NCBI GenBank assembly: GCA_021790425.1
Contig: JAJYEA010000019.1
Location: forward strand, 1-35,480
Length of the DNA: 35,480 bases
Direction of reading: 5' to 3'
Origin: Thermoplasmata archaeon
GTDB lineage: Archaea; Thermoplasmatota; Thermoplasmata; Lutacidiplasmatales; UBA184
Notes under the pieces: generated by a model
What the model saw: the letters and a program-made list of their open reading frames with translations, nothing else
The model's database searches: none
What the model was told of the DNA's origin: nothing
Position numbers and translations under genes: made by a program
Shown: one piece after another, positions 1-35,480 of the stretch
How positions within the stretch are numbered: the stretch's first letter is position 1
How the letters are laid out: the number at the start of each line of letters is the position of its first letter

Positions 1-530
1 GCGAGACCGTCGCCGTCTTCGGATGCGGTGGCGTGGGGCTCAACGCGGTGCAGTCGGCCGTCGCCTTCGGCGCCATGGTGATCGCGGTGGACATCGACGA
101 CCGCAAGCTCGCCCTGGCGAAGCGCCTCGGCGCGGCGGAGGTCGTCAATTCCAGTTCGGGTGAGACAGCCAAGAAGATCCGGGGACTGACGGGCGGCGGG
201 GTCGATGCCGCTTTCGAGGTCGTCGGACGGCCCGACGTCCTCCAGACGGCCTTCGATTCGGTCCGCACCGGCGGTCGCCTCGTGACCGTGGGCTACAGCG
301 AGCAGGAATGGCCGCTCAAGGTGAGCCGGGTGATGTTCCGGGAGATCTCGGTGCTGGGCTCGCTGGGCTGCCGCTCGGCCGAGTACCCGGTGATCCTGCG
401 CCTCGTGGAGCAGGGACGTCTCCAGCTCGAGCCCCTCATCTCGTCCAAGCTCCGTCTCGAGCAGGTGAACGAAGCGCTCGAGAACCTCGAGAAGGGGACC
501 GTGCTCGGACGCCAGGTCGTCGTCTTCTGA
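1..530 (+). CDS. Zinc-type alcohol dehydrogenase, C-terminal part (partial; possible 6-hydroxycyclohexenecarbonyl-CoA dehydrogenase)
   Basis: The gene enters from the left edge; its frame starts at base 3, so about 176 C-terminal residues are visible. It opens in the Rossmann NAD(P)-binding fold with a GCGGVG glycine motif, followed by an acidic residue at the end of the second strand (AVDIDD) as in NAD-preferring medium-chain dehydrogenases. The zinc-binding N-terminal half lies outside the window. It stops 2 bp before a dienoyl-CoA-hydratase-like gene, so the two are surely co-transcribed. In known benzoyl-CoA clusters a zinc alcohol dehydrogenase (Had) oxidises 6-hydroxycyclohex-1-ene-1-carbonyl-CoA next to dch and the reductase genes. 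Family membership is seen; the Had role is inferred from context only, and any other secondary alcohol dehydrogenase would look the same here. Confidence 0.85.
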   Translation, partial: ETVAVFGCGGVGLNAVQSAVAFGAMVIAVDIDDRKLALAKRLGAAEVVNSSSGETAKKIRGLTGGGVDAAFEVVGRPDVLQTAFDSVRTGGRLVTVGYSEQEWPLKVSRVMFREISVLGSLGCRSAEYPVILRLVEQGRLQLEPLISSKLRLEQVNEALENLEKGTVLGRQVVVF

Positions 531-532
531 CC

Positions 533-1291
533 ATGCTGGACCGGTCCTCCCACGCGGGCATCACCACGCTCGCCCTGGAGCGCCGCCCGCTCAACATCCT
601 GAACGGGGAGCTCATGGGCCACCTCACCCACGCGCTCGAGGACCTTTCCCAGGACCCCGAGACGCGGGTGGTCGCCCTGACATCGAAGGTGGAAGGGGTC
701 TTCAGCGCGGGGGCGGACGTCCGCGAACACCTCCCGGGCGCGGACCGGGAGATGATCGGACGGTTCGTCACCCTGTGCGACCGCATCGTGACCTACCCGA
801 AGCCGACCATCGCGGTCGTGAACGGGAAGTGCCTGGGCGGAGGGATGGAGCTCGCCCTCTCCTGCGACTTCGTAATCGCTTCGGATGCATCCACGTTCGG
901 ACAGCCCGAGATCGCCGTGGGAGTCTTTCCCCCGGTCGGGGCATCGCTCTACCCCCGGGTCTCCGGGCTGAAGGCCGCCTACCGCATGAACCTCGACCCC
1001 CGCCCGATCACCGCGGCGGAAGCGCTCCGGATGGGGTTCGTGACCGCGGTCGTACCGCCCGGGGAAGTCGATGCCGCGGCCAACGAGCTCGCCGCGACCC
1101 TGGCCAAGTCGAGCCTGGCCGTCTACCAGCGGGCCAAGCGGGCGATCCTGGAAGGGCTGGCCCTGCCCTGGGCCCAAACCATGGACCGGGCCTCCCGGAT
1201 CTACCTCGAGGACCTGATGGCGACCGAGGACGCCGCCGAGGGTCTCCACGCGTTCCTCGAGAAGCGATCCCCCCACTGGAAGGACCGCTAG
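533..1291 (+). CDS. dch: Crotonase-family hydratase, cyclohexa-1,5-dienecarbonyl-CoA hydratase-like (Dch)
   Basis: This 252-residue protein starts at the ATG 2 bp after the upstream dehydrogenase stop and has the normal length for a crotonase. It carries the oxyanion-hole segments FSAGAD (57-62) and CLGGGMELA (100-108). A FGQPEIAVGVFPP stretch (122-134) and a C-terminal ATEDAAEGL...FLEKR segment closely resemble, from memory, the Dch/BamR hydratases that add water to the diene product of benzoyl-CoA reductase. The usual crotonase catalytic glutamates are not obvious beyond E127 in that stretch. Its neighbours, a zinc dehydrogenase upstream and a benzoyl-CoA reductase operon convergent downstream, support this function. 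The ring-opening hydrolase Oah is not in the window and may lie to the left. A generic enoyl-CoA hydratase is the alternative. Confidence 0.8.
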   Translation: MLDRSSHAGITTLALERRPLNILNGELMGHLTHALEDLSQDPETRVVALTSKVEGVFSAGADVREHLPGADREMIGRFVTLCDRIVTYPKPTIAVVNGKCLGGGMELALSCDFVIASDASTFGQPEIAVGVFPPVGASLYPRVSGLKAAYRMNLDPRPITAAEALRMGFVTAVVPPGEVDAAANELAATLAKSSLAVYQRAKRAILEGLALPWAQTMDRASRIYLEDLMATEDAAEGLHAFLEKRSPHWKDR

Positions 1292-1300
1292 GACCGGTCC

Positions 1301-1318
1301 CCGGGGCGGCCGCCCCGG
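1301..1318. terminator. GC-rich palindrome between convergent dch and bcrC genes
   Basis: A perfect 18-bp palindrome (CCGGGGCGGCCGCCCCGG) fills most of the 36 bp between the two convergent stop codons. It could fold in both transcripts. No T-tract follows, so it is either a 3'-end-stabilising or weak terminator structure; function is inferred from position. Confidence 0.5.
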
Positions 1319-1327
1319 AGGAGGGGC

Positions 1328-2479
1328 TCAGTCGAAGAGGATGGACTCGGTGAAGGTCTCCACCATCGTCCGGGCGTTCTCGAAGCTCGACATCGACTCC
1401 TCGTACTCGATGTGCAGGTAGGGGATGCCGGCCTTGTCGAGCGCCGCCTTCCCGATCATGTAGTCGTAGAGGGCCGGCTCGCAGAACTTCGGGGAGGTGA
1501 AGATGACCCCCTCGATCCCGAGGCGCTGGGTCTTCGAGAGCAGGTCCGCCTGCTTGTCGACGGTGGGGTGGAAGCGCACGGTCATGGGCTCCAGGTTCTG
1601 GACGTATCCTTGGGCGAGGGCCAGGAGGGGGTCGGCCGATCGGGGGTCCATCTGGCCGAGCCAGCGCTCGCCGACGAGCGCCTCATCCTGGATCACGTAG
1701 CATCCGGCCTCCTCGACCGACTTCATCAGGGGGAGGGGCGGTTGCTCGCAGAAGTTGCCCAGCACGAGGACCCGGACCCCGTCCTTGGAGCGTGATTCCC
1801 GCGCACGAACCCCGGTGAGATACGACTCCAGCATCTCGACGTAGGTCTCGACGGGGAGGGTGGCCCCCGCGCGGAGGGCGGCATAGAACTCCGTGTAGGG
1901 CACGACCCACGGCGTGTTCTTCCGGATCGCGAGGAGCTCCTCTTGGAGCGCGCGCTTGCGGTTGAAGAGCACCATGCTCTTCCGCAGCGCCTCGGTCTCG
2001 AGCTTGTGCCCGCCCGCCGCCACCATGCGCTCGGCCAGGCGTAGGTACTCCCCGCGGAGGTACTCCGCCGCGTGGGCGGAGGTGTTGTTGATGGGGTAGT
2101 GGAGGTACTCGATCGAGCGGTTCGGGAGATTGCGCTGGGTGATCCCGGAGAGGTTCCGGGCGACATCGCAGATGTTCGAGAAGACGAGCACGTCCATCAT
2201 GTCGAGGTTGCCCTGGAGCCCGAGCTGGAAGACGCTCCGGCTGATGGAACAGACGAAGCTCTGCGTGTGGGCGGTCGCCATATCGAGCCCCACCCGGCCC
2301 GAAGCTCCGAGGATCCCCACCGGGAGGTATCCCATCGCATGGGCGACCTCGGAGGGGAAGTAGACCGGGAAGTACCCGACCGCGGGGCGGCCGTGCTGCT
2401 TCTTCCAATCGGCCACCGTCGCGTAGGTCACGTACGAGTCGTCCATGACCCGGGCGAAGGTATCGAGGGGCTCGCTCAT
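1328..2479 (-). CDS. bcrC: Benzoyl-CoA reductase, catalytic subunit of BcrC/BzdN type
   Basis: This 383-residue protein belongs to the 2-hydroxyacyl-CoA dehydratase D-component / benzoyl-CoA reductase family. Its cysteines at C77, C104 (NICDVARN) and C333 (SPKFCEPALYDY) sit where this family binds an iron-sulfur cluster. Length fits BcrC/BzdN. It is the last gene of a four-gene operon, and its ATG overlaps the preceding ATPase stop by 4 nt (ATGA), implying translational coupling. In the enzyme, this subunit and the BcrB-like partner form the catalytic module that reduces the aromatic ring of benzoyl-CoA with electrons pushed by the ATPase module. The presence of two different ATPases argues for benzoyl-CoA reductase over 2-hydroxyglutaryl-CoA dehydratase. 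The exact substrate cannot be proven from sequence. Confidence 0.82.
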   Translation of the reverse strand: MSEPLDTFARVMDDSYVTYATVADWKKQHGRPAVGYFPVYFPSEVAHAMGYLPVGILGASGRVGLDMATAHTQSFVCSISRSVFQLGLQGNLDMMDVLVFSNICDVARNLSGITQRNLPNRSIEYLHYPINNTSAHAAEYLRGEYLRLAERMVAAGGHKLETEALRKSMVLFNRKRALQEELLAIRKNTPWVVPYTEFYAALRAGATLPVETYVEMLESYLTGVRARESRSKDGVRVLVLGNFCEQPPLPLMKSVEEAGCYVIQDEALVGERWLGQMDPRSADPLLALAQGYVQNLEPMTVRFHPTVDKQADLLSKTQRLGIEGVIFTSPKFCEPALYDYMIGKAALDKAGIPYLHIEYEESMSSFENARTMVETFTESILFD

Positions 2480-3273
2480 GCGGCTCCCCCCGTCTTCTTC
2501 TGCAGGCGCTGGTGACCCAGGTAGGCGGCGCCCACCGCGGCCGCATAGTAGAGCTCCGGAGCGGCGTTGAGCTTCCCTCCCATCTTCTCCTCGAACGCCT
2601 TGACGAAGGCCGGGTTCTCGACGAGGCCGCCCGTGAGCGTGACCTCCGGTTCGATCCCGACCTGCTTGAGCGTGAGGAGCACGCGGCCCACGACCGACTG
2701 GTGGGCCCCCATGAGGATGTCCTCGAGGGGGACCTCCTGGGTGATGAGGTTGATGACCTCGGACTCCGCGAGCACGGAGCACACGGTGGAGATCGCGACG
2801 GGGTTCGTGGCCCGGAGCGCGGTGCTCCCCAGGTTGTCGAGGTTGATCTGCGAGTAGAAGGCGATCTTCTCGAGGAACCCTCCGCCCCCGGCGGCGCACT
2901 TCTCGGTCGCTCGGAACTTGAGCACCTTTCCCCGTTCGTTGATCTTCGAGGCCCGGGCGCTCCCGGCCCCGACGTCCAGGACGCACTTGGTGTTCGGGAA
3001 GAAGAAGCGGGCTCCTCGTGCGGTGGCGGTGATGTCCGTGATGCTCAGGTCCCGGTGCTCGACCCGGTACCGTCCGAATCCCGTCGCGGCGAGATACTGG
3101 ATGTCCTTGGCCTCGAGGTGGGCCGCCGCGAGCGCCCCTTTGTAGGACTCCTCCATCGCGGCCGCGAAATTGTATCCGGTGGTGGCCCGGGCCGTGCCCA
3201 GGAGCTTCTTTCCATCCTCCAGGATCGCCACGCGCGTGCTGCGGGTCCCGATGTCCATCCCTGCGGTGATCAT
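2476..3273 (-). CDS. bcrD: Benzoyl-CoA reductase ATPase subunit, divergent (BcrD/BzdP-Q-like)
   Basis: This 265-residue ASKHA-fold ATPase belongs to the HgdC/BcrA/BcrD activator family. The phosphate-1 loop is MDIGTRSTR (6-14), followed by a TGFGRYR loop. The two cysteines that hold the intersubunit [4Fe-4S] cluster in this family are at C126 (EKCAAGGGG) and C165 (STVCSVLAE). The phosphate-2 motif reads DVGAGSA (100-106) instead of the usual DMGGQD of its partner, so this is the non-equivalent ATPase of a heterodimer. Start and stop codons overlap both neighbours by 4 nt (ATGA). The BcrA/BcrD naming of the two ATPases is tentative; the Azoarcus-type bzdP/bzdQ nomenclature may fit better because both subunits are short. 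Confidence 0.8.
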   Translation of the reverse strand: MITAGMDIGTRSTRVAILEDGKKLLGTARATTGYNFAAAMEESYKGALAAAHLEAKDIQYLAATGFGRYRVEHRDLSITDITATARGARFFFPNTKCVLDVGAGSARASKINERGKVLKFRATEKCAAGGGGFLEKIAFYSQINLDNLGSTALRATNPVAISTVCSVLAESEVINLITQEVPLEDILMGAHQSVVGRVLLTLKQVGIEPEVTLTGGLVENPAFVKAFEEKMGGKLNAAPELYYAAAVGAAYLGHQRLQKKTGGAA

Positions 3274-4091
3274 GCCGCCGCTACCTCCGCCCGCGGGGGA
3301 CTCGTAGCCTTCTCCATGGCGAAGATGGCGGCTCCCAGCGAGCCGCAGAACATGGTCTTGCCGTCGTGGTTGATCTTCTTCCCCAGCTGCTCCTCGAGCG
3401 CGCGCACCATCCCGGGGTTCAGGGAGACCCCTCCCGTGAAGGTGATGTCGGGCTCGATGCCGACCCGTCGGAGGAGCCCGATGGCGCGGGTGGCCATCGA
3501 GGCGTGGATCCCGTAGAGGACGTCCTCGAGCTTGTTGCCCCAGGCGAGCTGCTCCTGGGTCTCCGTCTCGGCGAAGACCGCGCAGGTGCTCGACACCTTG
3601 ACGGCGTTCGTCGACTTGAGGGAAAGCTCTCCGACATCCTTGAGCGCGAGGCCGAGCGCCCGCGCGGAGCCCTCGATGAAGCGGCCCGTGCCCGCCGCGC
3701 ACTTGTCGTTCATGGTGAAGTCCACGACCTCCCCGTGCTGGTTGATCCGGATGGCCTTGGTGTCCTGGCCGCCCATGTCGAGGACGGTGTGCGTCTGCGG
3801 GAAGAGGTTGTGGGCCCCCTTGGCGTGGCAGCTGATCTCGGTGACCTGGCTGTTCCCGAAGGTGATGCGGTAGCGCCCGTATCCCGTGCCCACCACGTAC
3901 GCCACGTCGCTCTCGTTCACACCGGCGTTCTGGAGCAGCAGGCCGTAAACCTTCTTCGTGGCCAGGACGATGTTCACCCCGGTCATGTCCACCGCGGTCG
4001 CGACCATGCGCCCGCGGTCGTCGACCAGGGTTCCCTTGGTGTAGGTCGACCCCGCATCGATCCCGGCGTAGTAGGAACGAGAGGCCTGCAT
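3270..4091 (-). CDS. bcrA: Benzoyl-CoA reductase ATPase subunit, canonical (BcrA/HgdC-like)
   Basis: This 273-residue ASKHA ATPase has phosphate-1 loop IDAGSTYTK (11-19), a TGYGRYR loop near 69-75, and the canonical DMGGQDTK phosphate-2 motif (105-112). Cluster-ligand cysteines are at C131 (DKCAAGTGRF) and C170 (SSTCAVFAE), matching the activator of 2-hydroxyglutaryl-CoA dehydratase. It starts 1 nt after the BcrB-like stop and ends overlapping the second ATPase gene. The pair should form a heterodimer with one shared [4Fe-4S] cluster that hydrolyses ATP to drive low-potential electron transfer into the catalytic subunits. It lacks the long extension of Thauera BcrA, so it is closer in size to the Azoarcus-type subunits. 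Confidence 0.85.
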   Translation of the reverse strand: MQASRSYYAGIDAGSTYTKGTLVDDRGRMVATAVDMTGVNIVLATKKVYGLLLQNAGVNESDVAYVVGTGYGRYRITFGNSQVTEISCHAKGAHNLFPQTHTVLDMGGQDTKAIRINQHGEVVDFTMNDKCAAGTGRFIEGSARALGLALKDVGELSLKSTNAVKVSSTCAVFAETETQEQLAWGNKLEDVLYGIHASMATRAIGLLRRVGIEPDITFTGGVSLNPGMVRALEEQLGKKINHDGKTMFCGSLGAAIFAMEKATSPPRAEVAAA

Positions 4092-4092
4092 C

Positions 4093-5361
4093 CTAGGCCA
4101 CCCCCTTCCGCAGCGCCAGGGTCTCGAAGAAGGCCTCCACGCGGTTCTTGATCTGGGCCTCGCTGTAGTAGCGCGGGTCCACGTGGTCGGATTCGATCAG
4201 AAGGGTCGGGATGTCCCGGTCCTTGGCCAGGTACTCCCGCATGTCCCCCTCCCCCATCGAGAAGGAGCGGCAACTCTTGATCGAGTGGATGACGACCCCA
4301 TCGGCGTGGTAGTCGCGGACGTACTTCTCCAAGAGCCTCGTACGCATCGGCATGTTCCAGTTGCAGTAGGCGTGGATCATGTACTCCGCGATGCTGTCGA
4401 AGGGGCGCTCGGGGTTCATCCGGAACGAGCCCGTGTCGACCATGCCCGCCACCTTGGGATAGGTCGAGGCAACCGCCCGGGCGTTGTTCTGCCGGAAGAG
4501 GTTCCAGAACTTCTTGAAGAAGGGGTAGTTGGGCACCCCTTCGAAGACCAGCCGGTAGCGCTCCTCGGCGGTCGGTCCGACGCCGCGGCTCGCCCGCTCC
4601 TTGAGCTCGTCGAGGAGGAACGCGTAGAAGTCCACCGCCTCCTGGGTCCCCCGGATGATCGTGATCGGGGCCATGTAGTAGATCGACTCGAAGTAGGCAT
4701 CGAAGGGGGTGGGGCGGAGCTTGCCCATCTCCACGACCTGCCCCCACAGGTCCCAGGCCTTGGCCGAGAGGGCGATCACTTCCTTGAACCGATTCTCGTC
4801 GAATCGCTTCCCGGACACCTTCTCCATCTCGGGGATCGCCTCTTGCAGCTGCGCGGAGACGTACTTCACGTCGTGGGGATCGACGTGACCATCGTATTCG
4901 CGCACGTAGGGGACATCGATCGTCAGGATCGGGGCACCGGTCTGGTAGTGGAGTTGCTCCCACCAGTGGATGTAGATCTGGCATCCCGAGTACGTCAGCA
5001 GGAGCACGTCGGGCTTGGGAAGGGCGCCGATGGCGGTCGAGGTGTTGTCCGTAGCGGCCGCCACGCCCATCTTCACGTACCCGCAGGCGTCCGTGGAATA
5101 CCCCTCTTCCTCGGCGAGCGCGATCAGCGGGGGGGCCCCGCCCCGGTAGGAGATGTTGAGCGAGGTGACCTCGGGATAGAGCGGAACGATGTCGAAGACG
5201 TTGAAGAACTCGATCGGATTCGCCATCACGAACCCGTAGCCGATCTTCTTCCCCTCCTTGTGGGCAGCGGTGAGAGATTGGAAGTAGCGCTTGGTGATCT
5301 CACCCTGAAGTCTCTTCGCCTTGTCAAGGGAGTCAAACGAGAGGCTGGCCTCCTGCGGCAT
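4093..5361 (-). CDS. bcrB: Benzoyl-CoA reductase, catalytic subunit of BcrB/BzdO type
   Basis: This 422-residue first gene of the operon is in the 2-hydroxyacyl-CoA dehydratase / benzoyl-CoA reductase family. Cysteines at C93 (STDACGYVK), C127 (YSGCQIY) and C364 (SIKSCRSFSMGEGDM) are candidate cluster ligands. The end follows the family pattern of a D-x-D-P-R motif before a final amphipathic helix. I chose the ATG at 5361 because a strong TATA box (5385-5394) lies about 28 nt upstream, giving a near-leaderless message; an upstream start at 5409 would lie before that TATA. With BcrC it should hold the benzoyl-CoA site. Gene order on the mRNA is B, ATPase, ATPase, C, unlike bcrCBAD of Thauera or bzdNOPQ of Azoarcus. 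Confidence 0.83.
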   Translation of the reverse strand: MPQEASLSFDSLDKAKRLQGEITKRYFQSLTAAHKEGKKIGYGFVMANPIEFFNVFDIVPLYPEVTSLNISYRGGAPPLIALAEEEGYSTDACGYVKMGVAAATDNTSTAIGALPKPDVLLLTYSGCQIYIHWWEQLHYQTGAPILTIDVPYVREYDGHVDPHDVKYVSAQLQEAIPEMEKVSGKRFDENRFKEVIALSAKAWDLWGQVVEMGKLRPTPFDAYFESIYYMAPITIIRGTQEAVDFYAFLLDELKERASRGVGPTAEERYRLVFEGVPNYPFFKKFWNLFRQNNARAVASTYPKVAGMVDTGSFRMNPERPFDSIAEYMIHAYCNWNMPMRTRLLEKYVRDYHADGVVIHSIKSCRSFSMGEGDMREYLAKDRDIPTLLIESDHVDPRYYSEAQIKNRVEAFFETLALRKGVA

Positions 5362-5384
5362 GGACTCACGGCCACCAAGCTGGG

Positions 5385-5394
5385 TAATTATATA
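5385..5394 (-). promoter_or_regulatory. TATA box of the benzoyl-CoA reductase operon
   Basis: The AT-rich stretch TATATAATTA (minus strand) stands out in GC-rich surroundings, about 28 nt upstream of the bcrB ATG at 5361. Transcription would begin around 5364, making the mRNA leaderless or nearly so. A second AT-rich pair (GTTTAAAC at 5447-5454, CTATAT near 5466) lies in the same divergent spacer with no assigned gene. Confidence 0.65.
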
Positions 5395-5572
5395 GGGTCT
5401 ATTCCGCACGCCCCCGATGAGGGCGATCTGTCGCTCGATCGGATGGTTTAAACACTATTGCAGTGCTATATCGGCACCGGCGCACCGCCCGCAACCCCCG
5501 CGCCCCGCACGCCACTCGCGAGGCCGCCTCGGAAGGTCGTCCCCTCTCCGGGGGTCCTCGCCATCCGATTCC

Positions 5573-5582
5573 GAAATATAGG
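5573..5582 (+). promoter_or_regulatory. TATA box and Shine-Dalgarno of the ammonia-lyase gene
   Basis: GAAATATAGG is centred about 39 nt before the ATG at 5617, predicting a start site near 5604 and a short leader. The leader contains GGGAGG at 5605-5610, 6 nt before the ATG. This decides the start at 5617 over longer in-frame options. Confidence 0.6.
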
Positions 5583-5616
5583 GGTACTGGCTCGGCGGAC
5601 CTACGGGAGGAACACG

Positions 5617-7158
5617 ATGACGGTCTTGGTGGATGGCCACTCTCTTCGGGTGGGGGACTTGGTCCGGGTGGCCCGGGAGAACGAGAGGGTCGAGCTGCAT
5701 CCCGAGGCCCTGGGGAGGATCCGGGCCTGCCGCGCCATGCTCGAGAAGAAGATCGCGGCCCACGAGATCATGTACGGGGTCAACACGGGGATCGGGGAGT
5801 TCTCCGAGGTGGTCCTGACCGACGACCAGGTGAAGGACTTCCAGCGGTATCTCATCTACAATCATTCGGCGGGGATCGGGGAGCCGGCGCCGATCGAACA
5901 CGTCCGGGCCGCGATGTTGCTGCGGGCCAACGTGCACGCGCACGGGAATTCCGGTTGCCGCCCGGAGATCACCCAGGCCTTCCTCGACATGCTCAACCAT
6001 GGAATCACCCCCGAGGTCTGCGTCAAGGGGTCCGTGGGGGCTTCCGGGGACCTCGCTCCCATGGCCCAGATCGCACTCTGTCTCCTCGGGGAGGGCCGGG
6101 TCCAGTACCAGGGCCGATGGATGCCCTCCCGCGAGGCCTTCCAGCAGGCGGGGATCCCGGTCCCGGGGCTCCAGGCCCGGGACGGCCTGGCCGCCATCAA
6201 CGGGTCGAACTTCCTCACCGGGATGAGCGCCCTGCTCCTCTACGATACCGACCGGTGGCTCCGGCAGGCGGAGATCGCCTGTGGCATGTCGCTCGAGGCC
6301 CTCAAGGCGAACATGAAGCCCTACACCCTGCGGCTCTTCCAGGCCCGTGGGTTCCCGGGGGGCGTACGGAGCGCCCGGGCGGTCCAGAAGGTTGTCCGGG
6401 GCGGCGACCTGGCCGAGGGTCGCCTGAAGGTGAAGGTGCAGGACGCCTACTCGATGCGGTCGTCCCCCAACATCATCGGGGCGGCCCATGACGCCGTGAA
6501 ATGGGCCCGCGAGCAGGTCGAGATCGAGATGAACGGCGTGGGCGACAACCCCCTCTTCTTCCCCGACGACAACACCCAGCTCTCCGGGGCCAACTTCCAG
6601 GGGACCCCCGTGGCCGTCCCGATGGACATGGTCGGGTCGGTGATCACCATGGTGTGCGTGCTCTCCGAGCGACGCATGAACCGTCTCAACAACCCGGCCC
6701 TCAGCGTCGGGCTGCCTCCCTTCCTGACCCAGAACCCCGGGATGTTCTCCGGGCTGATGCTGAGCCAGTACACCGCCGACATGCAGATCGTCGAGCAGCG
6801 CATCCTGTCGGTGCCCGCCTCCATCCAGAGCATCCCCGCCGCCGCGGACCAGGAGGACTTCGTATCGATGGGCATGAACACGGCCCTGAAGAACCTCCAG
6901 ATCCTCGACAATGCCTACGGGGTGCTCGGCATCGAGTTCCTGGCCGCGGCCCAGGCGCTGGACCTCCGGGAACGCTCGAAGGAGCCCTACGGATACGGGG
7001 AGGGGACCAACGCCGCCCGGAAGGTCATCCGGGACCACGTGGCCTTCCTTGACGTGGACCGGCCCCTCTTCACGGACCACAACGCCATGAAGGCGCTCGT
7101 CCGCTCGGGCGACATCCTCCGGGCCGTCGAGGCCCGGACCGGACCCCTCGACGCGTGA
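5617..7158 (+). CDS. MIO-dependent aromatic amino acid ammonia-lyase, histidine ammonia-lyase-like
   Basis: This 513-residue protein has the length of bacterial histidase and matches its numbering closely. Y53 (MYGVNTGIG), the MIO-forming A142-S143-G144, N195 (INGSNF), R281 (YSMRSSPN) and E413 (DQEDFVSMG) are all present. These lyases eliminate ammonia from histidine, phenylalanine or tyrosine using the self-made MIO electrophile. The selectivity pair reads N82-H83, where histidase has Ser-His and PAL has Phe-Leu, which favours a histidase-like pocket. However ANFQGTP (325-331) resembles PAL (NFQGTP) rather than histidase (NFHAEP), and QEDF replaces QEDH. No hutU, hutI or hutG lies in the window, and the gene is divergent from the benzoyl-CoA reductase operon. 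hutH is the default name, but substrate is open, so no symbol is given. Confidence 0.88.
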   Translation: MTVLVDGHSLRVGDLVRVARENERVELHPEALGRIRACRAMLEKKIAAHEIMYGVNTGIGEFSEVVLTDDQVKDFQRYLIYNHSAGIGEPAPIEHVRAAMLLRANVHAHGNSGCRPEITQAFLDMLNHGITPEVCVKGSVGASGDLAPMAQIALCLLGEGRVQYQGRWMPSREAFQQAGIPVPGLQARDGLAAINGSNFLTGMSALLLYDTDRWLRQAEIACGMSLEALKANMKPYTLRLFQARGFPGGVRSARAVQKVVRGGDLAEGRLKVKVQDAYSMRSSPNIIGAAHDAVKWAREQVEIEMNGVGDNPLFFPDDNTQLSGANFQGTPVAVPMDMVGSVITMVCVLSERRMNRLNNPALSVGLPPFLTQNPGMFSGLMLSQYTADMQIVEQRILSVPASIQSIPAAADQEDFVSMGMNTALKNLQILDNAYGVLGIEFLAAAQALDLRERSKEPYGYGEGTNAARKVIRDHVAFLDVDRPLFTDHNAMKALVRSGDILRAVEARTGPLDA

Positions 7159-7169
7159 ACGCCGGGGGT

Positions 7170-7185
7170 CGGGCCGGTGGGCCCG
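7170..7185. terminator. GC-rich hairpin between convergent ammonia-lyase and metK
   Basis: CGGGCC-GGTG-GGCCCG forms a 6-bp GC stem with a 4-nt loop inside the 30-bp gap between the two stop codons. No T-run follows on either strand. A terminator or 3'-end role is inferred from position. Confidence 0.45.
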
Positions 7186-7188
7186 CCC

Positions 7189-8388
7189 TCAGAAGGTGGT
7201 GACCTTCTGCGCCATCAGGAGGCTGGGGACGCTGCTGGCGTTCGCGAGCCACCGGTCGGCGACCTCGCGGGCCCCCTTGCTCACCTTCTCGAAGTTCGTC
7301 CCGTTCGCGGGCAGGAGGTTCACGGTCGCTACTTGGGGCTGGTCGATCGAGCGCCCGATCTGCGAGAGGATCCGGACGTGGACCTCCCGCACATCCCCCT
7401 TCGCCTCGCGGACGATGTCGTCGGCGATGCGGTTCGCCAGGATGTTGTAGATCTTCCCCACGTGCGTGACGGGGTTCTTGCCGCTCGCGGCCTCCATGCT
7501 CATGGGGCGGTACGGGGTGATGAGGCCGTTGGCCCGGTTGCCCCGGCCGGTCGATCCGTCATCGCCGTTCTCCATGGAGAGGCCGGTGACGGTGAGGTAG
7601 AACACGTTGTGCTTGTAGTTGTCCCCCGTGTTGACGGAGACCTTGACCTCGCGCTTGGTGAGATGGGTGGCGTTGTCGGCCACCTTGCTCGTGATCTCCT
7701 GGATGAGGTTGATGTACTCCTCCTTGCCCTTCACGTGCTGTCCCACGAGGGCGGCGGCCACGGTGAGCTCGATCTTCCCGTCCCGGCGGCAGCCCATGAC
7801 CTTGACGTCTTTCCCGAGGGCCTTCATCGTCTTCGCGAGGCGCAGGGTCAGGAACTTCTCCGTCTCCAGCACGAGGGTCTCTGTCTCCGAGAAGGGGGCG
7901 AAGCCGCATCCGAACGAGGTGTCGTTGGCGAGGTAGCCCTCCTGGGCGAAGACGCCCTTGAGGTCGACGGAGCCTTCCCCGAGCAGGCACTGCACCGTCA
8001 CGGTCTTGGAGAGGTCCACGTCGGGGACCACGGTGGCGAGGTAGTCCGTCGCCGCCTTTGTCACGAGCTCCTTGTACGGCAGCTTCTCGCCGTTGATCTG
8101 GGTGGTCGCCCGGCCCACCAGGGCGAGGGTCGCGGGGCGAAGGATCTTCCCGCCGGCAAAGGCGGGCTCGGCCTGGCCTCCCACGATGTGGGTCTCATCG
8201 GTGTTGTGATGGAGGATGCTGCCGGTCTTCTCAGTGTAAAGCTTCGAAAGCGCGCGGCTCACGGACTCGGAGATGCCGTCGCAGAGGCTGTCGGGGTGGC
8301 CGATCCCCTTCCGCTCCACGAATTCGACTTCCCGGTCCTCGATGTACTGCGCGTTCAGCGGTTCTAGAGCGATATTTCTCTGGGTCAT
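7189..8388 (-). CDS. metK: S-adenosylmethionine synthetase, archaeal type
   Basis: This enzyme makes S-adenosylmethionine from methionine and ATP. It is the archaeal family, not bacterial MetK. It has [15 protein letters not shown] near the start, [10 protein letters not shown] in the middle, [11 protein letters not shown] and [18 protein letters not shown] near the ATP/phosphate site, and ends in KVTTF exactly as I recall for the Methanocaldococcus enzyme. The ATG at 8388 gives 399 residues, normal for the family. A GTG at 8400 would add four residues and would fit a leaderless start from the TATA box at 8424-8431. The gene product would supply the three methyltransferases encoded or implied nearby, though that is general metabolism rather than an operon link. 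Confidence 0.95.
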
Positions 8389-8423
8389 CTCGAATCGCAC
8401 CGGGCGGGCGGAGTAGGGTCGAA

Positions 8424-8431
8424 CTTTAAAG
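8424..8431. promoter_or_regulatory. Palindromic TATA element shared by metK and tRNA-Thr
   Basis: CTTTAAAG is a perfect 8-bp palindrome and the only AT-rich stretch in the divergent spacer. Its centre is 27 nt from the GTG at 8400 (39 nt from the ATG at 8388) on the minus side and 30 nt from the first tRNA base on the plus side. It can therefore serve as TATA box in both directions. Confidence 0.6.
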
Positions 8432-8457
8432 CGTTTCGACTCATGCCGAGCGACATC

Positions 8458-8530
8458 GCCACTGTAGCTCAGTTGGCAGAGCAGCTGATTCGTAATCAGC
8501 AGGCCGAGGGTTCAAGTCCCTCCAGTGGCT
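8458..8530 (+). tRNA. tRNA-Thr (anticodon CGU)
   Basis: The 73-nt sequence folds as a complete cloverleaf. The acceptor stem GCCACTG/CAGTGGC is fully paired, a D-arm contains AGTTGGC, and the anticodon stem GCTGA/TCAGC closes the loop TTCGTAA with anticodon CGT. The T-arm GAGGG-TTCAAGT-CCCTC is intact and the discriminator base is T. It reads ACG codons. There is no intron and the CCA end is not encoded, as is common in archaea. Confidence 0.95.
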
Positions 8531-8553
8531 CTCCTCAGCCCCAGCGACATCGG

Positions 8554-8568
8554 CCCCCGGTCAGGGGG
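8554..8568. terminator. Hairpin between tRNA-Thr and the convergent surface-protein gene
   Basis: CCCCC-GGTCA-GGGGG forms a 5-bp stem. The loop contains the minus-strand stop codon of the surface protein (8561-8563). It lies 24 bp past the tRNA end. Function as a 3'-end structure is inferred. Confidence 0.35.
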
Positions 8569-11500
8569 ACGCGTCCGACTTGCGGATGGGTTTCCTTGAG
8601 CGCTTAACGCGCGTGCGAGGCGCGCGATCCACGAGCTTCTGGCCCCTTCTCTCGGAGGGGGGCGCGAGCTCCGGGGGAAACTCCGGGGTCGTGTCTGCTT
8701 CGGGTGTGACGCGCATCCCGAGCGGCGGGAGGGGCGCGGGGTCGACCGGTGGGACGTCGGGGTTCACCTCCCCCGGTTGTTCGTCTCCCTGGGGCGTGGC
8801 AGTCGTTCCCTGGGGTCCCATCGGACGTCCATGGGCTAGCACGGCTCCCGTGTTCGCGTCGTAGGCGATCCGCTCTCCGGAGGGGGTGTTGAGCACGATG
8901 GTGTTGGAATTCCCGGGCTCCTCTTCGTCCCAGTCCTCCTTCGGGGGTCGCGCCGGGGGAGCGGGTACGCTGTCCTCCGAATCTCCCTTCGAGCGGGGTC
9001 CTTGCCCGCCCGAAGCGGGGGTATTGATGGCGGCCCGGGTCCCGGTGCCCGGACTGCGGCGCCGGAACCAGACGAGGATCAGGAGCAGGGCCGTCGCGAG
9101 CACGACCGCCAGCCAGGCCCAGAGAGGGATGCCGAGGACGTTCGCCGACCACGGATTGGACGGGGCCGGTCGCCCTCCTCCCGGGGAGCCCGGGAGGGTC
9201 ACCGTCACGTTGACCCAGGCAGTGTGCGCAAGCTGGCCGAGTATGTCGGAGACCCAGGCCCGGTAGGAGTAGTTCCCGGGATGGGGGAGAGAGAGATTCC
9301 AGATCGATGTGGTGGGGGCGAGGGAATCGTTCGTTCCGTTGAGCTGCCAGACGTAGGCGTACGGATGGGTCCCGCCGGATGCGGAGATGGAGAGCGAGAA
9401 GGGCATCCCGGAAGTGACCGAGGTGCGGTTGCTATGGAGGGAGACGACCAGGGGGGAGGGAGGGGTCCCGGTGACCGTGAAGAGCACGTGGCCCTGGGCC
9501 GATTGACCCACGGTGTCGTTGACCCACACGGTGATGTTGTAGGACCCCGGCCAGGTCGGGGTGCAGTTCAAGGTCGTGGCGTTGGCGGTCTGGCATCCGG
9601 GGGGGAGGGCCGAGTAGGCGAATGTGTACGGGGTCTTGCCTCCGGACTCGGACACGAGGAGCGTGACGGACTGGCCGAGCGGGACCGACGCGGGGGATGC
9701 GCTGGCGTTCGTGATCACGAGCGGAGGGTATTGGACGGTGAGGTTCGCGGTCGCCGACACGGAGGTGGCCGCGGCATCGGTCACGGTGACGGTGATGGCG
9801 AAGGTGCCTGCCTCATTGGGGTCGCAGACCAGCTTGTTGACGTCCGAGTTCAGGCAGGGTGTGGGAAGGCCGGAGTACCGGTAGGTGTACCCTGGGGTAC
9901 CCCCAGCGGCCGTGACGTTGATGTACGTCGTTCCCCCGAGGACGACCGTGGCCGGGGCGAACGAGTAAGAGTAGATCGTGAGCGGGACGGAGGTGAACTG
10001 GATGGTGGGTACGGAAAGGGCATGCCCAGATACGTTCACGAGGCCGGAGGAGGGCGTGGCGTTGTATCCCAACTCGGGGTCCACGGTGTAAGCGTAGCTG
10101 CCGTTGGGGCTCGCGAAGAGGATGGGGCCCGACACGGACGTGTGGGAGACGTTGCCCAGGGTGACGTTCCACGTCGTACCGGATGGCAACCCCGCCTCGG
10201 AGAAGGTGATGGCGTACGTGAGGAGCACGAACGAGATGGACTCCGTTTCCGGTGCGGCCGTCACGGTCACGGTGCCTCCCTTCCCCTGGTAGTCCTTGTC
10301 CACGGAGGCGACGGAATAGGTGTAGGTGCCGTTACCCAGCGTGAGCGAAAGGGAGGAGGTCGTGCCGTTGAGGGAGATCGGTCCGGTGAGATTCACCCAC
10401 CATTGCGTGTTCGAGGGAAGACCAGATTCCGCGAAGGCGACGGGATATGTCACCCTGGCGAAGAGGAGGGTCGGCTCGGTGACCGACGATCCTGTCACAT
10501 CCACGTTCCCGGAGTAGGGAAGCGTGGTCTGGTGCCATCCAGAGACGTCTTGGACAACGTACGGGTAGGATCCGTTGGGGAGATGCCACGTTATCGAGTT
10601 CGACGTGGAGCTCGAGGAGTCTCCGTTGACCGCGACGGTCCATGTAGTTCCGGCCGGCAGCCCAGATTCCAGGAAGGTGACCGGGAACTTGGGCTGGATG
10701 GAGAAGACGATGTTCACCTGGAGGGGCAACGAACCGATCGTGATGTTCCCGGAGGGGGGAGACGGTGAGTACGCCCCGGAGCTGCCCACCGAGAACGCGT
10801 AGGTGCCGCTCCCCTCGTAGAAGGTGAGCTGGCCCGTACCGCAGTCCTCGGCGGAGTTCAACGCGGTGCACCAGTAGCTCCCGGCCGGGAGCCCCGACTC
10901 ATAGAACGTGACCCGATTCATCGAGGTGAGGGTCGGGAGGAAGGGAACATACTCCCCCGTTAGCGGATCGGAAGCGAGGGCCACCAACGTGCGGGGATCG
11001 ATGGACAACCCGGACGGGAAACCCGCGCCCTGGGTTGCGAAGGGGGTCAGGAAGGTCCCCGTGTCGACCTCAAAGGGTTGCAGCATCCAGCCTCCGCTGC
11101 CCGAGGCGTACGACCAGAGCAGGGCCTCATCACTCCCGGCCCCCACCACGGCGATCGCCTCCACATTCGTTCCGGAAGGGAGCGTGTAGTTGGCGACCAA
11201 GGAAGGGCCCAGGGCATTCACCACGCTCAGATTGTTCCCGTTGTTGTCCCCCACCACGAAACTGGACGAGGTCGGGTCGTAGACCACCGGGTCCGGGTCG
11301 AAGATCACAGTCGCGTTGGCGTACCACCGGGGCGTGGATTCGTTCACGAACGCCAGGTGGTCGCTCGGGCTCGAAACGGCCACGATCCCGTCGGTCGGGT
11401 CGATCGCGATCCGCTCGGAGTTGGGGATGGGCAGATTCGCCATGACGTGCCAGCTCGCGTAATCGACGAACGTTACGACGCTCCCATTCGTATAGACGAG

Positions 11501-12052
11501 GAGCTCGCGCGCGGGGTCGACCGCCACCCCTCCCCCGTACGACGACGGTACGTTGGTGGGAACGGTGCGGACCACCAGCCCGGTCGAGGTGTTGAACATC
11601 GTGACCCCGCTCACATGCGGGCCGGCGTTGACGAAGCCCAACTCGTGCGTAGGGTCGATCGCGACGTTCGCCCCCGACCCGGCGGGGAGGGCGACGGTGG
11701 CCGTCTGGCTCCACGTGCTCTCGTTAAAGACCGCGACCGAGTTCGACCGTGTGGGGGCATAGAAGGACCCATCCTGGGGATCGAAGGCGATCCCGTCCCC
11801 CGTCCCGGCGAAAGGGGTCCCCTCGGTGTAGCTGTACACGGTGGACTGCGGCAGCGAGGGCACGGCGGCCGAGTCCCGAGGTGCTGCCCCGTGGGAAGCC
11901 GCGATGGGGGGGAGCAGCGCGGGGAGGAAGAGCCCTCCCATGACGATGGCCACGACTACGACCTGCATCCGGGGAACTATGCCCGTAAAGGCGCGCCTCA
12001 CCACTCTGTCTCCAGCCGGTGAACACTCCTCCACTCTACTTAGGCCTTTCAT
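8561..12052 (-). CDS. Giant membrane-anchored surface protein A (propeller, ESGLP repeats, PKD domains, cytoplasmic tail)
   Basis: This is a 1163-residue secreted protein of unknown function. A basic N-terminus and a hydrophobic stretch near residues 29-50 form a signal peptide. Residues about 60-370 are a degenerate beta-propeller with repeated 'FDP/IDPTxxLxxVxN' blade ends. Four ESGLP-type repeats follow, each beginning with a TFxESGLPxGTxW-like segment and ending in PNGSY and a GxVxV strand. Three PKD/Ig-like domains each include an SASGG..PY.Y pattern. A transmembrane helix (about 974-996, followed by FRRRS) precedes an acidic, proline-rich cytoplasmic tail of about 167 residues. N-glycosylation sequons are frequent outside. 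GTG at 12001 is an alternative start that shortens the signal-peptide n-region and suits a weak TATA near 12040. It is related to protein C at 15581-18844. Confidence 0.85.
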   Translation of the reverse strand: MKGLSRVEECSPAGDRVVRRAFTGIVPRMQVVVVAIVMGGLFLPALLPPIAASHGAAPRDSAAVPSLPQSTVYSYTEGTPFAGTGDGIAFDPQDGSFYAPTRSNSVAVFNESTWSQTATVALPAGSGANVAIDPTHELGFVNAGPHVSGVTMFNTSTGLVVRTVPTNVPSSYGGGVAVDPARELLVYTNGSVVTFVDYASWHVMANLPIPNSERIAIDPTDGIVAVSSPSDHLAFVNESTPRWYANATVIFDPDPVVYDPTSSSFVVGDNNGNNLSVVNALGPSLVANYTLPSGTNVEAIAVVGAGSDEALLWSYASGSGGWMLQPFEVDTGTFLTPFATQGAGFPSGLSIDPRTLVALASDPLTGEYVPFLPTLTSMNRVTFYESGLPAGSYWCTALNSAEDCGTGQLTFYEGSGTYAFSVGSSGAYSPSPPSGNITIGSLPLQVNIVFSIQPKFPVTFLESGLPAGTTWTVAVNGDSSSSTSNSITWHLPNGSYPYVVQDVSGWHQTTLPYSGNVDVTGSSVTEPTLLFARVTYPVAFAESGLPSNTQWWVNLTGPISLNGTTSSLSLTLGNGTYTYSVASVDKDYQGKGGTVTVTAAPETESISFVLLTYAITFSEAGLPSGTTWNVTLGNVSHTSVSGPILFASPNGSYAYTVDPELGYNATPSSGLVNVSGHALSVPTIQFTSVPLTIYSYSFAPATVVLGGTTYINVTAAGGTPGYTYRYSGLPTPCLNSDVNKLVCDPNEAGTFAITVTVTDAAATSVSATANLTVQYPPLVITNASASPASVPLGQSVTLLVSESGGKTPYTFAYSALPPGCQTANATTLNCTPTWPGSYNITVWVNDTVGQSAQGHVLFTVTGTPPSPLVVSLHSNRTSVTSGMPFSLSISASGGTHPYAYVWQLNGTNDSLAPTTSIWNLSLPHPGNYSYRAWVSDILGQLAHTAWVNVTVTLPGSPGGGRPAPSNPWSANVLGIPLWAWLAVVLATALLLILVWFRRRSPGTGTRAAINTPASGGQGPRSKGDSEDSVPAPPARPPKEDWDEEEPGNSNTIVLNTPSGERIAYDANTGAVLAHGRPMGPQGTTATPQGDEQPGEVNPDVPPVDPAPLPPLGMRVTPEADTTPEFPPELAPPSERRGQKLVDRAPRTRVKRSRKPIRKSDASP

Positions 12053-12184
12053 CGTTTCCCGCCGGTCACTGGGCGCGCCTCCCTTCCCTCGTCCCGAGCA
12101 CGAGTCGGGAGGGGTAGGCGATCCGGGCCGTTCACGTTTGACGGATGCGCCCCGTCGAACCTCTCACCCACGGTGGCTCCCGGA

Positions 12185-14437
12185 TCAAACGGTCGGGGAG
12201 GAAACGGGGGGGCGTGCTCGTGCGCGCGTCCAGAAGAGCACGAGCCCGACGACCGCGACCACTCCCGCCCCCAGCATTACGTACCAGAGGTCGGTGGTCA
12301 GAGACCCGGAGTTGGGGGCGGCACCGGCGGGGGACGCGCTATCGGCGACAAACTGGACGTCCTGGACCAGCGCGGATCCCTCCACGCGCATCGTGCCATT
12401 CGACGGATGTGCCGTGTAGCCATGGATCCCCCCTACCTGGAACACATACGACCCGTTGGGCACCGAGAAGGTGATCTGGGTGCCCGTGGAGTGCGCCGTC
12501 ACTCCTCCGAAGCTCATCGACCAGTTCGACTGGGCCGGGAGTCCGGACTCCATGAAGGTCACCTCGAAGTCTGTCGGGGCCACGGCGGCGAAGGCCAGCG
12601 TGACCGTGGTGGCGCTGCCCGAGACGGTCACGGACCCGGTCAACGGGGTCGCCGAATACCCCGTCGGTGGTGTGACCGTGAAGGAGTAACTTCCATCCGT
12701 CACCGAGAACGAGAGGGAGGAGTTCTGGGTGCTCCGGGTCTGGACGGGCGTGGTCTGTAGGGTGACGGCCCAGGCGGAGCCGGAGGCGAGCCCGCTCGCC
12801 GTGAACGTGAGCAGGTAACTGCCCGACGAGGTAGGCGTGAAGGTCAGGTGGACCGTAGTCCCCGCCCCCTGGACCGCCACCGTCCCGGTGGACGGGGAAA
12901 CCGTGTATCCGGAGGGTCCGCCGACGATGAAGGAGAAGGTGCCGTTGACGACGGAGAAGCCCAGGGAGGCTCCCGAGGTCCCCTGGGACGAGGAGTAGTT
13001 CGTTCCGGTCAGGTTCACGTTCCAGATCGCGGGGGAGGTGAGTCCCGCCTCGTCAAATGCGACCGTGTACGACGTGGGGGTCGAGTACAACGCGAAGTCG
13101 ATCCATTGCCAGAGGGGAGTGCCCGCGACCGTCAACGTTCCGCTCGCAGGAGTTGGGAGGAAGACTAGTACGGGCGGCACCGAGAAGCTCGCCGTCCCGT
13201 TGGTCTCCCAATAGTAGATGAACGGGGTGTCCGAGGAGCTGAGGGCAGTTCCTACCGTGAGGCTCCAGGGGGTCATGCTGGGCAGTCCCCGCTCGGCGAA
13301 CGTCAGCGGGGTGTAGCCCGCCAACGAGGGGACAAAAAGAGAATCCAGGCCCGAGAGCGGATCGACGGCCAACGCAACGAGCGTCTGGGGGTCCACCGCG
13401 ATCGACGCCGGCCAGCCGGAGGTGGCATTGATCTGTTGGACGAACTGCTCCGTGGCAACGTTCAAGACCGTGAGGGAAGCTCCACCGGAGAAGTTGGGGT
13501 AGACCCAGATCAGGGCTTCGTCGAATCCACCGATCACCACGGTGATCCCTTCGAGGTCCCACGCGGGTCCCGGCAGCGTCAGGTTCACGACCGACTGGGG
13601 GGAGTTTTCGGGCACGAGGCTCAGATTGTTGCCATTGCTGTCCCCGGCGATGAAGTCATTCGAGGCGGGATCGTACGCCAGCGGGTAGGGGGAGTAGACC
13701 ACGGTCTCCAGCGCAACGATGTTGAGGTTCTGCTCTGACATCAAGGCGAGGTAGTGGAGCCCGAACGTGACCCCCACCACTCTGTGAAGCAGGTCGATCG
13801 CGATGGAGGCGGCCGACATGGGACTGGAGTTCGGGAGGACCTGTGTGGCCACCACCTTCCACAGCGAGTAGTTGTAGGCGTCCACCTGGGTCCCGTTGGT
13901 AACGAAGGCGAGCTCCTTCTGGGGGTCGAGCGCCACGCCCCGGGTGAAATCGCCCGTAAGGGTGAGGTTCGCGAGGATCGTTCGCGTCGTCAGGTTGAAC
14001 ACCGTGAGCGAGTCGGAGATGCCGGTGACCACGAATCCCAGGGAGTGGAACGGGTCCACGGCGATGTGCGCGTACTCGCCCGAAGGGACGTCGAGAAGGT
14101 AGGTGGCCGCCCCGGTCGACTCGTTCACCGCGACAACGCTCCCGTTGCGGTCGACGACGTAGAAGAGGTGGGTCAGAGGGTCAAAGGTGACTCCACCGCC
14201 GCCATAGGGCAGGGTCGTGTTCTCCAACGAGTACCGCAGGGTCGGGAGGACGGAAGAGGCGGGCGGCATGGCTTGGGCGGCATAACCCGGGCCGTGGCCG
14301 GAAAGACCGGGCAACCCGAAGGAGGCGCCGAGGGAGAACGCCGTTGCGACGAGCAACAGCGCAAGCGCAACCGACCCTGATGTCAGGGTACACACCACCC
14401 ATGTCCTTTCTTCGCCCCCGCGACTCCGAAACGGCAT
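12185..14437 (-). CDS. Membrane-anchored surface protein B (propeller and four ESGLP repeats)
   Basis: The 750-residue product starts at the ATG at 14437. A TATA box at 14471-14482 and the purine-rich GGAGAGGTGG before the ATG support this over a longer in-frame start inside the neighbouring methyltransferase gene. After the signal peptide comes a propeller-like region of about 300 residues with repeated VTFDPLTHLFYVVD-type blades. Four ESGLP-like repeats follow (for example FAERGLPSMTPW and FMESGLPAQSNW). One transmembrane helix (LWYVMLGAGVVAVVGLVLFW) and a short basic tail close the protein. Unlike proteins A and C it has no PKD domains and no long cytoplasmic tail. It is presumably displayed on the cell surface; ligand and role are unknown. 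Confidence 0.85.
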   Translation of the reverse strand: MPFRSRGGEERTWVVCTLTSGSVALALLLVATAFSLGASFGLPGLSGHGPGYAAQAMPPASSVLPTLRYSLENTTLPYGGGGVTFDPLTHLFYVVDRNGSVVAVNESTGAATYLLDVPSGEYAHIAVDPFHSLGFVVTGISDSLTVFNLTTRTILANLTLTGDFTRGVALDPQKELAFVTNGTQVDAYNYSLWKVVATQVLPNSSPMSAASIAIDLLHRVVGVTFGLHYLALMSEQNLNIVALETVVYSPYPLAYDPASNDFIAGDSNGNNLSLVPENSPQSVVNLTLPGPAWDLEGITVVIGGFDEALIWVYPNFSGGASLTVLNVATEQFVQQINATSGWPASIAVDPQTLVALAVDPLSGLDSLFVPSLAGYTPLTFAERGLPSMTPWSLTVGTALSSSDTPFIYYWETNGTASFSVPPVLVFLPTPASGTLTVAGTPLWQWIDFALYSTPTSYTVAFDEAGLTSPAIWNVNLTGTNYSSSQGTSGASLGFSVVNGTFSFIVGGPSGYTVSPSTGTVAVQGAGTTVHLTFTPTSSGSYLLTFTASGLASGSAWAVTLQTTPVQTRSTQNSSLSFSVTDGSYSFTVTPPTGYSATPLTGSVTVSGSATTVTLAFAAVAPTDFEVTFMESGLPAQSNWSMSFGGVTAHSTGTQITFSVPNGSYVFQVGGIHGYTAHPSNGTMRVEGSALVQDVQFVADSASPAGAAPNSGSLTTDLWYVMLGAGVVAVVGLVLFWTRARARPPVSSPTV

Positions 14438-14470
14438 CCCGCTCGCCACCTCTCCCACATAATGCCGGAT

Positions 14471-14482
14471 ACAATATAATAA
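14471..14482 (-). promoter_or_regulatory. TATA box of surface protein B
   Basis: On the minus strand TTATTATATTGT lies in an otherwise GC-rich spacer. Its centre is about 40 nt upstream of the ATG at 14437, leaving a leader of roughly 13 nt with a purine-rich ribosome-binding stretch. Confidence 0.6.
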
Positions 14483-14550
14483 GGTTTGTATGGGGGACTT
14501 CCGAAAGGGCCCCGGGTGCGATTCGCTTGTCCGCCCTCTCCGAGCCCGGG

Positions 14551-15345
14551 TCAGGCCTTGCGGGCGGTCGTCGCGCAGTAGATGCAACTGGTCCACTGTC
14601 CCATCGTGGTCGTCCGGATGTCGACCACCGCACCGCCACTATGCTCGATGATGCTTCGGACCCGGGGTCGGGGGATCCCGTACATGAAAGCGAAGGGGGT
14701 GTCCCCGTAGCGGGCCTGGTGGTAGACGTGGAGAAGGCTCTGCGGGAGGAACTCAAAGACCCGCTTCGCCATGCCGTAGAACCGGGGGACCGGGACGAGC
14801 GTCCGCTTGTGCGGCAGCTGGAACACGATGGCTCCCCCTGGCCGCAGCACCCGCACGAAGTCCGCGATGTACTGCCTCGAGAACTGGGGAGGGACGTGCT
14901 GTAGTGTGATGCTCGAGTAGATCAGGTCGAAGGAGCGGTCCGGGAACAGCCGGAGGTCCGAGCGCGCGTTCACGAAATACTCGACGTGGTCCCCGAACCG
15001 GTTGTACTGGCGGGCCAGGTCGATCATGCTCGGGGAGATGTCCACTCCCTTCACCCGGTCGAAGTGCCGTGCCAGGCCTTGCGTGAGGCGCCCCACGCCA
15101 CAGCCGAAGTCGAGGGCGGTGCCCCGCGCGGGATTCAGTCCCACCTTCTTCAGGTAGTCCAACAGTTCGTCGATCTCCTTCCGGCCAGTCTCGAAGAACT
15201 CGTCCAGAGTCCATTTTCCCCCTTTCTTGTCCGGAAGCGAGAGGATGCGCCACAACGGGTCGTCCTTGCCGAATCCGTCCCAGTCCTGTTGGAGGGAGGC
15301 CAGGCTGCCACCTCGTGCCACTACCTCCTGATGGGGCTCACTCAT
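14551..15345 (-). CDS. Class I SAM-dependent methyltransferase (Methyltransf_11/25 type)
   Basis: This 264-residue protein carries the SAM-binding motif I LDFGCGVGRLT and motif II GVDISPSMID. The FDLIYSSITLQHV strand and the RVLRPGGAIVFQLP strand typical of small-molecule and lipid methyltransferases follow. The ATG at 15345 is chosen because a TATA box lies at 15375-15382, giving a leader of about 7 nt; an in-frame start at 15531 would precede that promoter. The N-terminal 90 residues (WDGFGKDDPLWRI...) are a helical cap found in this subfamily. It sits alone between surface-protein genes B and C with its own promoter. The substrate is unknown; a link to surface glycans or lipids is possible but only by proximity. 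Confidence 0.85.
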   Translation of the reverse strand: MSEPHQEVVARGGSLASLQQDWDGFGKDDPLWRILSLPDKKGGKWTLDEFFETGRKEIDELLDYLKKVGLNPARGTALDFGCGVGRLTQGLARHFDRVKGVDISPSMIDLARQYNRFGDHVEYFVNARSDLRLFPDRSFDLIYSSITLQHVPPQFSRQYIADFVRVLRPGGAIVFQLPHKRTLVPVPRFYGMAKRVFEFLPQSLLHVYHQARYGDTPFAFMYGIPRPRVRSIIEHSGGAVVDIRTTTMGQWTSCIYCATTARKA

Positions 15346-15374
15346 GGGCGATGCGGCCTCCGAGCCTCCGGCGG

Positions 15375-15382
15375 CATATATG
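15375..15382 (-). promoter_or_regulatory. TATA box of the embedded methyltransferase gene
   Basis: CATATATG, about 33 nt upstream of the ATG at 15345, is the only AT-rich block in the 235-bp spacer 15346-15580. I see no other feature in that spacer apart from the 3' flank of surface protein C. Confidence 0.55.
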
Positions 15383-15580
15383 GTTGATTCTCCGGGCCCC
15401 CCCGGGACCTGGACGCTGGCGCCCGCCCGTGGAGGGGCTTCTCGGCCCGGGCTGGCCCTCGTGGAAGCGCGAGGTAGGCTTCCCGAGCGGGCTCCACCAG
15501 CGCCTAACGACGAAATGTCCGCCCCGCCCAAAGGATCCCTCGGCGGACTCCGGGGGACGGCTCACCCGCGAGAACCTTCG

Positions 15581-18500
15581 CTACGGTGGGTTCTCCTTCT
15601 TCGGGGCGGTCTTCCCGCGCTTGGCCCGGGCCTGCTTCGCCCGCGCCACCAGCTCATCGCTCTTCTCCGCGTTCGACGGCGCTATCTCGGAAGGGACCTC
15701 GGTCCGCTTGCCCCCCTCGGGCGTGACGCTCATCTCCACGGGTTGCAGGACCTGGGGGTCGAGCTTCTGGACGTTCGGGTTTACCTCCTCGGGCTTGATC
15801 TCGTCCCCGAAGGGGCTTTCCTCCGATCGTTCATCGCCCAGGCGTTTCTCGACGTTGACCTTGGACTCTCCGTGGCGGCCCTCGGTGAGCACGGCTCCCG
15901 TGCGCTCATCGTACGCGATGCGGGTCCCGGAGGGGGTCCGGAGGACGATCGTGCCCGGGCCGTCGGACTCCTCCTCCCACTCCGGCTGGTGCGGTCCCTG
16001 AGGAGGGGATGGAACAAAATCGTCCAGTTCTGGTTGGGGGCGCGCTCCCTCCGCAGCGGACGAGGGGGCCGGGGTAGTCGTTCCCGCGCTGGGCCCCTGC
16101 CGTCGGCGCAAGAGAACAACCGCCACCAGGATTGCGACCGCCAGCAGGACGACGAGGAAAGCCCAGAGGGGAACCCCGAGATAGGTTGCGGTGAGCGGAT
16201 TGGTGGACGAAGTGCTTCTGCCCCCCCCTCCCGGGGACCCGGGGAGGGTCACGCTCACGTTGACTTGGGCGGTGCGTGCCAGTTGGCCGAGCCCATCGGA
16301 GACCCACGCCCGATAGGTGTAGTTGCCGGGATGAGAAAGGGAGAGGTTCCAGTACGCCGTGTAGGGGGCGAGGGAGTCGTTCGTCCCATTGAGCTGCCAG
16401 ACGCAGGAATAGGGAGGAATGCCGCCGGACGCGGAGACGATCAGTGAGAACGGCATCCCGGTGGTGACCGAGGTGCGGTTACTACGGAGGGAGACGACCA
16501 GCGGGGAGGGAGGGGTCCCGGTGGCCGTGAGGAGCGCATGGCCCTGCGCCGACTGGCCCACGGTGTCGTTGACCCACACGGTGAGGTTGTACGTCCCCGG
16601 GACCTCGGGGATGCAGGACAGGGAAGAGGCGTTGGCCGAGGCGCATCCGAGGGGCAGTCCCGAATAGGCAAAGTGGTAGACGCCGTTGCCACCGCTCACG
16701 CTCGCCGCGAGCAGGGTGGTCCCACCCACGGCCACCGATGCGGGCGCCGCTGCGAAGGAGGTGACCACGATGGACGGATACGAGACCGTCATCGGGGGGG
16801 CGGTGGCCTGCTGAGTGGAATTGGCGTCGGAGACCGTGACAGTGACGTTGAAGACCCCTCCTACGGTTGGCGCGCAGACCAGATTCGGAGTGTCGGAGGA
16901 AACGCATCCGGCCGGGAGTCCGCTGTAGACGTACGAGTAAGGGGTCTGGCCTCCCGCGGCGGTGACATTGAGATAGGTCGTGCCGCCGACCGTCAGGTTC
17001 TGCGGGGTGACGGTGAACGCATAGATCGTCAGCGGAACTAGGGAGAACTGGATGGTGGGACCGCTCGTCGGATGGCCGCGCACGGAAACATTGCCCGCGG
17101 AGGGCGTCACGTTGTACCCCGGAACGGGCGCGACGGAGAAACCATAGGTCCCGTTGGGGTCGGGGAAGCTCATGGAGGGGGTCACGGAGGTCTGCGTGGC
17201 CCCGCCAAAGGTGAGGTTCCAGGGTGTGCTCGCCGGGAGTCCCGTCTCGGAGAAGGAGACCGAGAAGGTGAGGAGCGAGAACGCTACCGCGAGGTTGAGG
17301 GAAGCGGCCGAAACGTTGAATGATCCCCCCAGGGCTTGGTAACTCTTGTTGGCGCTGGCGATCTGGTAGGTATATGTACCGTTCCCGAGGGTGACGGTCA
17401 GGGAGGAGGAAGTGCCGCCCAGGGAGGCCGAGCTCGAAAGGTTCACCCACCACTGGCCTCCGACGGGGAGCCCCGATTCCTGGAAGGAGACCGGATAGGT
17501 GACCCGGACGAAGAGCACGGCGGGCTCGGTGACCGGGACGCCGCTCACGGTGACGGTTCCCGTGTATGGCAGCGTGGACTGGTGCCATCCCGGCACGTCG
17601 ACGATCGCATACGACCACGACCCGTTGAACATCCTCACCGTGACAGTAGTGCTCGTCGTGGAGGCGGTCAGTCCCGCCAGCGTCACGGACCAGCCGGTCC
17701 CGGAAGGAAGGCCGGACTCCGAGAACACGACGGGGTAGCTCGTTGCCACGTCAATGACCCAGACCAATCCTCCGCTGTGGTCTGTGACGTACACGGTGCG
17801 GTCGGTGGGGTCGTAGGCAGCGCCCCAGGGTTCCCCTCCGGTCGTCAACGTTGACTGGCTGGAGAAGGTCGTTCCATTCAGCACGGTGATGGTGCCGCCG
17901 CTCGAATCCGCCACGTAGACGCAACCATCCGCGGCCGAGTAGACCAGGCCCCACGGAGAGAACCCGGCATTCACGTTGGCGATCACGCTCTCGTTGGTCG
18001 GGTCGATGACGCTCACCGTGTTGGATCCGGAGTTGGTCGCGACGAGGTCGCCGGTCGAATTGTCGTACGTGACGTCGGCCGGGTGGGTTCCCACGGTGAC
18101 GTTCGCGATGATGCTGTTCGAACTGCTCGAGATCACCGCGACCACTCCCGAGGAGTAGCTCGCGACGTAGACGTTCCCGTTCACGGGGTCGTAGGTCATT
18201 CGTGCCGGGGTGGGGACCGTGACATTCACCAGCACTTTGAGGGAGGTGGCGTTGATGATGGCGACCTGGTTCGTCGTTTGGTCGCCCGTGTAGACATCCC
18301 CATTGTTGGGGTCGTAGATCACATCGTAGGGTTGCGATCCCAGCGGGATGAACCCTACCGACGTGCCCGACCCCGCGGCGTAGACCCCGACACCCAGGCT
18401 CGTAGACGCGAAAAGGTCGCCGTTGGCCGGGTCGTACGCGACACCCAGCTGGCCTGATGAGGTGGTCACGCTGGTGAAGGGTGTGTTGTTCAACTCGCCC

Positions 18501-18844
18501 GCCACGACGATGTTGTTCGTGAAGGCTCGCGAGATGAAGAGGCGATCATCGGTATGGTCGATGGCTACCGCCCAGGGGGACCCTCCTGTCGTGAAGTTCG
18601 TGATGGTCGCCCCGAGGTGCGTGGCGGGTTCCGCCGGGAGCGCGTGTGCCCCGAGTCCCTCGGCTCCGATCCCAGGGCCGGTCATAGGCAACGAGTTACC
18701 GGGCCCAGTCCATGCCCCCGTGCTCCCCGCGACCGCGAGGGTGCACAGGAGAACTCCCCACAAGGTGGTCCACCCCGCGACCCGGTGCGGTCCTCCTGTT
18801 GGATGCCGGCTCACGGTGTACGAGCCCAACGAATTCTCCTTCAT
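15581..18844 (-). CDS. Giant membrane-anchored surface protein C (YVTN propeller, ESGLP repeats, PKD domains, cytoplasmic tail)
   Basis: The product has 1087 residues from the ATG at 18844; a longer in-frame start at 19003 lies before the likely TATA (CTTATGAG near 18872-18879) and is not favoured. A signal peptide is followed by a clear seven-blade YVTN/YncE-type propeller. Its blades repeat DPxNGDVYxxxxxxNxVxVI with about 42-residue spacing. Three ESGLP repeats (for example FSESGLPSGTGW) and three PKD-like domains follow. A transmembrane helix (VPLWAFLVVLLAVAILVAVVLL) leads to a cytoplasmic tail of about 175 residues. The tail and the last PKD region match protein A. The tail is charged, rich in Pro, Glu and Lys, and contains TIVLRTPSGTRIAYD. 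Function is unknown; a surface-binding or adhesion role is plausible. Confidence 0.87.
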   Translation of the reverse strand: MKENSLGSYTVSRHPTGGPHRVAGWTTLWGVLLCTLAVAGSTGAWTGPGNSLPMTGPGIGAEGLGAHALPAEPATHLGATITNFTTGGSPWAVAIDHTDDRLFISRAFTNNIVVAGELNNTPFTSVTTSSGQLGVAYDPANGDLFASTSLGVGVYAAGSGTSVGFIPLGSQPYDVIYDPNNGDVYTGDQTTNQVAIINATSLKVLVNVTVPTPARMTYDPVNGNVYVASYSSGVVAVISSSSNSIIANVTVGTHPADVTYDNSTGDLVATNSGSNTVSVIDPTNESVIANVNAGFSPWGLVYSAADGCVYVADSSGGTITVLNGTTFSSQSTLTTGGEPWGAAYDPTDRTVYVTDHSGGLVWVIDVATSYPVVFSESGLPSGTGWSVTLAGLTASTTSTTVTVRMFNGSWSYAIVDVPGWHQSTLPYTGTVTVSGVPVTEPAVLFVRVTYPVSFQESGLPVGGQWWVNLSSSASLGGTSSSLTVTLGNGTYTYQIASANKSYQALGGSFNVSAASLNLAVAFSLLTFSVSFSETGLPASTPWNLTFGGATQTSVTPSMSFPDPNGTYGFSVAPVPGYNVTPSAGNVSVRGHPTSGPTIQFSLVPLTIYAFTVTPQNLTVGGTTYLNVTAAGGQTPYSYVYSGLPAGCVSSDTPNLVCAPTVGGVFNVTVTVSDANSTQQATAPPMTVSYPSIVVTSFAAAPASVAVGGTTLLAASVSGGNGVYHFAYSGLPLGCASANASSLSCIPEVPGTYNLTVWVNDTVGQSAQGHALLTATGTPPSPLVVSLRSNRTSVTTGMPFSLIVSASGGIPPYSCVWQLNGTNDSLAPYTAYWNLSLSHPGNYTYRAWVSDGLGQLARTAQVNVSVTLPGSPGGGGRSTSSTNPLTATYLGVPLWAFLVVLLAVAILVAVVLLRRRQGPSAGTTTPAPSSAAEGARPQPELDDFVPSPPQGPHQPEWEEESDGPGTIVLRTPSGTRIAYDERTGAVLTEGRHGESKVNVEKRLGDERSEESPFGDEIKPEEVNPNVQKLDPQVLQPVEMSVTPEGGKRTEVPSEIAPSNAEKSDELVARAKQARAKRGKTAPKKENPP

Positions 18845-19024
18845 GGACGGACGGGTTCCACGTTCCTCTTTCTCATAAGCTCCCCGTGCGAGACCAACCA
18901 AGCAGTCTCTTGCCGACGCCACCGTCGACTTCCGGGGTGCGACCCATAGTGGCCCGCAGATGTGAGGTCCTCGGCCGGCAGCTCCCGTGAGGTTCGGGTC
19001 CATACACTCGAGGTTCTTCTCGGG

Positions 19025-21037
19025 TCACTCTATCGGAGGAAGACGATGCTTGCGGCGGCGCGCAGCCAGGGCCACCGCGACGACCCCCCCGACCACGATG
19101 ACCAGTCCCAAGAGCACACTGTAGGTCTCGGCCAATGTCCCGAGGGGGGCCGACGTGGCTACCGAGTGGGTAACGGTTATCGTGGCATTCCCCCAGACGG
19201 TGACCCCTCCCTCGGAGGCGGCGACCTGGAGGGTAACGGTCCCGGTCTTCGAGCCAGAGGTGAAGACGACCTGGGACCCGTGGTAGGTGTCGAGCGTCCC
19301 GAGGCTCGTCGAGCTGAGGCTCCAAACGTACGTGACCGAAGAGGAACAGCCGTTTCCGCCGCAGTACGGGACCGCATTGATCGTCGCGTTGCCTCCCTCG
19401 GAGACGATCACCTTGATCGGGTCGATGCTGACGGATTCGAGCGTGGGCCCCAGCGAGACGACCGTCAGGTTGGTTAGCGCGGTCGCGTGGTTGGAGGCGC
19501 TGTCGTTGACGATCACCCGGACGTCAAACGACCCCGTGACGGTGGGTGTGCACACAAGGTCGGCATTGCTGGCGCTGGAACACCCCCCGGGCAGGCCGGT
19601 GAAGGCAAAGGAGAACGGAGCGGTGCCCCCTATGGTTGAGACGTTCAAGTAGGTGGTTCCCCCCAAGGGGACGTGAGACGGCACGGCCAAGAACGAGGTC
19701 ACCTGGAGAGGGGGGGTCGTCACGTTCGCGGAGAATTCGATCAAGGGGGCCACCGCGGGGGCCCCTGCGATCGTGATCTCCCCACCGGCAGGAGAAGCCG
19801 TGAACCCCGGGACAGGGACAACCTCGAAGGGATAGGTCCCGTTCGGGAGGGACAGAAGCATCGAAGCGGTCGTCGAAGTCCCTTGGATCCCGGCCATGTC
19901 CACCCCCCACGGCGTCCCGGCGGTGAGACCCGCTTCGGTGAAGGTGAGGGGGAACTGCACGCGCGTGTTCACGAGGGTGACCGTCCCGTTCCCGTGGTTG
20001 GTCACATAGACCACGCCGTTGTCCGGGTCGTAGACCACCCCCCAGGGCTGCCCCCCGATGGGGAGGGACGCCACGAGGCTGTTGGTGGCACTCGAGAGGG
20101 CGGAGACGGTGTTCTGATTCGTGTTCGCGATGTAGAGGTATCCGTTGTCGCTGTCGTAGGCGATCCCCCAGGCGCCCGCTCCCGCGGCCAACGTAGTGGT
20201 GACCGTGTTGGTGGAGGCATCGATGACGCTGACCGTTCCGGAAGCAGAATTCGTCACGTAGATGTCCCCGTTGTAGGGGCAGTAGGCTACCCCGAGAGGG
20301 AGGCTCCCGACCGGGATCGTTGCCACGACGCTGTTGCTGACCCCCGAGATGACGGACACTTCGTCCGTCCCATAGTCCGCCACGTACAGATCGCCGTTCG
20401 AGGGGTCCACCGCCATCTCGCCCGTCGTGTTCTGCCCCGGCACGGTGGTGGCCACTTGGGAAGTGGTCCCATTGATGACCAGGACAGTGTTGAACTGATG
20501 GACCCCGACGTAGATCATCCCGTTCAACGGGTCGAAGAGTATGAAATATGGATAAGCCCCGGTCGGTAGGTAGGAGATGGTGCCCCCCTCCCCAAGGGGG
20601 ACAACGGCAACGCTCGTCGGCAGTGCTTCGTACAGACTGTTCGTGATCGGGTCATAGGCGATGCCCAGCTGTCCGGCTCCCATGTTGCTGGAGCTCACCA
20701 CCGCATTCGTTGCGGAGTCGATCTCCTGGGTCGAATTGGAAAAGGCGTTCGACAGGTAGAGGTGGTGCGACAGGGTGTCCCTGGCCAGGTACCACGGGCC
20801 TTGGCCTGCCGTGATGTAGCCGACCATGGACCCCACCCCTCCGCTGCCGGGCACGGGAAGCGTCCGATGCTCCGATGCGACCGGCCCCGGTAGGATCCCC
20901 GCGTGCCACATCGCGATGCCGCCTCCCAGGAGGACGAGCATGCTGACGATCGCGCCCACGGAGGCTACACCGTAGCGGGAGCGCCGTACGGGATGCCGCC
21001 GAGAGCCAACGAATTGGATGGACGCCATGGTCTCCAT
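19025..21037 (-). CDS. Membrane-anchored surface protein D (YVTN propeller, PKD and Ig-like domains)
   Basis: The 670-residue product starts at the ATG at 21037, about 26 nt from the TATA box at 21059-21068, so the message should be leaderless (TTG 21040 and ATG 21028 are alternatives). An N-terminal hydrophobic signal (VGAIVSMLVLLGGGIAMW) is followed by a regular seven-blade YVTN propeller. Its blades repeat YDPxNGxxYVxN, with NTVxVIDxxTNxVxxTxxxG between them. One ESGLP-like repeat (FTEAGLTAGTPW), one PKD-like domain and one Ig-like domain come next; the Ig-like domain has a likely disulfide in YCGGNGCSS. A transmembrane helix and a short KHRLPPIE tail end the protein. It is the smallest and most regular of the four paralogous surface proteins. 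Confidence 0.87.
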   Translation of the reverse strand: METMASIQFVGSRRHPVRRSRYGVASVGAIVSMLVLLGGGIAMWHAGILPGPVASEHRTLPVPGSGGVGSMVGYITAGQGPWYLARDTLSHHLYLSNAFSNSTQEIDSATNAVVSSSNMGAGQLGIAYDPITNSLYEALPTSVAVVPLGEGGTISYLPTGAYPYFILFDPLNGMIYVGVHQFNTVLVINGTTSQVATTVPGQNTTGEMAVDPSNGDLYVADYGTDEVSVISGVSNSVVATIPVGSLPLGVAYCPYNGDIYVTNSASGTVSVIDASTNTVTTTLAAGAGAWGIAYDSDNGYLYIANTNQNTVSALSSATNSLVASLPIGGQPWGVVYDPDNGVVYVTNHGNGTVTLVNTRVQFPLTFTEAGLTAGTPWGVDMAGIQGTSTTASMLLSLPNGTYPFEVVPVPGFTASPAGGEITIAGAPAVAPLIEFSANVTTPPLQVTSFLAVPSHVPLGGTTYLNVSTIGGTAPFSFAFTGLPGGCSSASNADLVCTPTVTGSFDVRVIVNDSASNHATALTNLTVVSLGPTLESVSIDPIKVIVSEGGNATINAVPYCGGNGCSSSVTYVWSLSSTSLGTLDTYHGSQVVFTSGSKTGTVTLQVAASEGGVTVWGNATITVTHSVATSAPLGTLAETYSVLLGLVIVVGGVVAVALAARRRKHRLPPIE

Positions 21038-21058
21038 CAATCCTACTACATGAATTTC

Positions 21059-21068
21059 TTATTAATAA
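21059..21068 (-). promoter_or_regulatory. TATA box of surface protein D
   Basis: TTATTAATAA lies 26 nt from the ATG at 21037, the spacing expected for a leaderless archaeal mRNA. It is palindromic, so some plus-strand activity cannot be excluded, but a separate plus-strand TATA exists at 21161. Confidence 0.65.
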
Positions 21069-21160
21069 CGTTGCTCACTAACAGGGCGCCTCTCGCGGGG
21101 GGACGGGGCTTCCGTGACCGACCCTAGGGTCCCCCGGTGCCGAAGCGAAGCGAAATAACG

Positions 21161-21168
21161 ATATATAG
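21161..21168 (+). promoter_or_regulatory. TATA box of the CmoB-like methyltransferase
   Basis: ATATATAG is centred about 43 nt upstream of the TTG at 21208. A start site near 21190 would leave a leader of about 18 nt without an obvious Shine-Dalgarno. Confidence 0.55.
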
Positions 21169-21207
21169 CGAGGGAAGTTCCTCGGCCCGCTCAGGGCCCT
21201 GGTACTC

Positions 21208-22023
21208 TTGACGACCGATGATGATCCATTGACACCGCGACTCGTGGTCTCGAAAGATACCTCCGGGTACACCCCTGCCGAGCTCGATCAACTGCGGAAG
21301 GAGATCGAGGCGATCCCGTGGTGGCATCGCATTCAGGTCGGTCCCTTCGTCACCCCGGGCCGCGCCAGCCACTATGCCCAGGACTGGATCGCCTCCCGGC
21401 TCCCGGCCAGCCTGGCGGGAAAGTCCGTGCTCGATATCGGTGCCTGGGATGGGTACTTCAGCTTCCTGGCCGAGGAACGCGGGGCCCGACGTGTCCTCGC
21501 GGTGGACAACCTGAAGAATCCGGAGGCCCACCCGAAAGGGTCCGCAAGCTTCGAGCTGGCGAAACGGGTGCGGAAGTCCAAGGTCGAGTTCCAGATACTC
21601 GACGTCTACGACTGCGACCGGCTCCAGGAGAAGTTCGACGTGATCCTCTTCCTCGGCGTCTACTACCACCTCCACAGCCCGATCTATGCCTTGGAGAAGA
21701 TCCGCCATGTGCTCGCTCCCGGGGGCTCGGTCTTCATGGAAGGGATGGTCCGGCCGGGGGGTGAGCCCTCCGTGTACGTCCTCAACGATGCGGATTATGG
21801 CCCCACCAACCACTCGAACCCCACGGTCGCGGCCGTCGAGCGGATGGCCCTCAAGGCGGGATTCACCTCGGTGAGGACCGTCCATCTCAACTATGGCGGA
21901 GGCTGGGGGCCCAAGCTCTTCGGCCGCCGGATCCGTCCGTCGAACTGGAATCGCGTCATGCATCTCGCGTATGCGCTCCACGTCCGGAGCCAGGCCTACC
22001 GGGGTCTCTTCGAGCTCCGCTGA
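21208..22023 (+). CDS. SAM-dependent methyltransferase, CmoB/DUF1698-like
   Basis: This 271-residue methyltransferase has SAM motif I VLDIGAWDGYFSF (74-86) and motif II AVDN. An FDVILFLGVYYHLHSPI segment and a VYVLNDADYGPTN...NPTVAAVERM segment follow. That layout matches the CmoB family, which transfers carboxymethyl or methyl groups to wobble uridine-5-oxy in bacterial tRNA. In archaea such homologues are usually uncharacterised, and some act on small molecules, so a tRNA role is only a possibility. The start is a TTG at 21208; TTG 21229 or GTG 21244 are alternatives. It is divergent from surface protein D with its own promoter and stands alone. Confidence 0.8.
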   Translation: MTTDDDPLTPRLVVSKDTSGYTPAELDQLRKEIEAIPWWHRIQVGPFVTPGRASHYAQDWIASRLPASLAGKSVLDIGAWDGYFSFLAEERGARRVLAVDNLKNPEAHPKGSASFELAKRVRKSKVEFQILDVYDCDRLQEKFDVILFLGVYYHLHSPIYALEKIRHVLAPGGSVFMEGMVRPGGEPSVYVLNDADYGPTNHSNPTVAAVERMALKAGFTSVRTVHLNYGGGWGPKLFGRRIRPSNWNRVMHLAYALHVRSQAYRGLFELR

Positions 22024-22071
22024 GCTCCCCCGCAGCGCCGGGGTTCTCCTCGGCCGGGATTTGGCACGAGA

Positions 22072-22079
22072 CTTATATC
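22072..22079 (+). promoter_or_regulatory. TATA box of the small HExxH protein gene
   Basis: CTTATATC is centred 25.5 nt before the ATG at 22101, which predicts a leaderless mRNA. Confidence 0.65.
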
Positions 22080-22100
22080 CAAATTCCTCCTAGTATCGGC

Positions 22101-22688
22101 ATGTCGAATCATCCGGTCTTCTTCGGAAGCCCTTCCCCGCCTCCCCGAGGGATCTCGGTCGATGTCGCGACCCCGGGCCGTGCGTACAGCCCGGACGTCC
22201 AGCGGCGGTACGCGACGGCGCTGGAGGCGGCCGATGGGTTCGATTCCATCTTCCGGATCGTCCGCGAGGTGGTGCGGAACGTCCTGGGACGGGAGCGGAC
22301 GGGGTTGGGCCTCGCCCTCTCCGACCTTCCCTCCGGGATCGGGGCGTACTGGCCCGTCACGGGCAACGTGATCGTGATGAACGAGCCGCTCGTCCGGGCC
22401 ATGAAGGCGATGGCGTCGTCGCCGGCGGAGTTCAACTCCTTCGTCTTCGTGATCCTGGCCCACGAGTACCTGCACTCCCTCGGATACTGGGGAGAGGATC
22501 CCGTGCGGCGGGTCACCGCCCAGGTCGTCCGCACGACCTTCGGGCCCGACCACGTCGCGACGGCCATGGCCGAGGGCGACCTGTGGCAGATGTACCCCTT
22601 CCTCCGGATGGCCCACGGCGGTGACGGTTCCCGGATCCGGATGGTGAGCCGGTTCGACTCGGACACCACCTCGGCCTACATCCGCTGA
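22101..22688 (+). CDS. Putative zinc metalloprotease (HExxH), family not recognised
   Basis: This 195-residue soluble protein has no signal peptide or membrane segment. A helix with HEYLHSLGYWGE (121-132) gives the HExxH zinc motif, with E132 as a possible third ligand; a more distant acidic residue in AEGDLW is another. The N-terminal half is alpha-helical with GLALSDLPSGIGAYWPVTGNV before a strand (VIVMNE), like the edge strand that precedes the active-site helix of gluzincin/minigluzincin folds. No family name can be given. The ATG at 22101 is supported by a TATA box 25.5 nt upstream. It precedes the AIM24 cluster on the same strand but is separated from it by a hairpin and a new promoter. 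Confidence 0.7.
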   Translation: MSNHPVFFGSPSPPPRGISVDVATPGRAYSPDVQRRYATALEAADGFDSIFRIVREVVRNVLGRERTGLGLALSDLPSGIGAYWPVTGNVIVMNEPLVRAMKAMASSPAEFNSFVFVILAHEYLHSLGYWGEDPVRRVTAQVVRTTFGPDHVATAMAEGDLWQMYPFLRMAHGGDGSRIRMVSRFDSDTTSAYIR

Positions 22689-22706
22689 CGGCCCCCGGGG
22701 GGGCCG
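22689..22706 (+). terminator. GC hairpin just after the HExxH gene stop
   Basis: CGGCCCCC and GGGGGCCG flank a 2-nt centre immediately after the stop codon, giving a near-perfect inverted repeat. Its place between this gene and the next promoter suggests a 3'-end structure. No T-run follows. Confidence 0.4.
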
Positions 22707-22727
22707 ACCGCCCGCAGCGCCGGAAGG

Positions 22728-22735
22728 TATAATAT
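22728..22735 (+). promoter_or_regulatory. TATA box of the AIM24/zinc-ribbon operon
   Basis: TATAATAT is centred about 39 nt before the GTG start at 22770, giving a leader of about 13 nt. No comparable element occurs before the next three genes, so they are probably one transcript. Confidence 0.65.
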
Positions 22736-22769
22736 CGGCTGGGCCTTATCGAGCAGTGGGTCCTGTCCA

Positions 22770-23420
22770 GTGCAGCTCGAGGACATCAAAGGTCTGGTTC
22801 CCACCGTCCTAGCGACGTTGGCGCCTCAGGAGTCCATCTACTGTGAGCATGGGATCATGCTCTTCAAGGACCCGACCGTCTCCGTGGGCCGCAAGACGGT
22901 CCAAGGCGGCGGCCTCCTCAAGACGATGGAGCGGACCACGGTGGGCGGCATCCCCTTCTTCCTCACGGAGTTCATCGGCCCGGGCCAGGTGGGACTCTCC
23001 CGGGACGGGGTCGGCGAGCTGCGGGTCATCGAGCTCGCCCCGAACGAGGTCCTCGACGTCTTCGAGGGCTCGCTCCTGTGCGCCGAGGCCCACGTCCCCT
23101 ACGACATGCTCTACGTCAAGGGCACGAACCGGCCCGGCCGCATCGTGGGGTTCTGGATGGACCGGCTCACCGGACCCGGCAAGATCGCGCTCCACGGGTA
23201 CGGGAACATCATCTCCTTCACGCTGGCCCCTCAGGAGGTCGTCACGTGCGACATGGGGGCCCTGCTCTACAAGAGCGGGAGCGTGCAGGCCGTGACCAAG
23301 AACCTGCCCTTCGGGAGCGGGCTCCTGGGCAAGCTCGAGTCCGTGGAGGTCCTCGAGCTCATCGGGCCGGGCAAGGTGGCCCTGCAGAGCATCGACCCCC
23401 GACAACCCAATCATTCCTGA
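22770..23420 (+). CDS. AIM24 family protein (paralog 1)
   Basis: This 216-residue all-beta protein is of the AIM24 (DUF124) family, which forms a double-stranded beta-helix fold of unknown biochemical role. It has no membrane segment. Three GPG turns recur at corresponding places: FIGPGQVGLSR, LTGPGKIALHGYGN and LIGPGKVALQS. They separate roughly 70-residue pseudo-repeats, and MLYVKGTNRPGR...FWMDRL marks the centre. It is the first gene of a compact run with a zinc ribbon and two more AIM24 paralogs; the next start is 20 bp downstream. It is closest to paralog 3 (shared FWMDRL..GPG and HGYGN). The GTG start fits the TATA position. Family assignment is confident; function is not known. Confidence 0.85.
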   Translation: MQLEDIKGLVPTVLATLAPQESIYCEHGIMLFKDPTVSVGRKTVQGGGLLKTMERTTVGGIPFFLTEFIGPGQVGLSRDGVGELRVIELAPNEVLDVFEGSLLCAEAHVPYDMLYVKGTNRPGRIVGFWMDRLTGPGKIALHGYGNIISFTLAPQEVVTCDMGALLYKSGSVQAVTKNLPFGSGLLGKLESVEVLELIGPGKVALQSIDPRQPNHS

Positions 23421-23440
23421 GGTGCCACAGAGGAACGCAG

Positions 23441-23623
23441 ATGCCGATACCAGAAGAATTCGTCAAGAAGCGAACGGAGGTCACCATCAGCCGCGCGTCG
23501 CTCAAGGAGATCAATTGCAAGAGCTGCGGGGCCAAGGTGGGGCCGGAAAACATCCGCAACGGCGTGGCGAAGTGCGCCTACTGCGGTGCCAGCTACGCGC
23601 TCGCCGTCGAGGGAGCGGAGTAG
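23441..23623 (+). CDS. Small zinc-ribbon protein within the AIM24 operon
   Basis: The 60-residue protein has two CxxC pairs, C26-C29 (CKSCG) and C45-C48 (CAYCG). They are separated by 15 residues, a classic rubredoxin-type zinc ribbon. The N-terminus (PEEFVKKRTEVTISRASLKEI) is charged. It lies 20 bp after AIM24 paralog 1 and 10 bp before paralog 2. An AGAGG-like ribosome-binding stretch sits about 10 nt before its ATG. It may be a metal-binding adaptor or a nucleic-acid-binding partner of the AIM24 proteins; that is inference from the operon alone. Confidence 0.8.
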   Translation: MPIPEEFVKKRTEVTISRASLKEINCKSCGAKVGPENIRNGVAKCAYCGASYALAVEGAE

Positions 23624-23633
23624 GGGAACCACC

Positions 23634-24389
23634 GTGCGCGCCGATACCGTCGGAGGCATCACCCCCGCCGTCCTCGTGAACCTCGCTCCCGGCGAGAAGA
23701 TCCTCGCGGCGCACGAGATCATGCTGTACAAGGAGCCGCAGATCCAGCTCCACCGGCGCACGATGAAGTCGCTCGGGGTGAACACCTCCCACCTCATGGC
23801 GATGCGGGGACGCGGTGACTCCGAAGAGGGCTACTTCTTCGCCGAGTTCGAGGGTCCGGGCCACGTCTCGTTCTCCCGGGACAAGGGAGGCGAGGTGCGC
23901 ATCCAGCACCTCCAGCCCGGCGAGACCATCCGCCTCCGCAGCGGCCACCTGATGTGCTTCGATGAGAGCGTGCGCTACTATCCGATGGTGCAGGGGCAGT
24001 GGTACACGACGAATGCGAACGGGGATCAGGAGACCCACTACCTCTTCGCCGACGAGCTCACGGGTCCCGGCACGATCGTCTACCAGTCCCACGGCAACCT
24101 CCTGTCCTTCAGCCTCCGCCCCGGGGAGCGGATGCGCACCTCGGTCCTCGGCCTGCTCGCGACCTCGAACACGGTGCAGCTGGCCATCAACTGGCTCATC
24201 GGGGGCTCGACCGTGAGCGCCTCCAACCGGGGATTCGGGTCCCTGATGGGGGGCGGCGGCGGGCTCCTCGGCGCGGCCCTCCAGGCCGCGGCGGGAGGGG
24301 GAGGCGCCGGTGTCTCCTCCGGGGGCGTGCAGATCCCCGTGATCGATCTCGTGGGGCCGGGGACCGTGGTCGTCCACAGCGGGGTGTAG
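23634..24389 (+). CDS. AIM24 family protein (paralog 2, with glycine-rich insertion)
   Basis: This 251-residue protein starts at a GTG 10 bp after the zinc-ribbon stop. It has the same three-part layout as paralogs 1 and 3, with GPG turns in FEGPGHVSFSR, LTGPGTIVYQSHGN and LVGPGTVVVHSG. It differs in having a longer loop around 49-65 and a flexible insertion (about 200-232) very rich in Gly and Ala between the second and third repeats. Such an insertion could expose a loop or mediate assembly. Its N-terminal half is otherwise well conserved (LAPGEKILAAHEIMLYK). Role unknown. Confidence 0.85.
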   Translation: MRADTVGGITPAVLVNLAPGEKILAAHEIMLYKEPQIQLHRRTMKSLGVNTSHLMAMRGRGDSEEGYFFAEFEGPGHVSFSRDKGGEVRIQHLQPGETIRLRSGHLMCFDESVRYYPMVQGQWYTTNANGDQETHYLFADELTGPGTIVYQSHGNLLSFSLRPGERMRTSVLGLLATSNTVQLAINWLIGGSTVSASNRGFGSLMGGGGGLLGAALQAAAGGGGAGVSSGGVQIPVIDLVGPGTVVVHSGV

Positions 24390-24395
24390 GAACCG

Positions 24396-25049
24396 ATGCA
24401 GATCGATGTCAAGGGGGATTTCATTCCGTCCGCCCTCGTGCAGCTCAACCCCGGCGAGCAGATCTATTGCGAGGGGGGGCTCATGGTCTACAGCGACCCC
24501 ACCATCAACTTCTCGTACAAGTGGATGACCCAGGGAGGGCTCGGTCAGGCCATGCGCCGGAGCCTTCTCGGCGGGCTCCCGTTCCACCAGCACGTCTACA
24601 CGGGTCCGGGGTACGTGGCCTTCAGCCGGTTGCGCCCCGGGGAGCTCCGGGTGCTCGAGCTTGCGCCGGGCCAGGTCGTCGACATCGCCGAGCATTCCCT
24701 CCTCCTCGCGACGAACACCGTCGCGTACGAGACCTTCTACGTCAAGGGGACGGGCCGGATCGGACGGATGATGGGGTTCTGGATGGACCGCCTGCGCGGT
24801 CCGGGGACCATCGTCTACCACGGCTACGGGAACATCCTCAAGTTCACGCTCAAGCCCGGCGAGGCCACCGACATCGACCACGGTGCGCTCCTCCTCAAGG
24901 ACGCGTCGGTCGCCGTACAGGCGTACAACCAGCCCCTCGGCAGCGGGCTCACGGGCCATGCCCTGAGCTTCGAGGCCATCCGGGTCACCGGCCCGGGCGC
25001 GCTGCAGCTCCAGACCGTGGACCCCACCCGGGGATCCGGCGGGGAGTAG
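24396..25049 (+). CDS. AIM24 family protein (paralog 3)
   Basis: This 217-residue AIM24 protein starts 6 bp after paralog 2. It has the LNPGEQIYCEGGLMVYSDP segment near the start, matched by LAPQESIYCEHGIMLFKDP in paralog 1. Its GPG turns are YTGPGYVAFSR, LRGPGTIVYHGYGN and VTGPGALQLQT. The central YVKGTGRIGRMMGFWMDRL closely follows paralog 1, so these two are the nearer pair and may be the result of a duplication. No membrane or signal sequence is seen. Confidence 0.85.
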   Translation: MQIDVKGDFIPSALVQLNPGEQIYCEGGLMVYSDPTINFSYKWMTQGGLGQAMRRSLLGGLPFHQHVYTGPGYVAFSRLRPGELRVLELAPGQVVDIAEHSLLLATNTVAYETFYVKGTGRIGRMMGFWMDRLRGPGTIVYHGYGNILKFTLKPGEATDIDHGALLLKDASVAVQAYNQPLGSGLTGHALSFEAIRVTGPGALQLQTVDPTRGSGGE

Positions 25050-25074
25050 GGCGGACGACGCGCCCTCTTCCTTC

Positions 25075-25686
25075 GTGGAAACCTTTAGCTCCTCCGTGAC
25101 CTACCCTGCCGCCGTGCCCCGGGCGAGGAGAGCAGCGAACGAGCCGCCGAGGGAGTTCGCCATCGACCGCACGCTCGGACCGGGCCGCCATCCTCTTCTC
25201 GCCGTCTTCCCGGGGCTGGACCGCCTGCCCGCCTTCTCCGCCGTGGCCAAGCGTCACCCGGACGGCGAGAAGGACCTGGTCCGGGTCGCGATCGAGCTGG
25301 TCTCGGACGACATCTGGATGTACGTGGCGCCCACCGCCCGGCCCCCGGACGCCCCCCCGGAGTGGACCCCCGTCATCGCGAAGGACGCGGACGTGATCGT
25401 CGTGGGCCTCTCGCACCTGCGGGAGAGCCCGGCGATCCTCCTCTACCTCGACATCCTCCACGAGCTCTGCCACATCGCGCAGCGCCGGCGCGGTCTCGAC
25501 CTCTGGGACCGGCGCTACGGGTACGTCGACCGTCCTACCGAGGTCGAGGCCTACGAGTTCGTGATCGAGGAGGCCCGGCGCCTCGGGGCCACCAAGCCCT
25601 TCCTCCGGGAGTACCTGCGCGTCGAGTGGGTCTCCGAGGAGGACTACCAGCGTCTCCTGGACAAGATGGGCCTCTCCGAGGGGTAG
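25075..25686 (+). CDS. Putative ImmA/IrrE-like zinc metallopeptidase
   Basis: The 203-residue protein contains HELCH (129-133) followed about 23 residues later by TEVEAYEF (155-162). This spacing and the ExEAxxF sequence resemble the HExxH...ExEAxxFA arrangement of the ImmA/IrrE (DUF955) peptidases, with a later glutamate as likely third zinc ligand. No helix-turn-helix domain is fused to it. The N-terminal 40 residues are basic and probably flexible. It starts 25 bp after AIM24 paralog 3. A GTG at 25114 is an alternative start, supported by a weak TATA (CCTTTAG near 25084). The signal-peptidase gene begins 3 bp after its stop. ImmA-type enzymes usually cut one regulator in response to a signal; the target here is unknown. 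Confidence 0.72.
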   Translation: METFSSSVTYPAAVPRARRAANEPPREFAIDRTLGPGRHPLLAVFPGLDRLPAFSAVAKRHPDGEKDLVRVAIELVSDDIWMYVAPTARPPDAPPEWTPVIAKDADVIVVGLSHLRESPAILLYLDILHELCHIAQRRRGLDLWDRRYGYVDRPTEVEAYEFVIEEARRLGATKPFLREYLRVEWVSEEDYQRLLDKMGLSEG

Positions 25687-25689
25687 TGC

Positions 25690-27003
25690 ATGCCGCACGC
25701 GGGGAAGTTCCAATGGCCGGCCGGGCTCCGCCGCTTCGTCCGCTCCGCCTGGTTCGAGCCCCTGGTGAGCGTCCTGGTCATCGTGGCGATCATCCTCTCC
25801 CTCTACGCCTACACCGACAACTGGCCGCCCATGGTGGTGGTCGAGTCCGACAGCATGCAGCACGGGATGAACGACGTGGTGGGGGTCATCAACACCGGGG
25901 ACATCGTGCTCGTCCAGAAGACCACGGTCCCGGACGACGTGACGACGTACGTGATGGGGGAGCAGAACGGGTACTCCACCTACGGGGAGTACGGGGACGT
26001 CCTCCTCTACTACAAGAACGGGAACTCGGGTCCGGGCAGCACCCCAGTCATCCACCGGGCCATGGTCTGGCTCACCTACACTGGCACCCAGGGAATCCCG
26101 GGAAGCCAGGGGTTCGAGATCCCCTCGCTCGTCGGCCTCTCCTGCCCGACGCAGTACGAGCTGCTCTCCCCGGGAGTGTCCACGCCCCATTGCCTGTCGA
26201 ACTCCGCCCCGGACGCTCCCCAGCTGGGCGAGCTTCGCCTCTTCCACGTGGGCTACAACAACATCAACGTCACGATCGACCTCTCGACCCTCGCAACGTA
26301 CGAGCCCTGGTCGGGCTTCATCACCCTCGGGGACAACAACGACGGGACGTACGACCAGACCTGGGAGGGGGGAGGATGCGCCATCTCCTGCATCGTGCAG
26401 GCGAGCTGGGTCGTCGGGGTCGCCCGGGGGATGATCCCCTGGTTCGGGGCCCTGAAGCTGTGGATCGACGGCAACAGCGGGATGGTCCCCTCCCAGTCCT
26501 GGGACTACCTGGCCCTCTCGATCATCGCGATCATCCTGCTCCCCCAGGCCGTCCCGTGGATCATCCGCCGGTTGCGCAGCGACTCCGTCGCCCATCGCAC
26601 CCGTCCCCGGGGACCGGCCGTCGAGGGCACCGGCGGGACGTCTTCCCCGGTCGCCTGGGACGAGGTCACGCGCCTGACCTTCGTCGCCGAGCCCGCCGGC
26701 TACCGTCTTGCGACCGTGGACTACGGTGTCCCCCAACCCCGATTCTTCGGGGGGACGCGTCTCGAACTGACGGCGGACTCCCCCGATCTCATGGTGGACG
26801 CCCTGCGCGACGCGCGGACGGGGGGACGTCCCGTCCCGGTCGGGACCGCGCTCCGCGACGGCGCTTCCTTCGCGATCGAACCGCCGGACCACGTGGAGAT
26901 CGTCCAGGAGCGCGCGGGGATCGTCGTCCAGGTCGGCGAGCGACCGATATCGCGCCGGAACGGCGCCCGGCTCCCGAACGGAGCTCCGGCCGGCTCCCGG
27001 TGA
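25690..27003 (+). CDS. Signal peptidase I, archaeal S26B type, with C-terminal cytoplasmic extension
   Basis: A 437-residue membrane protease that removes signal peptides from exported proteins. TM1 (about 24-41) is followed by the catalytic serine in VESDSMQHG (S55), GDIVLVQ, GDVLLYY and the catalytic histidine in PVIHRAM (H122). The GDNND box (214-218) and VGVARGMIPWFGALKLW belong to the S26B family, which uses Ser-His rather than the bacterial Ser-Lys dyad. A second transmembrane helix is at about 272-290. The insert of roughly 80 residues between the histidine and GDNN boxes and a C-terminal region of about 145 residues make it more than twice the usual archaeal length. It starts 3 bp after the ImmA-like gene. 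Confidence 0.85.
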   Translation: MPHAGKFQWPAGLRRFVRSAWFEPLVSVLVIVAIILSLYAYTDNWPPMVVVESDSMQHGMNDVVGVINTGDIVLVQKTTVPDDVTTYVMGEQNGYSTYGEYGDVLLYYKNGNSGPGSTPVIHRAMVWLTYTGTQGIPGSQGFEIPSLVGLSCPTQYELLSPGVSTPHCLSNSAPDAPQLGELRLFHVGYNNINVTIDLSTLATYEPWSGFITLGDNNDGTYDQTWEGGGCAISCIVQASWVVGVARGMIPWFGALKLWIDGNSGMVPSQSWDYLALSIIAIILLPQAVPWIIRRLRSDSVAHRTRPRGPAVEGTGGTSSPVAWDEVTRLTFVAEPAGYRLATVDYGVPQPRFFGGTRLELTADSPDLMVDALRDARTGGRPVPVGTALRDGASFAIEPPDHVEIVQERAGIVVQVGERPISRRNGARLPNGAPAGSR

Positions 27004-27004
27004 C

Positions 27005-27020
27005 GCGGCCTACGGGCCGC
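27005..27020. terminator. Hairpin across the convergent signal peptidase/nnr junction
   Basis: GCGGCC-TACG-GGCCGC is a 6-bp GC stem with a 4-nt loop. It begins 2 nt after the signal peptidase stop and contains the nnr stop codon (27010-27012). No T-run is present. Confidence 0.45.
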
Positions 27021-28515
27021 CCTGCTCGCGCACCCGTTTGAGGCCGAGGTCGAGCGACGCCGGGAGGCCGTGGATCAGGTCGGTGGCCGTGACGCCATAG
27101 CTCATCTTGTCGAAGAGGTCGAGCGAGACGAGCCCGAGCCAGTAGGACGCGAGGCGTCCCGCCTGGAGGGCCGTGAGCCCGCGGGCCATGAGCGAGGCCG
27201 CGAGCCCGGAGAGGACGTCCCCCGCCCCGCCGACGACCATGGAGGGGTGGTGCGTGCGGTTCTCGCGAGAGTCGGTCCCGTCCGTGACAAGGTCCACCTC
27301 GCCCTTGACCAGGAGGGTCGCCCCGAGCGCCCGGGAGAGCCGGGCAAGCTCGTCCTGCTGCTGGGCCTGAGGGCCCGCCAGCTCGTGGCCCAGGATGCGG
27401 TAGAGCTCGCGGCGGTTCGGAGTGAGGAGCAATCGGTCGGTGAACTTCCCGTAGAGGGGCCGGACCTCCTTCTCCGCGGCGAGCCGCGTCGCGTCCGCGT
27501 CGAGCACGACCGGCGCGTGCTCCACGGCGTGCCGGGCCAGCTGGTCGAGGGCATTGATCGTCCCGTGCGAGTGGCCCGCCCCGTTGCCGATGAGGACCGC
27601 CGACGGGTGGAGCTCGGACACGACCGCCTCGAGCTCATCGGCGTCGTACTGGGTGAAGGCACCGTCCTCGCCCACGCTCCGCACGATGAGGTTCGGGGAG
27701 TAGCCCCGGATGACGGTCGCGGCCGGCTCGGGGGCGATCACGAAGACCATGTCGCATCCCGAGGAGAGGGCCGAGAGCGCGGCCAGCGCCGGAGCCCCCG
27801 TGTAGGGTCCGCCCCCCACGATCACGAGCCGTCCGCTCTCCCCCTTGACGGTCCCCCGCCCCGGGCGGGGAAAGAGGAGGAACTCGCCGACGCCGGTCTC
27901 CTCGAGCGCCTCCGGGGGAAAGCCGATGGAGCGGACGGTCACCTCTCCGGCGGTCCCGGATTCCATCCCCTCCTTCATCACCTCGATGGAGACGGTCCAC
28001 ATCGCCGGCACGGGTGAGTCGGTCCCGAGGCCGGTGGGGAGGTCGACGGAGAGCACCGGGACGCCGGACTGGCGGATGGCATCCACCGCTCCCTTGTAGG
28101 GGTCGCGGAGCGCGCCGTGGCCGCCGGTGCCGATCATGGCGTCGATGACGAGCGTGACCTCCTGCAGGGCACGGACCGTCGGGATCCCGGTGTGGATGTG
28201 GATGCCCGGGACGTCGCTGACGAACTCCCATCGCCGCCGGGCCGGGCGGCTCCGGATCTCGTGGGGGGGATGGAGGAGCCAGACCTCCGGGGAGAATCCC
28301 TTGGACTTGAGGTAGAACGCGGCGGCGAGCCCGTCGCCCCCGTTGTTGCCGCCTCCGCAAACGATCCCGACCTTGGCGGGAGGGGGAGGGAGGTGACGCG
28401 CGGCCTCCTCGGCGACGGCCTTCCCCGCCCGGTCCATCAGGGTGTCGATGGACACCCCGCTCGAGATCGCATTAGCCTCCATGATCGCGACGTCGACCAG
28501 GGAGAAGGTCTTCAT
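27010..28515 (-). CDS. nnr: Bifunctional NAD(P)H-hydrate epimerase / ADP-dependent dehydratase
   Basis: This 501-residue fusion repairs hydrated NADH and NADPH. Residues about 1-215 form the epimerase (YjeF_N) domain with GGGNNGGDGLAAAFYLKSKG and the VIDAMIGTGG motif. Residues about 225-501 form the ribokinase-like dehydratase with GGGPYTGAPALAAL, GNGAGHSHGT, TPNRREL, LVKGEVD and GGAGDVLSG. Both catalytic modules look intact. The ATG at 28515 overlaps the stop of aIF1A by 4 nt (ATGA), so the two are co-transcribed and coupled. Some archaea have separate proteins for these steps; fusion is also common. Confidence 0.95.
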   Translation of the reverse strand: MKTFSLVDVAIMEANAISSGVSIDTLMDRAGKAVAEEAARHLPPPPAKVGIVCGGGNNGGDGLAAAFYLKSKGFSPEVWLLHPPHEIRSRPARRRWEFVSDVPGIHIHTGIPTVRALQEVTLVIDAMIGTGGHGALRDPYKGAVDAIRQSGVPVLSVDLPTGLGTDSPVPAMWTVSIEVMKEGMESGTAGEVTVRSIGFPPEALEETGVGEFLLFPRPGRGTVKGESGRLVIVGGGPYTGAPALAALSALSSGCDMVFVIAPEPAATVIRGYSPNLIVRSVGEDGAFTQYDADELEAVVSELHPSAVLIGNGAGHSHGTINALDQLARHAVEHAPVVLDADATRLAAEKEVRPLYGKFTDRLLLTPNRRELYRILGHELAGPQAQQQDELARLSRALGATLLVKGEVDLVTDGTDSRENRTHHPSMVVGGAGDVLSGLAASLMARGLTALQAGRLASYWLGLVSLDLFDKMSYGVTATDLIHGLPASLDLGLKRVREQGGP

Positions 28516-28973
28516 CGGCGTCTCGGGGCTTCCACCGTGATCGGTACGTCGGTGAAGAGATCGACCGTGTTCGGAAGGAGCTTCTTCCGGCTGAGATAGG
28601 CCGCCTGCGTCCGATTGTAGCGGAACATGATGTCGGCCTTGTCCCCCTGGAACTTCCACGGGGTGACCACGAGGAGGTCCCCCTCGCGGATCCACATCTT
28701 CTTCTTCAGCCGTCCGGTGATCCGGCCCATGCGGGACACTTGGTCCTCGCATACCACGCGGATACGGCCGGCTCCCAGGAGCTGGTTGGCGATCGCGTAG
28801 ATCTGGCCCTTGTCCTTGCGCGGCAGCGGCAGGCGACCGATCCCCTCGCCTCCATCCACCGTGGCCATCTTTGCCCGCGGTTCTTCCTCGCCCTCTTCCT
28901 CCGCATCCTCCTCCTGCTCTTCCTCGGGCGGGGGGGTGGGGGTCGGCTCCTCTTTGCCTCCTTCCGGTGCCAC
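28512..28973 (-). CDS. eif1A: Archaeal translation initiation factor 1A (aIF1A) with acidic N-terminal extension
   Basis: This 153-residue protein contains the S1-like OB fold of aIF1A (about 46-140), with RIRVVCEDQVSRMGRITGRLKKK and WIREGDLLVVTPWKFQ as its core. It binds the small-subunit A site during initiation. Most archaeal versions are about 110 residues. Here an N-terminal stretch of about 35 residues is made almost only of Glu, Pro and Asp. The GTG at 28973 fits a TATA element at 28997-29006 for leaderless initiation, so the extension is likely real; an internal ATG (residue 36) is the alternative. Confidence 0.92.
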   Translation of the reverse strand: MAPEGGKEEPTPTPPPEEEQEEDAEEEGEEEPRAKMATVDGGEGIGRLPLPRKDKGQIYAIANQLLGAGRIRVVCEDQVSRMGRITGRLKKKMWIREGDLLVVTPWKFQGDKADIMFRYNRTQAAYLSRKKLLPNTVDLFTDVPITVEAPRRR

Positions 28974-28996
28974 GACAGCCCATCGAAGGGCGACCC

Positions 28997-29006
28997 CTAT
29001 TTCAAT
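28997..29006 (-). promoter_or_regulatory. TATA element of aIF1A-nnr, overlapping the udg stop
   Basis: Minus-strand ATTGAAATAG is centred about 28 nt from the GTG at 28973, implying leaderless transcription. It overlaps the stop codon of the upstream uracil-DNA glycosylase gene (29002-29004). Confidence 0.5.
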
Positions 29007-29565
29007 GCTCGCCCCGGAGGAACCGAGGGAGGAGCTCCCGGAGCTGGGCCACGTCGTGGTTCCACCGTTCGGCGTAGGCGATCCGGCGAACGGTCGCCGC
29101 GGGATGCAGCAGCGGGAAGACCGGGCCCCGCTCGGAGGCGTGGAGCGTGCCGGCCACGGTCAGGATGGGCCCCGTTCCCGGGAGGAGCGCCCGCAGGGGA
29201 TGGGCCCCGAGGGGCACGAGGAGGCGGGGGCCGAGGAGACGGATCTTGAGGTCGAGCCAGGGACGGCAGGCGGAGGCGGCGTGCCGGTCGTAGACGTTCC
29301 CCGGAGGACGGCACATGAACTCGTTCGTGACCCCCCAGTCCTCCTCGCGCAGTCCCAGCTCCGCGATGGCCCGGTCGAGGATCTTCCCGGCGCGCCCGAC
29401 GAACGGGAGCCCGGTCTCATCCTCCGACTTCCCCGGGGCCTCCCCGACGAAGAGCACGGAGGGACGGGACCCCCCCCGGTAGACGACGACGTGGCGCCGG
29501 GACCCCGCGAGCGGGCACCGACGGCACACCCGCATCTGGGCGACGGCGTCGTCCCAGTCCGTCAC
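29002..29565 (-). CDS. udg: Uracil-DNA glycosylase, type 4 (iron-sulfur)
   Basis: This 187-residue enzyme removes uracil from DNA. It shows the type-4 signature: cysteines C14 and C17 (CRRCPLAGSR), C85 (CRPPGN) and C100 bind a [4Fe-4S] cluster. GEAPGKSEDETGLPFVGRAG (41-60) is motif A, and HPAA (154-157) is the catalytic-pocket motif. The GTG start overlaps the stop of the FixC-like gene by 4 nt (GTGA), so it is the last gene of a three-gene operon. This repair enzyme is expected to counter cytosine deamination and is common in thermophiles and archaea. Confidence 0.93.
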   Translation of the reverse strand: MTDWDDAVAQMRVCRRCPLAGSRRHVVVYRGGSRPSVLFVGEAPGKSEDETGLPFVGRAGKILDRAIAELGLREEDWGVTNEFMCRPPGNVYDRHAASACRPWLDLKIRLLGPRLLVPLGAHPLRALLPGTGPILTVAGTLHASERGPVFPLLHPAATVRRIAYAERWNHDVAQLRELLPRFLRGEH

Positions 29566-30863
29566 ACGTTCCGGTAGAGCGCGTAGAGGTCGCGGAGCAT
29601 CCGCGTCGTGCCGACGCCGCTCTTCTTCCGGGCCCCCTTCAGGAGGTCGCGGCCGTGCGGCTTGGGCTGGCCATGCTCCGTCATCATCGTGTGGAGGAGG
29701 TCCGTCATCATCGCGGGGTAGTCCGAGTAGATCCGTTCGTTCCACTTCACCTTGTCCAGCCCGCGGAACCGCTGGAAGTCGGAGAGGACGTTCGCCTGCT
29801 CCAGGCGGCTCCCGTAGGAGCCCAGCGACGCGGCCGAGGAGTCCTTGGACTTCACCGCCGCGAGCGCCGATTCGGCGGCGAGGAGGCCGCTCCGGATGGC
29901 GTAGTTCATCCCCTGGATCACGATGCCGTTCGAGAAGGTGAACCCGGCGGCGTCCCCGGCGACCATGAACCCGTCCCCCCAGAGGTGGGCCGGTGCGCTC
30001 GCCCCCCCGTCCGGGATGAGCTTCGCGCCGTACTCGACGAGCTCTCCCCCGGCGACGAAGGGGGCGATCGTCGGGTGGAGCTTGAAGCGCTCCACGATCT
30101 CGTGGGAGGCGATCCCCCGTCCCTTGAGGGAGGCGAGGCTGACGATCACGCCGAGGGAGACCGTGTCGCGGTTCGTGTAGAGGAACCCGCCTCCCATGAT
30201 GCCCCGGGGAAGGTTGGCCAGGACCCACTCCTGCGCCCGTCCCGTCGTGTCGGAGACCGCGAACCGGTTCTCGAGGACGTCCTGCGGGAACTTGTAGACC
30301 TCCTTCACCCCGATCTCGGTGTGGTGCTCGTCGAGCCGCTTCCGGCCCCGGATGAACGTGCCGAGGGTCGTGCGCGAGTTGGTCCCGTCACAGATGATCG
30401 TGATCGGGGCGGTCACCTTCTCGCCCCCCTGGATGACCCCGTGGACGCGCTGGCCCTCGAGGTTCAGCTTCTCGGCCGGCACGGCGCTGATGAGCGTCGC
30501 GCCCGCCTCCTCGGCCTTCTTCGCGAGCCAGGCGTCGGTGCGCGACCGGAGCACGCTGTAGGCGTTGTAAGGGGGGGTGTCCCAGCCCCGGTCCTCGTAC
30601 TCGAAGGAGAGCGCGCGGTCCTTCGTCAGGAACCCGAACTTCTTCGAGACGATGTGCCGTTCGAGCGGCATCTCCTCGCGCCACTGGGGAAGGACCTTGT
30701 CGAGGTCGTTCCCCCAGAGGATCCCTCCGGAGAGGTTCTTCGCACCGGGCTCTTCCCCGCGCTCGATGAGGAGTACCTGGGCTCCGCCCTGGGCCAGCCG
30801 GAGGGCAGCAGAGGCCCCCGCCAATCCTGCTCCCACTACGATGACATCAAAATCGTCTGCCAT
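29562..30863 (-). CDS. fixC: FixC-like FAD-dependent oxidoreductase (ETF-quinone oxidoreductase family)
   Basis: This 433-residue flavoprotein has the FAD fingerprint VVGAGLAGASAALRLA near residue 10. NLSGGILWG follows as the FixC/ETF-QO hallmark, then GGGFLYTNRDTVSLG and VAGDAAGFTFSNG. It follows E. coli FixC along its whole length as I remember it. FixC-type proteins move electrons between an ETF (FixAB) and a quinone or ferredoxin. No fixA, fixB or fixX is adjacent. A ferredoxin and an acyl-CoA dehydrogenase gene lie 3 kb away and could be partners. It is preceded 9 bp upstream by the bPH2 gene with a GGGAG ribosome-binding site, and overlaps udg by 4 nt. Related geranylgeranyl reductases share the fold, but the FixC pattern is stronger. 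Confidence 0.85.
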   Translation of the reverse strand: MADDFDVIVVGAGLAGASAALRLAQGGAQVLLIERGEEPGAKNLSGGILWGNDLDKVLPQWREEMPLERHIVSKKFGFLTKDRALSFEYEDRGWDTPPYNAYSVLRSRTDAWLAKKAEEAGATLISAVPAEKLNLEGQRVHGVIQGGEKVTAPITIICDGTNSRTTLGTFIRGRKRLDEHHTEIGVKEVYKFPQDVLENRFAVSDTTGRAQEWVLANLPRGIMGGGFLYTNRDTVSLGVIVSLASLKGRGIASHEIVERFKLHPTIAPFVAGGELVEYGAKLIPDGGASAPAHLWGDGFMVAGDAAGFTFSNGIVIQGMNYAIRSGLLAAESALAAVKSKDSSAASLGSYGSRLEQANVLSDFQRFRGLDKVKWNERIYSDYPAMMTDLLHTMMTEHGQPKPHGRDLLKGARKKSGVGTTRMLRDLYALYRNV

Positions 30864-30872
30864 CTCCCGTCC

Positions 30873-31532
30873 CTACCGACGGGAGCGAGACGGATTGGCG
30901 TTTGAAGCCTGCGGGGACCCGGAGGACTGGACCCCATAGGTGCGTTCCTGGGCGGTCTCCACCGTGCGCTGGAAACGGACCGGGTGGGGGAAACCCTCCC
31001 ACTTCTCGTTCCCCATCGCACTGGCGCCGCCCCCTTCCGCGCTCAGCTGGACGGTGCCGTAGCCGAACATCCGCTGGAGCAGGCTCTGCTTCACATCGAT
31101 CCCCCGGATCTGCCGGAGCTGGATCTCGTCGAAGTCCTTCGAGACGATCCCCTTCTGGCGGATGAGCCGGGTCGAGGTCACGGCGAAGACCGTGGTCGCG
31201 CGCTGGTACCAGCGGGCGGCCAGGTAGATCACCGCGATCAGGAGGAGCGCGATGCCGATCATGACCTGGGGCGAGTCGACGGAGAAGGTGGTGAGCGCGG
31301 CCGGGAACCACGAGGGCACCGGGATCAGGTAGCCGTTCCATCCGCCGAGGGCATGATTGAGGAGATAGACGTTCAGCACGACCACGAGGATGAGGAAGAG
31401 GACGGGGCCCGGGAAGTAGAGGAAGCCGGACGGTCGCCCCTCCCACAGGAGGTCCTCGTTGGGGCCCATGAAGGTCGCCTTCATGAGCTTCGGCAGTTCT
31501 CTCGGGGCGGACGGTGCCGACGCGGAAGGCAT
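30873..31532 (-). CDS. Membrane protein with bacterial-type PH domain (bPH2/DUF304)
   Basis: The 219-residue product starts at the ATG at 31532, about 28 nt from a TATA box at 31557-31564. Two transmembrane helices (FLYFPGPVLFLILVVVLNVYL and MIGIALLLIAVIYLAARWY) are followed by a cytoplasmic PH-like domain (VFAVTSTRLIRQKGIVSK...EIQLRQIRGIDVKQSLLQRMFGYGTVQLSAEG). The IRGIDVxQ..LxRMFGYGTV segment is the signature of YdbS/YvdC-type bPH2 proteins. Its function in archaea is not established. It is the first gene of an operon with fixC and udg. The C-terminal 25 residues are a basic, Ser-rich tail. Confidence 0.85.
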   Translation of the reverse strand: MPSASAPSAPRELPKLMKATFMGPNEDLLWEGRPSGFLYFPGPVLFLILVVVLNVYLLNHALGGWNGYLIPVPSWFPAALTTFSVDSPQVMIGIALLLIAVIYLAARWYQRATTVFAVTSTRLIRQKGIVSKDFDEIQLRQIRGIDVKQSLLQRMFGYGTVQLSAEGGGASAMGNEKWEGFPHPVRFQRTVETAQERTYGVQSSGSPQASNANPSRSRR

Positions 31533-31556
31533 ACCACCGGAAGCCAATCAGAACCC

Positions 31557-31564
31557 CCATATAG
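31557..31564 (-). promoter_or_regulatory. TATA box of the bPH2-fixC-udg operon
   Basis: Minus-strand CTATATGG is centred about 28 nt upstream of the ATG at 31532, which predicts leaderless initiation. Confidence 0.55.
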
Positions 31565-31613
31565 CCTCAGGGGGTGTTCAATGCCGGAGCCTGACGGGAA
31601 TGAATCAAGAAAC

Positions 31614-31622
31614 AATTAAATA
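31614..31622 (+). promoter_or_regulatory. TATA box and Shine-Dalgarno of sufB
   Basis: AATTAAATA is centred about 42 nt before the ATG at 31660. The predicted start site is near 31644, close to a CGGAGG ribosome-binding sequence at 31644-31649. This supports the 31660 start over the long in-frame upstream extension. Confidence 0.6.
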
Positions 31623-31659
31623 CGGGGCGCTGTTCAAATCCCCCGGAGGCACTCAGACG

Positions 31660-33066
31660 ATGGCAGAATCGGGGGGGCTGACCCCGCTCGATTACACGCG
31701 CTACGACTTCAAGAACCCCGAGACGTACAAGGAGCGGACGCCCCGCGGGCTGTCCCGGGACATCATCCGGACGATCTCGAAGATCAAGAACGAGCCCGCC
31801 TGGATGCTCGACTACCGGCTCCGGGCGTACGACCACTTCCTCTCGCACCCCCTCCAGGACTGGGGGCCCGACCTGACGGACCTCGACTTCGACAGCTACA
31901 CGTACTACGCGAACCCGCTCGAAGGGGAGCCCCGGAAGCGCTGGGAGGACCTACCCGACGACGTCAAGAACACCTTCGACCGCCTGGGGATCCCCAAGGC
32001 GGAGCGGGAGTTCTTCGGCGGGGTGGGGGCGCAGTATGACAGCGGCACGGTCTACCACAAGATCCGCGACGACCTGACGAAGAAGGGGGTGATCTTCTGC
32101 GACACCGACACGGCGGTGAAAGAGCACACCGACCTCCTCCGGAAGTACTTCGGGAAGATCGTGCCGTTCACCGACAACAAGTTCGCCGCCCTGAACAGCG
32201 CCGTCTGGTCGGGCGGGAGCTTCGTCTACATCCCGCCGGGCGTGGACGCGGGCATCCCCCTCCAGGCCTACTTCCGGATCAATGCGCGCTCGGTGGGCCA
32301 GTTCGAGCGCACCCTGATCATCGCGGACAAAGGGGCCAAGGTGCACTACATCGAAGGATGCACGGCGCCCGTCTACTCGGACAATTCGCTCCACGCGGCC
32401 GTGGTGGAGGTGGTGGCGGAGCCGGACGCCAAGGTCCGCTACACCACCGTCCAGAACTGGTCGAAGAACGTCTACAATCTCGTGACGAAGCGCGCCGTCG
32501 CCTACGAGAACTCGCTGGTGGAGTGGGTCGACGGGAACCTCGGGAGCAAGGTGACGATGAAGTACCCGTCGGTCTACCTGAAGGGCCGCGGGGCCCGGGC
32601 CGACATCCTGTCGGTCGCCTTCGCGAGCGAGGGCCAGGTCATCGACTCCGGGGCCAAGGCGGTCCACTCCGCCCCGGACACCTCCTCCAAGATCATCTCC
32701 AAGTCCATCGCCATCCGCGGGGGCCGCACCTCGTACCGGGGGCTCCTCCACGTGGCCCCGGGGGCCACCGGCGTGAAATCGGCGGTCCGTTGCGACGCCC
32801 TCCTGCCGGACGACGTCAGCCGGTCCGACACGTACCCCTACAACGAGATCCACGAGGAGGACGCCACCATCACGCACGAGGCGGTCGTGGGCAAGATCGG
32901 GGAGGAGGAGATATTCTACCTCATGAGCCGGGGGCTCAAGGAGTCGGACGCCATCCACCTCATCCTCATGGGATTCCTCGCCGAGTTCGCGAAGGAGCTC
33001 CCCGTGGACTATGCGCTCGAGCTCAACCGTCTGATCCAGCTCGAGATGAGCGGCGCGGTCGGCTGA
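31660..33066 (+). CDS. sufB: Fe-S cluster assembly scaffold SufB
   Basis: This 468-residue protein is the core scaffold of the SUF pathway, which builds iron-sulfur clusters. It has the family length and the expected sequence: FGGVGAQYDSGTVYHKI, AVWSGGSFVYIPPGV, HYIEGCTAPVYS and GRTSYRGLLHV, then a C-terminal half with VRCDALLPDD. C-terminal residues EIHEEDATITHEAVVGKIGEEEIFYLMSRG match the conserved helix-strand end. There is no sufC ATPase or sufD in the window, although archaea usually keep sufC beside sufB. Iron-sulfur proteins in this window include the benzoyl-CoA reductase, the ferredoxin and the uracil-DNA glycosylase. The start fits the TATA and SD site upstream. Confidence 0.95.
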   Translation: MAESGGLTPLDYTRYDFKNPETYKERTPRGLSRDIIRTISKIKNEPAWMLDYRLRAYDHFLSHPLQDWGPDLTDLDFDSYTYYANPLEGEPRKRWEDLPDDVKNTFDRLGIPKAEREFFGGVGAQYDSGTVYHKIRDDLTKKGVIFCDTDTAVKEHTDLLRKYFGKIVPFTDNKFAALNSAVWSGGSFVYIPPGVDAGIPLQAYFRINARSVGQFERTLIIADKGAKVHYIEGCTAPVYSDNSLHAAVVEVVAEPDAKVRYTTVQNWSKNVYNLVTKRAVAYENSLVEWVDGNLGSKVTMKYPSVYLKGRGARADILSVAFASEGQVIDSGAKAVHSAPDTSSKIISKSIAIRGGRTSYRGLLHVAPGATGVKSAVRCDALLPDDVSRSDTYPYNEIHEEDATITHEAVVGKIGEEEIFYLMSRGLKESDAIHLILMGFLAEFAKELPVDYALELNRLIQLEMSGAVG

Positions 33067-33085
33067 CCGTTCCTCCGGCGGGAGG

Positions 33086-33101
33086 GCCCCCCCGGGGGGG
33101 C
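33086..33101. terminator. GC palindrome between convergent sufB and the 192-aa gene
   Basis: GCCCCCCCGGGGGGGC is a perfect 16-bp palindrome in the 43-bp gap between the two stop codons. It could act on both transcripts as a 3'-end structure. Confidence 0.45.
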
Positions 33102-33109
33102 GGCGGGCT

Positions 33110-33688
33110 CTACGCCCGGGGGCTCGGAGCCACCAGCGCCGGGGAGGCGCGGGGTGCCGATTCCATCTCCTCGAGCGACGGGAGGAGCGACGGGAAGAGG
33201 GACTTCCGGAAGTAGATGTGGGCGCCGCCCGGCGGCTCCTGGTAGGGCTTCCCCGCCCGCATGGCCTGCCGGTAGGGGTAGTACTCGGCCGAGGGCATGA
33301 CCCAGGCCACGACATCATCGGTCCCGGTCACGACGTAGTCCTTGCCGGGGCGACGGTAGGTCTGGAGGCCCATGTGGACCTCGACGGCGTCGGGAATGTT
33401 GAACGTCACGTTGGTGGGCGTGACCTGGGCGATCCCGACCACTTCGTTCGATCCGAGCGCGCGCCCGACGAGGTCGGCGGAGCGGTGCATGCCGACGACC
33501 CGGAGCGTGTGCGACGGCCGCGCGAGGAAGGCGATCGCGCGTTCCGGGCGACGGAGCTTCGCGAGGTCTTCGCGGCGGCATCCCAGGATGGCGGCAACGT
33601 CTCGAGGGAGCACCATGTAGTTCGAGAGCGGGCTGGTCGCCCAGAGGACGACCCAGTCGGAGCCAGTGGCGGCGGGTTTTTCCTTCAT
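33110..33688 (-). CDS. Conserved-looking protein of unknown function
   Basis: I do not recognise this 192-residue protein. It appears soluble with mixed alpha/beta composition and no signal peptide or membrane segment. An N-terminal block (SDWVVLWATSPLSNYMVL) is followed by a basic helix (CRREDLAKLRRPERAIAFL). A central region holds several strands (VVGIAQVTPTNVTFNIP, DYVVTGTDDVVAWVMP), and the tail is Pro- and Ala-rich. There is no catalytic signature that I can name. The ATG at 33688 fits the TATA box at 33715-33727 with a leader of about 6 nt. It is convergent with sufB and divergent from the ferredoxin gene. Confidence 0.75.
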   Translation of the reverse strand: MKEKPAATGSDWVVLWATSPLSNYMVLPRDVAAILGCRREDLAKLRRPERAIAFLARPSHTLRVVGMHRSADLVGRALGSNEVVGIAQVTPTNVTFNIPDAVEVHMGLQTYRRPGKDYVVTGTDDVVAWVMPSAEYYPYRQAMRAGKPYQEPPGGAHIYFRKSLFPSLLPSLEEMESAPRASPALVAPSPRA

Positions 33689-33714
33689 GGTCTCACCACT
33701 TCGTACTTGTGCGG

Positions 33715-33727
33715 AATATATAATTTA
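33715..33727 (-). promoter_or_regulatory. TATA box of the 192-aa gene
   Basis: Minus-strand TAAATTATATATT, the most AT-rich stretch in this part of the window, is centred about 33 nt upstream of the ATG at 33688. Confidence 0.65.
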
Positions 33728-33955
33728 GGCACCGATTCTGGGTTCGCGCGTGCCCTGATGAACATTATAAGTACCCGGTGTCGTTCCGCCGCGACAGTCC
33801 CGATCCTCGCCCTGTCCGCCAGGAACGTACCCCCCCTGGCTCGCACCGCGGCGCCCCAGGCCCACCCGTGTCGACCCGCTTCCACCGGCCCGGGTACACC
33901 GCCGGAGCCGTCGCAGTCCACCGGCGTGAAATGTCGCCTCGCGGCGACAGAAAAC
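33728..33955. other. Divergent spacer with an unassigned promoter-like element and an inverted repeat
   Basis: The gene-free stretch 33689-33993 is about 305 bp. Besides the two assigned TATA boxes it contains ATTATAAG at 33764-33771. It also has a 7-bp-stem hairpin TGTCGCC-TCGC-GGCGACA (33932-33949) just before the ferredoxin TATA. The GC-rich stretch between them holds no ORF or tRNA I can support. A small transcript from about 33792 to the hairpin, or an operator function for the inverted repeat, is possible. Confidence 0.4.
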
Positions 33956-33963
33956 CATTAAAG
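33956..33963 (+). promoter_or_regulatory. TATA box of the ferredoxin/acyl-CoA dehydrogenase pair
   Basis: CATTAAAG is preceded by an A-rich BRE-like stretch (GAAAAC). Its centre is 34 nt before the ATG at 33994, giving a leader of about 9 nt. Confidence 0.55.
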
Positions 33964-33993
33964 CCTCCGTGCCTCCGCCTTGCGAGGCCCGCT

Positions 33994-34278
33994 ATGGTAA
34001 ACGTCGACATCGCAATCGAGAAGTGCACGGGATGCGCCCACTGCAGGGATGTCTGTCCAGTGAATGTGTTCGAGCTCCGCCCTCGGTCGAACCCAGAGTT
34101 CGCGAGCGTGGTGGACGACCCCAGCGTGGCCGCGAAGTTCCAGTTCCGTGCCGAGAAGTCGGTCGTCATCAACGGGCCCGAGTGCATCGTCTGTGAAGCG
34201 TGCCTCTACGAGTGCGAAGGGGAGTGCATCACCATCACGGATGACGAGGGCAACGTCCGGCACTCCGTGTACAAGTAG
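33994..34278 (+). CDS. 2[4Fe-4S] ferredoxin-like protein
   Basis: The 94-residue protein has two complete cluster-binding motifs. C11-C14-C17-C21 is followed by Pro (CTGCAHCRDVCP), and C64-C67-C70-C74 (CIVCEACLYEC) has Glu instead of the usual Pro after the last Cys. C78 is an extra cysteine. A loop of about 40 residues between the motifs is longer than in simple clostridial ferredoxins. The ATG at 33994 fits the TATA box; upstream in-frame sequence precedes the promoter. It starts 15 bp before an acyl-CoA dehydrogenase gene, so it may carry electrons from that enzyme, via ETF, to FixC or another acceptor. The pairing is an inference. Confidence 0.9.
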   Translation: MVNVDIAIEKCTGCAHCRDVCPVNVFELRPRSNPEFASVVDDPSVAAKFQFRAEKSVVINGPECIVCEACLYECEGECITITDDEGNVRHSVYK

Positions 34279-34293
34279 GGCCCGCCCCGGCCC

Positions 34294-35406
34294 ATGAGCG
34301 GGGAGAACTGGGTCGAGAAGGCCCGTCTCTTCGCCCACGATCGCCTGGCCCCTCTCTCGGAGGGGATCGAGCGGGAGGAGGGGATCCCCCCCGAGATCCT
34401 AGCCGAGATGGGGCGGGCGGGCTTCTTTGGCCTCACCATCCCCCGGGAGTACGGGGGGTCGGCGGCCAGCGCCCAGGACATCGCGGGAGTCATCGCGGCG
34501 GTCTCCCGCGCGAACCTTTCGGTGGCCACCCACCTCGCGGTCCACCTATCGGTGGCGGCCGCCCCGATCGCATCCTGGGGGACCGATGCCCAGCGGGCGC
34601 GCTACCTGCCTCGCATGGCCACCGGCGAATGGTTGGGGGCCTTCGCGCTCACCGAGCCATGGGCGGGGTCGGACTCCCAGCACCTGACCTCCCGCTACGC
34701 CTCCTCCCCTGATGGTTTCGTCCTGGACGGCGCCAAGACCTTCATCACGAACGGGGGCCGGGCGCACGTGGTGCTCGTCTTCGCCACCCGGGACCCCGCC
34801 CTCGAGGCCCGGGGCATCAGCTGTTTCCTGGTCGACCACGGGACCCCCGGGTTCTCCGCCCCGCGCCACCTGGACAAGATGGGGCTCCGGGGTTCGGAGA
34901 CGGACGAGCTCCTCTTCGAGAACTGCCGTCTTCCCCGCGAGTCGCTCCTGGGGAAGGAGGGAGAGGGGTTCAAGATCGCGATGACCGCCCTCGAGGGCGG
35001 TCGCATCGGCATCGCCGCATCCTCGTTCGGGGCGGCCCAGGCCGCGATGGACGTGATGCAGTCGCATGTCGGGCCGGACGACGAGGACTGGAAGAAGCGC
35101 GCGTTGGCCCGGGGGTACGTGGACATGGAGGCCGCCGGGGCCCTCGTCGAACGGGCCGCCCGGCTGAAGGACCAGGGCGCGGACTACGGGATGGCGGCCT
35201 CGGCGGCGAAGCTCTACGCCTCCCAGGCGGCCTTCCGGATCGCGAACGCCGCGGTCGACGTGGCGGGTCCCGGGGCCGCCGGTCGTCTCTTCCGGGACAC
35301 CCGGGTGCTCACGATCGTCGAGGGGACCACGGAGATCCAGGAGTTCATCCTGGGGCGCCGCCTCGCCCAAGCCGACCTCCCCTCCCGACGTTCGCCCGCG
35401 CGCTGA
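34294..35406 (+). CDS. Acyl-CoA dehydrogenase
   Basis: This 370-residue flavoenzyme oxidises acyl-CoA thioesters to 2-enoyl-CoA and passes electrons to ETF. The N-terminal helical domain leads to FGLTIPREYGG and the flavin-binding AFALTEPWAGSDSQHL. The sequence continues with GAKTFITNGGRAHV, LDKMGLRGSETDELLFENC and the C-terminal VEGTTEIQEFILGR. The catalytic base is predicted as E343 within VEGT, the short-chain acyl-CoA dehydrogenase position. It lies 15 bp downstream of the ferredoxin gene. The substrate cannot be assigned; a CoA intermediate of aromatic or fatty-acid degradation would suit the left-hand genes. Length is slightly below the usual 380. Confidence 0.93.
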   Translation: MSGENWVEKARLFAHDRLAPLSEGIEREEGIPPEILAEMGRAGFFGLTIPREYGGSAASAQDIAGVIAAVSRANLSVATHLAVHLSVAAAPIASWGTDAQRARYLPRMATGEWLGAFALTEPWAGSDSQHLTSRYASSPDGFVLDGAKTFITNGGRAHVVLVFATRDPALEARGISCFLVDHGTPGFSAPRHLDKMGLRGSETDELLFENCRLPRESLLGKEGEGFKIAMTALEGGRIGIAASSFGAAQAAMDVMQSHVGPDDEDWKKRALARGYVDMEAAGALVERAARLKDQGADYGMAASAAKLYASQAAFRIANAAVDVAGPGAAGRLFRDTRVLTIVEGTTEIQEFILGRRLAQADLPSRRSPAR

Positions 35407-35439
35407 TCCTGCCGTCGGGGGCGCGCGCGGCACGAACCG

Positions 35440-35447
35440 CTATTTAA
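35440..35447 (+). promoter_or_regulatory. TATA-like element near the right edge
   Basis: CTATTTAA lies 34 bp past the acyl-CoA dehydrogenase stop in GC-rich sequence. It could start a gene beyond the window on the plus strand. The gene itself is not visible. Confidence 0.4.
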
Positions 35448-35480
35448 CCCTAGTGAGCGGCAGGCGATTCTCGGCTCGCC

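Follow-up and report, generated by a model that had tools for sequence, protein, structure and literature searches.

A compact run of four genes in the genome of a Thermoplasmata archaeon, coding for three divergent AIM24-family proteins (A1, A2 and A3) and a small zinc ribbon (Z), is one inherited module, as shown by its constant gene set, the orthology of its members and their co-occurrence. The best explanation of this module is a hetero-oligomeric scaffold complex with Z as shared accessory subunit, a reading that we consider reasonably probable and for which we infer physical contact, stoichiometry and the scaffold role. AIM24 proteins are present in all domains of life and, to our knowledge, none has a settled biochemical role. 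The subunits belong to this known domain family, and the block suggests an undescribed protein complex in a soil archaeal order. PMC6393860 lists one AIM24 protein among the archaeal genes that are widespread but uncharacterised. The literature searched yielded no account of an operon with several AIM24 genes, and AIM24 is absent from the main text of the paper on the order Lutacidiplasmatales (PMC9287336).

The block lies on the + strand of the window, by which is meant the whole analysed stretch of 35,480 nucleotides (contig JAJYEA010000019.1). A1 (22770-23420; 216 aa, GTG start) is followed by Z (23441-23623; 60 aa), A2 (23634-24389; 251 aa, GTG start) and A3 (24396-25049; 217 aa). The genes are separated by exactly 20, 10 and 6 bp, as the initial annotation had described. 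It had also proposed a single promoter, and here the relatives agree with it. The TATA box TATAATAT (22728-22735, + strand) stands at -42 from the A1 start, and the run contains no other promoter-like element. Across 33 relatives, the block's first gene is preceded by an AT-rich peak (about -46 to -38), which the 102 internal block genes lack. Because the peak precedes the first gene and not the internal ones, transcription of the A1-Z-A2-A3 run from a single promoter is well supported.

The three AIM24 assignments proved robust. Against PF01987 (AIM24/DUF124; arCOG01907 in archaea), A1, A2 and A3 gave E-values of 2.1e-32, 1.8e-21 and 1.2e-31 and scores of 113, 77.3 and 110.4 bits, far above the Pfam cut-off of 25.7 bits, and the matches ran from profile position 8 or 9 to 204 of 205. 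They are the sole AIM24 genes of this 2.5 Mb genome and are divergent, as had been claimed, with pairwise identities of 49% (A1/A3), 37% (A1/A2) and 34% (A2/A3), A2 being the most divergent paralogue. Although they match the full family profile, they differ from ordinary AIM24 proteins: they score 77-113 bits, where most ordinary ones of the phylum reach about 170-268, and they remain far under the cut-off of TIGR00266, the ordinary prokaryotic subfamily (96.6 bits; A1 31.8, A3 40, A2 no match). They also share three GPG motifs and form a clade of their own.

These motifs are invariant near residues 70, 135 and 200 (70, 135 and 199 in A1), with positions in A2 shifted by insertions; the A2 of the window's genome carries a Gly-rich insertion ahead of the third repeat. 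Such spacing is consistent with three internal repeats in each subunit. Through structural comparison of models of A1 and A2 orthologues, the AIM24 domains were found to match the solved AIM24 structures 1pg6 and 1yox, with Foldseek E-values down to 1e-11 and TM-scores, by target length, of 0.69-0.76, and to have the all-beta fold of these structures. None of the four proteins contains a long hydrophobic stretch, the best 19-residue hydropathy being 1.37 (A2), so that all four products should be cytoplasmic, with membrane association by other means a possibility.

The three paralogues were placed in two phylogenetic trees. The A2 orthologues form a single clade with support of 100/99 or better in both; those of A3 form one in the smaller tree (98/90), the larger tree leaving A3 unresolved; and those of A1 are nearly one clade, with the distant locus L123 as the one uncertain placement in the smaller tree. 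Together, A1, A2 and A3 stand apart both from the phylum's ordinary AIM24 proteins and from those borne on bacterial plasmids (96/93). A simple tandem duplication in this genome was ruled out, because all three lineages are ancient and occur across genera. Plasmid-borne AIM24 was also considered as a source of the block and rejected, all six plasmid-borne genes examined being solitary.

The distribution of the block was traced through Z. Two short peptide patterns, which a strongly divergent Z could escape, were run against the GTDB species collection and returned 37 loci, nearly all from Thermoplasmata, including 'Candidatus Lutacidiplasma silvani' (of the window's family; L111, a contig of G391) and one locus (L123, genome G038) from a different family of the same order. 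When 390 genomes of the phylum were searched with a profile, full-length Z was confined to this order; the organism accordingly belongs to the Lutacidiplasmatales (PMC9287336) or lies near them. The initial annotation had asked whether the arrangement recurs, on the understanding that one unique to this genome, together with a complex prediction free of interfaces, would favour mere duplication; the same four genes stand side by side on a single strand at 35 of the 37 loci as well as in the window, which excludes uniqueness. Two arrangements were distinguished, namely type I (A1-Z-A2-A3), which the window shares with 27 loci, and type II (Z-A1-A2-A3), present at eight loci, with gaps between block genes of -4 to 62 bp. 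Type II members form their own groups within A1 and within A2 (100/100 each), and no locus combines members of the two types. In the remaining two loci, both of genus g7, A1 is split off, in one case 7 kb away from Z and in the other on a separate contig; A1-Z adjacency is therefore not strictly needed. The only clear split block (L057, genome G015) has A1 at 7369-8013 and Z at 19-201 on the - strand, with A1 7.2 kb upstream on the same contig.

A census covered 106 genomes belonging to the order (Lutacidiplasmatales with their kin). Intact Z was present in 38, all 38 of which carry the block AIM24 genes, and in none of the remaining 68. The co-occurrence of Z and AIM24 is significant by Fisher's test at 1e-29 with kinship ignored, and phyletic linkage extends to all block members. 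AIM24 genes occurred in 41 of the 106 genomes: 32 have exactly three, four have a double set (six, or six and a fragment), one has three and a fragment, and four have a single gene. In two of these last four, the block is cut by a contig end (G015, G442), and the other two (G445, G450) hold a lone AIM24 of another type. Both lone genes (L140 and L141, from the window's family) are of the bacterial plasmid type, and that of L141 forms the C-terminal portion of an open frame of 726 codons.

Within genus g4, species that carry the block are interspersed with species that lack it, near-complete genomes such as G007 having no AIM24 at all; gain or loss thus occurred repeatedly and affected the whole set. 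Genome G017, without AIM24, has a decayed Z that has lost cysteines and is apparently a remnant. Outside the block, no gene family was common to more than four loci; the block thus stays whole in changing surroundings. Flanking genes were ruled out as members of the system, as all neighbours differ between loci. In the window, the block is flanked by two + strand genes (22101-22688 and 25075-25686) whose products each have a motif resembling that of HExxH zinc metallopeptidases (HEYLH and HELCH); these proteins match no significant Pfam family and are not conserved beside the block in relatives. Upstream lies a SAM-dependent methyltransferase of the DUF1698 (Methyltransf_9) kind (21208-22023, + strand; Pfam 4.7e-16). 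Downstream, a 437 aa protein with apparent membrane segments (25690-27003, + strand) has a weak match to TIGR02228, archaeal signal peptidase I (9.5e-4, below the cut-off).

Z consists of a conserved N-terminal tail followed by one CxxC...CxxC ribbon, with invariant Cys 26, 29, 45 and 48, and reaches no Pfam or NCBIfam cut-off. Its tail, residues 1-19 (23441-23497, + strand; MPIPEEFVKKRTEVTISRA), is under the strongest constraint. Among 37 sequences the mean frequency of the major residue is 0.94 in the tail versus 0.68 in the ribbon and 0.63 at the non-cysteine positions of the ribbon, and P2, P4, E6, F7, K9, K10, R11, E13 and T15 are invariant. Given this constraint, the tail probably acts as a binding motif, and it is where partner specificity may sit. 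The small ribbons of LysW, L37Ae and RpoP resemble Z in having a CxxC...CxxC ribbon of about 25 residues and weak profile similarity; however, Z falls far below the curated cut-offs (17.6 bits against 75 for the LysW carrier model NF041070), and no counterpart was found for its tail.

Further insight into Z comes from genomes with two blocks. Both types coexist in four genomes (G021, G429, G439, G440), where the type I block has kept Z in every case, and Z of the type II block is missing upstream (L144, L145, L146) or frame-shifted (L049). By comparison, Z is intact in all eight genomes that have type II alone (G008, G013, G018, G026, G029, G418, G425, G433; Fisher 0.002, kinship uncorrected). 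Since two-block genomes keep Z only in the type I block, the simplest reading is that a single Z probably serves both assemblies in trans. Its loss from second blocks marks Z as a shareable partner and says nothing on what Z connects, the 'adaptor' of the initial annotation being one reading. Two block types with one Z amount to a natural experiment.

A second AIM24 triad was identified in family f29 of the Thermoplasmatota (L131, L132, L133, L139). Like the block, it consists of three different consecutive AIM24 paralogues, each an orthologous set, here on one strand and overlapping head to tail or nearly so. Unlike the block, its members are of the ordinary type, form together one group inside ordinary AIM24 and thus have an independent origin in the tree, and no Z-matching zinc ribbon was seen between or beside them. 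Because adjacent triads evolved twice independently, they are easiest to understand if an AIM24 assembly has three kinds of place.

The proposal that these genes encode a hetero-oligomer in which each member has its own place was weighed against the whole of the evidence. An obligate hetero-complex predicts a recurring gene order, old orthologues, joint gain or loss and a Z tied to the block without exception, and in all these respects the proposal held. Docking of the Z tail is the part that the models did not show. AlphaFold was given the natural read-through fusions A1-Z and Z-A2 of locus L092, with the stop read as a residue and with alignment rows both paired and single. Good folds were obtained for the AIM24 domains (pLDDT mostly above 80), and the ribbon was moderately to well predicted; most of the tail stayed below pLDDT 50 in both models. 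With pTM values of 0.68 and 0.71, the models gave no confident placement of the ribbon against the AIM24 domain. They lend no support to docking of the tail to A1 or A2 alone, although the test is weak, as linkers constrain the chains; the tail may instead dock to A3, to a composite surface formed within the assembly, or to a partner from outside.

Under the favoured explanation, A1, A2 and A3, each a three-repeat beta fold and not interchangeable, would most likely co-assemble, probably 1:1:1, into a soluble, cytoplasmic hetero-oligomer encoded by one inherited module. Z would be its small, shareable accessory subunit, with the ribbon as a folded knob and the near-invariant tail as a putative linear docking motif, which would bind either the assembled AIM24 body or an outside client that Z brings to this body. 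The commitment to a hetero-oligomeric scaffold draws on what other AIM24 proteins do: Neurospora EOP-1 is reported to self-associate in the yeast two-hybrid assay (PMC13075794), yeast Aim24 is reported in a complex of about 400 kDa (PMC3975624), and a scaffolding role has been suggested for AIM24 (PMC6162560). By this analogy, the most natural guess would be a scaffold acting in stress or at the membrane. In practical terms, a module with work divided among three copies and a tied small partner offers a defined four-protein set for joint expression and purification. A stronger version, in which an order-specific cytoplasmic machine would have three AIM24 subunits at fixed positions and an exchangeable Z that serves two paralogous versions per cell through its invariant tail, is put forward more tentatively, its chances lying somewhat under even. 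If it is true, AIM24 proteins in general would be building blocks of oligomers, and the triads of other lineages homologous or convergent versions.

Conservation of an operon can also come from co-regulation of proteins that do not touch. A co-regulated set would comprise three AIM24 homo-oligomers with different ligands, and Z would be an unrelated small regulator or metal chaperone. Operon structure alone fits this alternative, identities of 34-49% leave enough difference for distinct ligands, and the A1-Z and Z-A2 models predicted no interface. Even so, it leaves unexplained that no genome kept only one or two of A1, A2 and A3, that the block types never mix and that a second triad arose independently, and we judge it unlikely, if deserving of consideration. 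Less likely still, at perhaps a slim chance, is that Z is a ribbon binding nucleic acid or RNA polymerase, which would autoregulate the operon or link the AIM24 body with either transcription or translation. The ribbon bears a weak resemblance to ribosomal L37Ae (eL43) and to polymerase subunit P, and the tail includes the basic stretch KKR; such weak similarity is, however, common to all short ribbons, and among the 106 genomes intact Z never occurs without the block AIM24 genes, the sole Z-like remnant without them being decayed.

A counterpart of mitochondrial Aim24, stabilising the respiratory chain around a haem-copper oxidase, is very improbable. The Saccharomyces protein, located at the mitochondrial inner membrane with MICOS and the respiratory supercomplexes, has the same domain, is reported in a large complex (PMC3975624) and supports both MICOS and the respiratory supercomplexes (PMC3975624; Deckers 2014, as cited in PMC5822837). 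Unlike the block proteins, it is mitochondrial and the only AIM24 protein of yeast (PMC6162560). A COX1 match is present in 94 of the 106 genomes; yet no COX1 was found in the window's genome (98.6% complete) or in G038, both of which carry the block, an absence that in drafts is not proof, and G007 (100% complete) and dozens more have COX1 without the block. The block does not track haem-copper oxidase, and the linkage to COX1 expected of a dedicated oxidase stabiliser is absent across the 106 genomes.

Membership in a Ter-type metal or stress system has the slightest of chances: bacterial ter clusters of group I do contain AIM24 genes (PMC5822837) and, like the block, set AIM24 in a conserved neighbourhood of partners, but they have one AIM24 gene where the block has several, TerD is found in none of the 106 genomes, which rules against membership, and no gene of any kind is conserved as a neighbour of the block. 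The metal link also appears on the megaplasmid of Acidithiobacillus caldus SM-1 (L130), where a solitary AIM24 gene directly follows a CusA/CzcA heavy-metal efflux operon. A defence or phage origin was discarded, the AIM24 proteins having no PADLOC or PHROG match and Z only generic ribbon matches.

Ribbons like that of Z were also observed outside the block. In other genomes of the phylum Thermoplasmatota, small membrane proteins of an apparently unnamed family, with no AIM24 link seen (L074-L078, L081, L082, L084), carry a C-terminal Z-like ribbon (CRSCGA...CPYCGxxY), and most of them end in EExPKW, as Z does.
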